Part shown: positions 1 through 54,554 of the stretch, piece after piece
Layout: each line of letters opens with the position of its first letter
Numbering within the stretch: the stretch's first letter is position 1
Program-made: the position numbers and the translations under genes
Notes under the pieces: generated by a model
The model's input: the letters and a program-made list of their open reading frames with translations, nothing else
What the model was told of the DNA's origin: nothing
Databases searched by the model: none
From: Lachnospiraceae bacterium
GTDB lineage: Bacteria; Bacillota; Clostridia; Lachnospirales; Lachnospiraceae
Direction: 5' to 3'
NCBI GenBank assembly: GCA_017480565.1
Contig: JAFVAL010000039.1
Span: 1 to 54,554 of the forward strand
DNA length: 54,554 nucleotides

Positions 1-226
1 CAAAAAAGTTTGGAGGATTAACAATACATGTCTCGGACACTCCTTTGCTTGCAAAGTGGAGTTGATGTGACTGTATTGTTCGTTGCGACAGCAACGCTCC
101 AAACTTTTATCATATACCTATATTCGCGGGAGTGACGATGGAAGGCCGCTTACGTGTCCGTTACTGGCGAAACGAAACCGCAAGGTGTCCCTGCCAAGAT
201 CGATGATGCGACGATCTTGCGTCGCT
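1..226 (+). repeat. Structured dispersed element, copy 1 (5' part outside window)
   Basis: This is one of three related elements in the window; only the inner domain and the 3' tail are present here. Stem P1 pairs AAAAGTTTGGAG (4-15) with its complement at 97-108. Stem P2 pairs 20-28 with 72-80 and carries an apical hairpin TTTG-CTTG-CAAA at 44-55. Hairpin P3 is CGTTGC-GACA-GCAACG at 81-96. The conserved octamer TCGCGGGA follows at 124-131, then a tail with CTTACGTGTCCGTTACTGGC and a last hairpin GCGACG-ATCTTG-CGTCGC ending at 225. The stems differ in sequence from those of the copies near 41.5 and 42 kb but sit in the same places. The tail ends directly at the rsmI stop codon on the opposite strand. 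Confidence 0.7.
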
Positions 227-1078
227 TTACTCTTCTTCCCCCAGCAGTGCCTGATAAATCTCCCTCTTCGACACCCCTCGGTCACTCGCAGCCGCCTTCA
301 TCGCAGCCTTCCGGTCCATCCCCTGATCCAGGTACCGCTGCACATGTTCGGCAACGCTCAGCGTCTCAAACTCTGCGATCTCTTCCTTACGAATCTCTTC
401 CCTGCTCTTCCCTGCGATCACCAGCACACACTCCCCACGGGGTTCATTTTCCTGATAATACGCAAGTGCCTCCGGAAGCGTCGTCTTAAGGAATGTCTCG
501 TGCTTCTTGGTCAGTTCCCGGCACACCGTCACGGACCGATCGCCGAGCACTTCCGTAAGCTCTGCCAAGGTCCTCACCAACCGATGTGGTGCCTCATAGA
601 CCACCATCGTGCGGGTCTCATTTTGCATTTCCGCAAGGATCTGCTGCCGCTCTTTCTTCTCCATCGGGAGAAATGCTTCAAACGCGAATCGTCTCGTCGC
701 CTGTCCGGACGCTGTCAACGCAGTAATACACGCAGCGGCTCCCGGAACGGAAGTCACGGTAATTCCGGCCTCCATCGCCATCTTCACGAGCTCTTCCCCC
801 GGGTCAGAGATGCCAGGCGTTCCAGCGTCGGTGATGAGCGCAATGTTCGTCCCGGAAAGCATTTTCTCCACAAGCTGCTTTCCCTTTTCGATTTTATTAT
901 ATTCGTGATAGCTCGTCATCGGCGTCTTGATCTCGAAATGATTGAGCAGCTTGATACTATTTCTCGTATCCTCCGCCGCAATCAAATCCACCTCTCCAAG
1001 GATCCGCACCACCCGGTACGTGATATCCTCCAGATTACCGATCGGCGTTGCACATAAGTAAAGTGTTCCGGTGTTCAT
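227..1078 (-). CDS. rsmI: 16S rRNA (cytidine1402-2'-O)-methyltransferase RsmI
   Basis: RsmI 2'-O-methylates C1402 of 16S rRNA near the ribosomal P site, using SAM. The N-terminus GTLYLCATPIGNLEDIT and the segment ALITDAGTPGISDPGEELV are the family signatures of the tetrapyrrole-methylase fold, followed by the PGAAACITALTASG loop. I chose the ATG at 1078 because GAGGGA lies just upstream and the family normally begins here; an upstream start at 1129 would overlap trmN6. That gives 283 residues, a normal length. It is the last gene of the leftward holB-ricT-trmN6-rsmI series, the same order as in Bacillus subtilis but without yabA and yazA. A structured element abuts its stop codon. Confidence 0.95.
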   Translation of the reverse strand: MNTGTLYLCATPIGNLEDITYRVVRILGEVDLIAAEDTRNSIKLLNHFEIKTPMTSYHEYNKIEKGKQLVEKMLSGTNIALITDAGTPGISDPGEELVKMAMEAGITVTSVPGAAACITALTASGQATRRFAFEAFLPMEKKERQQILAEMQNETRTMVVYEAPHRLVRTLAELTEVLGDRSVTVCRELTKKHETFLKTTLPEALAYYQENEPRGECVLVIAGKSREEIRKEEIAEFETLSVAEHVQRYLDQGMDRKAAMKAAASDRGVSKREIYQALLGEEE

Positions 1079-1088
1079 CTGTCGTCCC

Positions 1089-1835
1089 TCAATATCCATA
1101 CACATCATAGATTTCATCCGTGTACACACCGGGCTCGCGGTAGACCACCACCGGCGCTTCCACTTTCAAGAACACACCCGCGCCTTTGACCGCCTCGATG
1201 AGCACCATGTTCGCGTCTTTGTCCGCAAATGGATGCACCAGCTTCATGCGTTTTGGCTCGAGCCGGTAGGCTCGCATCTCGGCAAAGATCTCGGAAAGCC
1301 GCTGCGGGCGATGCACCAGGTAGAGTCTGCCGCGTTCTTTTAAGACTGCTGCGCTCTCCCGGATCACATCATCGAGCGAGCAAAGCACTTCATGCCTTGC
1401 GATCGCCATCGGCTCTTCCGGGTTTTTCAGCCCTGCTCCATCGTTCATGTAAGGCGGATTGCAGGTCACGACATCAAACACAGCCTTGCCGTAAATGTCT
1501 GACGCTTCCTTAAGATCTCCGACGCGCACGCTGATACGCTCCGAAAGTCCATTCATCTCCACGCTGCGCCTCGCCATGTCCGCGCTCTCGTCCTGGATCT
1601 CTAGGGCATCAAAATGTGCCGCCTCGGTCTTCGCTGATAAAAGAAGCGGCAGAATGCCGGTCCCGGTACCGAGATCCAGCACACGCTCCCCCTCCTTTGC
1701 TTTGACAAAGCCGGATAAAAGCACTGCATCCATCCCAAAACAAAACTTCTGCGGATTCTGAAGAATCCGCAGTCCATTTCTCTGAAGGTCGTCTATTCGC
1801 TCGCCCTCCCGGACAAACGCACGATCATCTAACAT
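1089..1835 (-). CDS. tRNA1(Val) A37 N6-methyltransferase-like protein (TrmN6/YabB family)
   Basis: This is a Rossmann-fold SAM-dependent methyltransferase of 248 residues. Motif I is VLDLGTGTGILPLLLSAK at about residues 52-69, and the N6-adenine signature NPPYMNDGAG is at about 123-132. The N-terminal DDLQRNGLRILQNPQKFCFGMDAVLLSGF is characteristic of the YfiC/YabB group, which methylates A37 of a tRNA. Its ATG overlaps the ricT stop as TGATG, so translation is probably coupled, and only 10 nt separate it from rsmI. In B. subtilis the orthologue yabB occupies the same place. The exact tRNA substrate here is inferred from the family. Confidence 0.88.
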   Translation of the reverse strand: MLDDRAFVREGERIDDLQRNGLRILQNPQKFCFGMDAVLLSGFVKAKEGERVLDLGTGTGILPLLLSAKTEAAHFDALEIQDESADMARRSVEMNGLSERISVRVGDLKEASDIYGKAVFDVVTCNPPYMNDGAGLKNPEEPMAIARHEVLCSLDDVIRESAAVLKERGRLYLVHRPQRLSEIFAEMRAYRLEPKRMKLVHPFADKDANMVLIEAVKGAGVFLKVEAPVVVYREPGVYTDEIYDVYGY

Positions 1836-2728
1836 CAGTAAAGATTTCCTTCCTTTTTCTCGAGCTTTTCCAGCTCTTTTAACTCGTCGTCGTAGACCAC
1901 TTTCTCCTTGCGCTTCTTGGAGCGGAAGGTCAGATCATCCACATGATATTCGCGGACTTCCTTCTCGTCATTGACCGTCACGACGACTTTCACAAGCTGT
2001 TTTAAGACGTTGACACTCTGGACTTCACCCTTCATGCCATCCTTTGCAACCACAAAATCACCGATGCCCGGCAGCTTCGCGTTCAGATCCTCATAAGCGG
2101 CTTCCTCGTGTTTTAAGCAGCACATCAGGCGGCCGCACACGCCGGAGATCTTGGTCGGATTGAGCGATAAGTTCTGTTCCTTGGCCATCTTGATCGAAAC
2201 CGGCACAAACTCCGACAGATGCGCATGGCAGCAAAGCACACGGCCGCAGATACCGATCCCGCCCAGGATCTTGGTCTCATCGCGCACACCGATCTGGCGC
2301 AGCTCGATACGGGTCTTAAAGACCGACGCCAGATCCTTCACCAGCTCACGGAAATCGATTCTTCCGTCTGCGGTAAAGTAAAAGAGGATCTTATTATTGT
2401 CAAATGTGTACTCCACATCGATCAGCTTCATCTCAAGGCCATGCTTTTCGATCTTTTCGAGGCAAATGTCGAATGCCTCTTTCTCTTTGGTTCGGTTCTC
2501 CGCATCGATTGCGCGATCTTCCTCCGTCGCCATCCTAATCACCGGCTTTAACGGATGCACGATACTCTCTTCGCTCACCTCACGTGCGCCGACAACCACG
2601 TGTCCAAACTCCACGCCGCGCGCGGTCTCCACGATCACTTTATCTCCCGCTTTGATCTCAAACTCCAGCGGATCAAAGTAATAAATCTTGCCCGCCTTGC
2701 GGAATCTTACCCCAATAATCTTAACCAT
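1835..2728 (-). CDS. ricT: PSP1 domain protein RicT (YaaT), regulatory iron-sulfur protein
   Basis: RicT is a subunit of the Ric (YmcA-YlbF-YaaT) complex, which in Bacillus binds Fe-S clusters, promotes RNase Y processing and affects sporulation and competence. The PSP1 domain covers most of the protein; the Cys-rich stretch GICGRVLCCHAHLSEF at about residues 140-155 and VCGRLMCCLKHE at about 180-191 carries the conserved cluster-binding cysteines. I chose the ATG at 2728, preceded by GGGGA; a GTG at 2746 would add six residues (MRLGKY) and overlaps the holB stop. The protein is about 297 residues with a charged, Lys/Glu-rich C-terminus. It lies between holB and trmN6 as in other Firmicutes. 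Confidence 0.93.
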   Translation of the reverse strand: MVKIIGVRFRKAGKIYYFDPLEFEIKAGDKVIVETARGVEFGHVVVGAREVSEESIVHPLKPVIRMATEEDRAIDAENRTKEKEAFDICLEKIEKHGLEMKLIDVEYTFDNNKILFYFTADGRIDFRELVKDLASVFKTRIELRQIGVRDETKILGGIGICGRVLCCHAHLSEFVPVSIKMAKEQNLSLNPTKISGVCGRLMCCLKHEEAAYEDLNAKLPGIGDFVVAKDGMKGEVQSVNVLKQLVKVVVTVNDEKEVREYHVDDLTFRSKKRKEKVVYDDELKELEKLEKKEGNLY

Positions 2729-2745
2729 ATATTTCCCCAATCTCA

Positions 2746-3753
2746 CTATTCTAAAAATTCATCCCGAAGCTGCACGAGCATCGTCTCCAGCGCGACCTCG
2801 AAATTCACATTTGCACGAAACCGCGCCTTTGCGCCTTGCACCGCCCGAAAGCTTCTCTCCAGCCCTTCGTACGTCACATGCGCAGCCTGATTTTTGATGT
2901 CCCGCTCCTCTTCGCGGCAGATCAGCTTCGCCTGCTCCCCGCACGCTTTTGCTAGCAGCACGTCCCGCAGCCAGATTGTCACAAAATCCAGATACGTGTC
3001 GATCTCTTTCTTCGCCCCGGAAAGGTCCTTGACATACCCCATCAGCTCTGAAAAATGCATCCGCGGCATGCGCTTCATGATCTCCGTCATCTTCTCTTTC
3101 TGCTCGGTAAATGTCCCCGACGAGGCAAACTGCACTGCCTTGCCGACATTTCCCTGCGAGAATGCAGCCGCCACCTGCGCGCTGTAATCCGGCAACTCAT
3201 ACTTCTGCATCAGAAACCGCCGGATCTTCGCCTCAGACACCGGATGCACCGGCATCTCCACACACCGTGAACGGATCGTGGCAAGCAGCTGATTCGTATT
3301 TGTGGTGAGCAGTAAAATCACCACATAGGCCGGCGGCTCTTCGATGGTTTTAAGCAGTGCATTCTGCGCCTGCTCATTCATCCGCTCCGCCTCATCGACG
3401 ATATAGACCTTGTAATCCCCCGAATACGGCAGGATATCCGCGGTTGCGACGATCTGCTGGCGCACATCTTCCACCGAAATCACGGTCTTCTCGTGCGTCA
3501 CGTAGATGATGTCCGGGTGGTTGTGCGACTCTGCCTGCAGACACGAGATACATCTGCCGCAGGCCTCCCCGGTCGTTCGTGAACTCGGATCAGTGCACTG
3601 CAACGCCTTTGCAAAGCTCTCCGCAAGCATCATCTTCCCGGCATGCGCTTCCCCGCTTAAAATGTAGCTGTGCGAGACCTTGCCTTCCCGGATCGCGCGG
3701 CGAAAATGCTCTATGATATTTTCATGACCCACAATTTCCGCAAACGACGACAT
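2746..3753 (-). CDS. holB: DNA polymerase III subunit delta' (clamp loader)
   Basis: Delta' is the stator subunit of the clamp-loader complex that loads the sliding clamp at primer ends. The N-terminus (FAEIVGHENIIEHFRRAI) and GEAHAGKMMLAESFAKALQC correspond to the AAA+ P-loop region. The P-loop reads HAGKM rather than GKT/S, consistent with delta' not hydrolysing ATP. A zinc module is visible as CxxC in GEACGRCISC (about residues 60-70). ILLLTTNTNQLLATIRSRC is the sensor-1/SRC motif. The ATG at 3753 has a strong GGGAGGAG site; the in-frame upstream extension (MTLFREET) would bury it. The length of 335 residues is normal. It sits in the conserved holB-ricT cluster. Confidence 0.93.
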   Translation of the reverse strand: MSSFAEIVGHENIIEHFRRAIREGKVSHSYILSGEAHAGKMMLAESFAKALQCTDPSSRTTGEACGRCISCLQAESHNHPDIIYVTHEKTVISVEDVRQQIVATADILPYSGDYKVYIVDEAERMNEQAQNALLKTIEEPPAYVVILLLTTNTNQLLATIRSRCVEMPVHPVSEAKIRRFLMQKYELPDYSAQVAAAFSQGNVGKAVQFASSGTFTEQKEKMTEIMKRMPRMHFSELMGYVKDLSGAKKEIDTYLDFVTIWLRDVLLAKACGEQAKLICREEERDIKNQAAHVTYEGLERSFRAVQGAKARFRANVNFEVALETMLVQLRDEFLE

Positions 3754-3814
3754 GGTCTCCTCCCGAAAAAGCGTCAAAATCCACCTACAAAAGAATAGTA
3801 TACATCATTTCTCG

Positions 3815-4393
3815 TTATTTGAAAAGTTCTTCTCGAATCCGCGCCACACAATCCTCGAGCGTCCCGTTATTCTCATACCGCTTCGTGATCCCAAGCGCCA
3901 AAAGCTTCTCCTCCGAGAAGTCCTCCTGATCCGCCAAAAATCGCCGGCACATTTCCTCATACTTCGGCGGATTCTGCTTCTTTTCGCGCTTCATCGCGTG
4001 TTCCAAGCGCAGTCCGTCCTCCGTCTCGATGTAGATCGGCCTGACAAAGGCTTCCCCGAAATACTCCTTTAACTTTGCATATGCCTCAAGCGTTGCAATG
4101 ATCAGGTAATCACTGCCGTCAAACTGGATCTGCCCGTCATCCACCGTGAAATAATCCCACGGCCCGTAAACGGTGTCATACGTGCGCCGCTCGATGACCT
4201 TGCCGGCCTCTTCCAGTGCAAAGAGTGCTTCCCGGGACACAAAATGATACTGCACCCCTTCGGTCTCACCGTCGCGCATCGGCCTGGTCGTGTAAATCAC
4301 CACCGGCTTTAAATCGCACTGCGCAAGCAAGTCCCGGTAAATGTGGTCTTTACCGGTCGCAGACTTTCCCATCATGACATACAGATGCCCCAT
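3815..4393 (-). CDS. Guanylate-kinase-like P-loop protein
   Basis: This 192-residue protein has a Walker A LYVMMGKSATGKDHIYRDLL at the N-terminus and the GMP-binding pattern YTTRPMRDGETEGVQYHFVSREAL, both typical of guanylate kinase (GMP + ATP to GDP + ADP). The Walker A Thr/Ser after GK is Asp here (GKD), unusual for canonical Gmk (GKGT/S), and the lid region is diverged, so it may be a paralogue with a changed role. ATCGGAGGAGTGAAG before the ATG at 4393 sets the start. It lies between an uncharacterised gene, whose 3' end it overlaps by 44 nt, and holB, about 60 nt downstream. Whether it is the cell's main Gmk cannot be told from the window. Confidence 0.75.
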   Translation of the reverse strand: MGHLYVMMGKSATGKDHIYRDLLAQCDLKPVVIYTTRPMRDGETEGVQYHFVSREALFALEEAGKVIERRTYDTVYGPWDYFTVDDGQIQFDGSDYLIIATLEAYAKLKEYFGEAFVRPIYIETEDGLRLEHAMKREKKQNPPKYEEMCRRFLADQEDFSEEKLLALGITKRYENNGTLEDCVARIREELFK

Positions 4394-5126
4394 CTTCACT
4401 CCTCCGATATACATACGCCTTCCCACGCATCCCCACCTGGGTCACCACGCCGATTTCCCGCAGAAATCCCAGCGCGTAGGAAGCACGTTTTTGCGTCATA
4501 TGATTGGCTTTTTGAAATTCCTTTGCGGTAAATTCTTCCGGAAAGGTAAATACCGGCACAAACGCCTCGCGGTAATCTGAAAAGCCGTGCAGCACAATCT
4601 CTTCCCGCAGCTTTCTCGGCACACGGTCATATCTGGTCGAACCGTGCTTTTTATCCTTGCTCCAGCCATTGAGCAGACGATATTCTTCCACATCAAACAA
4701 AAGCAGCCGCACCGTCAGGTTCGGATCATCTAGAAACTCTTTGATCCGCCACAGCTCGTAGCAGGCCTCCACAGGCTTCCCTTTTTTCGGTGATTTGCGC
4801 GGCTCTGAGAGTGCACCGTCCTCATCCATCCAGATCACCCATTTCTCAAAAGGCATCGGATAAATCACTTCCACTGCATGCTCTGGCAGGAATCTGCGAA
4901 GCTTCGCACGCAGCTTATCGAAATTACGCGTCTGCACCTCAACGATGCTCCCGTCTGCTCTGCAAATGTCTGCGACCAGGCCTTCTACTTTTACCTCGTG
5001 ATAAGCTTCATTTTCCTCCAGATAGTACTTACAGACCGCGTGAACCGTCTTCTCCTGAAGCTTCCCGATACTGTCCCTGTTGCGCGGCGTATACGCCACC
5101 CGCGCGCACGCTTCTTCCCACGTCAA
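4350..5126 (-). CDS. Uncharacterised protein with nuclease-like core and C-terminal winged helix
   Basis: The family name is not known to me. The 258-residue protein has an N-terminal part with VADICRADGSIVEVQTRNFDKL (about residues 50-71); the D...(I)VEVQT spacing resembles PD-(D/E)XK nuclease cores, but this is a weak similarity. The C-terminal FTAKEFQKANHMTQKRASYALGFLREIGVV (about 198-227) reads as a winged helix-turn-helix. The only convincing start is a TTG at 5126, with AAAGGACAG rather far upstream, so the exact N-terminus is uncertain. It is the first gene of the leftward holB operon and overlaps the guanylate-kinase-like gene. Such a DNA-binding or nucleic-acid role is inference only. 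Confidence 0.6.
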   Translation of the reverse strand: MTWEEACARVAYTPRNRDSIGKLQEKTVHAVCKYYLEENEAYHEVKVEGLVADICRADGSIVEVQTRNFDKLRAKLRRFLPEHAVEVIYPMPFEKWVIWMDEDGALSEPRKSPKKGKPVEACYELWRIKEFLDDPNLTVRLLLFDVEEYRLLNGWSKDKKHGSTRYDRVPRKLREEIVLHGFSDYREAFVPVFTFPEEFTAKEFQKANHMTQKRASYALGFLREIGVVTQVGMRGKAYVYRRSEDGASVCHDGKVCDR

Positions 5127-5164
5127 ACCGTTACCTGTCCTTTGCTTTTCTCTTAAAGAATCAT

Positions 5165-5225
5165 TCGCATTTTAGTATAGCAAATGTATGGATTTTATGC
5201 CAGTTCTTTGCTATACTAAATACCA
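5165..5225. promoter_or_regulatory. Divergent promoter region with perfect 14-bp inverted repeat
   Basis: TTTAGTATAGCAAA at 5171-5184 is repeated in perfect inverted orientation at 5207-5220. Each arm contains TGCTATACT, an extended -10 element, read outwards: rightward to the alcohol dehydrogenase and leftward to the 5126-227 operon. The arm centres are about 36 bp apart. No good -35 hexamers are seen. The arrangement suggests two divergent extended -10 promoters, either by symmetry or bound by one shared dimeric regulator. Confidence 0.6.
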
Positions 5226-5285
5226 GTTTGAGAATTAATTTCTCATGTTAATTGAAATCTTATTGGATCAAAGGAGATGTCATTC

Positions 5286-6413
5286 ATGAATAGCTGGATT
5301 TATTCCCATTCCACCAAGATTATTTTTGAAACCGGCGCGATGAAGCGCATCGCAGCCATCTTAGAAGAGAACAATTTAAAGAACGGTGTCTTGGTTGCGG
5401 ATCCATTTTTCGCAAAGAGCGGACTTGCAGACCAGATCGTCGCAGACGCAAACGGCAAGCTCATCGCGATCTATTCCGAAGTTGAACCGAACCCGACCGT
5501 TTTTAATGTCAATGCCTGTGCAAATCTTCTGCGTGAAGTGAAAGCGGAGTTTGTCTTAGCGCTCGGCGGCGGTTCCTCCATGGACTGTGCCAAGGCTGCA
5601 GCAACACTTTGCACTCTGCCGGAAGGCGCAGATATCCGTACCTATCACGGAACCGGCGTCGCCCTTCCGTCCACCCATCTGCCGCTCATCTGTGTGCCGA
5701 CCACCGCAGGAACCGGCAGTGAAGTCACCGGTGTCGCGGTGTTGTCCAATCCCGAAATCGGTAAGAAAGCCCCGATCGGCTGCCCGAATTTCTATGCAAC
5801 CTACGCTCTGATCGACCCGGAATTGACCGTATCCGTACCGCCTAAAGTGACCGCGGCAACCGGACTTGATGTCCTCTGTCACGCCATCGAGGGTTATTGG
5901 AGCACCGGCCATCAGCCGATCTGCGATGCCTGCGCGGTGCACGCCCTGCATCTGGTCTTTGATTATCTGCCGCGTGCGGTGGCGGACGGCCACGACATCG
6001 AGGCAAGAGAAAAGATGTGCGAGGCGTCCGTGATCGCAGGTCTTGCGTTCAATCTGCCCAAGACCACATCCTCTCACGCATGCTCCTTCCCGCTCACAAC
6101 GATGTTCCACATCCCGCACGGGGAAGCTTGCGCGATGACCATCGATTATTTCGCACGCGTCAACAAAGACGCACAGGGCGGACGTGTCCAGACCTTAGCG
6201 AAGTATCTCGGCTTTGAAAATGTCGACGCGATGGCAGATCGCATTGCCCAGATGAAGAAGGACTTCGGCCTTCGCACTGATTTAAAAGACTTCAACATGG
6301 ACGATGAGACCTTCGAGAAGCTGGTTGCAGCAAGCCATCATCCGAACATGTTAAACAACCCGGTGGAGATCACCGACGAGATCTTAAGAGATCTCTACGG
6401 AAAGATGAGATAA
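5286..6413 (+). CDS. Iron-containing (group III) alcohol dehydrogenase
   Basis: The 375-residue cytoplasmic enzyme interconverts an alcohol and an aldehyde with NAD(P)H. The dinucleotide-binding loop FVLALGGGSSMDCAKAAA (about residues 83-100) and VPTTAGTGSEVT (about 135-146) are family signatures. Metal ligands come from GLDVLCHAIEGYWS and the SSHACSFPLTTMFHIPHGEACAM segment. AAGGAG at 5271-5276 places the start at the ATG 5286; the in-frame ATG at 5277 would touch the ribosome binding site. It stands alone, divergent from the holB operon, and is closed by a palindromic terminator. The substrate is unknown; a fermentative role in ethanol, butanol or propanediol reduction is plausible. Confidence 0.92.
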   Translation: MNSWIYSHSTKIIFETGAMKRIAAILEENNLKNGVLVADPFFAKSGLADQIVADANGKLIAIYSEVEPNPTVFNVNACANLLREVKAEFVLALGGGSSMDCAKAAATLCTLPEGADIRTYHGTGVALPSTHLPLICVPTTAGTGSEVTGVAVLSNPEIGKKAPIGCPNFYATYALIDPELTVSVPPKVTAATGLDVLCHAIEGYWSTGHQPICDACAVHALHLVFDYLPRAVADGHDIEAREKMCEASVIAGLAFNLPKTTSSHACSFPLTTMFHIPHGEACAMTIDYFARVNKDAQGGRVQTLAKYLGFENVDAMADRIAQMKKDFGLRTDLKDFNMDDETFEKLVAASHHPNMLNNPVEITDEILRDLYGKMR

Positions 6414-6424
6414 GCTTATATTGA

Positions 6425-6455
6425 AAGAGCCCGCGGCCGCGGGCTCTTATTTTTT
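6425..6455. terminator. Bidirectional terminator, perfect palindrome
   Basis: AAGAGCCCGCGG and its exact complement form a 24-bp perfect palindrome at 6425-6448, followed rightward by TTATTTTTT. It lies between the convergent alcohol dehydrogenase and aldo/keto reductase genes and can terminate both, though the T-tract is only good on the rightward side. Confidence 0.85.
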
Positions 6456-7638
6456 ACATTCCTAAGTCTTTCTTGATCGATTCGTGTCTGCCCTTTGCGC
6501 GGTCTGCCCACTTCGGTCCATTCTGATAGATCTCCGCAAGCTCAGCGAGTGCAGAAGGCACGTCAATTCCCTGCGGGCACGCATGCATGCACTGCCCACA
6601 TCCGATACAGGCCTCCGGGCGTTTGTCCGGCTCCAGGCCATCCATGCGCATCAGCACGGAGAACGCACGCTCCACCTTGATGCTGTTGTAGCATTCTAAC
6701 AAAAACGGAATATTTAACTCCATCGGACATCCGGCACAACAATACCGACAGGCCGTGCAAGGCACGCCTGCTTTTAAGCTCTCCGCGATCTCAAAGAGCG
6801 TCTTCTCCTCTTCCTCAGAAAGCGGATGATAGCTCTCAAAGGTCTTTAAGTTGTCCTCCACCTGGAAGACCTCATTCATGCCGGATAAAATGACTTTGAT
6901 ATTCGGCAGTCCCTGCAGGAACCGGAAGGCAAACGATGCATCGCTCGCCTCTGGACGGAGCGCTTTTAACTTCGCAGAAAGCTCCTCCGGGAGCTTTGCA
7001 AGTTTGCCGCCGCGGCAAGGTTCCATCACCCAGATCCCAAGCCCGCGCTCGGTCAGGATCTCATACTTGCGCTTTGCATTTTGCAGCGTCCAGTCCAGAT
7101 AGTTGCACTGGATCTGCACGAAATCAAACACGCCCGGATGCGCATCCAAAAACTGCTCCAAAAGCTCTACACCGCCGTGGAAGGAAAAGCCAAGATAGTG
7201 GATCTTACCTTCTTCTTTTAACTTTTTAAAGTCCTCCACGACATGATATTCATCACTGCCATAGACCTTCATCGACCACTCATTGACGTTATGCAGCAGA
7301 TAAAAATCAAAATAATCGGTATTACATTTCTTAAGAGACACCTCAAAAAGCGCCCGGTTGTCGATCGGTCCCGGAAGGGAATGCCCCGGGAACTTATCCG
7401 CGATATAATAGCTCTCTCTCGGGTAATTCTTCAGTGCTTCCGTCATCGCAAGCTCCGATTTTCCATCAAGATACGGGTAAGCCGTGTCAAAATAGTTTAC
7501 ACCCGCCGCGATCGCTTTCTCAAACATCGCATTGACCTTCGCCTGGTCAATTTCACCCGTTGCAGGATCCTTCGCGAATCGCATACAGCCAAATCCAAGG
7601 CGGGAGATCTTCTCCCCGCGAAACTCTGTATAGATCAT
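6454..7638 (-). CDS. Aldo/keto reductase with C-terminal 2[4Fe-4S] ferredoxin domain
   Basis: The first ~280 residues are an AKR TIM barrel: FRGEKISRLGFGCMRF, the catalytic FDTAYPYLDGKSE (Asp, Tyr), Lys in IADKFPG and His in FYLLHNV. The C-terminal ~100 residues hold CTACRYCCAGCPM and CIGCGQCMHACP, ligands for two [4Fe-4S] clusters. This fused type is common in anaerobic Clostridia, where it probably takes electrons from ferredoxin-like partners; substrates are generally unknown. AAAGGGGGAACGACAC precedes the ATG at 7638. It is the last gene after ileS-buk-pta, with 45 nt between it and pta, so it may be co-transcribed with them. Length 394 residues is typical. Confidence 0.92.
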   Translation of the reverse strand: MIYTEFRGEKISRLGFGCMRFAKDPATGEIDQAKVNAMFEKAIAAGVNYFDTAYPYLDGKSELAMTEALKNYPRESYYIADKFPGHSLPGPIDNRALFEVSLKKCNTDYFDFYLLHNVNEWSMKVYGSDEYHVVEDFKKLKEEGKIHYLGFSFHGGVELLEQFLDAHPGVFDFVQIQCNYLDWTLQNAKRKYEILTERGLGIWVMEPCRGGKLAKLPEELSAKLKALRPEASDASFAFRFLQGLPNIKVILSGMNEVFQVEDNLKTFESYHPLSEEEEKTLFEIAESLKAGVPCTACRYCCAGCPMELNIPFLLECYNSIKVERAFSVLMRMDGLEPDKRPEACIGCGQCMHACPQGIDVPSALAELAEIYQNGPKWADRAKGRHESIKKDLGM

Positions 7639-7683
7639 GTGTCGTTCCCCCTTTCAGGGATCTCTCCCCGCGCGTTTTCTCTG

Positions 7684-8676
7684 TTACTGTGCCTGCACAG
7701 CAGTCAGCACCACCGTATTGACGATATCCTCCACAGAACACCCTCTGGACAAATCATTGCACGGCTTATCAAGCCCCTGCAACACCGCGAAGCACTCTGC
7801 CCCGCCGATTCTCTGCGTGATCTTGTAACCGATGTTGCCGGCCTGTAAGTCCGGGAAAATGAGTACATTTGCGTGGCCTGCCACCGGACTTCCCTTGGCT
7901 TTGGACGCACCGATTTCCGGCACCAGGGCTGCGTCAAACTGCAGCTCTCCGTCCAATAACAGGTCCGGGGCCAGTTCGTGGGCGATTCTGGTCGCCTCCT
8001 GCACCTTGCTCACCAGCTCATGATTTGCACTGCCCTTTGTCGAGAAGGAAAGCAGGGCAACCTTCGGCTCTTCGATGCCGCAAAGCGTTCTTGCGGTTTC
8101 CGCCGCAGAGACTGCGATGTGCGCCAACTCTTCCGCCGTCGGGCAAGGCATCACGACGCAGTCTGCATAGACCAGCAGGCCGTCGTCACCCAGGGCTTTG
8201 TTCGGGCAATCCATGAGGAAACTCGAAGAAACCACCTTGGTTCCCGGCTTCGTCTTGATGATCTGCAGCGCCGGGCGAAGCATATCCCCGGTCGTGTGAA
8301 CCGCGCCGGAGACCAGGCCATCTGCGTCACCAACCTTCACCATCATAATGCCATAATACATCGGATCCAATGCCAGTGCACGTGCCTGCTCCTCAGTTAC
8401 ACCTTTGGCTTTGCGAAGCTCATAAAGCGTCTGCGCGTAATCCGCAAGCTTCTCGCTCGTCTCGGGATTGATGATCGCAACCCCAGAAAGATCCACGCCA
8501 AGCTTTGCAGCCTCAGCTAGAATCTTTTCCGAATCTCCTAAAAGAATCGGTTCCGCGTACTTCTCTGTTTTAATGATCGCTGCCGCCTGCATCGTGCGGG
8601 GCTCGTCTCCCTCAGGAAGCACAATTCGCTTCACATTTGCCTGCGCCTTTTTGCGGGCTTTCTCCATCATGCTCAT
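7684..8676 (-). CDS. pta: Phosphate acetyltransferase
   Basis: Pta converts acetyl-CoA and phosphate to acetyl phosphate and CoA. The 330-residue protein is the short form lacking the N-terminal DRTGG domain. Family features are RIVLPEGDEPRTMQAA near the N-terminus, DGLVSGAVHTTGDMLRPALQIIKT (about residues 120-143), VALLSFSTKGSANHE and ANVLIFPDLQAGNIGYKITQRIGGAE near the C-terminus. I start at the ATG 8676, because GGGGGAT lies 8 nt upstream; in-frame TTG/ATG codons at 8694/8691 lack a site. It sits 33 nt after a butyrate kinase gene rather than the usual ackA, so it may act on propionyl- or butyryl-CoA as well as acetyl-CoA. Confidence 0.93.
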   Translation of the reverse strand: MSMMEKARKKAQANVKRIVLPEGDEPRTMQAAAIIKTEKYAEPILLGDSEKILAEAAKLGVDLSGVAIINPETSEKLADYAQTLYELRKAKGVTEEQARALALDPMYYGIMMVKVGDADGLVSGAVHTTGDMLRPALQIIKTKPGTKVVSSSFLMDCPNKALGDDGLLVYADCVVMPCPTAEELAHIAVSAAETARTLCGIEEPKVALLSFSTKGSANHELVSKVQEATRIAHELAPDLLLDGELQFDAALVPEIGASKAKGSPVAGHANVLIFPDLQAGNIGYKITQRIGGAECFAVLQGLDKPCNDLSRGCSVEDIVNTVVLTAVQAQ

Positions 8677-8709
8677 TTGATTATCCCCCATCAACTCATC
8701 TTACAGCGA

Positions 8710-9831
8710 TTATAAGCCGATCTCGCCAAAGCCGTCCCAGACAGGCTTTCCGGCATAGGTCAGGGCTTTCTCCTCGCCTCGTAACACCTTCAGTGCACCG
8801 TACGCCAGCGCTTCCTGCTCCATCTCGCCCGGATAAACCCGGATCGGAGCAATGAAGCCGCAGCGCCTTTTAATGCCTTCCAGAATGTCGTCAAACCGCA
8901 TCAATCCGCCGGTTAAAAGGATCGCATCCACCTTGCCGCAAAGTACCACACTCATTTCTCCGATCATCTTGCAGACCTGGTAAATGAGCGTGTTCCACAC
9001 GAGCGTCGCCTTCGGATCGCCTTCTTCCACCAGCTTGTGGATCACGTCGGAATCAGACGTGCCAAACAGACTCACAAAGCCGCCCGCGCGCGAGCACATC
9101 AGACGCACGTCCTCCACGGAATGCGCGTCGATGTAGTCTAAAAGCGCTAACACCGGGACACTGCCGATTCTCGTCGGGGTAAATGCACCCTCGCCGTCGG
9201 CGCCCATGTTGCCGTCCACCATGCGTCCGTGATCGTGCGCACTGACCGTGATTCCACCGTCGATGTGTGCGACGATATAGTTGCAGTCCTCGTACTTTTT
9301 GCCCAAGGCCTTCGCGTCAAATTCCGCCACTGCCTTCTGGTTGAGCACGTGCGAGTGCGACACGCGGTAGACCCCCTTGATGCCGGTCAGTCTCGCCAGA
9401 TCGGAGTACTCATCGACATTCGTCGGGTTGAGTGTATAGGCCTCTTTCCCAAATTCCTTCGCAAACTTCCAGGCAAGCATCACACCAAGCTTCGCCGGAT
9501 GCTCACTTCCGCCGACTGCTGCCACCGTATCGTCATACAAGCGCTCATCGATGACCGTCACGCCGCCGGGCTGCGTATAGGCGCTACCTCCGCGGCCGAC
9601 ATAGACATCAATCTCCTCCGGAGCCACATGCTCTTCTTTTAACATGTCTAAGATCACCTGATACCGGAACGGGATCTGATCGTTGACATGCGGGAAAGAA
9701 AGCAGAATTGGCGCGTCGTGAAAAAGACTTCTCTCAAAAATGAGCGTCTCATTTTCAAACAGACTCACTTTCGTGGACGTAGAACCTGGATTGATGACCA
9801 ACAATTTATATTTCTTTTCCATACCCATCAT
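8710..9831 (-). CDS. buk: Butyrate kinase family acyl kinase
   Basis: Buk makes ATP and butyrate from butyryl phosphate and ADP. The ASKHA-type phosphate-binding loop KLLVINPGSTSTKVSLF opens the protein, with YVGRGGSAYTQPGG (about residues 80-93), YIVAHIDGGITVSAHDHG (about 185-202) and a C-terminal EMEQEALAYGALKVLRGEE. These match butyrate kinase better than acetate kinase. The start is one of three closely spaced ATGs; I prefer 9831 (GGGGAATCAT upstream), with 9822 as alternative. It lies 18 nt after ileS and 33 nt before pta on the same strand. Branched-chain acyl phosphates are also possible substrates, which would fit the neighbouring isoleucine gene, but this is inference. Confidence 0.9.
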   Translation of the reverse strand: MMGMEKKYKLLVINPGSTSTKVSLFENETLIFERSLFHDAPILLSFPHVNDQIPFRYQVILDMLKEEHVAPEEIDVYVGRGGSAYTQPGGVTVIDERLYDDTVAAVGGSEHPAKLGVMLAWKFAKEFGKEAYTLNPTNVDEYSDLARLTGIKGVYRVSHSHVLNQKAVAEFDAKALGKKYEDCNYIVAHIDGGITVSAHDHGRMVDGNMGADGEGAFTPTRIGSVPVLALLDYIDAHSVEDVRLMCSRAGGFVSLFGTSDSDVIHKLVEEGDPKATLVWNTLIYQVCKMIGEMSVVLCGKVDAILLTGGLMRFDDILEGIKRRCGFIAPIRVYPGEMEQEALAYGALKVLRGEEKALTYAGKPVWDGFGEIGL

Positions 9832-9849
9832 TATGATTCCCCACACAAA

Positions 9850-12800
9850 TTATTTCTTTTCAACCGCAAGCACAACATCTTCCCCATTGATGTTCCATGC
9901 CTGCTCATAGCCCTTGGTCTCGCCGTAGATGACTTCCTCCGCCAGAACTTCTCCTGCGATTGCGGATTCATTTGCCTTGACGATCTCGGTCACCTTGTCG
10001 TTATCCTTGACGTAGACACGGATGTGATCGGTCACTTCAAAGTCCGCACTCTTTCTCATGGTCTGTACCTTGGAAATGATCTCGCGGACGAATCCTTCTT
10101 CGATCAGTTCCGGTGTCAGATTGGTATCGAGCACCACGGTGATGCCGCCATCCGCATTTGATACAAAGCCTTCCAGCTCGGAGGTCTCGATGAGCAGATC
10201 TTCCTCAGCGATCTTCTCATCCACGCCCGCAACCTGCAGCGTCACAAATCCGGTTGCCTTCAGTTCCTGCATCGCCTTCGGTCCGTCAAGCTCGGAAAGG
10301 AGCTGGCGCACCAGGTTGATGTTTTTGCCAAATCTTCTGCCCAGCGTGCGAAGCTGCGGCTTAAAGTTATAGTTCACAAAGGAGCTCGCATCTTTGGTAA
10401 ATGCAACCTCTTTGACATTCAGTTCATCGGCGATGATGTCCACATAGTAGTCATCGAGCTCGCCCGCCTCGGCCTGGATGTACATCTTTGCAAGCGGCTG
10501 ACGGTTCTTACGGTTGCTTGCGTTACGGCAAGCACGGCCGAGCACAACTACCTTGAGCACTTCGTCCATATCCGCTTCGAGTTTCGGATCAATCCATGCT
10601 TCGTTCACCTCAGGGAAGTCGCACAGATGGATACTCTCCGGCGCGTCCTTATCGATGCTTCTGACCATGTTCTGGTAGATTTCCTCCGTCATGAACGGGA
10701 TCATCGGTGCAGAGGCCTTTGCGATCGTTACAAGCGCAGTGTAAAGCGTCATGTAAGCGTTGATCTTATCCTGCTCCATGCCATTTGCCCAGAAACGGTC
10801 ACGGCAGCGTCTGACATACCAGTTACTCATCTCATCGACGAAGGTATCCAGCGCTCTTGCAGCCTCCGGGATCCGGTAATTCGCCAGGTTCTCATCCGTT
10901 GCCTTCACCGCGGTATTTAACCGGGAGAGAAGCCATTTGTCCATCACAGGAAGCTTGTCATACTCCAGTGCATACTTCGTCGCGTCGAACTCGTCGATGT
11001 TTGCGTAAAGCACGAAGAATGCGTAGGTGTTCCAGAGCGTACCCATGAACTTTCTCTGGCCTTCCTGTACGGCCTTCGCATGGAAACGGTTCGGCAGCCA
11101 CGGTGCAGAGTTGGTGTAGAAATACCAGCGGATCGGGTCTGCGCCAAGCGTCGCCAGCGCCTCAAACGGATCCACCGCATTTCCCTTACTCTTACTCATC
11201 TTCTGGCCGTTCTCATCCTGTACATGGCCCAGAACGATAACATTTTCATAAGGTGCCTTGTTAAAGAGCAGGGTCGATTCCGCAAGCAGGGAGTAGAACC
11301 ATCCACGGGTCTGGTCCACCGCCTCAGAGATAAACTTCGCCGGGAAGTTCTTGTGGAACGTCTCCTGATTTTCAAAAGGATAATGATACTGTGCAAATGG
11401 CATCGCGCCGGAGTCAAACCAGCAGTCGATGACCTCAGGCACCCTCTTCATCTGCTTGCCGCAGTGCGGGCAGGTGCAGGTGATCTCATCGATGTAAGGG
11501 CGGTGAAGCTCCACGGTCTTCGCGCGCTCGTCCCCGCTCATTTTGTAGAGCTCCTCACGGCTGCCGATCGAGATCTGCTCGCCGCACTCGTCGCACTCCC
11601 AGATATTTAAAGGTGTGCCCCAGTAACGGTTACGGGAGATGCCCCAATCCTGGACGTTCTTTAACCAGTCGCCAAAACGGCCCTTGCCGATGGACTCCGG
11701 GATCCAGTTGATCGTATCGTTGTTGCGGATCAGATCTTCCTTCACCGCGGTCATCTTGATGAACCAAGACTCACGTGCATAGTAGATCAAAGGCGTGTCG
11801 CAGCGCCAGCAGTGCGGATACTCATGCTCGAACTTCGGCGCGTCAAAGAGCTTCCCTGCCTTGTCAAGATCCACCAGGATCACGGGGTCTGCCTGCTTGA
11901 CAAATGTACCCGCATACGGGGTCTCTTCGGACATGTTGCCCTTGCCATCCACAAGCTGCACGGTCGGAAGACCATACTCACGGCCAATGCGGTTATCATC
12001 TTCACCGAACGCAGGCGCGATATGTACGATGCCGGTACCATCACTCATCGTGACATAGCCATCGCATACCACGTAGTGCGCTTTCTTTCTTGTCTTCTTG
12101 ACCACATCGCCGGTGAAATCAAACAGCGGCTCATACTCTTTATATTCCAGATCCTTGCCAACATAAGTCTCCAGGACTTCGTACGCCGGCGCATCGTCTT
12201 TTGCAAGCTTGCCAAGCACGGTGTCAAGCAGCGCTTGTGCCATCACATAAGTGTAGCCGTCCGCAGCCTTCACCTTCACATACGTCTCCTCCGGGTTTAC
12301 GCAAAGCGCAACGTTGGAAGGCAGGGTCCAAGGCGTCGTCGTCCAGGCAAGGAAATAATAATCCCCCTCCACTGCCTTGAAACGAACCACCGCGGAACGC
12401 TCCTTGACGGTCTTATAGCCCTGTGCAACCTCCTGCGCAGAAAGCGGGGTACCGCAGCGCGGGCAGTAAGGCACTACCTTGTAGCCCTTATAAAGCAGCT
12501 TCTTGTCCCAGATCTCCTTTAACGCCCACCACTCAGACTCGATGTAATCATCTTCGTAGGTGACATAAGGATGTTCCATATCCGCCCAGAAACCAACGGT
12601 CAAGGAGAAATCCTCCCACATCCCTTTGTACTTCCAGACACTCTCCTTACATTCCTTGATAAACGGCTCCATACCATACTCTTCGATCTGGTCCTTGCCA
12701 TTTAAGCCAAGCTTCTTCTCTACTTCTAACTCCACCGGAAGTCCGTGGGTATCCCAGCCAGCCTTTCTCGGAACCAGCTCACCCTTCATCGTATGATAAC

Positions 12801-13014
12801 GAGGAATCATGTCCTTGATGACACGCGTCAGCACGTGACCGATATGCGGCTTACCGTTCGCCGTCGGCGGCCCGTCATAAAACATGTAATTCGGGCAGCC
12901 CTCACGCTGCTTCATACTCTTCTCGAAGATCTGGTTCTCCTTCCAGAACTTCTCCACCCTCTTCTCACGATCCACGAAATTCAGATTCGTGTCCACCTTG
13001 CTGTAAAGTGCCAT
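9850..13014 (-). CDS. ileS: Isoleucyl-tRNA synthetase, type 2
   Basis: IleRS charges tRNA-Ile. The 1054-residue protein shows the class I motifs: FYDGPPTANGKPHIGHVLTR (HIGH) near residue 50 and GQKMSKSKGNAVDPF (KMSKS) near 600. The editing domain follows TTTPWTLPSNVALCVNPEETY. Zinc-binding Cys pairs are seen in WECDECGEQ and CTCPHCGKQMK. The N-terminus SKVDTNLNFVDREKRVEKFWKENQIFEKS and the long C-terminal region are of the eukaryote-like type 2 enzyme rather than the common bacterial type 1. The ATG at 13014 has AAGGAGGTATATC upstream. Expression is under a T-box leader. buk follows after 18 nt. Confidence 0.97.
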   Translation of the reverse strand: MALYSKVDTNLNFVDREKRVEKFWKENQIFEKSMKQREGCPNYMFYDGPPTANGKPHIGHVLTRVIKDMIPRYHTMKGELVPRKAGWDTHGLPVELEVEKKLGLNGKDQIEEYGMEPFIKECKESVWKYKGMWEDFSLTVGFWADMEHPYVTYEDDYIESEWWALKEIWDKKLLYKGYKVVPYCPRCGTPLSAQEVAQGYKTVKERSAVVRFKAVEGDYYFLAWTTTPWTLPSNVALCVNPEETYVKVKAADGYTYVMAQALLDTVLGKLAKDDAPAYEVLETYVGKDLEYKEYEPLFDFTGDVVKKTRKKAHYVVCDGYVTMSDGTGIVHIAPAFGEDDNRIGREYGLPTVQLVDGKGNMSEETPYAGTFVKQADPVILVDLDKAGKLFDAPKFEHEYPHCWRCDTPLIYYARESWFIKMTAVKEDLIRNNDTINWIPESIGKGRFGDWLKNVQDWGISRNRYWGTPLNIWECDECGEQISIGSREELYKMSGDERAKTVELHRPYIDEITCTCPHCGKQMKRVPEVIDCWFDSGAMPFAQYHYPFENQETFHKNFPAKFISEAVDQTRGWFYSLLAESTLLFNKAPYENVIVLGHVQDENGQKMSKSKGNAVDPFEALATLGADPIRWYFYTNSAPWLPNRFHAKAVQEGQRKFMGTLWNTYAFFVLYANIDEFDATKYALEYDKLPVMDKWLLSRLNTAVKATDENLANYRIPEAARALDTFVDEMSNWYVRRCRDRFWANGMEQDKINAYMTLYTALVTIAKASAPMIPFMTEEIYQNMVRSIDKDAPESIHLCDFPEVNEAWIDPKLEADMDEVLKVVVLGRACRNASNRKNRQPLAKMYIQAEAGELDDYYVDIIADELNVKEVAFTKDASSFVNYNFKPQLRTLGRRFGKNINLVRQLLSELDGPKAMQELKATGFVTLQVAGVDEKIAEEDLLIETSELEGFVSNADGGITVVLDTNLTPELIEEGFVREIISKVQTMRKSADFEVTDHIRVYVKDNDKVTEIVKANESAIAGEVLAEEVIYGETKGYEQAWNINGEDVVLAVEKK

Positions 13015-13031
13015 GATATACCTCCTTGAAC

Positions 13032-13298
13032 TGGCTTTTGACCTTGAAAGATTCCCTAAAATAAAGATAGCTCTTTTCCTAAACAGGAAAAGAGCGCAAA
13101 CCACCTATTAGGACCTGTGTACCACCATACACGCCTGCTTTAACGGGCAGTCCCGGCACAGCCTACCACGCACAATGCGCTTCGACCTGCAGCTTGGGAG
13201 TGATCTTCGATGGGCACCGACTCGCATCCGGCTTGCACCGTCCCGGACTCGCTTTGACTTTTGATTGCCCCCTACTGTCTCCTTCATTGCTTTTGACT
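13032..13298 (-). promoter_or_regulatory. T-box riboswitch (isoleucine) upstream of ileS
   Basis: On the minus strand the leader starts with AATGAAGGAGACAGTAGGGG, has the stem I apical region GTCCGGGACGGTGCAAGCC, and a specifier segment GAAGATCACTCCCAAGCTGC in which ATC (complement of 13202-13204) is an isoleucine codon. The T-box-like TAATAGGTGGTTTGCG follows, then a terminator hairpin GCTCTTTTCC...GGAAAAGAGC at 13070-13095 with a T-rich tail. Uncharged tRNA-Ile would pair with specifier and T-box to favour the antiterminator. The T-box core differs from the canonical GGTGGTACCGCG, so confidence is high for the class and moderate for boundaries. Confidence 0.88.
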
Positions 13299-13304
13299 CT
13301 TCTT

Positions 13305-13333
13305 AATATAAAGTGGCAATGCCGAAAAGTCAA
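13305..13333 (-). promoter_or_regulatory. Sigma-A type promoter of the T-box/ileS transcript
   Basis: On the minus strand TTGACT (13328-13333) and TATATT (13305-13310) are separated by exactly 17 bp, a near-consensus promoter. The transcript would begin at about 13298, at the 5' end of the T-box. The -35 box lies inside the terminator hairpin of the upstream membrane protein gene. Confidence 0.8.
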
Positions 13334-13343
13334 GCATTGCCAC
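13313..13343 (-). terminator. Terminator of the 13350-14333 gene
   Basis: GTGGCAATGC at 13313-13322 pairs perfectly with 13334-13343 around an 11-nt loop; the minus-strand tail TTTATATT is only weakly T-rich. It overlaps the ileS promoter. Confidence 0.65.
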
Positions 13344-13349
13344 GAAAAA

Positions 13350-14333
13350 TCAGTGATTTTCATAACAGACATCAAGGATCCTCTGATATTCACGGAGCTC
13401 AATGATAAACGCACGCTCAAGGTACGTCTCGTCTTTTGAAACCAAGCAATAACCTCTGGTGTTTGTCTGGAATCCCTTTAAGAAAAATGTGTACGTGTTG
13501 GCAGGATAATCATAGGACTCATTATACATTCCCCAGCCCACCGGCGGATCATAGCAAAACACAAGCCTTGAGAGATCCTCTGGCTCCTGTACAGGGTCTA
13601 AATATAAAAGCATAGCAAAGACCAAGGCTCCGTCCACTTTCGAATCATCCCAGACCTTTCTCACGACGTTATAAATCTCCTGATATCTCTCGTCTTCTTT
13701 TGTGTAGCTATACTCCTCTCCATTCTGATAAAGTAAGATCTTTGTAGGTTTTGTCAAAACCCTTCCGGCAATCGCATTTGATGTGACATTGCTTGCCGCA
13801 GACAATACCTTCTCATACGTTTCCTCCTCCATCACCAGCTCCCGATACCCGCTTGCATACTCCGTATCTTCGGAAAGCACCGCAATGCAAGACGCATCCT
13901 CCCCGAACACCGCATCGCAGGAGAAGAAAAATGTCATCTCCCCGTACGTCCAGCTCGAAACATCTTCCACCCCATTCCAATTCTGCCACTCTATCGGCTC
14001 ATCATAATGCAGCACAACGCGATCAGCGCTTTTTGCCTTTTTCGCTTCGATGCCTATCCCCGTCATCTCAAACCCGAACCGTTCATCCTGGCTCTTCTCC
14101 CAGCAGTCTGCCACTGCCTTCACCGTGTTCGTATACTCGCTTGTCCCCGGCTCGAACACATATTGCCGCCCTCCATGATACACATAGATCAGATCCGGCT
14201 CCTGAAACTCGTGTGGCTTCCTCGCGTCTTTCTTCTTTTGCATGTCATTTCGAATCGTGAGGCCAAGCAAGACCGCAACGACAATCAAAAGCACGGCACC
14301 CACATAATAAATCACACGATTCTTCTCTTTCAT
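13350..14333 (-). CDS. Membrane-anchored protein of unknown function
   Basis: I do not recognise a family. The ~327-residue protein has a short basic N-terminus and one hydrophobic segment, VIYYVGAVLLIVVAVLLGLTI (about residues 6-26), which is a signal anchor rather than a lipobox. The rest is a soluble, acidic, aromatic-rich domain predicted to lie outside the membrane. It contains two related halves by eye: each has a (T)YxFFxxxxF stretch (GEMTFFFSCDAVFG and NTYTFFLKGFQT) and an LxYD/CYDPP motif after a W-rich segment. The start ATG at 14333 is chosen over a GTG at 14345. The neighbouring lipoprotein and two-component genes on the same strand suggest an envelope function. Confidence 0.75.
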   Translation of the reverse strand: MKEKNRVIYYVGAVLLIVVAVLLGLTIRNDMQKKKDARKPHEFQEPDLIYVYHGGRQYVFEPGTSEYTNTVKAVADCWEKSQDERFGFEMTGIGIEAKKAKSADRVVLHYDEPIEWQNWNGVEDVSSWTYGEMTFFFSCDAVFGEDASCIAVLSEDTEYASGYRELVMEEETYEKVLSAASNVTSNAIAGRVLTKPTKILLYQNGEEYSYTKEDERYQEIYNVVRKVWDDSKVDGALVFAMLLYLDPVQEPEDLSRLVFCYDPPVGWGMYNESYDYPANTYTFFLKGFQTNTRGYCLVSKDETYLERAFIIELREYQRILDVCYENH

Positions 14334-14456
14334 CTCACTGCCCACCTTCTTCCAGTTTCACATCGGGTCTCTTCACTTATAATACCATATTTGTCAGCTT
14401 TTGGATGCAAGAAATGAAGTGGGAAGGCGGACAATTGAAGTTGTTTTTGCATGGGA

Positions 14457-14645
14457 GAGATCCTGCAATAACATATTCGCCCCGCAGGGTCTTGAAGCAA
14501 GGCTGTCTAGGCGTAAAGTGAGATCCTTCAGTAACATATTCGCCCCGCAGAGTCTCAAAGCAAGGCTGTCTTGCGGTAAAGTGAGACCCTACAGTAACAT
14601 ATCCGCTCCGCAGGGTCTCAAGGGTAAGGCCACTCGCCTTTCCCC
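14457..14645 (+). repeat. Three tandem 63-bp hairpin units (array 1)
   Basis: Three units begin at 14457, 14520 and 14583, a strict 63-bp period. Each has a hairpin with arms GATCCTG/GACCCTA and CAGGGTC around a loop TAACATATTCGCCCC, then a linker with AAGCAAGGCTGTCT. The units are closely similar to each other. The linker GCAAGGCTGTCT also occurs in array 3 at about 19915-19928, so all arrays belong to one family with the same orientation. Apart from the terminator at 14672-14697, the 360-bp gap between the two genes contains nothing else I recognise. Confidence 0.85.
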
Positions 14646-14671
14646 TGTCGTTTCCAGTCTCAAAACACAGC

Positions 14672-14697
14672 AAGCGGAGCCGTGCATGGCTCCGCTT
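14672..14697 (-). terminator. Terminator-like hairpin after the lipoprotein gene
   Basis: AAGCGGAGCC pairs with GGCTCCGCTT around GTGCAT. On the minus strand it follows the lipoprotein stop at 14706 closely; the tail GCTGTGTTTTG is only moderately T-rich. The plus-strand tail TGACTTTTT is better, so direction is not certain. Confidence 0.6.
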
Positions 14698-14705
14698 GAC
14701 TTTTT

Positions 14706-16142
14706 CTACTCTACCCAATCCACAACATGGTCATATTCACAATCTGTGATCAAAATCATGACATCGTTCAACTGTATTGAAATGCTCGCATGGCCATCCC
14801 ATTGCTCTGTTGTCGTTGTCTCAACCTTGTTGCTGTTTCTTACCACAAATCTCTGATCTGCCGGGACAGCCTCCGACACAAGCCGATATCCGCCTCGCAT
14901 GTGCTTCCCGATGATCTGCTCCAGATCCAGCCCTGATGCATGAATGCCCTGCTCCTTTAAGTATGTATCTGCATATGCATTTCCATAATACAAGCCGCTC
15001 TTGTTCACTGCATACCAACCGACCTTTTCCACTCCGTTCTCTTCGACCGTCCAGGTGATCGCATTATCTGGCAAAATGTGATAGGCATCGATGATTGTCC
15101 ATCCATCTTCATCATAGATTTTAACCCACGTATCGGTCGTCTGGTTTTCCACCCAAGCATAGAAATCTTCTGCTGTTTCGATTGAATCATCAATTCCATG
15201 AGGATGAATGTACCCGGTCTTTTCTTTCTCCCCGACTGCCGCGTCATCACTTAAGTACTGAACTTCGATGATCTGCTCCCTTTTCCATGTCTGCATTGCG
15301 GTCTCATGCCAGTTGATATCGCTTGGTTCATTTTTGCCCAAGCGGAGAAGATCTCTGACACTGTCATCAAAAGAATTGTAAACCTTGATATATTCATTTC
15401 CTTTTTGTGTGCTAAGCCATGCTTCAAACGCTTCCCTAGTTTCAAACTCCTGGCCGAGCTCAGACTGCCGCATAAGGCCTGTGCCACCCAAAACACACAT
15501 CCACGGATCTGTCATAATCAAGTCTAACTCCAGATGCAGATCCTCAGCCATCTGTTTCATTTCAAAGATGCCGTAGGGCTCCTTTAGACTCGTTCTGGGA
15601 ATTGTAATAGGATTAATCATCTGTGTGCCGAGTCCATCGGATCCGTCTGTGACTCCTTCACTATAGGAAAATGTGTCCACAACCGTTTTGCCATCACTCT
15701 CATACAGATATTGTTTTTTTGCCCTTCCTTCAGTCATCTGGATAAGGTAATTTTCATACATATTGGTTCCTTCCAGCCCGCTGGATTCGCTTTCTCTTGC
15801 AAATCCGAGCTTCCCATGATCACCCAGGCAAAGGAAAAGATCCAATCTCAATCCTTGTTCCATCAAAACATCATCTGCAGACACCGTGCCATAGATCTCT
15901 CCATTTTCGTTAAATGCATACCACCCCTCAAATGTTTGTCCATCTGATTGTGTATAGGTCGTAAAAATGGCATCCGGGGGAATCATCCTCTTTTCCTCTT
16001 CCTCAATGTCAATCGTTTCCTCCACTATCGTTGTTTCCTCTGTGGTGGTTACTTCTTCCGTTTTTTCTGCGCTTTTTGCACATCCCGCAAGCAAACCCAG
16101 CACGAAACACGCAACGATCAGGCAACAAATCCATCGTTTCAT
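14706..16142 (-). CDS. Secreted lipoprotein of unknown function
   Basis: The N-terminus KRWICCLIVACFVLGLLAGC is a type II signal peptide with lipobox LAGC, Cys at about residue 21. A Thr/Glu-rich linker (TTTEETTIVEETIDIEEEEK, about 33-52) follows, then two copies of a domain beginning GWYAFNENGEIYGTVSADDVLMEQGL and GWYAVNKSGLYYGNAYADTYLKEQGI (about residues 73 and 370), each with a downstream L(D)LxxxxGxHGK/HMRG segment. The family is not known to me; the internal duplication is seen directly. A conserved operator-like motif at 16208-16230 is shared with the two-component operon upstream, so the gene is probably a target of that system. The ATG at 16142 follows AAAGGAGAG. Confidence 0.85.
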   Translation of the reverse strand: MKRWICCLIVACFVLGLLAGCAKSAEKTEEVTTTEETTIVEETIDIEEEEKRMIPPDAIFTTYTQSDGQTFEGWYAFNENGEIYGTVSADDVLMEQGLRLDLFLCLGDHGKLGFARESESSGLEGTNMYENYLIQMTEGRAKKQYLYESDGKTVVDTFSYSEGVTDGSDGLGTQMINPITIPRTSLKEPYGIFEMKQMAEDLHLELDLIMTDPWMCVLGGTGLMRQSELGQEFETREAFEAWLSTQKGNEYIKVYNSFDDSVRDLLRLGKNEPSDINWHETAMQTWKREQIIEVQYLSDDAAVGEKEKTGYIHPHGIDDSIETAEDFYAWVENQTTDTWVKIYDEDGWTIIDAYHILPDNAITWTVEENGVEKVGWYAVNKSGLYYGNAYADTYLKEQGIHASGLDLEQIIGKHMRGGYRLVSEAVPADQRFVVRNSNKVETTTTEQWDGHASISIQLNDVMILITDCEYDHVVDWVE

Positions 16143-16207
16143 TTTCTACTCTCCTTTCGCCTATTCTTGTCTCTGGTTTCAATTCCATCTTATCTGCTTG
16201 ACCGTCG

Positions 16208-16230
16208 GAATTCGCCTACTTTCTGTAAAC
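16208..16230 (-). promoter_or_regulatory. Operator-like motif shared with the two-component promoter
   Basis: The minus-strand GTTTACAGAAAGTAGGCGAA plus TTC matches 18331-18353 at 19 of 23 positions. A second TTTACA lies 21 bp upstream (near 16245), giving direct repeats two helical turns apart, the usual layout for OmpR/PhoB-family regulators. Confidence 0.55.
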
Positions 16231-16260
16231 AATTGCAAACAAAGTGTAAATTCCGCCAGT

Positions 16261-17604
16261 CTATTCTCCTTCCAAAACTCGTTTCGGAAACTGCACAAGT
16301 ATGATGGTTCCCACCTCTGGCTCACTCTCTAATTGAATGGTTGCCTGATGTAACCCCGCGATTTCTTTTACGATGGAGAGTCCTAATCCGTTGCCTTTCC
16401 TATCTGATGTTTCATTCTTTTCCACCCGGTAAAAACGTTCAAAAACATGCTCCAGATCCTCTTTTGGAATCCCGATTCCATCATCTTTGATTTCAAAAAA
16501 AGGACCATTCCCAAGATTATCGATGCGGATCCAAACATTGCCCCCTGTTCTCCCGTACGTGATCGCATTGTCGATCAGATTATTGATCATCTGCCGAAGC
16601 ATCGCTCGGTTTCCTTCAACAAATGTATCTTTCTGATCCAAATGAATTTGAATCTGGTTCAGCGCTGCCTTCGTCTCCCTTGTGCTCACACAAAAGGAAA
16701 CCAAATCATTTAAGTTTAAGAGCTCTTTTTCAATCGGTGTCTCTTTCTTTGCGTCTAGTTTTGACAGGCTCAAAATGTCATCCACCATGTCGAGAAGCCG
16801 TTCTGCACTCTCCCCGATTTCTTTGCCAAAATGCTGTTGTTCTTCTGAAGAATTATCTCCACTTTCCAAGAACTGCGCATACCCTGAAATTGCTGCCAAT
16901 GGTGTCTTCAGCTCATGCGTTATATTCGCAGTAAACCGTTCCTGCATCCGCGCAGTCCTTGTAATTTGCTCCTGTTTTTGCTGAATTTTTGTGACAAATG
17001 GCTGCAGCTCGGGATAGATTTTCCCTTCACCCGTATTTTCCGGATTGTCCGCTAAAAGCTTGATTGGCAGCACGGTTTTGTGTGTCAAATACTTCCCCAA
17101 AGCAAGACAAATAAGAAGCAAGCCAATCCCTGCAAAAAGCAACAGCTTTGAGCTTTCCAGAAACATTTGCCAAATACTGCTAGCACGACGTCCAATCCGC
17201 AGAACCGTACCATTCTCCCGCCTTATCATGGCATACCAATAGAGCGTCTCTTGCATGTTGGTTCCGGGCCCTTTTTTGAACCCTTCCCCTGTTGTAATCG
17301 CTGCTGAAACTTCAGATTCTTTTCTCTGATTTTCCACCTGAGAAGCATCAAATGCATTGTCATAAAGCACATTTCCGCTCAAGTCCATCATCGTTACGCG
17401 GAAGCTTTGTGCATCACTTTTATGATTCCTTCTCACCATCAAATCCAGCTCACCAGTCTCCACCATCATGTGCAGTGTGGTTCTCAAATCCGAGTAGATA
17501 TGCGCGGTAAACGCGCGGTACATCACCAGCGTGGAAAATGTAATTGCCAGCACCAGCGATACCACCGTAATCACGCCAAAACTGACTTGTAATCTCTTCT
17601 TCAT
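16261..17604 (-). CDS. Sensor histidine kinase (PhoR-like)
   Basis: The 447-residue protein has two transmembrane segments (about residues 8-30 and 150-170) around an extracytoplasmic sensor region of ~120 residues. A short HAMP-like segment leads to the DHp domain with FTANITHELKTPLAAISGYAQFL (phospho-acceptor His near residue 230). The catalytic domain shows the N box RQMINNLIDNAITYG, G1 IKDDGIGIP, F box HVFERFYRVEK and G2 GNGLGLSIVKEI. Its ATG overlaps the response-regulator stop (ATGA), so the two are translated together. The signal sensed is unknown; the lipoprotein downstream may be a target or an accessory sensor. Confidence 0.95.
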   Translation of the reverse strand: MKKRLQVSFGVITVVSLVLAITFSTLVMYRAFTAHIYSDLRTTLHMMVETGELDLMVRRNHKSDAQSFRVTMMDLSGNVLYDNAFDASQVENQRKESEVSAAITTGEGFKKGPGTNMQETLYWYAMIRRENGTVLRIGRRASSIWQMFLESSKLLLFAGIGLLLICLALGKYLTHKTVLPIKLLADNPENTGEGKIYPELQPFVTKIQQKQEQITRTARMQERFTANITHELKTPLAAISGYAQFLESGDNSSEEQQHFGKEIGESAERLLDMVDDILSLSKLDAKKETPIEKELLNLNDLVSFCVSTRETKAALNQIQIHLDQKDTFVEGNRAMLRQMINNLIDNAITYGRTGGNVWIRIDNLGNGPFFEIKDDGIGIPKEDLEHVFERFYRVEKNETSDRKGNGLGLSIVKEIAGLHQATIQLESEPEVGTIILVQFPKRVLEGE

Positions 17605-18281
17605 GACAGCTTATACCCGATTCCCCAGACTGTGTGAATGCGCTCTCCAGTCTTGCCTAATTTCTTCCGGATTCGATTGATATGTATGTCCAGTGTGCGG
17701 GAATTTCCGACATATTCTGTATGCCAGATTCCGTCCATCAGGACATCTCTTGACATCGCTTTCCCGACATTTTTCGCAAGCATGGCGAGCAGCTCAAACT
17801 CTTTTGTCGCAAGCTCCACCGGCACCCCATCCACACTGCAAGTCATCGCGTCAAGATCCATATGAATGCCTAAAACGTCCAGCGTCGTATGCTTTTCAGG
17901 CACATGCGCGCGGCGCAAAAGCGCCTGCACATGCAATACAAGAACACGGTTGTTAAACGGCTTTGTGATGTAGTCATCCGCCCCATTTTCCATGCTGAGA
18001 ATCTCATCCATATCCGACGTCTTTGCCGTCACCATCAGCACAGGAAGGTGGGCCGTCTCCGGATGCTTCTTAAGCTCCCGAAGCACTGCAATTCCACTGA
18101 TGCCCGGAAGCATAATGTCTAAAAGCACCAAATCTGGCTTCTTGGACGCAATTGCTTTCAAAAAGTCCTCTCCTTTCGAGAAACGCTCTGATGCAATTCC
18201 CGCCCGCTGAAGCGCAATCGCTTCTATCTCCTGAATACGCGGATCATCCTCCACGATAAAAACAATGTCTTGCTTGTCCAT
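17601..18281 (-). CDS. OmpR/PhoB-family response regulator
   Basis: The receiver domain (about residues 5-120) has the acidic pair in VFIVEDDPR, the phospho-acceptor Asp in LVLLDIMLPG, the Thr of MVTAKT and the Lys of YITKPFNN. The C-terminal winged helix (about 135-226) ends RTLDIHINRIRKKLGKTGERIHTVWGIGYKL. I chose the ATG at 18281, preceded by GTGGGGGTG; an upstream ATG at 18311 would add ten residues but has a poorer site. Partner of the kinase that follows. A motif shared with the lipoprotein promoter lies upstream at 18331-18353 and suggests autoregulation. Confidence 0.95.
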   Translation of the reverse strand: MDKQDIVFIVEDDPRIQEIEAIALQRAGIASERFSKGEDFLKAIASKKPDLVLLDIMLPGISGIAVLRELKKHPETAHLPVLMVTAKTSDMDEILSMENGADDYITKPFNNRVLVLHVQALLRRAHVPEKHTTLDVLGIHMDLDAMTCSVDGVPVELATKEFELLAMLAKNVGKAMSRDVLMDGIWHTEYVGNSRTLDIHINRIRKKLGKTGERIHTVWGIGYKLS

Positions 18282-18330
18282 AAGCACCCCCACAAACAAA
18301 CTTTTTTCCATTATCTCACATGGAAAACGA

Positions 18331-18353
18331 GAAATCGCCTATATTTTGTAAAC
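18331..18353 (-). promoter_or_regulatory. Operator-like motif upstream of the response regulator
   Basis: The minus-strand GTTTACAAAATATAGGCGAT plus TTC is the second copy of the motif at 16208-16230. It is about 50 bp upstream of the regulator start. TTCTCGTTT is repeated on both sides (near 18354 and 18328). Confidence 0.55.
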
Positions 18354-18389
18354 GAGAAGAAATTTTTTAGGAGTAAAGCCGTTGAGCGA

Positions 18390-18715
18390 GACCCTAGAAT
18401 AAGCTTGTCTTTCGAAGGATCTATGGTTTTTAGGCAGCGCTCAAATAGTGCGACCCTGTAGAAAGTGTTGTCTTCACAGGATCCATGCTTTTTGAGGAAG
18501 CTCGCAGATATACTGACCCTGACAAGTTCCCGTTCTCCACAGGGTGAAATCGCCAAGATCCTGAAGGCAGATTTACTCTATAGGGTCGTGAAAATTGTCT
18601 GTCTCTATTTTTACCTATTACCCCGACAGAGCGATCTGCCCCTCAGGGTCTACAAAATTGGCAACGCATTTTTTAACCTGTTACCCTATCAACACAATCT
18701 ATCTCACAGGGTCGC
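18390..18715 (+). repeat. Hairpin array 2 (six units), left of nuclease gene
   Basis: Six units start at about 18390, 18452, 18515, 18557, 18619 and 18682, i.e. spacings 62, 63, 42, 62, 63. Each starts with a hairpin whose arms are GACCCTG (or TACCC) and CAGGGTC around a loop of about 18 nt, followed by a linker of about 30 nt. The third unit has the short linker GAAATCGCCAA, as has the equivalent unit in array 3. Loop and linker sequences are diverged but alignable unit by unit with array 3. It occupies the whole gap between the response-regulator promoter and the nuclease promoter. Confidence 0.85.
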
Positions 18716-18790
18716 AAGACATAATATCCTACAAAATCATCGCATAGAGCTTGTACAAAAAATTATTTTGTGCAATGCCAATCAGCAGCC

Positions 18791-18819
18791 TTGACATTCA
18801 TTTTATAATATTGTAATAT
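18791..18819 (+). promoter_or_regulatory. Consensus promoter of the nuclease gene
   Basis: TTGACA (18791-18796), 17 bp, TAATAT (18814-18819). The expected transcript start near 18827 leaves a 57-nt leader before the GTG start at 18884. Confidence 0.85.
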
Positions 18820-18883
18820 ACATATTATGTCGGTATTTACAGTATATAATGTTTTTCGAATCTTTAATAAAGGAGTATTTCTC

Positions 18884-19684
18884 GTGGATCAGATTCTTTT
18901 ATGCAATCTCTTAATATCAAGAAAAAAGCATCTCGAGCGCTTGCTCAAGAAGTCGAGTAAGGGCAGTCAACGCCCTAACCAATTTAAACTCTGTGTCCGT
19001 GGAGGTAAAAAGTATCACAAGTATTACATTTACGACCAGACACAGGACACGATTCACTATCAATATATGCCTTTGCGCAGACGCAAGGAGGTCGCCATCA
19101 TTGCACAGCAAGAATATGAGCAGGACATTTATGAAGCAGCAGGGCATGAGTTGCACCTGATTGAACGGTATCTTGATCTCCAAGAAGGGAAGAATGTAGA
19201 CAACATTTACGATCGACTATGTGATGGCCGGAAGCTTCTTATTACTCCTTTAGATCTCCCGGATGATCAGTTTGTTGAACAATGGCAAGCACAGAAGTTT
19301 GATACAACAACTTTCTACGCAGATCAGGCCTACTTTACCACCGACCGGGGTGAGAAAGTGCGCTCAAAAAGTGAATTGATGATTGCCAATGCTTTGGCAA
19401 AGAATGGTGTGCCCTACCACTATGAACCTTCTCTAACAATCGGTATGAGGAGTTATCGTCCTGACTTTCTCGTTTTAAACAAAAAGAGGCGTAAAGAGTA
19501 TTATTGGGAGCATCTAGGGATGATGGGAAATGGTGAATACGCGGGTAACGCAACGCACAAGCTGCTAGATTACCAAAATGCCGGACTCTATATAGGTGAA
19601 AATGTTATCTTAACCGCAGAGACAAGCTTTTTTCCATTGACTACAGAGCAGATACAACAGACGATTGATCACTATCTGTTGTAA
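18884..19684 (+). CDS. Stand-alone PD-(D/E)XK-like nuclease domain protein
   Basis: This 266-residue protein has a basic, helical N-terminal half (SRKKHLERLLKKSSKGSQR; YMPLRRRKEVAIIAQQEYEQDI) and a C-terminal PD-(D/E)XK-like core. The core has RSKSELMIANALAKNGVPYHYE, then YRPDFLVLNKKRR and YYWEHLGMMGNGEY; the Glu of SKSE, the Asp of PDF and the Glu of WEH are the likely metal-binding residues. Related domains occur at the end of some helicases and as free proteins in Lachnospiraceae; their function is not established. I start at GTG 18884, 8 nt after AAAGGAG; an ATG at 18827 lies on the transcription start. The gene is flanked by direct copies of a hairpin array, unlike any neighbour. Confidence 0.8.
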   Translation: MDQILLCNLLISRKKHLERLLKKSSKGSQRPNQFKLCVRGGKKYHKYYIYDQTQDTIHYQYMPLRRRKEVAIIAQQEYEQDIYEAAGHELHLIERYLDLQEGKNVDNIYDRLCDGRKLLITPLDLPDDQFVEQWQAQKFDTTTFYADQAYFTTDRGEKVRSKSELMIANALAKNGVPYHYEPSLTIGMRSYRPDFLVLNKKRRKEYYWEHLGMMGNGEYAGNATHKLLDYQNAGLYIGENVILTAETSFFPLTTEQIQQTIDHYLL

Positions 19685-19710
19685 ATGATTGGAAATAAGA
19701 CGAGATGTGC

Positions 19711-19978
19711 GACCCTGTAGGAGACTTGTTCACTGCAAGGTCAATGATTTTTAAGGACATATCTGAAAATTATGACCCTGTAAGAAGATACATTCTCACA
19801 GGGTCAGCCATTTTAATAACATATTTGGAATGTGTAGATCCTGACAAGCCATTTATTTATACAGGGTGAAAAAGCAAAGACCCTCTGACAAATACTCATC
19901 TACAGGGTCTCTAAACAAGGCTGTCTAAGCTTTTACCTGTTACCCTGACAAAACAATTCACCCCACAGGGTCGCCAAG
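19711..19978 (+). repeat. Hairpin array 3 (five units), right of nuclease gene
   Basis: Units start at 19711, 19774, 19837, 19879 and 19941, spacings 63, 63, 42, 62, the same irregular pattern as array 2. The individual units correspond: the third is GATCCTGACAAG...ACAGGGTGAAA in both, the fourth is followed by a linker ending TTTTACCTRT, and the fifth starts TACCCYGACA. Same orientation as array 2, so the nuclease gene is enclosed by direct repeats of roughly 270 bp. Confidence 0.85.
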
Positions 19979-20027
19979 CAAGTCAGCCCACTCGCCGTCA
20001 GCCCTACGTCCGTACTTCGTCAGCCCT

Positions 20028-20132
20028 ACACCTCCGCTTCGCTCCGGTGTATGGCGCGCGTTGCGCGCCATTGGATGGCAAAAAAATCCTGGGCCCACTA
20101 TGCAAGCATAGGTCCCAGGATTATTTTTGCCA
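20028..20132 (-). terminator. Hairpin cluster and terminator after rhaD
   Basis: On the minus strand a long stem TGGCAAAAATAATCCTGGG pairs with CCCAGGATTTTTTTGCCA (20076-20132); its loop contains CTATG-CTTG-CATAG, a CUUG tetraloop. The inner ATCCTGGG stem followed by TTTTTTT is a good rho-independent terminator. Next to it are TGGCGCGC-GTT-GCGCGCCA (20052-20070) and an ACACC...GGTGT hairpin with a CTTCG turn (20028-20050). GTCAGCCCT occurs twice between 19980 and 20030, with a related GTCAGCCCA just before. Confidence 0.8.
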
Positions 20133-20145
20133 TCAGGCTTCCTTA

Positions 20146-20958
20146 TCACGACAGGTATCCTTCTCTTCCTTTGACACCAAATCTCTCTTCCAGCAGGTGC
20201 ATATCCTCATCGGTGATGGTCTGCTTAAGCGGCAGGTGCGCGATCTTTAAGTAGATCTCTGCTGCCTTCTCAGCGGTCTCGATCAGGCCGAAGGTCTCAT
20301 CCAGGTCTTTGCCGCAGCCATAGATGCCGTGCTGTGCCCAGACAACAAGTCTTGCCGTCTTCATCTTCTCAGCGGTTGCTTCACCGATCTCATTGGTGCC
20401 GCAAAGCATCCAAGGAAGTACGTTGACACCGTCAGGGAAGACAACGATGCACTCGGTGCTCATCTGCCAGAGAGTGCGGGTGAATGCCTTCTCATCCAGG
20501 TCATGGACATAGGTCATCGCCAGGAGGTTTGTCGGATGAGAGTGCATGACTACGCGGTTCTCAGGATCCACTCTCAGTCTTGCTTCATGGCTCATCAGAT
20601 GTGCCGGAAGCTCGGAGGTAAATCTGCCGCCCTGGCTGTAGCCCCAGAGGAGCTCAGCGCCATCGCCGTACTCATTGATGCGGAAAAGTCCCAGGTTATT
20701 CTCAGGATCACGCTCTACATTCTTGAAATACTTGCCGGTACCGGTGACCAAGAAGTACTTTCCAGCAAGCTCTTTGGTATAGAAGCCGGTCGGGATCTTG
20801 CGGATGATCTTAAAGACATCTAAGTATTCCTTTACTTCCTCTTCATCGAGCAGTAAGCTGATATTTCCACCATTTCTCTCGTCCCAGCCATGTGCATACA
20901 TGTTCGTGCAGGTATGAATCATCTCCTGCATAAAAGGTGCTGTTAAAATGTCTTTCAT
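20146..20958 (-). CDS. rhaD: Rhamnulose-1-phosphate aldolase
   Basis: RhaD cleaves L-rhamnulose 1-phosphate to dihydroxyacetone phosphate and L-lactaldehyde. The 270-residue class II aldolase has the zinc and catalytic residues in NGGNISLLLDE (near the N-terminus), LRVDPENRVVMHSHPTNLLAM (HxH, about residues 128-148) and the distal His in VVWAQHGIYGCGKDL (about 207-221). ACCLMSH region SELPAHLMSHEARL carries the catalytic Glu/His pattern. Its ATG overlaps the rhaA stop by 4 nt. A strong terminator follows, so it ends the rhaBAD operon. No lactaldehyde reductase is adjacent; the alcohol dehydrogenase at 5.3 kb could serve but this is a guess. Confidence 0.95.
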   Translation of the reverse strand: MKDILTAPFMQEMIHTCTNMYAHGWDERNGGNISLLLDEEEVKEYLDVFKIIRKIPTGFYTKELAGKYFLVTGTGKYFKNVERDPENNLGLFRINEYGDGAELLWGYSQGGRFTSELPAHLMSHEARLRVDPENRVVMHSHPTNLLAMTYVHDLDEKAFTRTLWQMSTECIVVFPDGVNVLPWMLCGTNEIGEATAEKMKTARLVVWAQHGIYGCGKDLDETFGLIETAEKAAEIYLKIAHLPLKQTITDEDMHLLEERFGVKGREGYLS

Positions 20959-22211
20959 GCTCTTACCTCCAATACTGTTTTCTCATAGTTTAAAACTTCC
21001 TCAAACCACTCACCGTCTGCCGGCACACCGCACTGATGGCAGTACTCGTTCCAGACATCTCCAAACGGCATGGTCTTTAATTCTTCCTGGCGAACCATAA
21101 GCTCGGTGAAATTGCTTGCATCCTGCAGGCCTTTCAGATCCTTTGCAGGGGTAAGCAGTGCGCTTAACAGAGCTTTCTGTACATTTCTGAAACCGACGGT
21201 CCAAGCGGAGATACGGTTGATCGAAGCATCGAAGTAATCCAGTGCGATGTTGACTCTGCCCTCAAGGCCGCCGCAGCGCACGATTTCCTTCGCGATTTCC
21301 TTGGTCTCGTCGTCGAAAAGCACCACATGGTCGGAGTCCCAACGGATCGGACGGGTCACATGCAGAGCGATCTCAGGGAAGAACGCAAGCAGTGCCGGGA
21401 TCTTGTCGGAGACAACCTCGGTCGGATGATAGTGACCGTTGTCCATGAGCGGGATGCATTTGTCCTTATTCATTGCCGCGTAGCTCAGTGCGAACTCTGC
21501 AGAACCAACCGTGTAAGCTTCCACGCCGATACCGAAGACCTTACTCTCGATGCAAGGCTTCACCAGTTTGAAATCATAAGGCTCAGAGAGAATCTCGTCG
21601 ATGGACTCTTTGTAGCGCACACGAGGACCCATGCGGTCTGCGGGAACATCCTTAAATCCGTCGCCGGTCCAGATGTTCATCGTCACAGGCTGGCCAAGCT
21701 CTTCTGCCAGATACTGGGAAATGCGGATGCAAGCTTTGCCGTGGTTGATCCAGAAACGTCTGGTCTCCTCATTCGGAGAAGAGAGGGTTAAAGGATCGCA
21801 CATCGGATGCGAGAAGAAGGTCGGGTTAAAATCTGCGCCAAGGCCACGTGCCTTGCAGAACTCGACCCATTTTGCAAAATGCTTCGGCTCAAGCTTGTCT
21901 CTGTCTACCCACTCACCTTCTTCGAAGATCGCATAGCTTGCGTGCAGGTTGATCTTCTTGGTGCCAGGGCAAAGCTTTAAGACTTCATCGATGTCCGCCA
22001 TCAGCTCTTCCGGGGTTCTTGCACGACCCGGATAATTGCCGGTGGTCTGGATGCCGCCGGTTAACGGCTTGTTCGGATCGGTATCGAATCCGCGCACGTC
22101 ATCGCCCTGCCAGCAGTGCAGAGAAATCGGCACCTTCTTCAAGGTATCCATCGCTGCCTGAACGTCCACACCAATTGCTGCATACTTTTCTTTTGCTTCA
22201 ACAAAACTCAT
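20955..22211 (-). CDS. rhaA: L-rhamnose isomerase
   Basis: RhaA interconverts L-rhamnose and L-rhamnulose, the first step of the pathway. The 418-residue TIM-barrel metalloenzyme shows SLHCWQGDDVRGFDTDPNKPLTGG (about residues 33-56), KINLHASYAIFEEGEWVDRD, LGADFNPTFFSHPMC, the metal site MDNGHYHPTEVVSDKIPALL (about 270-289) and HVTRPIRWDSDHVV. The start is the ATG at 22211 with GGAGGACATAGAT upstream; an ATG/ATA-rich extension to 22229 would overlap rhaB and lies upstream of the site. It lies 19 nt after rhaB and overlaps rhaD by 4 nt. Typical length. Confidence 0.96.
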   Translation of the reverse strand: MSFVEAKEKYAAIGVDVQAAMDTLKKVPISLHCWQGDDVRGFDTDPNKPLTGGIQTTGNYPGRARTPEELMADIDEVLKLCPGTKKINLHASYAIFEEGEWVDRDKLEPKHFAKWVEFCKARGLGADFNPTFFSHPMCDPLTLSSPNEETRRFWINHGKACIRISQYLAEELGQPVTMNIWTGDGFKDVPADRMGPRVRYKESIDEILSEPYDFKLVKPCIESKVFGIGVEAYTVGSAEFALSYAAMNKDKCIPLMDNGHYHPTEVVSDKIPALLAFFPEIALHVTRPIRWDSDHVVLFDDETKEIAKEIVRCGGLEGRVNIALDYFDASINRISAWTVGFRNVQKALLSALLTPAKDLKGLQDASNFTELMVRQEELKTMPFGDVWNEYCHQCGVPADGEWFEEVLNYEKTVLEVRA

Positions 22212-22230
22212 ATCTATGTCCTCCATCAAA

Positions 22231-23502
22231 TTAATTCTGTTCCATCTGGCTCTTTAAATTGCCAAGCGCAGTCGCCTCCATGGGCAGCGCAATCACTTTC
22301 TTGCCGGTTGCTTCCTCGGTTAAACGGTTTAAGAATGCATTCTTCGCACCGCCGCCGACGATATACAATGCTTCAAACTTCATCCCTGTGTTATTCTCAA
22401 GCTCCTCGATCGCGGTTTTGTAGCAGATCGCCAGACTCTGATATGCACAGCGGAAATAATCTCCGGCTGTCTCAGGCTTCTTTCCAAGCACCTCGTCAAA
22501 TGCACCCTTCATGCTCTCAGGAGCCATGAAGATCTGGGCGTTCACATCGACCGTTTCTGCAAATGTGCTCTCTTCGGCCATCTTCACGATCTCCGGGAAC
22601 GGTGTCTCCGGGCAAAGCTCGTCGCGCAGGCGGTTCACCACCCACATGCCCATGATGTTCTTTAAATACCGGATGTAGCCGACGCCGCCTTCATTCGTCC
22701 AGTTCGTCCGTTCGCTCTCCTCAGTCGTGATCGGCTCCGGGCTCTTGATGCCAAGCAGTGACCAGGTGCCGGAGTTTAAGTAAATCTCCTCGCCCATCGG
22801 GATGCCTTCGACCGCAGATGCGGTATCATGGGACGGGCAAAGAATACACTTGATTCCTTCGTAAGTCCCGATCTGTGTGCCGGGCTGTGTGACTTCATTT
22901 GCAAAGAGGGAAAGCGGAAGACCAGCTTTCTTAAGAATCTCCAGATCAAACTGCTTCGTCTTCGCATTGATCAGCGCGCCGGTCGTCGCGTTCGTGTACT
23001 CATGCGCCTTCACGCCGCACAGCTTGTAGGTCAAATACTCCGGAACCATGAGGTAATCCGTCACGTCCTCCAGACGTCCCGCCATCTGATCCGCCTTGAA
23101 CTGGTAGATCGTGTTAAATGTCTGGAACTGGATGCCCGTGTGCGCATAAAGCTCGGAAAATGGCACCAGCTCATGCACCACCGGAATCGATGCGTCCGTG
23201 CGGCTGTCGCGGTATGCGTAGCAAGGCCAAACTTCCTCGTCGCCCTTTAACAACACATAATCCACACCCCAGGTATCGATCGCCAGGCTTTCGATCTGTC
23301 CGAACTTCTCCCTGGACTTCTCAATGCCCTCCTTGACATAGCCAAGCAGCGCCTCCATATCCCACACGAGATGTCCGTCTTCCTTCTTCACGCCGTTCGG
23401 GAAACGAAAGACTTCCTCGGTCTTTACATCGCCGCCTTCCTTCCATCCGACGATGTGCCGTCCGGACGAAGCGCCGATGTCGATTGCAAGATAATACTTC
23501 AT
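22231..23502 (-). CDS. rhaB: Rhamnulokinase
   Basis: RhaB phosphorylates L-rhamnulose at C1 with ATP. The FGGY-type kinase of 423 residues begins YYLAIDIGASSGRHIVG (phosphate-1 loop), has LAIDTWGVDYVLL (about residues 75-87), CILCPSHDTASAV (about 230-242), LNSGTWSLLGIKSPEP and the adenosine motif LYIVGGGAKNAFLNRLTEEATGKKV near the C-terminus. The ATG at 23502 follows GAATGGAGTCAGAG. First gene of rhaBAD. A terminator at 23558-23585 separates it from the AraC regulator upstream, so the operon has its own promoter, presumably activated by that regulator. Confidence 0.96.
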   Translation of the reverse strand: MKYYLAIDIGASSGRHIVGWKEGGDVKTEEVFRFPNGVKKEDGHLVWDMEALLGYVKEGIEKSREKFGQIESLAIDTWGVDYVLLKGDEEVWPCYAYRDSRTDASIPVVHELVPFSELYAHTGIQFQTFNTIYQFKADQMAGRLEDVTDYLMVPEYLTYKLCGVKAHEYTNATTGALINAKTKQFDLEILKKAGLPLSLFANEVTQPGTQIGTYEGIKCILCPSHDTASAVEGIPMGEEIYLNSGTWSLLGIKSPEPITTEESERTNWTNEGGVGYIRYLKNIMGMWVVNRLRDELCPETPFPEIVKMAEESTFAETVDVNAQIFMAPESMKGAFDEVLGKKPETAGDYFRCAYQSLAICYKTAIEELENNTGMKFEALYIVGGGAKNAFLNRLTEEATGKKVIALPMEATALGNLKSQMEQN

Positions 23503-23557
23503 CTCTGACTCCATTCTGCTTTGAAAGCATTCTCGTTCTTTGTAAACTTATCATAAA

Positions 23558-23585
23558 ACAAAAAAGGACCTTTTTACAGGTCCTC
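23558..23585 (-). terminator. Terminator between the AraC gene and rhaB
   Basis: On the minus strand AGGACC-TGTAAAAA-GGTCCT is followed by TTTTTTG. It ends the regulator transcript before rhaB. Confidence 0.85.
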
Positions 23586-23605
23586 ATTTTGCTAAAAAAG
23601 TGTCC

Positions 23606-24559
23606 TCATTTGCAGATTCGGTATTGTCTCGGGGTCATCCCATAGGTTTTGCCGAAAAGCCGGTGAAAATAACTCACATTTTCATAGCCGACCGCCTGCG
23701 CGATTTCTTCCACCTTGCGGTCGGAATTTGCCAGCAGCCAGGCCGCCTGTGACATGCGTTTTTCCTGCACAAGCTCGGTAAATGTCTTTCCTGTCCGCTG
23801 TTTAATCAGCCTGGAAAGCCCCGTCATCTCATAATGCAGCACATCCGCGATCTCAGAGAGCGTCCCCTCCCGATAATGATCCTCCACATATCTAAGCACG
23901 GAGAGTGTCGTCTCTTGCTCTCCGGAGTCCGCAGAAATCGTCTCCGCATGGCCCAAAAGCTCTGCAAAAAGCAATCCCATGGTCAGCTGACGGATCCCTC
24001 GTTTGTTCGCAGTGTCCGAAATCAGCGTCCAGAGCATATTTTCAATGAGGTTTTGAATCGGTAAAACCTCAGCAACTTTAAAGTAAAGGTACGCAGTATC
24101 GCCGCCCCCGCGAAGCGATCCCAGAATAAAACGGTGCAGCGGGGTCTCCTCCGGCCCCAGGTAGGCAAGCATATCTCCCAAAAGCTCCGGCTGCACGATG
24201 AAATTGACCGCGACATCCTCCTCACCTGCCGGCATGATTTCCTGCTTCGCATTCTGTCCAAGCATCAGAAGATCCCCCTGTGAAAGCGTCAGTCTGGTGC
24301 CGTTCACAATGTGCGTGGTCTGCCCTTTGCACATGTAGACAATCTCCACATAATCATGCGTGTGTTCCGGGAAATGAACGAAGCGTGTGTGCGGACGGAT
24401 CGCGATATTACGCCCCCGCGGCAGCAGCTTATCGCCTGTAATCACGTCCAGGCTGCCATCCATATAAAGATCCCGATTGATCGTCTCCTCACCGGCAAGA
24501 ATTGCCTTCTCCTCGTCCGTCAGCACCGACAAATGCGCCAAAATATCCGGGTGAATCAT
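23606..24559 (-). CDS. AraC-family transcriptional regulator, probable rhamnose regulator
   Basis: The 317-residue protein has an N-terminal cupin sensor (RFVHFPEHTHDYVEIVYMCKGQTTHIVNG, about residues 53-81, with the HTHDYVE metal-type His motif and PF-like SQGDLLMLGQNAKQEI). The C-terminal AraC DNA-binding domain spans about residues 215-315 and has the two helix-turn-helices GTLSEIADVLHYEMTGLSRLIKQRTGKTFTEL and KVEEIAQAVGYENVSYFHRLFGKTYGMTPRQYR. The ATG at 24559 follows GAGAGAGGATC. It is immediately upstream of rhaBAD on the same strand and is the obvious candidate L-rhamnose-responsive activator, like RhaR/RhaS; the ligand is inferred from position. Confidence 0.92.
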   Translation of the reverse strand: MIHPDILAHLSVLTDEEKAILAGEETINRDLYMDGSLDVITGDKLLPRGRNIAIRPHTRFVHFPEHTHDYVEIVYMCKGQTTHIVNGTRLTLSQGDLLMLGQNAKQEIMPAGEEDVAVNFIVQPELLGDMLAYLGPEETPLHRFILGSLRGGGDTAYLYFKVAEVLPIQNLIENMLWTLISDTANKRGIRQLTMGLLFAELLGHAETISADSGEQETTLSVLRYVEDHYREGTLSEIADVLHYEMTGLSRLIKQRTGKTFTELVQEKRMSQAAWLLANSDRKVEEIAQAVGYENVSYFHRLFGKTYGMTPRQYRICK

Positions 24560-24576
24560 GATCCTCTCTCCACTCC

Positions 24577-25230
24577 TTATTCTCTGCGAAATGCACAATC
24601 CCCGCCAAGATCGCAGGCGTCACACCCCGTCACCTGGCAGTGATGATCTGTCTCAGAAAGCCCGATCACCGCCGTCACCGACTTACTTGGCGTCATCAAA
24701 AGTGAGTCCGACAAACTGATCCCGATGCGGCTCATTTCCAAAATCCTCGCAAAGTCCCGCTGATGCTCCAGCGAAAAATCCCCATAACCCGGAGAAAATC
24801 TTGGTCTTCCAAAAAGGCCTTCCTCCCGCGCCTCGGCAAGCAATCTCGCATTCACCTCATCGCTCCAAGCTTCCACGCACGCTGCCCCGGCCGCCTGATA
24901 GATCGCAGCCGCCGTCACATCGGTCACATTTGCCCGCGCAATCAGCCGGTCCACGCCGATCCCGATCGTAACCGCCATCAGATACGCTTCCTTGCAGCCC
25001 GTCAGATTCCTTGCAAGCCCCTCGCTTCGCACCACAAGATCACCGATCATTGTTACCCCGGCCTCCGGCTGCGACACGGGAAACCGTTTTACGGCGCACT
25101 TTGGTTCTGAAACGGAGAGAAGTTTTTCTAGACACTCTTCCACCTTCGCGGCAATCTGCGCATCCGGCGTAATCCCGCGATACCCCAGATACCGATAAAT
25201 CTCCTTGCGGCTGATATCACTGCTCTGCAT
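24577..25230 (-). CDS. MetH-activation-domain protein (B12-dependent methionine synthase reactivation)
   Basis: The 217-residue protein matches the C-terminal activation domain of cobalamin-dependent methionine synthase as a free polypeptide, as in many Clostridia whose MetH lacks it. Typical motifs are RFSPGYGDFSLEHQRDFARIL (about residues 142-162) and MTPSKSVTAVIGLSE (about 178-192); the end carries GCDACDLGGDCAFR, a Cys cluster seen in this free form. The ATG follows GGAGGATTGCAGT. It probably binds SAM and helps remethylate cob(II)alamin of MetH. Position between EamA and the AraC regulator, 17 nt from the latter, is odd, as no other methionine gene is present here. Confidence 0.88.
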   Translation of the reverse strand: MQSSDISRKEIYRYLGYRGITPDAQIAAKVEECLEKLLSVSEPKCAVKRFPVSQPEAGVTMIGDLVVRSEGLARNLTGCKEAYLMAVTIGIGVDRLIARANVTDVTAAAIYQAAGAACVEAWSDEVNARLLAEAREEGLFGRPRFSPGYGDFSLEHQRDFARILEMSRIGISLSDSLLMTPSKSVTAVIGLSETDHHCQVTGCDACDLGGDCAFRRE

Positions 25231-25250
25231 ACTGCAATCCTCCGTCTATT

Positions 25251-26108
25251 TTACACATTTAACAACACAACCGCACACAAAATCATAACTAGTCCGATCC
25301 ATCCACGTCTCCCCGGCTGCTCTTTGAATGCAACTGCACTCACCAGCGTTACTACGACTATCACGCCTGTCGAGTACATCGGATAGACCAGAATTGCAGG
25401 CAAACCTGCTAAAGATTTTAGGAGCAATGCCGATGCAAAATAGTTTGGAACTCCGGCTAACATGCCTGCGAAAAAGTCTTTTTGCACCACCTTTTTCCCT
25501 TGTGTTATCGATTCATGAACCAGTAAAACCGTCGTTACAATCGCCGCGAAAAAGAAGATGCCTAAAATAAACAGCCGATCCTGAGAGGAATCTCCAACAC
25601 GCAAAAAGATCTTAGACATCGTCTCTGCCCCGCCAACACTGAGCAAAACGACAATCAACAACAGTGGCTTCAACTTCTTTGTAGCGTCTTCGGCACTCCC
25701 TCCATTGATCACGATTACCGCCGCCACCACCAAAATCAAAGCGATCCCTTGAAGCAAGGTTGGTCTTTCCTGAAAACATAGAATACTCACAGTGATCGGA
25801 ACCAATAAGCCAAGTCTTGCAAATGCAGACGTTAAAATCGCGCCATTTATCCCAATGCTGACCTGCTGTGAGGCAAACCCCGCAACAAAAATTGCACCTC
25901 CAATGATGCTTAATAACATCGTAATCTTGTGTGGATGTAAGATCGCACCCTTGTCCGGCAGCATCAAAAAACCGACCATGATACAGGCAATATAATTGCC
26001 TAAAACCAATGCATATCGGTTCCCTTCCCGGACAGGGAATAACTTCATCACGATGGAAATCGATGCACTACAAACCATCGCCAAAATCAGGAAGAAATAA
26101 GCTGACAT
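25251..26108 (-). CDS. EamA/DMT-family transporter
   Basis: The 285-residue protein consists of ten hydrophobic segments with the two-fold EamA repeat (about residues 3-140 and 150-284), short loops and a C-terminal RRGWIGLVMILCAVVLLNV. This is a drug/metabolite-transporter superfamily permease of the inner membrane. The substrate cannot be told. Because it is just upstream of the rhamnose regulator and operon on the same strand, L-rhamnose or L-lactaldehyde-derived product transport is a possibility: the classical RhaT belongs to the same superfamily. Equally, it may pair with the MetH-activation gene 20 nt downstream. Confidence 0.85.
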   Translation of the reverse strand: MSAYFFLILAMVCSASISIVMKLFPVREGNRYALVLGNYIACIMVGFLMLPDKGAILHPHKITMLLSIIGGAIFVAGFASQQVSIGINGAILTSAFARLGLLVPITVSILCFQERPTLLQGIALILVVAAVIVINGGSAEDATKKLKPLLLIVVLLSVGGAETMSKIFLRVGDSSQDRLFILGIFFFAAIVTTVLLVHESITQGKKVVQKDFFAGMLAGVPNYFASALLLKSLAGLPAILVYPMYSTGVIVVVTLVSAVAFKEQPGRRGWIGLVMILCAVVLLNV

Positions 26109-26220
26109 AGGTATTACCTTCGTATTTCTTTTCTTATCAATGTCTACGAATCATAGTATGCACTTTTGTGCCGACATTCGCAATAAAAACATAAAAAGTC
26201 CGCCCTGCATACAGCTTGAT

Positions 26221-26375
26221 ATGACACTTCAAGCGGAACCAAAATGTTCTTCAATGAAGATGTGATCAACGAAGTGTTCCAAGATTGGAATATACTTTAT
26301 ATGAAAGAATATGAAGTTGGTAGATTTGACCGTTCTAAACGACTTTGGGAATTAGCAATGCAGCCCGGAGATTAA
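26221..26375 (+). pseudogene. C-terminal remnant of a class I SAM methyltransferase
   Basis: A frame open from just after a TGA near 26219 to the TAA at 26373-26375 encodes KMFFNEDVINEVFQDWNILY followed by MKEYEVGRFDRSKRLWELA. This is the typical C-terminus of TehB-like SAM-dependent methyltransferases (F..W.I.Y..E...GR.D.SKR.WEL). The SAM-binding N-terminal two thirds are missing and there is no ribosome binding site before the ATG at 26244. The rest of the gap 26109-26484 shows no gene. Confidence 0.65.
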
Positions 26376-26484
26376 CCCTCTGGGCAATGGGAGTGATGTA
26401 CGCAAGCCCGTGCCGGATCTGCGGTCATCTGTACTTCATCCGGTGCCTGTCCGATCCCATCAGATCTACAAGCTCTTACTGAAG

Positions 26485-26724
26485 TCAATAAATCTTCTCA
26501 ATCTCGCCTGTTACCGTGTACTTCCTGCGAAACTCTTCCAGATCCTGCTCGTTTCGTATCAACATCACTTCCCGCAGTTTCCCGGTCGCATTTTCCCGAA
26601 AACACGCGGTCTGTTCTCCGGTACAGATGCTGCAGCGAAGCACCGGCGTCCACAATGAAAGGTCAAAAAGAGGTTCTGGCGTCTGCTTTTTGCCCAACGA
26701 TCCGATCCACTCTTGCAGTTTCAT
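26485..26724 (-). CDS. Small protein of unknown function
   Basis: A 79-residue ORF with a good ribosome binding site (AAAGGATGGGGACAAA before the ATG). It contains a Cys motif SICTGEQTACF (about residues 32-42) and a charged C-terminus (RNEQDLEEFRRKYTVTGEIEKIY). I do not recognise a family. It is divergent from the YcxB-like gene at 26835. The motif could bind metal but only two or three Cys are present. Confidence 0.6.
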   Translation of the reverse strand: MKLQEWIGSLGKKQTPEPLFDLSLWTPVLRCSICTGEQTACFRENATGKLREVMLIRNEQDLEEFRRKYTVTGEIEKIY

Positions 26725-26834
26725 TTTGTCCCCATCCTTTCAGCCAAAAAAAACACTTTCGCAGCCTCTTGCATTTCACTTCTAGCATCATTATACTATG
26801 GATAAATCGTTCATGAAAGGACAATTTATTCATC

Positions 26835-27407
26835 ATGAAACAAGAAGTACGTGCAAAATTTAAGGTCTCATTTACTCCGAATACAGAAGCGCTGATCCAG
26901 TCCTGCAGACGCATGGTTTTTCACATCACGGACGCGCAGGCGAGTGGGCTGTTTATCTCGATTTTCGTCCTGCTTGGGCTTACGGTCGTCCCTCAGATGA
27001 TTGCTCATAAGCCCGGTGTCAACGCAGATAATGCAACTTTGTTCTGGATCCTTGTGGTTCTCTTCGTGCTGTTGATCCTCGTCTATTTTGTTCTTCCAAG
27101 CATTTATGCAAAAGCGACGATGGAGAACCTAATGCAAGGCAAACCACATGCCACAGTGTTTATGGACTTCTACGAAGACGCGCTGCATGTACGTAATTCC
27201 GCGGTGACTGGAAAGAATATTCTCTCGTATGAAGTGTTTACCCGCTGCGCAGAGACCAATGAGCTATTCCTTCTGCAAAATGCAAACCGCCAGACACTTG
27301 TCCTGCCAAAGGCCAATCTCACAGGCGGATCAGTGGAAGAATTCAAAGCATTTCTCCAAAAGAAGTGCACAAAAGCTAAGATCTTGTGGAAAAGGGTTCT
27401 CGCCTGA
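26835..27407 (+). CDS. YcxB-like membrane protein
   Basis: The 190-residue protein has two transmembrane helices (about residues 34-56 and 68-92) followed by a cytoplasmic domain of YcxB type: a hydrophobic HVRNSAVTGKNILSYEVFTRCAETNELFLLQN segment and a final strand/helix QTLVLPKANLTGGSVEEFKAFLQ. Function of the family is unknown. GAAAGGACAA lies upstream of the ATG at 26835. Its TGA stop is inside the loop of the terminator at 27394-27413. Confidence 0.75.
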   Translation: MKQEVRAKFKVSFTPNTEALIQSCRRMVFHITDAQASGLFISIFVLLGLTVVPQMIAHKPGVNADNATLFWILVVLFVLLILVYFVLPSIYAKATMENLMQGKPHATVFMDFYEDALHVRNSAVTGKNILSYEVFTRCAETNELFLLQNANRQTLVLPKANLTGGSVEEFKAFLQKKCTKAKILWKRVLA

Positions 27408-27419
27408 GAACCCTTTTTT
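27391..27419 (+). terminator. Terminator overlapping the stop codon
   Basis: GGGTTCTC-GCCT-GAGAACCC at 27394-27413, followed by TTTTTT. The last codons and the TGA (27405-27407) of the YcxB-like gene lie in the hairpin. The remaining gap to 27519 contains nothing I recognise. Confidence 0.9.
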
Positions 27420-27519
27420 CATCGCTTCTTGACTTCATTTCACGCTCGCCACAATGCCCTTGGCGATCAATCGCTTGCCCGCCGCGGGTGTGAGCTGAAA
27501 CTGTATTCTCCTCATTCTC

Positions 27520-29211
27520 TTATCCCCTCTGATAGAATGGGCTCTTACAAGGCATATCGTAGTATTCCTTCAGCTCCTCATCGAGCTTTAGAAGCGAGAT
27601 CGACGCCCCCGCCATTTCCTGCGAGATGACATGACTGCCCACTTCCATGTTGTGGATCTTGATGCCTTTCTCCTCCAACAGCTGACGAAGCTTCCGGTTC
27701 ATGATCATCAGCTCCATGAGTGTCGTGCTTCCCAGACTGTTGACATACGTTGCAACCTCATCGCCTGCCGTGATCCCACTGTCCGCCAAAAGCGCGTCCA
27801 CAAGCTCGGTCACAATCTCGTCCGCAGGCTGCAGTTTCACGCGGCGAATTCCCGGCTCTCCGTGAATACCCAGACCATATTCCATCTCGTCAGCACCCAG
27901 TGTGAAAATGGGTTCGCTCTTGCCGGGCAGTGTCGCGCCTTGCAGGGCAACGCCGATGGAGAAAATGGAGTCGCGGGCCTTCTCTGTCACGCGAAACGCC
28001 TCATTAAGAGGAAGTTTTGCGCAGGCTGCGCCTGCAATTTTGACGATAAACACATCTCCCGCGATCCCTCTACGGTCGGTTCTTCTCTCCTTCGGTGCGG
28101 AAGCCACATCATCCATGCTAAGCACTGTCTTTACCTCGATGCCTTCCTCGGCAAGCATCTCCGCCGCCTTATCGAAGTTCAGAATGTCGCCGGCATAATT
28201 TCCATAGACAAACAGCACGCCTGCACCGCGGTTTGCCGCGCGCGCCACACTGGCGATCGTGATCGGATCCGGGGAAGCAAAGATATTGCCGTTGGCCGCC
28301 GCATCCGCCAGATTCTCGCCCAGGAAGAAGCCAAACATCGGCTCGTGGCCGGAACCGCCACCGACCAAAAGCGCGGTCTTTCCATCCGGAATATTGCGTT
28401 TTACAAAGCCCTGCACACCGGGCACGCCCATAAACTCATCGCCAAACGCCGCGAGGAAGCCCTCTCCGCACTCTTTGACGACATCCTTCGGATCATTGAT
28501 GATCTTCTTGGAAATGAGCTCCACCGGACCATTTTTCTTCTCCTGACCCACGCTCTCCGGATCTGGATCCGGGGTCTTTTTGCCCGTCACAAAGTCCGCC
28601 ATCTCCTGGAAAATGAGCCAGGTGCTCGATGCGCCTGCGTCCTGGTGCCCGATCGCGCGCTCCATCAGATTCTTCGCACGTCCGAACTTTGCAACATACT
28701 TTTTGCTCTCTTCCATGCCTGCCTTCGCGGCCTCTGCGGCTGCGGTGAGCATGTCTTCAAAGGAATCTCCCACGTGCGCTTTCAGCGCTTCCACGGCGGG
28801 ATAAAGCGCATCCACCATCGTCTTGTCGCCCGGCTGCGCGTGGCCCAGATCCTGAATGGCTTTTAATCCGGCCGCCATGCGGTCTGCGAACTCTTCCGTC
28901 GTCATCTCCGTGATCGCCTTGCGATCCTTGGCATCTCCGGCAAATAACGTCGAGAAGATCATGCCGGACGCACCGCCCATCGCAGCCTCCATCGCGGAAG
29001 CCATGTCCGCGTACAGCTTGTGAATATCGGTGCCTTCCGCCTCTTTTTCCAGCACCTCTCTCGCGGCATTCATGCCATTGACCATACCGGTACCGTGATC
29101 ACCGTCACCGATCGCAGCGTCTGCTCTTGACAGATACAGCTCATTTCTCTCAATTCGGTCTGCGCAGGCAAGGAGCATCTCCCGCACCTGTTCATACGTT
29201 AACGCTTTCAC
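27520..29211 (-). CDS. Dihydroxyacetone kinase, DhaL-DhaK fusion
   Basis: The 563-residue protein joins a DhaL nucleotide domain (about residues 1-205: AIGDGDHGTGMVNGMNAA, ASGMIFSTLFAG, GDKTMVDALYPA, GHQDAGASSTWLIF) to a DhaK substrate domain (about 230-555: VGGGSGHEPMFGFFLGEN, VLFVYGNYAGDILNFDKA, and YGLGIHGEPGIRR, whose His binds DHA covalently). The order is reversed compared with the common ATP-dependent DHAK (DhaK then DhaL). The GTG at 29211 has AAGGGAG 7 nt upstream. It presumably phosphorylates dihydroxyacetone or a related triose with ATP. It lies 24 nt after an esterase gene and the two probably form an operon. Confidence 0.92.
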   Translation of the reverse strand: MKALTYEQVREMLLACADRIERNELYLSRADAAIGDGDHGTGMVNGMNAAREVLEKEAEGTDIHKLYADMASAMEAAMGGASGMIFSTLFAGDAKDRKAITEMTTEEFADRMAAGLKAIQDLGHAQPGDKTMVDALYPAVEALKAHVGDSFEDMLTAAAEAAKAGMEESKKYVAKFGRAKNLMERAIGHQDAGASSTWLIFQEMADFVTGKKTPDPDPESVGQEKKNGPVELISKKIINDPKDVVKECGEGFLAAFGDEFMGVPGVQGFVKRNIPDGKTALLVGGGSGHEPMFGFFLGENLADAAANGNIFASPDPITIASVARAANRGAGVLFVYGNYAGDILNFDKAAEMLAEEGIEVKTVLSMDDVASAPKERRTDRRGIAGDVFIVKIAGAACAKLPLNEAFRVTEKARDSIFSIGVALQGATLPGKSEPIFTLGADEMEYGLGIHGEPGIRRVKLQPADEIVTELVDALLADSGITAGDEVATYVNSLGSTTLMELMIMNRKLRQLLEEKGIKIHNMEVGSHVISQEMAGASISLLKLDEELKEYYDMPCKSPFYQRG

Positions 29212-29235
29212 ACCAATCTCCCTTCCGGAGCACAC

Positions 29236-30252
29236 TTACGCTTCCTCCAAAAACTCAAACCACTTTCCAACCATATAGTGAACGGATTCATCCGCTTGCG
29301 CAAAGAATCCCATGCGCTCCAGGTAACCGTGGAACGTGCCGGCAAACATCGCATAGTCCACCTTTACGCCCGCCGTCTCCAGCTTATCTGCGAACTCCTC
29401 GCACTGCTGCCGCAGATAGTCAAACTCTGCGGTCAAAATGATCGTAGGCGGGAACTTCGTGTAATCCTCACAAAGCAAAGGCGAAGCGAGCTCATCTGTC
29501 ATAAGCGCAGGATCACCCAGGTAAGCTTTGCAAAGGGCTCCGAAGTTCTTCTCGGCGAGCGCTCTGACCTTGCCTGCCACCATCGGGTGCAGGTCTTTCC
29601 CATACGCCTCAAAATTCCAGACATCATAGCTGTGATCCGAGAAATCCAGGGCCGGATAATACAGAATCTGCGTGTTCATGTAGCGCGTCTTCGCATCCTT
29701 AAGCGCAACTGCCGCGGTAATATTACCGCCCGCAGAGTCGCCCATCACCGCAATCATCTCAGGATCCACTCCGTACTTTTCAGGGTTGTTGTGAACCTCG
29801 CAAAGCACCTCGTAGCACTGCTCGATCGCCACCGGGAACTTCGCCTCCGGTGCCAGCGTATAATCCACGTAAATCACCACGCCCTGCATCACATCCGCGA
29901 TCCTACGGTTGATGTTATTCAGCCTGGAGAGCGCACCCATGCACCAGCCGCCGCCGTGAGCATAAATCATGCACGGCGCCGGTGTGATCAGATCCTTCGG
30001 TGCATAATGCCGGAACATGTAGCCATCCCTCTGATAATCTGTCTCAACGATATCAGGTGCCAGATCGATTAACGGATAGGTCGGCACAAGATCCGGGTAA
30101 CGCATTGCACCCACGTTCACACCGTCAATCACAGGCCCCTTCGGCACGTTAGGATCCTTCGGCGCTTTCGCACGCTCCACGTAATGATTCCAGATAAAGG
30201 TATCGATGCCAAATTCATTTTTCTCGACAGGTTCAATCACTCTCTTATTCAT
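29236..30252 (-). CDS. Alpha/beta-hydrolase esterase (HSL family)
   Basis: The 338-residue cytoplasmic protein is a hormone-sensitive-lipase-type esterase: oxyanion hole CMIYAHGGGWCMG (about residues 97-109), DYTLAPEAKFPVAIEQC, nucleophile elbow IAVMGDSAGGNI (about 173-184), acid in ILTAEFDYLRQQCEEF and His in MFAGTFHGYLERMG. The start is the ATG at 30252 after AAAGGAAGAGAT; an upstream start at 30297 would be out of place. It likely hydrolyses short-chain or acetylated esters. With dhaLK directly downstream it may release glycerol- or triose-type products, which is inference. Confidence 0.9.
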   Translation of the reverse strand: MNKRVIEPVEKNEFGIDTFIWNHYVERAKAPKDPNVPKGPVIDGVNVGAMRYPDLVPTYPLIDLAPDIVETDYQRDGYMFRHYAPKDLITPAPCMIYAHGGGWCMGALSRLNNINRRIADVMQGVVIYVDYTLAPEAKFPVAIEQCYEVLCEVHNNPEKYGVDPEMIAVMGDSAGGNITAAVALKDAKTRYMNTQILYYPALDFSDHSYDVWNFEAYGKDLHPMVAGKVRALAEKNFGALCKAYLGDPALMTDELASPLLCEDYTKFPPTIILTAEFDYLRQQCEEFADKLETAGVKVDYAMFAGTFHGYLERMGFFAQADESVHYMVGKWFEFLEEA

Positions 30253-30341
30253 ATCTCTTCCTTTCTTCCGTTGTGAAATCCGTTGCCATCTTTGCATCTA
30301 TTATATCGAAAGCAGAAATGCATTTCAACGTTTTAAATCAT

Positions 30342-30378
30342 GTAAAAAACCCGGCGGATGATTTCTCACCTGCCGGGT
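30342..30378 (-). terminator. Terminator of the giant surface-protein gene
   Basis: On the minus strand ACCCGGC...GCCGGGT with a 16-nt loop, followed by TTTTTTAC, about 45 nt after the stop at 30424. Confidence 0.85.
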
Positions 30379-30423
30379 CCCTCTGACATTACCTGTCACA
30401 TTTTAAAATTCTTTGCGCAAATA

Positions 30424-33400
30424 TTATCTGCGTACTTTTCTGCTGCGTTCATTTGCAACAATCATCATACCAACCAAACCGCAAAGGCTGGAAAGCATCA
30501 TGATGGTCCAGATGAGCAGATGCGATTCATCTCCGGTCTTCGGCTCAAGCGGCTTCTGGCCGGTAGGATCCTCTACATTTGCATCATCTTCCACGGTCGG
30601 GTTATCCGGATCTTCCGTCTCGCCCTTCGCAGTTACCTCATTGAGCACCTTGCCTGCCTTGACATCGGCCGCTGTCACAACATACTTTGTCGTGAAGGTC
30701 TTGCTCTCGCCAGGCTCCAGCGTCTCAATGGTCCATGTATCACCCGTAAGCGGATCTTCCACCACGACATTGGTCAAAGTTCCCTCGCCGGTGTTGGTCA
30801 CGACGATCTCATACTCGATGGTCTCGCCTTCGTAATATGCCTTACCCTCTTTCGGCTTGCTTACGGTCTTCTTCTCGACCTCGATCGCATACTTCGGAGG
30901 CTGATAAACGTTGGTAAACGAACCGCCCGCGGAGTAAGTGCCGGTGACATTTAATGTACCATCACCGTTATCCTCAACCGTTACTGTTAAGGTCTCGGTA
31001 TGCTCATCATAAGTCACGAATTTCTGTTCATCGTTGACTTCCTTGATGGTATAGGTAAATGTCTTGCCTGCATCTGCCAGCTCATAGGCGATAGCATCGA
31101 ATTCCACCTTTCCGGAAGCATCGTTGGTCTTGGTCTGCAGAAGCGTTCCGTCGGCATCATACAGTTCGAAGGTGAACTGACCGTCCGCCAAATCTTTGCC
31201 TGTCAGTGTCTTCGTCACGGAAGGTGTAAATTCGCCGTCCGCGTCGTAGGTATTGACAAAGCCCTCGGTCTGGCTGTAGGAAACAGATGCCACCAGATTG
31301 CCGTTCAGATCATCGGTCACAGTGATCGTAACATCAATCACCTGCGTGTCATAAGTAACACCGCCCAGGCTGCCAACGGTCTCGGAAATCGTGTACTTGT
31401 AGGTTCCGACTTCCTCAAATGTCAGTGCACTGAAGGTTACGGTACCGTCCGCTGCGTTCTTGACGTTCTCCACCAGCTGTCCGTCCTCATCCAGAAGCGA
31501 GAAGCTGAACTCTCCATCTTCTAGATCGCGGCCTTCCAGGGTCTTCTTCGTCTCGATCACTGCGCTTACCGGTGCAGGCTCATACGTGTTGATAAATTCC
31601 TTCTTGCCGCTGTAGATCAGTTCTGCAACGAGATGTCCGTTCAGATCATCCGTGACAATCACGGTTACCTCTACAACGCCTTCGTCATAGGTGACACCGC
31701 CAAGTCCACCGTCGACCTCAACGATCGTGTACTTGTACTCGCCAACCTGATCATAGGTCTGCTCTGCAAATGTAACGGTTCCGTCTGCTCCGTTCGTAGC
31801 CTCTGCGACAACATTTCCTTCCTCGTCAATGAGCTGGAAGGTAAACTCACCCTCATTCAGCGCACGGCCTTCCAGGGTCTTTGTCACCTCAGGCGCAGCC
31901 TTTACAGGCTCCGGAACGTAGGTGTTTTCAAATGTCTTATCCTCAGGATAGATGACCGTTGCGGTATACAATCCGGTCTCCTCACTGTAGGTTACTTCTA
32001 CCTTCACAATGATTGCAGACTCATCATAGGTGACACCGCCAAGGCTGCCGGAATCCTCTGTGATCTTATAATAATGCGTTCCAACTGCATCATATGTGAT
32101 CGCATCAAAGTTTACAAGGCCAGCTGCATCGTTGGTTGCGTGAAGCACCAGAGCTGCCTCTGTCTCTCCCTCATCACCTTCTGCAATCGGTTCAGTCGGA
32201 TCGGTCGGGTCTGTAGGCTCTTCCTCCTCAGCAGTTGCCTCAGCAGACTCATTTGCAGCTTCTACCGCAGGCTCAGCCACAGCTTCTTCTTCCTTGGATT
32301 CTGTCAGTGCTTCGGTCACAGCCTCAGTCACGACTTCCGCTGCATCTGCAACCTTGCCGAAGATACTCTTGAACCATCCGATGATTCCGGAAGCTTCCTT
32401 CTCTTCAGGGTCCGTAATCGCATCCGTTGTCGGTTCCTCGACGATCGGCTCTTTCTCTTTCACCGGCTCGACGATCTCAGCCTTGGTTTCTTCCTCCGTC
32501 GTGGTCTCTTCCTTGGTCGTGACCTCTTCCGTGGTTGCTTCCTCGGTGGTCGTCTCCTCGACAGTCTCTCCCTCGGTTGTGATCTCTTCCTCGGTGGTCG
32601 TTCCTTCTGTGGTTGCTTCTTCGGTCGTGGTCTCCTCCGCGGTCTCACCCTCGGTCGTCTCGGTTGTCGTTCCTTCCTCAACCGTCGTCTCGGTGGTTAC
32701 CTCCTCGGTTGTACCCTCTTCCGTGGTCGCTTCCTCAGGCGTGGTCGCTTCCTCGGACTTCTCATCCTTCTTCACGGACAGCGGATTACCATTCTCGTCG
32801 ACTTCCGTCAGCGTGAAGCTGAACTCGCCACCATTCAGGTCACGGCCCGTCAGCACCTTGTTTACACTGATCACAGCTTCTGTCGGATCCGGCGTGTAGG
32901 TGTTGGTGATGATGTTGTTCTCCGGGTCGTAGGTGATCACAGCAGTCATCGTACCATCGGTATCATCCGTCACCGTAATGGTTACATTGATTACCTCAGA
33001 GCTATAGGTGATGTTCTTGTTATCGCCCGCGGTCTCAGTAATCGTGTACTTGTAAACGCCAGGAGCGGTGAAGGTCAAATCACTGAACTTGACGTTACCA
33101 TTTGAATCCGTCGTCTTGGACTCAATTTCCTTCCCAGTCTCATCCTTCAGGACAAATGTAAATGCTTCGCCGTTCAGATTGCGGTTCTTTAAGGACTTAT
33201 TTGCCTCAGGCGCAGCCGTGATCGGCTCTACCCCGTAGGTATTGGTAAATGTTACCGCCGTTTCATCTGGTGTAACCTCAGCCACCAACTGACCTGTGCC
33301 GTTATCGGTTACAACCACGGTGATGGTCTTACCTGTCGAAGCAGCTTCATCGTTCGTAACGCCAGGTACGCTTCCAGATTCCTTCACTGTGTAGACGTAG

Positions 33401-36400
33401 GTTCCCGGTACTGTAAATGTAATATCGCCGAACTCGTAGATGTCGGTCTCGCCTTCCCTCAGGAAAGTCGAGCTATTGCGGATCGTCGTGTGCTCAGGCA
33501 TCGGGATCTCGACACCCTCAGGCCCGCTCGTTCCTTCAATCGTAAACGTAAATGAGTCTTCGATATTCGCGCCAATCAGATCATCTGGTACCACATAATC
33601 TTTATGTACAGGCGGATCATACTTCACAGGCTTTGCACTGTAGGTGTTGACGAAGTTTGTGATCTGGTCACCAGAGGTAATTGTTGCTACCAGATGTCCT
33701 TCACCATCATCCGTTACAGTTACAGTTACGGTGTACTCTGTGATTCCGTTGGTAACACCATCCACCGAACCTTCCTCGGTAACAGTGTAGATGTAGATAC
33801 CAGGCTTGTCAAAACTCAATGCATCAAACATTACAGCTGTACCGTTGCCGTCGGGGTTCTTGACTTTCTGAATTTCTTTTCCTCCTGCATCCTTTAAGAT
33901 CAGTGTGTACTGGCCGGTTACATCAGGAGCTTTGCTATAGCTCTGAGCTTCCAATGTCTTGGATGCGCCAAGCTGCAGGGTTGTGGGCTCAGCACTATAA
34001 GTGTTTGTAAAGGTTAAAGGATTCTCGGTCGTCGAGCTAACGCTCTTGATTACCAGCTTGCCTGTACCATCATCTCCCACTTCGACTGTGACAGTCTTAC
34101 CGGTTGCCGCTGCCGCGTCATTGGTGACGCCTGCGATCTCGCCGGTCTCTGTCACGGTATAGGTGTAGGTTCCAGGTGCTGTGAACTCGAAGTCGCCGAA
34201 AGTGATTACCAGATTGTCCTGGTCAACGGTTCCCGTCATCGTCTCCGCTTCCGGTGCACCGTCTTTCGCTTCTACATCAATCGTGTAGCTCCACTCTGCA
34301 GGTCCTTCAAGGTCTTCCGGCACTTCCAAAACCTTCTTTACAGGGAAGCTTGCTGTTGCAGGTTCTACCGCGTAGGTATTCGTGAAAGTTAAAGGATTCT
34401 CGGTCGTCGAGCTAACGCTCTTGATCACCAGCTTACCAGTACCATCATCATCCACTTCGATTGTGACAGTCTTGCCTGTTGTCGCTGCCGCGTCATTGGT
34501 GACACCTGCGATCTCGCCGGTCTCTGTTACTGTATAAGTGTAGGTTCCAGGTGCCGTGAACTCGAAGTCGCCGAAAGTGATTACCAGATTGTCCTGGTCA
34601 ACGGTTCCCGTCATCGTCTCCGCTTCCGGTGCATCGTCATTTGCTTCTACATCAATCGTGTAGCTCCACTCTGCAGGTCCTTCAAGGTTTTCTGGTACTT
34701 CTAAGACCTTCTTCACAGGGAAGCTTACCGTTACAGGTGTCGGAGTGTAAGTATTGGTAATCGTAAAGGTTACGGTACCGTCCTCAGCAACTTCCTTCAC
34801 AGGGCCAGTCTTTGTATAACCCGCAGGGACTGCAGTCTCATCAGCCGTATAAGAAATCTCAGTACCGTTATTGTACTTCGGAAGGTTCTCCCAAGTATAG
34901 GTCCACTCTCCATCCTCAGGCAGCGTAACAGGATCACCACTCGCAACTCCGTCAGCGGTCAGCTGGACGTTGATCGAGGTCGGGCGGATTCCGCCAATGT
35001 TATCGTCATCATCCCAAACCTTCACGACAGTGACTTCTGTCACTTCCGGCTCATGAGTGTTGGTGATGGTTCCATGATCCTTTGCAGGACTTCCCGTAGT
35101 GGTGTAGCCATCAATCTCGGACTCTGTTACAGTATATTCAACTTCCTCACCGTTACTGAAACGAGGCAGGCCAGTATAGGTAATAGTATAGGTACCATCG
35201 CCATTGTCAACGATAGTCGGCTCTTTGCCCTCGACCTCTGGAGAGAGAGTCAGCTTAGCTTTGAGTTCTTCAGCTGTCAGACGAATGCCATCCTGATTTT
35301 TGGCATCATCCCAAACTTTCGTGATCTCGAGGTCAGTAAGTTGGTAGTCATTTGTATAGGTGACTACATAACTAGTGTTTGTATTCTCGACCGTACCGGT
35401 AGAGGTCTTGCCTCCCTTAAACGTCGAATCCTTACCACTTGTGAGTTCTGCCTTGTTAAAGGCAAAGCCATCTGCCAAGTCACCCTCAGCAAATGTGTAT
35501 GTGGTACCGGAAGGCAGGTTGGTGAAACGTAGGTTCCAACCATCCTTCATATCGACAGTGATCGCCGTTCCGCTCGGAGCATAGTAATATCCAGAATCGG
35601 AAGGGCCGGTCGCACCAGTGACATTTGCATCCATGACCGTGGCACCTGCCTTGGTGTCATAGATAGAGAACCAAACATAGTAATCGGAATTCGTGTCGTC
35701 CGCACTTCCATTTTCAGCCTTGGAGTTATTAACCGTCAGATTGAACGGGAAAGTTGCATCTTCCGGAGCATCCTCACCTGTGACAACCTTTGTCAAGTTC
35801 AGGTTAGAACGACGATAGTTATATGCATCGAGGCTGGCTGCAGATGTGCCATTCGAATAATATGTCTTGCCATTGATGATGTAAGTGGCTGCACCCGTCG
35901 GTGCTGGATGATTTTCATCAACCAGTGTGAGCATCGTCAGGGTACCATCGATAAGCATCGGATGCACAACGGGGGATACAAGCTCCCAGTTGTACTGTTC
36001 TGAACCAAGCTCAGCGAAAGTGAAGTCATGGCCTTCTGCTCCCGGCAGTACCTGGCCATTCTTGATGATACCAGGAGAGATGAAGATATCCTCGGCCGTC
36101 CACTCAGGGTAAGATAAAGTGACCTTGTGGAATTCTCCATCATCCATAAGGACAGTCATCTCGATCGAGTTAACCGCACGGGCATCGAGTTCGTTCTCCC
36201 ATGCTTTGGATACCGACATCGTTGCAGAATCAGTACGAACGGGGTCAGGGTTCGTATACGAAACCGCATCCTCATCCTCTTCGGTTCGGGTGTCATCCCA
36301 GTCAAGCGTAGCGTTGGTGTTGGTACGCAGAGAGTAAGTTCCATTACCATTGTCGACAATATATTTCTGAATCTCAGGATCCAGCTCCTCGTACGTGATG

Positions 36401-37590
36401 TCTCCATTCTTCAGTTGTGCAATAATATCGTAAGTATACTGGCTGGGATAGCAGTCAAAGGTGACAGTATATTTCACACCGTCATCAAGCACACCAACCG
36501 AGGAGAGATCCCACTCGACCGCGCCGTTTACGAACTCTGCCGGAGGAGCATCAGTCCACTCCACACCATCCTTGTAGTACTTGAAGGAAGAGGTGTCGAC
36601 CTCAAGCAGTTCTACAACAACACCGGTAGAGGCCTTCACCTGATTGGTGGTACCGTCCTCGATCTCAACGGATCCAATACCCGCCTTCTCGATCTGAGCG
36701 AGAATAGTGGAAAGAGCATTCTGAAGGTCCGTCGTGTTCGCAGCGGAGAAGTAGTTGCCCGCAGGCGCGCCAACATCCGTAATCAGGCTCTGCATACGGT
36801 CAACGTTGCCGTAGGCACCGATGGTATAAAAATGGTCGGCACCAACAGCCGTTGCAAGAGACCGCGCATCATCAACAGCGTGGTCATAGCAACGTGCAAT
36901 TGTCGTAGCAGCTGTGATGCCCCCAACCGTTTGAGAATCGCTGCCATTACCATAGACACCATAGGTATTGTAGTAATAGTTGTCCATGGGATTATAGTTG
37001 CCGCGTGTATTACGGAATGTAGGGTTGCCGTCGGAGACAAAAATTACATAGGTAGGATCCTCGTCACCGTAGTTTATCCCTGCAGCGTCCTGAAGCGCGT
37101 CTTCCCAGTTGGTACCGCCATCTGCATTCAGCCCGTTGACGGATGCTGAGAATGTATTATAACTTGTTGTTGGCTGCTGGGTGACTGCTCCGGTTGTGGA
37201 GAATCCAACAAGCGCCATCTCAACCAGCTCAGGAAATTCCGTTGTGTTGTAGTTAAAAAGCGATCTGGCGAGGTTGTTGACTGCGCTCTGCGCAGCTGCC
37301 ATTCTCGTCTGCGATCCATATCCGCCAGTTCGGTTTCCCATGGAGCCAGAGTGGTCCAGGATCACCGTGACGTTGACAGGATTTGGTTTTCTCTCAGATT
37401 CGCCAACCACATCAAGCGACAGTGTATAAGTGCCATCGTGATTGTCAGTGAGAAGTTTCGTGTGGGGTGGTGTGCCACCAGCCGCCGCACGAGTGAGTTT
37501 CGGGATTGCAAGAGAAAGGATCATAACCAGCACTAGAAGCAAGCTGACTATGACCGCACCTTTCTTTGCATTTCCTTTCTTTCTTTTCAT
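30424..37590 (-). CDS. Giant VWA/FctA-type cell-wall adhesin (2388 residues)
   Basis: An exported surface protein. A basic N-terminus and hydrophobic helix (about residues 11-36) form the signal. A von Willebrand A domain (about 70-305) has the MIDAS DHSGSMG at residue 79. Next come a DUF7601-like domain, two Cna-B domains (LEITKVWDD, VTVVKVWDD; about 720-940) and nine FctA/Spy0128-type domains (about 950-2225), each starting with an isopeptide-type Lys and ending FTNTY/FVNTY. A DUF11 domain (about 2235-2335) and a C-terminal PKTG (2350-2353), hydrophobic helix and RSRKVRR follow. The sixth FctA domain is interrupted by a Thr/Glu-rich tract (about 1600-1710). AGGAGGAGAGTC sets the start. No sortase is in the window. 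A role in adhesion is inferred. Confidence 0.92.
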   Translation of the reverse strand: MKRKKGNAKKGAVIVSLLLVLVMILSLAIPKLTRAAAGGTPPHTKLLTDNHDGTYTLSLDVVGESERKPNPVNVTVILDHSGSMGNRTGGYGSQTRMAAAQSAVNNLARSLFNYNTTEFPELVEMALVGFSTTGAVTQQPTTSYNTFSASVNGLNADGGTNWEDALQDAAGINYGDEDPTYVIFVSDGNPTFRNTRGNYNPMDNYYYNTYGVYGNGSDSQTVGGITAATTIARCYDHAVDDARSLATAVGADHFYTIGAYGNVDRMQSLITDVGAPAGNYFSAANTTDLQNALSTILAQIEKAGIGSVEIEDGTTNQVKASTGVVVELLEVDTSSFKYYKDGVEWTDAPPAEFVNGAVEWDLSSVGVLDDGVKYTVTFDCYPSQYTYDIIAQLKNGDITYEELDPEIQKYIVDNGNGTYSLRTNTNATLDWDDTRTEEDEDAVSYTNPDPVRTDSATMSVSKAWENELDARAVNSIEMTVLMDDGEFHKVTLSYPEWTAEDIFISPGIIKNGQVLPGAEGHDFTFAELGSEQYNWELVSPVVHPMLIDGTLTMLTLVDENHPAPTGAATYIINGKTYYSNGTSAASLDAYNYRRSNLNLTKVVTGEDAPEDATFPFNLTVNNSKAENGSADDTNSDYYVWFSIYDTKAGATVMDANVTGATGPSDSGYYYAPSGTAITVDMKDGWNLRFTNLPSGTTYTFAEGDLADGFAFNKAELTSGKDSTFKGGKTSTGTVENTNTSYVVTYTNDYQLTDLEITKVWDDAKNQDGIRLTAEELKAKLTLSPEVEGKEPTIVDNGDGTYTITYTGLPRFSNGEEVEYTVTESEIDGYTTTGSPAKDHGTITNTHEPEVTEVTVVKVWDDDDNIGGIRPTSINVQLTADGVASGDPVTLPEDGEWTYTWENLPKYNNGTEISYTADETAVPAGYTKTGPVKEVAEDGTVTFTITNTYTPTPVTVSFPVKKVLEVPENLEGPAEWSYTIDVEANDDAPEAETMTGTVDQDNLVITFGDFEFTAPGTYTYTVTETGEIAGVTNDAAATTGKTVTIEVDDDGTGKLVIKSVSSTTENPLTFTNTYAVEPATASFPVKKVLEVPEDLEGPAEWSYTIDVEAKDGAPEAETMTGTVDQDNLVITFGDFEFTAPGTYTYTVTETGEIAGVTNDAAAATGKTVTVEVGDDGTGKLVIKSVSSTTENPLTFTNTYSAEPTTLQLGASKTLEAQSYSKAPDVTGQYTLILKDAGGKEIQKVKNPDGNGTAVMFDALSFDKPGIYIYTVTEEGSVDGVTNGITEYTVTVTVTDDGEGHLVATITSGDQITNFVNTYSAKPVKYDPPVHKDYVVPDDLIGANIEDSFTFTIEGTSGPEGVEIPMPEHTTIRNSSTFLREGETDIYEFGDITFTVPGTYVYTVKESGSVPGVTNDEAASTGKTITVVVTDNGTGQLVAEVTPDETAVTFTNTYGVEPITAAPEANKSLKNRNLNGEAFTFVLKDETGKEIESKTTDSNGNVKFSDLTFTAPGVYKYTITETAGDNKNITYSSEVINVTITVTDDTDGTMTAVITYDPENNIITNTYTPDPTEAVISVNKVLTGRDLNGGEFSFTLTEVDENGNPLSVKKDEKSEEATTPEEATTEEGTTEEVTTETTVEEGTTTETTEGETAEETTTEEATTEGTTTEEEITTEGETVEETTTEEATTEEVTTKEETTTEEETKAEIVEPVKEKEPIVEEPTTDAITDPEEKEASGIIGWFKSIFGKVADAAEVVTEAVTEALTESKEEEAVAEPAVEAANESAEATAEEEEPTDPTDPTEPIAEGDEGETEAALVLHATNDAAGLVNFDAITYDAVGTHYYKITEDSGSLGGVTYDESAIIVKVEVTYSEETGLYTATVIYPEDKTFENTYVPEPVKAAPEVTKTLEGRALNEGEFTFQLIDEEGNVVAEATNGADGTVTFAEQTYDQVGEYKYTIVEVDGGLGGVTYDEGVVEVTVIVTDDLNGHLVAELIYSGKKEFINTYEPAPVSAVIETKKTLEGRDLEDGEFSFSLLDEDGQLVENVKNAADGTVTFSALTFEEVGTYKYTISETVGSLGGVTYDTQVIDVTITVTDDLNGNLVASVSYSQTEGFVNTYDADGEFTPSVTKTLTGKDLADGQFTFELYDADGTLLQTKTNDASGKVEFDAIAYELADAGKTFTYTIKEVNDEQKFVTYDEHTETLTVTVEDNGDGTLNVTGTYSAGGSFTNVYQPPKYAIEVEKKTVSKPKEGKAYYEGETIEYEIVVTNTGEGTLTNVVVEDPLTGDTWTIETLEPGESKTFTTKYVVTAADVKAGKVLNEVTAKGETEDPDNPTVEDDANVEDPTGQKPLEPKTGDESHLLIWTIMMLSSLCGLVGMMIVANERSRKVRR
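34010..34759 (-). repeat. Two nearly identical 375-bp domain repeats
   Basis: Two in-frame units, 34010-34384 and 34385-34759 approximately, each encode a 125-residue FctA-type domain with SFPVKKVLEVPE and a TYTYTVTETGEIAGVTNDAA segment. They differ at only a few codons, far closer than the other seven FctA domains in the protein, and imply a recent duplication. Confidence 0.9.
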
Positions 37591-37773
37591 GACTCTCCTC
37601 CTACTCTTATTGTTTTAGAATTCATGAATCCATGTTTTATAGGAAAATTTCACCAGAAAAATCTGTAAAAGGGCATAGTACTCCCCCCCGCTTTTCTAGC
37701 CTTGTAGAATTATTTTACAGAATGGCCATAGAGATGAACATAGACTAAAGTATGGATTTGGAGTGAAATGAGG
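37591..37773 (-). promoter_or_regulatory. Leader of the giant gene with TTTTACAG inverted repeat
   Basis: CTGTAAAA at 37663-37670 and TTTTACAG at 37713-37720 form a widely spaced inverted repeat (43 bp between arms) around a C7 run. A TATAAA-like -10 is present on the minus strand near 37640 without a clear -35. The leader lies between the adhesin gene and the LuxR-type regulator on the same strand, and may hold the site bound by that regulator. Confidence 0.4.
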
Positions 37774-38394
37774 TTAATCGTGGATTATGATTCCATCGAT
37801 GATGGCATGCACTGCCAGTTCTAGTCGACTGTGAAATCCGGTCTTCTGCAGCATATTGGTGATATGGCTTTTGACAGCCGGAATAGAGACCCCCAACTTC
37901 TTGGCGATCTCCAGGTTTGTCATTCCTGCGGTAAGTTCGCGAAGCACTTCTTTTTCACGCGTTGTAAGGTCCGCCGCAGGGATGTTCCCGATCTTAACAT
38001 CCGGCATTTTTAACGGATAAACGGACTCGCCTTTCATCGTGAGATCCATTACTTCTAATAATGGCCTCTCAGGCATCTCTTTGTACCAAAAGCTCTCAAC
38101 GCCATTCTCCTTGGCGCGCTCCAAAAATGTCACATCATGCATCGATGTGACAAGAATAATCTTGATTTTCGGATGTTCTTTTTTGATCTGCCTGGCTGCT
38201 TCTAACCCATTGATGCCGGAAGACATCACGATATCCATTAAGATCAAATCGACAACATGAATCTTGACAAAATTCACCGCAGAACTAGCTAAATCTAACG
38301 ACCCTGCCAGGGTATAGTTCTGGCTTTTCCTAATGATCTCTTCGAATACAATGCGCAGCATTGCATGATCGTCAACGATCAACACTCTATTCAA
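37774..38394 (-). CDS. NarL/LuxR-family response regulator (orphan)
   Basis: The 206-residue protein has a receiver domain (VLIVDDHAML; phospho-acceptor Asp in LILMDIVMSS; Ser in ILVTSMHD; the expected Lys in WYKEMP) and a C-terminal LuxR HTH (about residues 140-200), LTTREKEVLRELTAGMTNLE plus IAKKLGVSIPAVKSHITNML. No kinase gene is adjacent. It is immediately upstream of the giant adhesin gene on the same strand, so control of that gene is a reasonable hypothesis. The gene is divergent from pncB; the intervening 228 bp have a TGATATAAT -10 (about 38577-38585) for pncB. Confidence 0.92.
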   Translation of the reverse strand: MNRVLIVDDHAMLRIVFEEIIRKSQNYTLAGSLDLASSAVNFVKIHVVDLILMDIVMSSGINGLEAARQIKKEHPKIKIILVTSMHDVTFLERAKENGVESFWYKEMPERPLLEVMDLTMKGESVYPLKMPDVKIGNIPAADLTTREKEVLRELTAGMTNLEIAKKLGVSIPAVKSHITNMLQKTGFHSRLELAVHAIIDGIIIHD

Positions 38395-38622
38395 TTGTGA
38401 ACCCCCTTACCGATGCTCCTGCAAACATACCAATTTTGATGCAGAAAATCGGCATTTTATATTTTCGTTATTTATATATAACATACTAACTATACCATGA
38501 TATTTATTGAATTGTAAAGAAAATTAAGAAGACTTTCTTCGCGCAAAGATTTCACTGTATTTCAGGCCAAAGCTGTGATATAATCCAAGCAACACCATTC
38601 ATTTCAGAAAGGACTTAAAGAA

Positions 38623-40071
38623 ATGAGCATTACAGCACAAAATCTCACTCTGCTCACGGATTTCTATGAGATCACGATGATGCAGGGCTACTACAAAAAT
38701 GATATGAATACCCGCGTGGTCTTTGATATGTTCTACCGCAAGAACCCGTCCGGCAACGGCTATGCAATCTGCTGCGGTCTGGAAGAAGTCATCGACTATG
38801 TGAAGAACCTGCATTTTGATTATGATGACATCAGCTACCTGCGTGGTCTGCATGTGTTCGACGAAGCTTTCCTTGATTACCTCGCGGGCTTCCATTTCAC
38901 CGGCGATATCTATGCGATCCCGGAAGGCACTGTGGTCTTCCCGCGGGAGCCTCTGGTAAAGGTCATCGCGCCGATCATGGAGGCGCAGTTGGTGGAGACC
39001 GCGATTTTAAATATCGTCAACCACCAGTCTCTGATTGCGACCAAGGCGGCCCGCGTCTGCTATGCGGCTAAGGGCGACGGTGTGATGGAGTTTGGTCTTC
39101 GCCGTGCACAAGGTCCGGATGCGGGTACCTACGGTGCTCGTGCGGCGGTCATCGGCGGCTGCATCGGTACGTCAAATGTCCTTTGCGCGAAGCAGTTTGG
39201 CGTTCCCGCGCTCGGTACACACGCACACTCCTGGATCATGAGCTTTGATGACGAGCTCACGGCGTTCCGCAAGTATGCAGAGCTTTATCCGAACAACACT
39301 ACACTCCTCGTCGACACTTACGACACCCTGCGCTCCGGCGTTCCGAATGCGATCAAGGTATTTGAAGAACTTAGAAAAGCCGGCAAGATGCCGAAGATGT
39401 ACGGCATTCGCTTAGACTCCGGTGACCTTGCTTATCTGTCCAAGAAGGCACGTAAGATGCTCGATGCGGCCGGATTTGAGAAGGCTGTTATCTGTGCTTC
39501 CAGCGACCTTGACGAGTACCTGATCGATTCCCTGAAGAACCAGGGCGCAGCGATCACCTCCTGGGGTGTAGGCACCAACCTGATCACCTCTTCCGACAAC
39601 CCTGCGTTTGGCGGTGTCTACAAGCTCGCAGCGGTGGAGAAGGACGGTGTCTTCATTCCGAAGATCAAGCTTTCCGAGAACTCCGAGAAGATCACGAACC
39701 CCGGCAACAAGACCGTCATCCGTATCTATGACAAGGAGACCGGGAAAATGCGTGCGGATCTGATCTGCCTCGTCGGCGAGACCTTTGATGAGTCGCAGGA
39801 TCTCTTGATCTACGATCCGTATGAGACCTGGAAGAAGACTACGCTCATCGGCGGCACCTACACGATGAAGGAGATTCTCGTACCGGTATTTAAGAGCGGC
39901 CAGTGCATTTACGAATCCCCGTCCACGATGGAGATCCGCGAGATTGCAAAACGCGAGATGGATACACTCTGGGATGAGTCCAGACGTTTGGTCAACCCGC
40001 AGAAGGTTTATGTGGATCTTTCCGACAAGCTTTATGATATGAAGAAAGAACTGCTGGATCACGCAAGATAA
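38623..40071 (+). CDS. pncB: Nicotinate phosphoribosyltransferase
   Basis: PncB makes nicotinate mononucleotide from nicotinate, PRPP and ATP in NAD salvage. The 482-residue protein has LLTDFYEITMMQGYYK at the N-terminus, the invariant EFGLRRAQGPDAG (about residues 150-162, His replaced here by Gln next to RRA as in many Firmicutes), FGVPALGTHAHSWIM (about 190-204, autophosphorylated-His region), LLVDTYDTLRSGVPNA and GIRLDSGDLAYLSKKARKML. GAAAGGAC precedes the ATG. The following permease gene starts 31 nt later and may import the substrate. Confidence 0.95.
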   Translation: MSITAQNLTLLTDFYEITMMQGYYKNDMNTRVVFDMFYRKNPSGNGYAICCGLEEVIDYVKNLHFDYDDISYLRGLHVFDEAFLDYLAGFHFTGDIYAIPEGTVVFPREPLVKVIAPIMEAQLVETAILNIVNHQSLIATKAARVCYAAKGDGVMEFGLRRAQGPDAGTYGARAAVIGGCIGTSNVLCAKQFGVPALGTHAHSWIMSFDDELTAFRKYAELYPNNTTLLVDTYDTLRSGVPNAIKVFEELRKAGKMPKMYGIRLDSGDLAYLSKKARKMLDAAGFEKAVICASSDLDEYLIDSLKNQGAAITSWGVGTNLITSSDNPAFGGVYKLAAVEKDGVFIPKIKLSENSEKITNPGNKTVIRIYDKETGKMRADLICLVGETFDESQDLLIYDPYETWKKTTLIGGTYTMKEILVPVFKSGQCIYESPSTMEIREIAKREMDTLWDESRRLVNPQKVYVDLSDKLYDMKKELLDHAR

Positions 40072-40101
40072 CTCAGCTAAATAACAATAAGGAGATCATC
40101 T

Positions 40102-41367
40102 ATGTTTAAAAACCTCACCAAAGAAGAGCGTGCATGGGTGCTTTACGATGTCGGCAATTCCGCATTTACCATGCTTGCGTGTTCTCTGATTCCGATCTGG
40201 TTTAAGAGCCTTGCCATCGGAACAAATCCCGGCCAGATCACCTCTGACCAGGCAACCGCATATTATTCTATTGCCATCGCGGTCGTCACCGTCATCGTCG
40301 CCCTCTTAGGCCCGATCCTTGGAGCGATCGCAGACCACAAGGATACCAAGAAGATTTTCTTCACGACCGCTGTCGCACTCGGTGTGATCGGCTGCATCAT
40401 CAACGGTTTCGCAACCAGCTGGGTGGCTTTCATCGTCATTTACATTCTGGCAAAGATCTTCTACCAGGCATCCCTGACATTTTATGATTCCATGTTAAAT
40501 GATGTCACCACCGAGGAGCGCATGGACCAGGTCTCTTCTTACGGCTATGCCTGGGGCTACATCGGCTCTTGCATTCCGTTTACCGTGGCACTCATTGCCT
40601 ATGTGTTAGGCCCTGATATGCTTGGCAAGATCCCCGGCAATCTCTCCAAGATCATCGGCTTTACCGTCACCGGTGTGTGGTGGTTCTTAGTAACGCTTCC
40701 TCTTATCAAGAACTACAAGCAGGTCAACTATGTCGAGGCCGAGAAGCATGCGATCGGCAAGGCATTTGCACAGATCGGCCGCACTTTAAAGAAGATCGCC
40801 CTGGAAGATAAGAAGGTTCTCTTCTTCTTAATCGCTTTCTTCCTCTACATCGACGGTGTCGGAACGATCATCGATAACTGCATCAACATCGGTACCGATT
40901 TAGGTCTGAACACGGTCGGTCAGGTCATCTTCCTGCTCGCAACCCAGGTCGTCGCATGGATCGGCTCTCTGGTCTTTGCAAGTCTGTCAAAGAAGTATGA
41001 TACCGTTCCGCTGATCTTAGTCTGCATCGTCGGATACTTCTGCGTCTGCCTGTATGCGCTGACGCTCTCCACGATCTGGCACTTCGGTATCCTCGCCTTC
41101 GGCGTTGGCTGCTTCCAGGGTTCGATTCAGTCCCTGTCGCGTTCGTATTTCTCGAAGATCATCCCGCCGGAGAACTCCGGTGAGTACTTCGGAATCTACG
41201 ATATCTTTGCGAAGGGCGCTTCCTTCTTAGGCTCCGCAGTCATCGCATGGGTGAAGCTCGCCGGCGGCACGATCAACATCGCAGTCGCTTCCCTGGCAGT
41301 CTTCTTCGCACTCGGATTCATCTTCTTAAAGATCTCCGACAAGCAGCCGATGAAGAATCGTGGATAA
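40102..41367 (+). CDS. MFS permease of the UMF1 type
   Basis: The 421-residue integral membrane protein has 11-12 hydrophobic segments. It begins TKEERAWVLYDVGNSAFTML, the characteristic start of the UMF1 (Atg22-like) group, and has GPILGAIADHKDTKK (the conserved MFS loop 2-3 motif). A central loop (KQVNYVEAEKHAIGKAFAQI) separates the halves. AAGGAG precedes the ATG. It probably forms an operon with pncB, 31 nt apart; nicotinate or another precursor uptake is inferred from that. A structured repeat element follows its stop codon by about 15-30 nt. Confidence 0.9.
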   Translation: MFKNLTKEERAWVLYDVGNSAFTMLACSLIPIWFKSLAIGTNPGQITSDQATAYYSIAIAVVTVIVALLGPILGAIADHKDTKKIFFTTAVALGVIGCIINGFATSWVAFIVIYILAKIFYQASLTFYDSMLNDVTTEERMDQVSSYGYAWGYIGSCIPFTVALIAYVLGPDMLGKIPGNLSKIIGFTVTGVWWFLVTLPLIKNYKQVNYVEAEKHAIGKAFAQIGRTLKKIALEDKKVLFFLIAFFLYIDGVGTIIDNCINIGTDLGLNTVGQVIFLLATQVVAWIGSLVFASLSKKYDTVPLILVCIVGYFCVCLYALTLSTIWHFGILAFGVGCFQGSIQSLSRSYFSKIIPPENSGEYFGIYDIFAKGASFLGSAVIAWVKLAGGTINIAVASLAVFFALGFIFLKISDKQPMKNRG

Positions 41368-41400
41368 ACATCCTGTCGTCACTTGTGCATGTACATATTT

Positions 41401-41712
41401 ACATAGGCTCGTCGCGTCTTCAATCTTGGCGGGGACGACTTGCGTCTTCGGTTGATGACGTAATGGACGCGTAAGAGGCCTTCCATCGGGCTCCCGCGAA
41501 TATAGTGTCATACATAAAGCTTGGGGTGTTGCTTACGCAACGCACGACACAACACAGAGCCGCTTTCATGCAAGCATGAGCGACCCTGAGAATTGTGTCG
41601 TTACAACCCCAAGCTTTTTTCAATTTACGTATTCCCGCGAGTCGCACCGATGCGCGCCCTCTAAACGCCGACGTCATCAAAGACCCCGCAGATCGAAGCC
41701 CGCCTCCTCGTT
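41401..41712 (-). repeat. Structured dispersed element, copy A
   Basis: Read on the minus strand, outer stems pair CTTCGATCT (complement of 41690-41698) with AGATTGAAG (41418-41426), GCGGGG with CCCCGC (41684-41689 / 41429-41434) and TTGATGACGT with ACGTCATCAA (41671-41680 / 41452-41461). Two TCGCGGGA boxes flank the inner domain. P1 is AAGCTTGGGGT (41606-41616 / 41517-41527), P2 is 41593-41601 / 41544-41552 with the apical hairpin TCATG-CTTG-CATGA (41566-41579), and P3 is GTTGC-GTAA-GCAAC (41528-41541). It faces the end of the MFS gene. Confidence 0.8.
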
Positions 41713-41859
41713 CGTAGTGAATCGCAAGGATCAACGATCCTCTCCTTCAGGTATTACCCACACGGGATAGTCTCGCATAGTTGTTAGGAAAGTCAGGTTA
41801 GACCTGCCGTCTTAGATACACTTCCCTAGGGAGGGTTCCTGGCTCGCGCACGCTGGCTT

Positions 41860-42158
41860 ACGAGGAGGCGGCCTTCAATCTGCGGGGTCTTTGCGGCAGT
41901 CGGCACTTAGCGTGGTGAGGATTCTCGCGGGATGAACATAAAAAAGGACTTGGGGATGAACACAGATCAAATCGGACTATGATGAGCTTGCTCATCTATA
42001 GGACGTTTGATCGGTGTTGGATTGCGTTAGCAATCTCCCAAGTCCGTATGATTATACTATAGTCGCGGGAGCCTCAGCCGCTTATGTGTCCGCTACTGAC
42101 GCAACTGAAGACGCAAGTCGTCCCCGCCAAGATTGAAGACGCGACGAGTCTATGCAAA
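41860..42158 (+). repeat. Structured dispersed element, copy C
   Basis: Outer stems are CTTCAATCT/AGATTGAAG (41873-41881 / 42130-42138), GCGGGG/CCCCGC (41882-41887 / 42122-42127) and TTGCGGCAGT/ACTGACGCAA (41891-41900 / 42095-42104). TCGCGGGA occurs at 41925-41932 and 42063-42070. P1 is GGACTTGGGGA/TCCCAAGTCC (41946-41956 / 42036-42045); P2 is 41959-41971 / 42006-42018 with apical GATGAG-CTTG-CTCATC (41981-41996); P3 is GATTGC-GTTA-GCAATC (42020-42035). It is in opposite orientation to copy A; the 147 bp between them (41713-41859) hold no gene. Confidence 0.8.
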
Positions 42159-42189
42159 GATGTGCGCTGGCAAAACAAGGATGCGATGC

Positions 42190-43920
42190 TCACTCCCTCA
42201 CATATCTGAACTCATTTCCCTTGACATAGATCGCAATCGTCTCTCCTTCGGAAACCAAAAGCATCTCAATCACGTCCACATACTTCGCGGAATAGATCTC
42301 GCCCGTCGTGTCCACCAGATACAGGTACGTATCTCCGCCGCGATCGATCGTCTGAAGCTTCGCAACCGTCACGGTTTTCTTCTCAAACTCGCTTAAGTCC
42401 ACTTCGCCGTAGCCGTTCACCACCGTGGACTCATCGTTCGCTTCTTCCTGCGAAATGTCCCCGCGCAACAGCGCTTGATACTTTGCGATACAGTCGTTCT
42501 GCTTCGTCGCGGTCACCACCATGTTGTACTGCGAAACATTGACGCAGGCATACAGCTTCACGAGGTTTGACTTGTCGCGCAGCACCATGATGTAGGTCGG
42601 TACATCATCAATCGTAATCAGGCTCGGGAAGGAAGCCGCATAGCCCTTCTCCTGCACTTCGCCTTCCGCCGCACTCATCGCTGAGAACTCATTTGCGCCA
42701 GGCGCATCGATGAAAATCGTCTCGCCCGTCCGTTCATTTGCCATGATAAAACCGATGTTGGATGCATCACCATTCACACTCGTGATGCCGGTATAAATGT
42801 AGATGTCATTGTCCTTCGCGATGTAGCCGAAATCCGCCTCAAAGCTGTCGTCTTCCGGATCTCCGCCCGTCGGTGCGCTTGTCACCTCGCGGCAGCCCAC
42901 CTGCCCAAAAATCGAGTTAAAGAAGCCCTTCTGCAGCTGCGCGTAGTCATTATACTGCCGGCAAATGAGGTCGCCCGGGATCGCAACGTCGACCCAGTCG
43001 GGGACATTTGCCAGAGAAAGTCGCTCCGTCGCCCCGCCCACAGGGTCAACCAAAAGCACACCGGTCACTCTCTCACCGCCGAAGAGGAAGATCGAGTGCG
43101 TGATCACAGGCGCAACATACCAAGGCTTGCCTTCCTCATCCACCTCAAAATGCGGCGAATCAAACATCACCGTCGGATAGTGGAAGCGCAGATATCTCGT
43201 CAGATCCTCGCCAAAATATGCCGAAGGCACGTAGCGCAGACCCGCGGAAAGCTCCTGATAATCCGCCTCCATCGACACCGGGTCCACCGTCACATAGCCC
43301 GGAATGCCCGAACCACGGTTGTTGATCCATTTGAAAAATCCACCGTAGCTTAAAGGCGCAACCTTCATCGGATGATTCTTCCAGTTGATCTGCGTGTAAG
43401 CCGTATCCCACAGCTCATACTGCGAAACCACGTGGCTTAGCGTACCGATCTTACGATCGCCAAGCGAGCGTGCGGAATTCGTATCCATCAGCGCAATCGC
43501 ATCCGCTTCCTCTGCGGAAGGAATGTCCGTCACCTCACCTGCCTGCACCGCCAGAATCTGGCTGTAAGCCTTCGCATGGAAGAGGCGGCTGGAAAAGATC
43601 TGGCAAAGAATAAACAGGACGATCAGACCGCCCAGCGCAAATGCCGCATATTTTGCAATCTTGCCCGGCAGATCGTCGCTCTTATGCTTCGCAAATCTTC
43701 CTTCCACGACCACCTTGTCACCCTTTTTCGACTTCATTTGCACCACAGGGCTCTGGAACAGCGAGAAGCCGAACGTGACGAAGACACACGCCGCAATGAC
43801 CATCAGGTAAAACCAAAACGCGCCTGACTTGAAATTGATCGGCGGGCACATCACGTAAAAGACAAGCGCCGCAAAGATCACTGAGATCAGGGCAGGGATT
43901 AGAATACGTTTACTTTTCAT
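42190..43920 (-). CDS. Multi-pass N-terminal membrane protein of unknown function
   Basis: The family is not recognised. The 576-residue protein has three transmembrane helices in the first 110 residues (about 5-24, 33-53, 88-108) with a basic cytoplasmic loop, then a ~460-residue extracytoplasmic region. That region contains SRSLGDRKIGTLSH-type and PGYVTVDPVSMEADY segments, a probable beta-rich domain with ITHSIFLFGGERVTGVLLVDPVGG, and a C-terminal YLVDTTGEIYSAKYVDVIEMLLVSEGETI strand-rich domain. The ATG at 43920 follows GGAGGAGATCTTCT; the open frame continues upstream into the MBL gene but without a site. It lies 28 nt after the MBL-rubredoxin gene on the same strand. Confidence 0.8.
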   Translation of the reverse strand: MKSKRILIPALISVIFAALVFYVMCPPINFKSGAFWFYLMVIAACVFVTFGFSLFQSPVVQMKSKKGDKVVVEGRFAKHKSDDLPGKIAKYAAFALGGLIVLFILCQIFSSRLFHAKAYSQILAVQAGEVTDIPSAEEADAIALMDTNSARSLGDRKIGTLSHVVSQYELWDTAYTQINWKNHPMKVAPLSYGGFFKWINNRGSGIPGYVTVDPVSMEADYQELSAGLRYVPSAYFGEDLTRYLRFHYPTVMFDSPHFEVDEEGKPWYVAPVITHSIFLFGGERVTGVLLVDPVGGATERLSLANVPDWVDVAIPGDLICRQYNDYAQLQKGFFNSIFGQVGCREVTSAPTGGDPEDDSFEADFGYIAKDNDIYIYTGITSVNGDASNIGFIMANERTGETIFIDAPGANEFSAMSAAEGEVQEKGYAASFPSLITIDDVPTYIMVLRDKSNLVKLYACVNVSQYNMVVTATKQNDCIAKYQALLRGDISQEEANDESTVVNGYGEVDLSEFEKKTVTVAKLQTIDRGGDTYLYLVDTTGEIYSAKYVDVIEMLLVSEGETIAIYVKGNEFRYVRE

Positions 43921-43948
43921 AGAAGATCTCCTCCCCCGGGCCATTTCA

Positions 43949-44890
43949 TCAAGCCTTATTAAACTTCTCTTTCCCTTGCCGGCATCTCGGACATCTCCAG
44001 TCCTCCGGCAGATCCTCGAACGCGACCCCGTCATGCTCCGCAGGATCATAGACATATCCACAGATCGAGCAGACGTACTTGCCGGAAGCTTCCATCTTGC
44101 TAAAGTCCACCTCTGCAAATACCGTCGGCACCGGATGGTCAAGATCCATCACACGCTTCGCCTCCAGGTTCTCGTAGCCCTGCGGTGTGTGCGTGCCCAT
44201 GTAAACCGTCGGATGATTCTTTACAAACTCACGCACGCGATCCATCGTCTCGCGGTCAGCGGCCAGGTCGTCGAATACCACCGAGAGCTTGTTCGCATAA
44301 AGCGCTTCATCAACATACGTGATATCACCGTGAATCATGTAGAACAGGCCCTCATTCTCAACAATAATGATACTGTTACCGTTCGTGTGACCCTTCGCTT
44401 TGATGAAATAGATCCCGTCCCGGATCTTTTGACTTGCCGGGAAGTTGTAGTACGCACCGTCCGTAAAGGTTACCGGCACCAGGTTCTCAAGCCCCTGCAG
44501 TTCTGCAGCTTCCATCTCATCTGCATTCACATAAATCTTCGCATTCGGGAACTGACTTAAACATCCCGAATGATCACTGTGTTTATGCGTCAAAAGGATG
44601 GTTGTCACTTGCTCCGGCCGATAGCCCAGCGCTGCAAATGCTTCCATATAGCTGCAAATGTCCTTGCCTGTATACAGAACACTATTCTCGTCCGGCACCT
44701 CCTCCGGTGTCCCCGCCGGCAGGCCGGTGTCCACTAAGATCACCTCATCCCCGGTATCAATCAGATAATTCTGCAGACTGCCGCGATATCTCACGTTCTT
44801 ATCGAACTTCTCAGGCCCCTCTTCCCCGCCAAACACGAACGGCTGAGTGTAAAATCCATCTGTCCGAAACTTAACCGCTTTAATTTCCAT
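43949..44890 (-). CDS. MBL-fold metallohydrolase with C-terminal rubredoxin domain
   Basis: The 313-residue protein has a metallo-beta-lactamase domain (about residues 1-250): [16 protein letters not shown], the metal motif [13 protein letters not shown] (HxHxDH, about 99-111), [23 protein letters not shown] and MGTHTPQG. The last ~45 residues are a rubredoxin: [20 protein letters not shown], then [14 protein letters not shown], with four Cys for one iron. MBL domains of this kind resemble lactonases or diiron flavoprotein-like oxidoreductases; the attached rubredoxin suggests an electron-transfer or oxygen/ROS-related role. There is no flavodoxin domain. Function remains inferred. Confidence 0.88.
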
Positions 44891-45031
44891 GCTTCTTATC
44901 TCCTTTCAAGTATTGCACGAATCACTTATTGTTTGATTACGTTCCATAGTCTGGCTTCATTATACAACACGAGCGTATGTTTGACAATAGAATGCAATGA
45001 TCGCGAGTTGTTGGAAAGGCCCACACACACT

Positions 45032-45052
45032 TATGAAATAATTACTCACCCC
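45032..45052 (+). promoter_or_regulatory. Repeated promoter-like motif, copy 1
   Basis: TATGAAATAATTACTCACCC followed by C, 37 nt upstream of the 96-residue gene. Six-base TTGTTG lies 18 bp upstream of TATGAA. The same block occurs at 45400 and 45640. Confidence 0.6.
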
Positions 45053-45088
45053 AAATTTTAAAACACATATGAAAGAGAGGTTTTTAAC

Positions 45089-45379
45089 ATGACTTGGAAC
45101 AAACTTTACACACTCCCTGGCCACAATGTCCTTTATGTAACCCGCAAAGCCGATGAAGGCTGGAATTATACATTATATCATTCGGAGATCTTAGGCGTCT
45201 ACGAAGTGACTGACAACGGACTTTTCGCTGGCTATCAGGACCTTCCCGTCGATACCATCGCAGATTATATTGCGCTTAATCTTCAGCTCGACGGCCGTCC
45301 GCGCCGCACTTGCATCACCTTCCGTGAGTTCTCGGAAATGATCGTGACCAGACCGGTCCGTGCAATCCGCGTGGCTTAA
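45089..45379 (+). CDS. Small protein of unknown function (96 residues)
   Basis: A GAAAGAGAGG ribosome binding site precedes the ATG. The protein is soluble, with alternating Tyr/Trp-rich strand-like segments (LYVTRKADEGWNYTLYHSEI; GVYEVTDNGLFAGYQDL) and a helix (DTIADYIALNLQL). No family is recognised. It starts a short rightward series of small genes that all follow a copy of the same promoter-like motif. Confidence 0.7.
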   Translation: MTWNKLYTLPGHNVLYVTRKADEGWNYTLYHSEILGVYEVTDNGLFAGYQDLPVDTIADYIALNLQLDGRPRRTCITFREFSEMIVTRPVRAIRVA

Positions 45380-45399
45380 CTTTGAACACACACACTATC

Positions 45400-45420
45400 T
45401 ATGAAATAACTACTCACCCC
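45400..45420 (+). promoter_or_regulatory. Repeated promoter-like motif, copy 2
   Basis: TATGAAATAACTACTCACCC followed by C, 40 nt upstream of the 33-residue Cys-rich gene. TTAACT lies 18 bp upstream of TATGAA. CACACAC stretches precede both copies 1 and 2. Confidence 0.6.
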
Positions 45421-45460
45421 ATTTTTTTATGCAAGCGAATCTTGCAGGAAGGAGCTACTC

Positions 45461-45562
45461 ATGCCTCAGACCAAATGTAAACACTGCAGATGCTGCAAGC
45501 GTCTCTTTCTCACTTTCTTTGTAAAATGCCCGTTTTGTGAAGGCCTTTTAGAAGAAAACTAA
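45461..45562 (+). CDS. 33-residue Cys-rich mini-protein
   Basis: The ATG follows GGAAGGAGCTACTC. The product begins PQTKCKHCRCCKRLFL, then TFFVKCPFCEGLLEEN. CxxCxCC and CPFC look like a minimal zinc ribbon with the two Cys pairs 14 residues apart. It is too small for most gene callers. A hairpin follows at 45601-45629. The function is unknown. Confidence 0.6.
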   Translation: MPQTKCKHCRCCKRLFLTFFVKCPFCEGLLEEN

Positions 45563-45600
45563 TTTTCTACGGTTGTTTTTATCATTGCAAATAAATCTCC

Positions 45601-45629
45601 TGCCGGGCACACCTTTTAAGTGCCCGGCA
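45601..45629. terminator. Strong hairpin after the Cys-rich mini-protein gene
   Basis: TGCCGGGCAC (45601-45610) pairs perfectly with GTGCCCGGCA (45620-45629). No good T-tract follows on the plus strand, so it may be a pause or mRNA 3'-end structure. Confidence 0.55.
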
Positions 45630-45639
45630 CTGCTACCTT

Positions 45640-45660
45640 TATGAAATAGTTACTTACCCC
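45640..45660 (+). promoter_or_regulatory. Repeated promoter-like motif, copy 3
   Basis: TATGAAATAGTTACTTACCC followed by C, with TTAAGT 18 bp upstream. Unlike copies 1 and 2 it is not followed by a rightward gene but points into the 3' end of the leftward micro-ORFs at 45665-45759; as a promoter it would give an antisense RNA to them. Confidence 0.5.
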
Positions 45661-45664
45661 AGTT

Positions 45665-45712
45665 TCAGATGCTGGAATCAGGTCCCGGCGCCCACCCCGC
45701 AAAAAACATCAT
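45665..45712 (-). CDS. Candidate micropeptide, 15 residues (MMFFAGWAPGPDSSI)
   Basis: The first ATG shares its A with the TGA of the previous micro-ORF (TGATG), the usual sign of translational coupling. Hydrophobic N-terminal half and Gly/Pro-rich end. It stops immediately beside copy 3 of the repeated motif. No family is known. Confidence 0.4.
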   Translation of the reverse strand: MMFFAGWAPGPDSSI

Positions 45713-45759
45713 CACCTCACTTTCCTTTTGCCAGGGCCTGATTCGAACGTCTGATTCAT
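45712..45759 (-). CDS. Candidate micropeptide, 15 residues (MNQTFESGPGKRKVR)
   Basis: AGAAAGGAGGTATTGCC gives a near-perfect ribosome binding site before the ATG at 45759. The product is hydrophilic with a basic end. A 10-bp perfect hairpin (45788-45811) lies just upstream. Translation is better supported by the binding site than by any similarity. Confidence 0.45.
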   Translation of the reverse strand: MNQTFESGPGKRKVR

Positions 45760-45787
45760 GGCAATACCTCCTTTCTGCGGTGTGAAG

Positions 45788-45811
45788 CGCCTGCAGCAAA
45801 TGCTGCAGGCG
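45788..45811 (-). other. Perfect 10-bp hairpin with 4-nt loop
   Basis: CGCCTGCAGC-ATTT-GCTGCAGGCG on the minus strand, upstream of the micro-ORF at 45759. No T-tract follows, so it is not a typical terminator. Confidence 0.7.
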
Positions 45812-45865
45812 ACTTTTCTCCGTATGATTAAAAAGGATTGATTTCCCCATTTGCTTTATAAACAC

Positions 45866-45913
45866 TTATACTGGAGGCGTGGGACCCTCTGAAGTAGTAG
45901 TGGTGTTTGACAT
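45866..45913 (-). CDS. Candidate micropeptide, 15 residues (MSNTTTTSEGPTPPV)
   Basis: AAAAGGAGGTACAAATT precedes the ATG at 45913. An alternative in-frame start at 46015 (AAGAAAGGAAAACCATT upstream) would give 49 residues, with the long hairpin at 45943-45979 inside the coding region. The short form is preferred because of the strong internal binding site. The product is Thr/Pro-rich. Confidence 0.45.
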   Translation of the reverse strand: MSNTTTTSEGPTPPV

Positions 45914-45942
45914 AATTTGTACCTCCTTTTGTATGTGTGTGC

Positions 45943-45979
45943 GAAGCCTCCGCAGGCAGTTTCCTGCGGAGGGGCTTCG
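45943..45979 (-). other. Long hairpin upstream of micropeptide ORF
   Basis: CGAAGCC-CCTCCGCAGG...CCTGCGGAGG-CTTCG on the minus strand, about 16 paired bases with one bulge and a loop of about five bases. It precedes the binding site of the 45913 ORF by about 20 nt. Confidence 0.7.
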
Positions 45980-46038
45980 GGCACATCTCTTAATAAATGA
46001 CGAAAAGTTTCTCATAATGGTTTTCCTTTCTTTTGGCA

Positions 46039-46066
46039 GGAGGCATCGGCTAACGCCGATGCCTCC
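46039..46066 (-). other. Perfect 12-bp hairpin with GTTA loop
   Basis: GGAGGCATCGGC-GTTA-GCCGATGCCTCC on the minus strand; first of three hairpins in the micro-ORF cluster. Its plus-strand side ends TAAAAAATTC. Confidence 0.75.
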
Positions 46067-46090
46067 TAAAAAATTCGCACCCTAAAACAC

Positions 46091-46127
46091 AAAAAAACAG
46101 ACCCTCACGTTATTCGGAGAGTCTGTT
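46091..46127 (-). terminator. Terminator of tRNA-Gly
   Basis: On the minus strand AACAGACTCTC pairs with GAGGGTCTGTT (one mismatch) around a 9-nt loop, followed by TTTTTTT. Confidence 0.9.
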
Positions 46128-46131
46128 ACAC

Positions 46132-46202
46132 AGCAGGTGACGGGAGTCGAACCCGCCTCACTAGCTTGGGAAGCTAGAGTACTACCGATGTACTACACCT
46201 GC
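46132..46202 (-). tRNA. tRNA-Gly (anticodon CCC)
   Basis: The minus strand gives a 71-nt cloverleaf: acceptor GCAGGTG/CACCTGC, D arm with GTAGTACATCGGTAGTAC, anticodon arm CTAGC-TTCCCAA-GCTAG with anticodon CCC, T arm GGCGGGTTCGACTCCCGTC. The discriminator base is U, as expected for bacterial tRNA-Gly. CCA is not encoded. Confidence 0.95.
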
Positions 46203-46278
46203 AACTGTTTTTATTATACTCAGTTTTTCGAAGAATTCAAGCCTCTTTCTCACTTGTCTCCATTTCATCACCCATTTC

Positions 46279-47130
46279 TCACATCGAACTAACATCGATC
46301 ACACGCATCCTCTGCAGAAAGTCCACTGAGCGCTGGATTGCTTCCCTCGCCTCGCCGAGATCTGCCTCGACCGGCTGGATCTTTCGGTCTCTCATCCGCA
46401 CCCTGAACGAGAGCGGCACTTCAATTCCCGCACCAATCTGATCAAATCTCTCTCCCAGCACCGCAAAAATCTCTTCATAACCGACGTCTCCGGTTCCGAC
46501 CGGCACATTGTAGAGATAGCCGCGTTTCTTCACCACGTCTTTTAAATGCAGACAGTCCAGCACGTCAAAGCCATCAGGAAGATCCTCCGCAAAGGCAAGC
46601 TTCCCGTCCGTAAACCGATACAGATTGCCCGCATCATAATTGTATCTGACCAGTGGATGATCGATTTCCTCTATCACCACTGCTGCAGTCTTTGCCTCGC
46701 TCACAAGATCCCCGTAGGATTCCAGGTTGAGCTGCAGGTCATATTTCTCAAGCAAAGGCAGTGCTTTCCTTACATTTCCCAAAATGACTTTCTTCTTCTC
46801 CACAGAGCCGCATCTGGTATGAACACGCTTGGCACCGATCTCTCCCGCAAACTCCACTTTCTTTCGAAAACGAGCAAAACACGCCTCCTCTGAAAGATCC
46901 GTATGTGCAGAAAGTGCATAGCAAGACACCCCGTAATCTGACAGAGCTTGTCGGATGCGGTCTGTATACACTTCGCAAATGTCTTCTGCTCTCACCTGCT
47001 CCATGCTTCCTTCGATAGCGGATAATTCAATTTTGTGAAATCCCAAGGCCGCGGCTTCGCGGATGGCCACAAAGGGATCTTGCACCGGCAAACTGTTGGT
47101 GCACAGCCAAAATGGTTCCAGTCGGATCAT
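46279..47130 (-). CDS. Sugar phosphate isomerase/epimerase (xylose-isomerase-like TIM barrel)
   Basis: The 283-residue protein belongs to the AP-endonuclease-2/IolE-IolI type TIM barrel. It begins CTNSLPVQDPFVAIREAAALGFHKIELS, has the metal-site pieces YALSAHTDL, LQLNLESYGDLVS (Glu), VRYNYDAGNLYRF (Asp), CLHLKDVVKK (His) and a C-terminal GIEVPLSFR. AGGAGAAGAAA precedes the ATG. A single gene, divergent from the STM3941-like/glgB operon. The sugar or polyol substrate cannot be inferred. Confidence 0.85.
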   Translation of the reverse strand: MIRLEPFWLCTNSLPVQDPFVAIREAAALGFHKIELSAIEGSMEQVRAEDICEVYTDRIRQALSDYGVSCYALSAHTDLSEEACFARFRKKVEFAGEIGAKRVHTRCGSVEKKKVILGNVRKALPLLEKYDLQLNLESYGDLVSEAKTAAVVIEEIDHPLVRYNYDAGNLYRFTDGKLAFAEDLPDGFDVLDCLHLKDVVKKRGYLYNVPVGTGDVGYEEIFAVLGERFDQIGAGIEVPLSFRVRMRDRKIQPVEADLGEAREAIQRSVDFLQRMRVIDVSSM

Positions 47131-47272
47131 TTTCTTCTCCTGCTTTCTCTACACGAGCATCTTTTCTTTTTCATTATATTCGTTTGCAAGTTTTTTGTCC
47201 ATCTAGCCTTTTTGGCACTTGTGTGGTATGATAGGGATACGAAACGAACGATTGAGGTGCAGCTTGGATACA

Positions 47273-47788
47273 ATGATCATTCATGAAAAGCGCAAGATCT
47301 CGGGGAAGTCTCTGATCTTCACTGTGATCATGCTTCTTGCCTGTATTTATCTGATTTTCTTTGGCACAAGCGAGGGTGGATTCTTCTATCTGATCCTCGG
47401 TATCGTAGGCACTCTTTATTTTGTGTATGCGCTCGTGATGGCTCTTGTTGCAGCGTCAAAGACGCGCGCGATTTTGACGATCGACCCTGAGGGGATTACC
47501 GATTCCCAGCTTCAAGGTGCGGCAGGCTTTCTTAGGTATGAAGACATTTGCGAGGCGAAGGCTCTACGAAGGATGAAGGAGTCTTATCTTGGGATTGTGC
47601 CGAAGGATCCGGACAGCTTCTTGGAAGGGCTCTCTGGCAGTGCAAGGGCTGCGGCCAAAGCAAACATGAATTTAAATCTCCCGCCGGTCTTGATCCGGAT
47701 GGAGGATGCGGTGGAGATGACTGCCGACATGGCGGCTGATATCATAGAAGAACATTTGTCTTCGGACAAGAGTGAGGTGAACGCATGA
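47273..47788 (+). CDS. STM3941-like membrane protein
   Basis: The ~171-residue protein has two transmembrane helices (about residues 13-30 and 37-60) followed by a cytoplasmic domain with LTIDPEGITDSQLQGAAGFLRYEDI and YLGIVPKDPDSFLEGLS, as in the STM3941 family of unknown function. The start is uncertain: the ATG at 47273 has GAGGTG 13 nt upstream; a TTG at 47264 is possible. Its last codon overlaps the glgB start (ATGA), so translation is coupled. No connection with glycogen metabolism is known for the family. Confidence 0.75.
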   Translation: MIIHEKRKISGKSLIFTVIMLLACIYLIFFGTSEGGFFYLILGIVGTLYFVYALVMALVAASKTRAILTIDPEGITDSQLQGAAGFLRYEDICEAKALRRMKESYLGIVPKDPDSFLEGLSGSARAAAKANMNLNLPPVLIRMEDAVEMTADMAADIIEEHLSSDKSEVNA

Positions 47789-49674
47789 TTATTGCGAATG
47801 ACGGTTATTACGATGGCAACAGCTTTGACGCGTACCTGCTTTTCGGTGCGCATCCAGACGAGAACGGCGGATATCATTTTGCCTGCTACGCGCCGAATGC
47901 ACGTGAGATTCAGCTGATCGGTGATTTCAACGAGTGGCGGCCGGGAGAGCTCTATCTGTACCGCGAGCAGATGCACGGTGTCTGGACGATCACGGTGCCG
48001 TGGGCGAAGAAGTGGGACAAGTACAAGTTCCGCATCCAGGGACCGAACGGGGAGTTTCGTGAGCATTGTGACCCTTACGGGTATTATCATGAGATGCGTC
48101 CGGCCAACGCCAGTGTTCTCTGGGACGACGATTTTGTCTGGGAAGATGAGGCGTGGATTGCGAAGCGCACCGGACAGAGTGAGCGTGCGATCAACATTTA
48201 CGAGATGCATTTTGGCTCCTGGAAGATGAAGGAGGATGGCTCGCTTTACACGTACCGCGAGCTTGCCCCGATGTTGATTCCCTACCTGAAGGAGAATCAT
48301 TTTACCCACATTGAGCTGCTTCCTGTGAGTGAATATCCCTTTGATGGCTCCTGGGGTTACCAGATTACCGGCTATTTTGCGCCGACAGCACGTTACGGAA
48401 CACCGGAGGATTTCAAGTATTTTGTAAATGAGCTCCACAAGGCAGACATCGGTATTATTATTGACTATGTGCCAATTCATTTTGCGATTGACAGCCATGG
48501 ACTGTCCTGGTTTGACGGCTCCGCCCTTTACGAGTATCCGGATGATTCCGCGGGCATCAGCCAGTGGGGCACGAAGAATTTCAATCTCTACCGCGGTGAA
48601 GTGCGAAGCTTCTTAAAGTCCGCAGCTGCTTTCTGGGTTAAGGAACTGCACATGGACGGCATCCGCATGGACGCGATCCGTAACGGTGTCTACTGGCAGG
48701 GCGAAGAAGGCCGGGGCATTAATTACGGTGCGCTCGAATTCTTCCGTGGGCTCAACGACGGCATTCACGCGCGCTTTCCCGGCACACTTTTGATCGCAGA
48801 AGACTCATCTGCCTTTGAAGGCATCACCTGGCCGTCTGAGCGTGGCGGACTCGGTTTCGACTACAAGTGGGACATGGGCTGGATGCACGACACCCTCGAC
48901 TACATGGCCTCCGCACCGTGGCAGCGCCGCGATGAGCACACGAAGCTGACGTTCTCGATGTTTTATTTCTACAACGAGCGCTACCTGCTGCCCCTCTCCC
49001 ACGATGAAGTCGTCCACGGCAAGCTTTCGATCGTCAACAAGATGTGGGGTACCTACGAGGAGAAGTTCGCACAGGCGAAGTCCCTCTACACCTACATGTT
49101 TGCGCATCCCGGCAAGAAGCTGAACTTCATGGGAAATGAATTCGCGCAGTTTAGAGAGTGGGCGGAGTTTGAACAGCAAGACTGGCTGCTCTTCACCTAT
49201 CCGAAACATCAGGAGTTCCTGCGCTACTTCCGCAAGCTTTCAGAGATTTATCTGAATGAGTCCGCGCTCCATGAAAATGAGTACGACCCGCTCGTCTTTG
49301 AATGGCTCGAAGTCGACAACGCCGAGGAGCAGATCTTCGCCATCCAGCGCAAATTCTTGGATGACCGGCTCATTTTCGTGATGAACTTCTCGTACAAGAC
49401 GATCGATGCTCACAAGCTGCCGACCGACTGCTACGGTGAGATCGAAGTGCTGGCAGACTCCGATGCGTACTGCTACGGCGGCACCTGCGAAGGAACCAAC
49501 GGTGTAAAGTACGCGGTCGTCGAAGAAGACGACGGTTTCCGCGGATTCGACCGCAGCTTCTCGGTACGCCTCGGCGGCTTCTCGAGCTTAGTCTTAAAGG
49601 GAAGCTCGATGGTGCCGGAAGGATATGTAAAGAAAAAGAAAGCGAAAAAGACGACCGAAGATCGTTCTAAGTAA
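47785..49674 (+). CDS. glgB: 1,4-alpha-glucan branching enzyme
   Basis: GlgB makes alpha-1,6 branches in glycogen (GH13). The N-terminal CBM48-like domain covers about residues 15-105 (FACYAPNAREIQLIGDFNEW). The catalytic barrel follows: IELLPVSEYPFDGSWGYQ, the first conserved region IIIDYVPIHF, the nucleophile Asp in MDGIRMDAIRN (about 293-303), the acid/base Glu in TLLIAEDSS (about 334-342) and LPLSHDEVVHGK (about 410-421). The C-terminal beta domain ends in a Lys-rich tail (KKKKAKKTTEDRSK). The 629 residues are normal. Other glycogen genes are not in the window. A terminator hairpin follows. Confidence 0.95.
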   Translation: MIIANDGYYDGNSFDAYLLFGAHPDENGGYHFACYAPNAREIQLIGDFNEWRPGELYLYREQMHGVWTITVPWAKKWDKYKFRIQGPNGEFREHCDPYGYYHEMRPANASVLWDDDFVWEDEAWIAKRTGQSERAINIYEMHFGSWKMKEDGSLYTYRELAPMLIPYLKENHFTHIELLPVSEYPFDGSWGYQITGYFAPTARYGTPEDFKYFVNELHKADIGIIIDYVPIHFAIDSHGLSWFDGSALYEYPDDSAGISQWGTKNFNLYRGEVRSFLKSAAAFWVKELHMDGIRMDAIRNGVYWQGEEGRGINYGALEFFRGLNDGIHARFPGTLLIAEDSSAFEGITWPSERGGLGFDYKWDMGWMHDTLDYMASAPWQRRDEHTKLTFSMFYFYNERYLLPLSHDEVVHGKLSIVNKMWGTYEEKFAQAKSLYTYMFAHPGKKLNFMGNEFAQFREWAEFEQQDWLLFTYPKHQEFLRYFRKLSEIYLNESALHENEYDPLVFEWLEVDNAEEQIFAIQRKFLDDRLIFVMNFSYKTIDAHKLPTDCYGEIEVLADSDAYCYGGTCEGTNGVKYAVVEEDDGFRGFDRSFSVRLGGFSSLVLKGSSMVPEGYVKKKKAKKTTEDRSK

Positions 49675-49715
49675 AACAAAACGCAGGGTGATTAAACTTC
49701 ATCCTGCGTTTCTCA
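49675..49715. terminator. Bidirectional terminator between glgB and the HAD gene
   Basis: AACGCAGG (49680-49687) pairs with CCTGCGTT (49703-49710), with additional TGA/TCA pairing inside. T-rich flanks on both strands (TTTCTC on plus, TTTTGTTTT on minus). Confidence 0.75.
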
Positions 49716-49724
49716 TTTCCCAAT

Positions 49725-50561
49725 CTAAATGAGTCCAAAGTGTGCCAGCGCTTCCGCCACGCCGTCGTGGTTGCAGTCTGCACTCACCCAGTCCGCTGCC
49801 GCCTTCACAGAATCCATCGCGTTCCCTGTGGCCACCCCGATGCCAGCAAACTCGATCATCGAGCGGTCATTTTCCGCATCGCCAAAGGCCATAATCTCCT
49901 CTCTATGAAGCCCCAGTTTCGGTAAAACGGCCTCGATTGCGGTGCCTTTCTCGACGCCTTTTGGCATGTATTCATAGTAAAAGTCTGCCGTGAACATCGC
50001 ACTGAGGGTATCCCGAAATGGAGCTCCCATCTCCTCTGCATGTGCCACCAAATACGCAGGTGCAGCCGCAGTCAGGATCTTCTCAATCGGCTCCGTAACC
50101 CACGCTTCCAAATCCTCATGCTCACACAGCAGATATCGGTTGCTTCTCGCCTCAAACCGCACAATATCAAACTTTTCCCCGCGATAATCAATCATCCCGC
50201 CATACACATCCGTCGTATGCATGTACACTCCGTGGGCAATCATCGGCACTACGTCAAACTGTTTTAGATGGCGCAGCACCTTCTTCGCCTCAGCCACCGG
50301 AATCTGTCTGGCAAATAAAACCTCTCCGGTCTGCGCGTCTAACACCCGGGCACCGTTACAGGTCAGCAGAATACCGTGATGCTCCTTTAGCTTCAGCGGG
50401 TCCGCCCACTGATAAAGCCCACGCTCCTCCCTGCCGCTCGCAATCGCAACACGCACGCCTCGCTCCTGCACCGCCAGAAGCGCATCCAGCGTTCGGGGTG
50501 TGATGATGCCCTGATCGTTGATCAAAGTACCATCGATATCTAAGAAAATCATCTTAATCAA
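49725..50561 (-). CDS. Cof-type HAD-IIB phosphatase
   Basis: The 278-residue protein is a HAD hydrolase with C2B cap: nucleophile IFLDIDGTLINDQG (DxDGT), VRVAIASGREERGLYQW (motif II Ser/Thr), the K in KGTAIEAVLPKLGL and motif IV MAFGDAENDRSMIEFAGIGVATGNAMDSVK. It probably dephosphorylates sugar phosphates or similar. The start is a TTG at 50561, 8 nt after GGGAGG; an ATG at 50552 lies three codons later. The frame stays open to 50720 without another site. It is convergent with glgB and divergent from the 50745 gene. Confidence 0.92.
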   Translation of the reverse strand: MIKMIFLDIDGTLINDQGIITPRTLDALLAVQERGVRVAIASGREERGLYQWADPLKLKEHHGILLTCNGARVLDAQTGEVLFARQIPVAEAKKVLRHLKQFDVVPMIAHGVYMHTTDVYGGMIDYRGEKFDIVRFEARSNRYLLCEHEDLEAWVTEPIEKILTAAAPAYLVAHAEEMGAPFRDTLSAMFTADFYYEYMPKGVEKGTAIEAVLPKLGLHREEIMAFGDAENDRSMIEFAGIGVATGNAMDSVKAAADWVSADCNHDGVAEALAHFGLI

Positions 50562-50708
50562 GGTGAAGTCCTCCCTATTCGTCAAATCATTTGACTCATT
50601 TCCTAAATTCAAAACTGCATCTAGTTTATCATCGTTTGAGAGGACGTGCAATTCTATTCCTCTCTTTCCAGGGACTTTCACATTTACACAATCTGAAAAT
50701 GCAAATGA

Positions 50709-50714
50709 TATAAT
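50709..50714 (+). promoter_or_regulatory. Extended -10 element (TGATATAAT)
   Basis: TATAAT preceded by TGA, about 31 nt upstream of the 50745 start. No good -35 is seen at 17 bp. The gap 50562-50744 otherwise holds nothing recognisable. Confidence 0.55.
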
Positions 50715-50744
50715 AAACAAAAACTTTCAGGAAAGGAGCTCCCT

Positions 50745-51866
50745 ATGCCGTTCGTTGTTATTATCATCATAGTCCTCATTTTATTTCTTGTCCTTAAGAA
50801 AAAGAACGAGTCAGGTCAAACTGCTTCAAGTACCAAAAACACTGCCAATTCGAGTTCAGCCCTGATTCCGCCCATGCCCGATGAAGAGCCATTTCCAAAC
50901 ACAGTACAAGTGCATTGGAGATGGTATCCTCCACATGGTGTGCTAGAGCATTTAACATTGTTTGCTGTCATCGGAGAAGGCATCTCCCTTGCAGATGAAA
51001 CACCTGGGCAGACACAGATCAGATATACCTCTGTAATGCAAGGAAAGTCCGTTCGTCTTTCTCTGACCCCGTTTCGCAAGGTTGTAAACGGCTACAGCGA
51101 TAATTATGCTGGGCAGTATTTAATTCGGCTCTCCAAGGGCGAGCCGTCGAAAGAATATTTCCTGCAAAGGTCTCTTTATAATAAAGATGATGATGCTCTC
51201 GAACTATATTTCGACGCACCAACTGACCCATACGAGCGAACCAGGCTAAGTAGTCCGGCGTCATTTGCTGAATTTGTACGCAAATACTCACCTCACATCT
51301 TAGCCAGCGATCAGACACCTGCGGGCGATATGGCATTTTCTTTTGTCAAACATCGTATGTTCCAACGCTTCGTCTCCGAAACCATCTCTGCAACCGCCAT
51401 CGTCGCCATCAGCGATAAACCAATCCTCGCGGTCGCAAAAGGTGCTTGGTGCAAGCCAGAAACCTGCCTGGAGTATCTACGTCTATTCGCGGTTCTGGGA
51501 GAACTGGGAGCCACACAACAACCCGGAGCGCCCGCAAATTTTGGGCGTAGCCTGTCGTGGTGGCGTGAAGGTTCTACAGTCAATTTGTTTATGGATCTTG
51601 CAGAAGAACTTATTGACATGACAAAAGGCACTGTAGTAGGTCAGTATTTCTCAGACCTTTACAGAATGCATGAGAGCCCTGGTGCAAATGCACTGCAGCT
51701 TACATTCGATATCTCGCAGGATTTGGAAGCAACTCAGCTTTTCAGACGAGGAATGAATGTATATACCTATATTCCAGGATCAACATCTCAGCACCTCCTC
51801 AGCAGTACACGTGTTCGTGCATCACGATCTCTTCCGCGCGGTTCTGGATATTGTTCATCTGTCTGA
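50745..51866 (+). CDS. Membrane-anchored protein of unknown function, 3' end probably replaced
   Basis: The 373-residue protein starts with a hydrophobic anchor (VVIIIIVLILFLVLKKK, about residues 4-20), then a low-complexity linker and two copies of a domain, at about 55-190 and 225-345. The copies share LEHLTLFAVIGEG / LEYLRLFAVLGELG, RYTSVMQGKSVRLSL / LSWWREGSTVNLFM, GQYLIRLSKG / GQYFSDLYRM and ALELYFDAPTD / ALQLTFDISQD. The family is not recognised. The ATG has AAAGGAG upstream. The last ~27 residues (from about 51785) lie antisense to a TnpV remnant and are basic and Ser/Arg-rich, unlike the domain, so the native C-terminus was probably lost on insertion. Confidence 0.7.
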   Translation: MPFVVIIIIVLILFLVLKKKNESGQTASSTKNTANSSSALIPPMPDEEPFPNTVQVHWRWYPPHGVLEHLTLFAVIGEGISLADETPGQTQIRYTSVMQGKSVRLSLTPFRKVVNGYSDNYAGQYLIRLSKGEPSKEYFLQRSLYNKDDDALELYFDAPTDPYERTRLSSPASFAEFVRKYSPHILASDQTPAGDMAFSFVKHRMFQRFVSETISATAIVAISDKPILAVAKGAWCKPETCLEYLRLFAVLGELGATQQPGAPANFGRSLSWWREGSTVNLFMDLAEELIDMTKGTVVGQYFSDLYRMHESPGANALQLTFDISQDLEATQLFRRGMNVYTYIPGSTSQHLLSSTRVRASRSLPRGSGYCSSV

Positions 51867-52015
51867 CCCATTCCATCTGATCGGCGGCCTTGAGCGCCTC
51901 GGTCACGCCTTCCTGCTCGGCTATCTGCCGGATGATGAGCTCCATGCGATCTTCGCAGGCTAGGTCGATCTCGGCCAGGTGAGAAAACAGTTTCCCAGCC
52001 AGTATTATAAAACTT
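51800..52015 (-). pseudogene. TnpV remnant (C-terminal part)
   Basis: The minus strand encodes LAGKLFSHLAEIDLACEDRM, then ELIIRQIAEQEGVTEALKAA and DQMEWVRQMNNIQNRAEEIV ending MHEHVYC with a TGA at 51800-51802. This is the C-terminus of the transposon-encoded TnpV family found in Tn4451-type and other Clostridia mobile elements. The conserved N-terminal half is not recognisable upstream of about 52015. The rest of the element is absent. Confidence 0.75.
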
Positions 52016-52074
52016 CTGGAGCGTAAGGGAAGTCAGTTTCTCAATGGAGAAATGGGGTATGCCGGGAAAGATAG

Positions 52075-52325
52075 ACCGAGCATCGTGTTTTGGCGATGCT
52101 CGGTTTCTACATAGGCTCATAAGAGGGCGTGAAATTCAGATAGCTCTTTCTCCGCTCGTCAGTCTTGTTCAGTTCAGTATTGAAGAATTGCCGTACGAAG
52201 CATTTATCCCATGAGTGCGATCAATAAGACCTCACTCATGGGATAAATTTGCTTTTGATAATCTTCTTGGACAAGGTCAAAAAACTTGTTCACAGGAGAT
52301 ATTTGTTCTTGGCAAATATCTCCTG
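52075..52325. repeat. Three separate perfect palindromes
   Basis: ACCGAGCATCG with its complement at 52075-52104 (then TTTCT), ATTTATCCCATGAGTG with its complement at 52202-52248 (then TTGCTTTT) and CAGGAGATATTTG with its complement at 52293-52325. All stems are perfect, 11 to 16 bp. They look like terminators or transposon-end relics in a gap of about 440 bp (52016-52453) that has no gene. Confidence 0.75.
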
Positions 52326-52453
52326 CTCAAAGATAAAAAAACACTTGACAAAACACGCCTCAGGACGCACTTTCTCGTTTTCAGAAGGGCAGCGAAATGC
52401 GATTGTGATAATCTCTGCCCACGATCGACGATGCCATGCCAGTGATTGCTTTT

Positions 52454-54554
52454 TTACTCCACTTTCAGCTCCACGCATTGTTCCGCCATGCCGGGCGCGC
52501 TGACCTTGACCTGGATCTTCCCCGCGCTGTCTCCCGCGCGGATCACAGCCAGCGCCTTGCCGTAATAAGTGGTGTGGGTCTTTTCGGTAAAGCACTCGCC
52601 CATGTTCGGCTTGGCAGAGCCGAGAGCCAGCAGGCTGCCCGCGCCGTTCACCGTCACGGTAACGGGTACATCCTCTGAGGATTTGGTGATCCCATCCCGG
52701 TCAGTGAGGTCGATCGCCAGATAGCAGAGATCCTGCCCGTCGGCGCGCAGTGCAGTCTTATCCGGACGGAGGCAAAGCACTGTCTCACCTTCCGCGGTGC
52801 GCATGGTCTCCCTTGCGATCTCCGCGCCCTTTGCGTCATAGCTGATGGCGGTGACGGTGCCCGGCTGGTAGATCACCTTCGGGAAGACAGCCTTGTATTC
52901 TTTGGTTTTCTTTCTGCCATAGGTCTTGCCGTTGACGATCAGCTCGGCCTCAGCGCCCGAGGCATAGACCGTGACCTTGGTCTTTTTTCCCTCACAGCCC
53001 TTCCAGGACCAGCTTGCCACCGCGTCCGTATCGCGCCACATGGAGACAGACCCGGTCTCTCCCGCGTGGGTCAGGGGCTCCACGCCGATCCCGGGCTTGT
53101 TGCTCAAGCCCCAGACCAGGCGGTTCCACTGCACCTCCGGGCGCAGCTTGCCGCAGATGTCGATGACACCGCAGCCGCCGGAAATGATGGGGGCGTCCTC
53201 GCCCGGCTTCTTGAAGCTTTTATACCGCACGGTGCCGATGCCGGATTCGCCGAGATAGTCCCAGCCCGTCCACATGAAGTCGCCGATCACATAAGGGAGC
53301 TTCTTGACAAGCTGCCAGTTGTGATAGAGGTTCTTCGGCAGCGTCTCAGAACCGACGATCACACGGTCCGGGTGCAGCTTGCCGTCCATCTCATAACGGG
53401 AGGCAGCATAGTTGTAGCCTCCGATGTCCAGATAGGAAAACGCGACTTCTGTGGCCTTATCGGCCGCGGGCTTGGCCGCTGACTTTTCGATGATCCCTCC
53501 CAGATGATTCATCAGCAGGTTAAAGAATGCGCTGGTAGGCAGATTGTCCATCGTCTGGCTGCCGTTCTTGTTTTCCTTACCGTCCTTTTTGTCACCGTAG
53601 ATCCCGCCGCCCTTGGCGGTCATGCTGCAGAGCATCAGATTGACGCCCAGCGTCACGGCCTTGTCCGGATCGAGAGCTCTCGCCAGAACGGCAAGCTTCC
53701 TGCACATCTCCTGCCCCTCCGGGATCGCCAGTTCGGAGATCTCGTTGCCGATGGAATTCATCACCACGCAGGGGTGATTATGGTTTTTCAGCACCATAGC
53801 CGTCAGATCCCGTTCCCACCAGGTCCGGAAGTCCTGATCGGCGTAGTCATAGGGGTTTTTGTGCACCAGCCAATTGTCGCAAAACTCGTCCATCACGTAC
53901 ATGCCCAGCCGATCGCAGGCCTCCAGCAGCGCTTTGGACGCGGGGTTGTGGGCGCTGCGAATGGCGTTGAAGCCCGCGTCCTTCAAAAGCCGCACTCTGC
54001 GCTCTTCCGCCGCAGCGAAGGAGCACGCGCCCACAATGCCGTTGTCGTGGTGGATGCACGCGCCGCGAAGCAGGGTCTCCTTCCCGTTAACGAAAAAGCC
54101 CTTCCCGTTCCAGGTAAGCGATCGGAAGCCGAAAGAATCCTCCGCTTCATCCACCGCTTCGCCATCCTCCAGCAGCTCGACACAGCAGCGATAAAGCTCC
54201 GGGTGCTCGGCGTCCCACAGGCGTGGAGCCGTGACATGGAGCGACACCTCCGCCGCACCCTCCATAACAGGCGCAGCGGACTCGGCCGCGACGGAATCGC
54301 CGTCGCAGATCATCACGCGGATTTCCTCTCCGCCGCTGACACCGACCTTCACATGGACCGTGTCATTGTTCCGGGTGGAGATCAGCAGGCCATCCGGGAG
54401 GATATGACTGGAGTGCCCGGAATACAGGCTGACATTGCGATAGATCCCGCTGCCGGAGTACCAGCGGGAGTTGGGAACGGCGGAGTTATCCGCGATGACG
54501 GTGATCTCGTTTTCCTCTCCGAAGCGAAGATACTCGTCCAGGGGAACATAAAAA
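52454..54554 (-). CDS. GH2 beta-galactosidase-like glycosidase, 5' end outside window
   Basis: The frame is open from the TAA at 52454-52456 to the window edge, at least 700 residues. The visible N-terminal part, FYVPLDEYLRFGEENEITVI and NSRWYSGSGIYRNVSLY, is the GH2 sugar-binding (jelly-roll) domain. An immunoglobulin-like domain leads to the TIM barrel: SFGFRSLTWNGKGFFVNGKE, RGACIHHDNGIVGA, AIRSAHNPAS, acid/base Glu in VVMNSIGNEISEL and nucleophile Glu in VIVGSETLPKN. C-terminal beta domains follow (DUF4982-type GDFMWTGWDYLGESGIG after the barrel; a Big-like end). Beta-galactosidase or related activity is likely. No signal peptide can be judged. GC is higher than in neighbouring genes and it lies behind a mobile-element scar, suggesting acquisition. 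Confidence 0.9.
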   Translation of the reverse strand, partial: FYVPLDEYLRFGEENEITVIADNSAVPNSRWYSGSGIYRNVSLYSGHSSHILPDGLLISTRNNDTVHVKVGVSGGEEIRVMICDGDSVAAESAAPVMEGAAEVSLHVTAPRLWDAEHPELYRCCVELLEDGEAVDEAEDSFGFRSLTWNGKGFFVNGKETLLRGACIHHDNGIVGACSFAAAEERRVRLLKDAGFNAIRSAHNPASKALLEACDRLGMYVMDEFCDNWLVHKNPYDYADQDFRTWWERDLTAMVLKNHNHPCVVMNSIGNEISELAIPEGQEMCRKLAVLARALDPDKAVTLGVNLMLCSMTAKGGGIYGDKKDGKENKNGSQTMDNLPTSAFFNLLMNHLGGIIEKSAAKPAADKATEVAFSYLDIGGYNYAASRYEMDGKLHPDRVIVGSETLPKNLYHNWQLVKKLPYVIGDFMWTGWDYLGESGIGTVRYKSFKKPGEDAPIISGGCGVIDICGKLRPEVQWNRLVWGLSNKPGIGVEPLTHAGETGSVSMWRDTDAVASWSWKGCEGKKTKVTVYASGAEAELIVNGKTYGRKKTKEYKAVFPKVIYQPGTVTAISYDAKGAEIARETMRTAEGETVLCLRPDKTALRADGQDLCYLAIDLTDRDGITKSSEDVPVTVTVNGAGSLLALGSAKPNMGECFTEKTHTTYYGKALAVIRAGDSAGKIQVKVSAPGMAEQCVELKVE

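Follow-up and report, generated by a model that had tools for sequence, protein, structure and literature searches.

Between two convergent genes of a Lachnospiraceae genome lies a long imperfect palindrome whose two arms can be drawn as the same set of nested stems, which raises the question of what kind of element it is and what it might do at the ends of its neighbors. The window, that is, the whole stretch of DNA analyzed here, comprises 54,554 nt of contig JAFVAL010000039.1 (assembly GCA_017480565.1), in which a first-pass annotation made from the letters and their open reading frames had placed a candidate new RNA family at 41401..42158. Our reading, to which we assign a probability of about 0.55, is that the element belongs to a two-armed intergenic repeat, species-specific and present in many copies, which carries a Clostridiales-1-like domain in each arm, acts as a two-way transcript end and has spread by copying.

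A two-armed palindrome between convergent genes

The palindrome occupies 41393-42163, slightly wider than the extent first given. Two arms of ~300 nt, A on the minus and C on the plus strand, are inverted around a 148-nt middle and share 70% identity over 330 aligned positions, in keeping with their original description as copies of one ~300-nt layout. The inverted repeats have an outer (41393-41479/42077-42163) and an inner part (41661-41711/41860-41910). The flanking genes at 40102-41367 (+) and 42190-44142 (-) converge on the element, leaving gaps of 25 and 26 nt; the left one encodes a transporter-like protein of 421 aa (Atg22/MFS by Pfam), and the 650-aa right-hand ORF had no Pfam match at E<=1e-5. 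Folding of the whole element is far better than that of 20 shuffles (z of -18 and -22), mostly because the arms are inverted repeats. Elsewhere in the window, the minus strand of 30424-37590 holds a very long ORF of 2388 aa. The features of the element are as follows.

41393..42163, no strand assigned: whole two-armed element, from inverted repeats I1-I3
41393..41711, minus strand: arm A, sense strand running from the center outwards
41712..41859, no strand assigned: middle segment M
41860..42163, plus strand: arm C, sense strand running from the center outwards
41492..41642, minus strand: three-way junction of arm A with both TCGCGGGA boxes (142 bits with model R1, whose training set includes this copy)
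41516..41527, minus strand: one side of P1 in arm A, partner 41606-41617 (inverted repeat I8)
41544..41601, minus strand: P2 of arm A, CTTG loop at 41571-41574 on the minus strand, 2-nt bulge on the 3' side
41528..41541, minus strand: P3 of arm A, GTAA loop at 41533-41536 on the minus strand
41523..41609, minus strand: sub-threshold match of arm A to RF01699 Clostridiales-1 (23.8 bits, E 0.0099)
41923..42070, plus strand: three-way junction of arm C with both TCGCGGGA boxes (109 bits with model R1; likewise a training row)
41946..42045, plus strand: P1 of arm C, enclosing P2 and P3 (41946-41955 with 42037-42045)
41959..42018, plus strand: P2 of arm C, CTTG loop at 41987-41990 (inverted repeat I9, 41959-41971/42006-42018)
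42020..42035, plus strand: P3 of arm C, GTTA loop at 42026-42029
41633..41640, minus strand: inner TCGCGGGA box of arm A, read from the sequence
41492..41499, minus strand: outer TCGCGGGA box of arm A, read from the sequence
41925..41932, plus strand: inner TCGCGGGA box of arm C, read from the sequence
42063..42070, plus strand: outer TCGCGGGA box of arm C, read from the sequence
41437..41446, minus strand: small outer hairpin of arm A with a GCAA (GNRA) loop, with variants in other aligned copies
42110..42119, plus strand: small outer hairpin of arm C with a GCAA (GNRA) loop, from the alignment of copies
1..214, plus strand: third unit, an A-type arm truncated by the contig end

The stems quoted in the first-pass annotation (41452-41461/41671-41680, P1 at 41516-41527/41606-41617 and P2 at 41959-41971/42006-42018) are all present, as are the paired boxes in both arms, and the copy it had seen at the start of the window is the third unit. 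It had also named HEARO/omega-RNA and IStron-type elements, which are structured non-coding mobile elements, as first comparisons. Scanning the window at Rfam gathering scores returned one tRNA only, and the largest ORF overlapping the arms has 104 aa; these comparisons were abandoned.

Structure and covariation of the repeat unit

Aligning 23 units from this genome gave a constant order from the center outwards: a TCGCGGGA-like box, P1, P2, P3, the P1 partner and the second box. On the strand read in that direction, P1 would enclose two hairpins, a long P2 capped by the mini-loop C(TT)G and a short P3. The conservation of loops on one strand that had been reported from three copies extends to the larger set: P2 ends in a GCTTGC loop in 18 units, in GTTTAC in four and in GTTTGC in one, with a bulge of 1-2 nt on the 3' side of the stem, while the P3 loops are of GNNA or GNA type (GTAA 9, GAAA 4, GTTA 3, GATA 2, GACA 2, ATTA 1, GTA 1; one uncalled).

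Compensatory change in the stems, the other main claim of the first-pass annotation, was borne out by two-sided changes in 31 of 42 pairs. In the alignment of 23 units 85.4% of cells are paired, compared with 71.1% in shuffles and with 34.6-43.0% when the partners are slid by 1-3 columns. Of five covariation measures, four lie above every one of 500 shuffles; the remaining one counts further pair types and stands at 50 against 58.6 in shuffles, a value reached by all 500. A tree-aware null, run on the same 23 rows with a custom script modeled on R-scape, gave a mixed answer: none of 10,731 column pairs was significant when all were tested against all, and seven of 42 were when the test was limited to the proposed pairs. 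With copies that cluster into a small number of groups, the tree-aware null is the harsher one.

Copies in the genome

The window's genome (G000; 2.78 Mb in 76 contigs) contains 48 matching DNA pieces, including one at another locus that is 97% identical across 283 nt. As many copies lie at the contig ends of this assembly, the copy number is a lower bound. Model R1, built from the 23 units, gives 24 unit matches in this genome at E < 1e-11, of which 23 are the rows it was trained on, plus a weaker partial match on contig C45 (42.6 kb). Besides the window, sites that have both arms include those on contigs C12, C17 and C9, and on C10 as far as the contig end. Other sites hold a single arm, a left-right hybrid (C37) or the outer ends alone as a short hairpin (C71). 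On C45 (42.4 kb; L035 1240-1330) the left arm lacks the three-way junction and has one TCCCGCG box where others have two, an arrangement that suggests either insertion of the junction with duplication of the box or its loss by recombination between boxes. On C10 (L030 1513-1366) the middle is 72% identical to 41712-41859 but has the opposite orientation with respect to the arms around it, which could reflect a flip between the inner inverted repeats.

These partial and rearranged forms bear on the idea that each arm is a small-RNA gene, the two being divergently transcribed out of the middle and ending antisense to the 3' ends of the neighbors. Such an arrangement would account for the outward course of both sense strands, and Rfam types RF01699, the family discussed below, as an sRNA gene. 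Yet some sites keep a single arm, the C10 middle is turned around between its arms, and a consensus scan of 41250-42300 found no sigma-70-type promoter; we consider this explanation unlikely.

Outside G000, a DNA search of 98 genomes (G000 with its relatives) gave a single 27-base match, and at the sensitivity of that search the repeat as such is species-specific. A phage or plasmid origin was set aside after one full copy gave no blastn match in either collection. A 19-mer of the left arm led to three stretches in named genomes of unrelated phyla, where similarity covers 13-22 bases and was taken as chance.

Terminal inverted repeats and many copies, both seen here, are features of MITEs, as are target-site duplication and a related transposase; paired inverted units, dispersed and intergenic, are those of REPIN/BIME-type repeats. 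The window element differs from the latter in being much larger and in its three-way junctions; no RAYT gene was found in the 76 contigs, and a RAYT/REPIN system was rejected. A search confined to Y1 transposase families found a sole match in G000, a below-cut-off IS200-like TnpA remnant in a 53-aa frame (L071, contig C48). Among literature titles and abstract openings on bacterial MITEs at convergent genes and on dispersed structured RNA in Lachnospiraceae, we found no description of the element.

Relationship to Clostridiales-1

In a 1-kb scan against 4227 Rfam families, arm A matched RF01699 (Clostridiales-1) with P2 aligned on P2 and P1 on P1, at a score (23.8 bits, E 0.0099) short of the gathering cut-off of 48 bits. 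Comparison with Rfam thus pointed to a named family, below threshold, and the proposal of a new RNA family holds as far as the dispersed structured element goes; an isolated family is not supported, since the core resembles a known one. G000 has no RF01699 match at E<=0.01 and no unit of its own at the cut-off, and at E<=1 there was none at nine other loci of the repeat or at four loci (L105, L133, L135, L139) of genome G283, described below. Among ten related loci scanned by E-value, RF01699 was found in two (L155 and L161, 44 bits each, again with a cut-off of 48); both copies at L107 scored 35 bits, and L106 and L108 gave none.

Clostridiales-1 itself matches 219 of 397 genomes of the family, 176 of them over the cut-off, and none of 14 control genomes. 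At E<=0.001, six genomes picked for completeness or high copy number contain 92, 31, 10, 21, 20 and 110 matches. The passage on it in Weinberg et al. (2010; PMC2864571) describes it as probably an RNA and probably not cis-regulatory, from Clostridiales and human gut. A function was not found described in the titles and abstract openings of the literature. The window units share with it a P1 around a long P2, the GCUUGC loop (GCTTGC in 22 of 27 RF01699 copies), the 3'-side bulge followed by P3, and the occurrence of many copies per genome in this bacterial family. In contrast, Clostridiales-1 has a large P3 and a P4 before the 3' strand of P1, whereas the 23 units have a short P3 alone and no P4. 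The window units also form outward-facing pairs within a larger palindrome between convergent genes, unlike the RF01699 copies, whose neighbors (both called for 24 of 27) are oriented +/+ in 11 cases, -/+ in nine, +/- in two and -/- in two and are thus not mainly convergent. Tandem direct arrays of RF01699 occur in G039 (C4:37397-37842, three copies) and G309 (C1:541241-541584, two copies).

On the 27 RF01699 loci, model R1 gave six matches at E<=1 (E 0.03-0.26), all at the P2 of the copy and on its strand, judged by position, and none at the other 21. The best blastn rows between the units and RF01699 copies share the 16-nt P2 apex (E 0.001). Structural kinship of the window arms with Clostridiales-1 is well supported, and common descent, as opposed to convergence, would be its explanation. 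We place the repeat near Clostridiales-1 and not within it, because its score stays under the cut-off and P4 is absent. On the best reading, what is new is a two-armed, reduced and strongly diverged variant, and what is known is Clostridiales-1, itself functionally unexplained.

A similar repeat in another genus

Searching 397 family genomes with R1 at E<=0.01 returned G000 and three others, about the number expected by chance, so that the search of related genomes with a model of the repeat alone reached little beyond its source. One of the three, G283, belongs to another genus and has a dispersed palindromic repeat of its own, with 56 matching DNA pieces (many places being counted twice, as the query held two arms). 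The GCTTGC loop is present in 14 of 16 extracted units, several of which have adjoining GNNA-type hairpins, and outward-facing pairs lie between convergent genes at L105 and L133. The two repeats thus have in common the convergent-gene sites, some outward pairs, the P2 loop, the 3' bulge and GNNA-type loops; the G283 repeat differs by an extra hairpin ahead of P2. At L105 (2049-4335) two 440-nt inverted arms, 1.4 kb apart between convergent genes, enclose an ORF of 255 aa, methyltransferase-like by its sequence, and this may be a cargo-bearing form.

Model R2 was trained on 13 G283 units alone, among which L143 (14.5 bits) was matched in part and L145 was a truncated row; since R1 picked and aligned these rows, R2 is not fully independent of G000. 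On the window R2 scored 63.7 bits for arm A and 29.2 bits for arm C. At E<=0.01 its matches covered 139 of 397 genomes, counting G000 and G283, compared with five (best E 6.8e-4) for decoy R3, which consists of the R2 sequences reversed and has 29 pairs to the 31 of R2; few candidates were scored per genome in these searches. At the 27 RF01699 loci, 15 of 18 R2 matches fell on P2 and on the RF01699 strand, covering 14 loci and one tandem neighbor copy, and at E<=1 the other 13 loci had no R2 match at P2. Across genera, 13 of 14 stem pairs covaried significantly and no other of 496 did (78 distinct rows), in an alignment whose rows were registered by best pairing, which favors the stem.

These numbers weigh on whether hairpins with CTTG and GNNA loops are simply frequent, terminator-like structures whose resemblance to Clostridiales-1 is a matter of chance. 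An RF01699 score far under the cut-off and the near-chance yield of R1 (three genomes besides G000) are what convergence would predict, as are the short stretches shared in the best blastn rows, which reach 16 nt with RF01699 copies and at most 26 nt, at a best E of 0.006, with G283 units. Against it stand the excess of R2 over its decoy and the side of the P2 bulge, constant over the four sets compared below, and we judge convergence improbable.

Relatives at transcript ends

From the R2 matches we examined the 26 best-scoring loci fetched, a non-random sample of 25 loci from other genomes plus the G000 copy that follows a tRNA-Arg gene. Twelve of these lie 12-34 nt behind a stop codon on the same strand, and five behind a tRNA gene. 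Pfam names eight of the 12 upstream proteins (L7/L12, EF-Tu, S9, a GroEL-type chaperonin, S18, YchF, a response regulator and a carboxylase domain protein); the rest were named by sequence alone. A further G000 copy follows a gene whose end resembles prolyl-tRNA synthetase, again a name from sequence. The best-scoring relatives of the window units are thereby tied to transcript ends of core genes, and Clostridiales-1 is tied to a broader structural class within one bacterial family, with up to 110 matches in one genome. The original observation is sound, and more interesting in this context than as a lone novelty.

We tentatively suggest that structured elements at transcript ends may form a superfamily throughout this bacterial family, with Clostridiales-1 as merely its best-conserved branch; they would be located behind housekeeping and tRNA genes in some genomes and present in others as dozens of mobile or copied intergenic elements, including two-armed bidirectional forms. 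Its members might be RNA parasites or 3'-end RNA tools, all recognized by one kind of protein through the C(UU)G loop and the 3' bulge, and these two features offer a concrete handle for pulling down a binding protein. Several genera show an ACGCG-N-AGCAATGAGCC(ATGC)-like leader upstream of P2, directly behind stop codons or tRNAs and outside model R2. Three R2 matches (L149, L156 and L162) are adjoined by a repeat that we take to be CIRCE-like (TTAGCACT...GAGTGCTAA), and L149 and L156 have a short divergent ORF upstream, in contrast to the usual 3'-end position.

The strand that folds

Going down P2 from its loop, the first interruption is a 3'-side bulge in all 23 units of the window's repeat and in all 16 G283 units (one misregistered), both sets gathered by DNA similarity. 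All 26 other loci have the same bulge, as do 23 of 27 RF01699 copies (four have none); these sets were gathered by models that allow it (2 nt in R2, a 1-nt 3' bulge in the RF01699 consensus). In no set does it lie on the 5' side. Mismatches read on the sense strand and summed over the four sets are biased as well, with G.T to A.C at 43:9 and purine.purine to pyrimidine.pyrimidine at 86:11; the rows are related and the counts hence not independent. The 3'-side bulge and the strand-biased mismatches indicate that the strand running from the center outwards folds singly, as RNA or as single-stranded DNA.

In P1 and P3 the changes are almost only full pair switches, and the stems are nearly perfectly Watson-Crick. 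Quasipalindrome correction acting on an inverted repeat, with no selection for structure, could produce such stems. It would not be expected to leave bulges and loops conserved on one strand or purine.purine mismatches, and we regard it as a very unlikely source of the complementarity.

A second process at the DNA level is harder to dismiss. A transposase or recombinase may recognize the hairpins in single-stranded DNA, in the manner of REPIN or attC, and they would then have no function as RNA. The palindromic two-armed layout, the dispersed near-identical copies and the full pair switches of P1 and P3 fit this view, and G.T makes up 1.5-3.5% of P2 pairs (1.5% in the window's own repeat), which is low for structured RNA. 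Loops of the GNNA, GNA and C(TT)G types are stable in DNA too. What speaks against it is the position of the relatives in transcripts, behind stop codons and tRNA genes, and the lack in G000 of an HUH (Y1) enzyme beyond the IS200-like remnant. We prefer RNA over pure single-stranded DNA because G.T exceeds A.C and because the relatives sit at transcript ends, and consider the DNA-level element somewhat unlikely.

A proposed two-way transcript end, probably spread by copying

In our preferred reading, each arm would carry a reduced relative of Clostridiales-1, three-way, without P4 and strongly diverged, and the pair of arms would form a two-way transcript-end module for convergent genes. Consistent with such sites, 23 of 27 flanks (ORFs of 100 aa or more, no further than 400 nt away, with the C71 outer-end hairpin included) face the element by their 3' end. 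Each arm may act as an intrinsic terminator of incoming transcription, in which P1 is followed by a T run on the strand of the neighboring gene. Of 23 units, 22 have a run of at least four T behind the P1 core on the incoming side and four have one on the outgoing side, part of each run also pairing within P1. The contrast is smaller for total T after P1, which favors the incoming side in 14 of 23 (mean 6.3 vs 5.2 of 9). The consensus scan of 41250-42300, whose loop limit of 8 nt excludes P1, gave one weak terminator-like site in the middle, and a similar number in shuffles. The Clostridiales-1-like junction could be an insert or an ancestor with a role of its own, perhaps protein binding. The two-armed form provides a natural test of whether convergent transcription ends there.

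Near-identical copies at unrelated loci suggest that the repeat has spread by copying, through an enzyme that the Y1 search did not reveal. By eye, no target-site duplication was seen in the copy junctions, and six further candidate empty sites gave three partial matches and no clean junction. The sister species G001 likewise offered no clean empty site for the window copy, and its right-hand gene lies on another contig; behind the left gene of G001, an ordinary terminator-like hairpin can be made out by eye.
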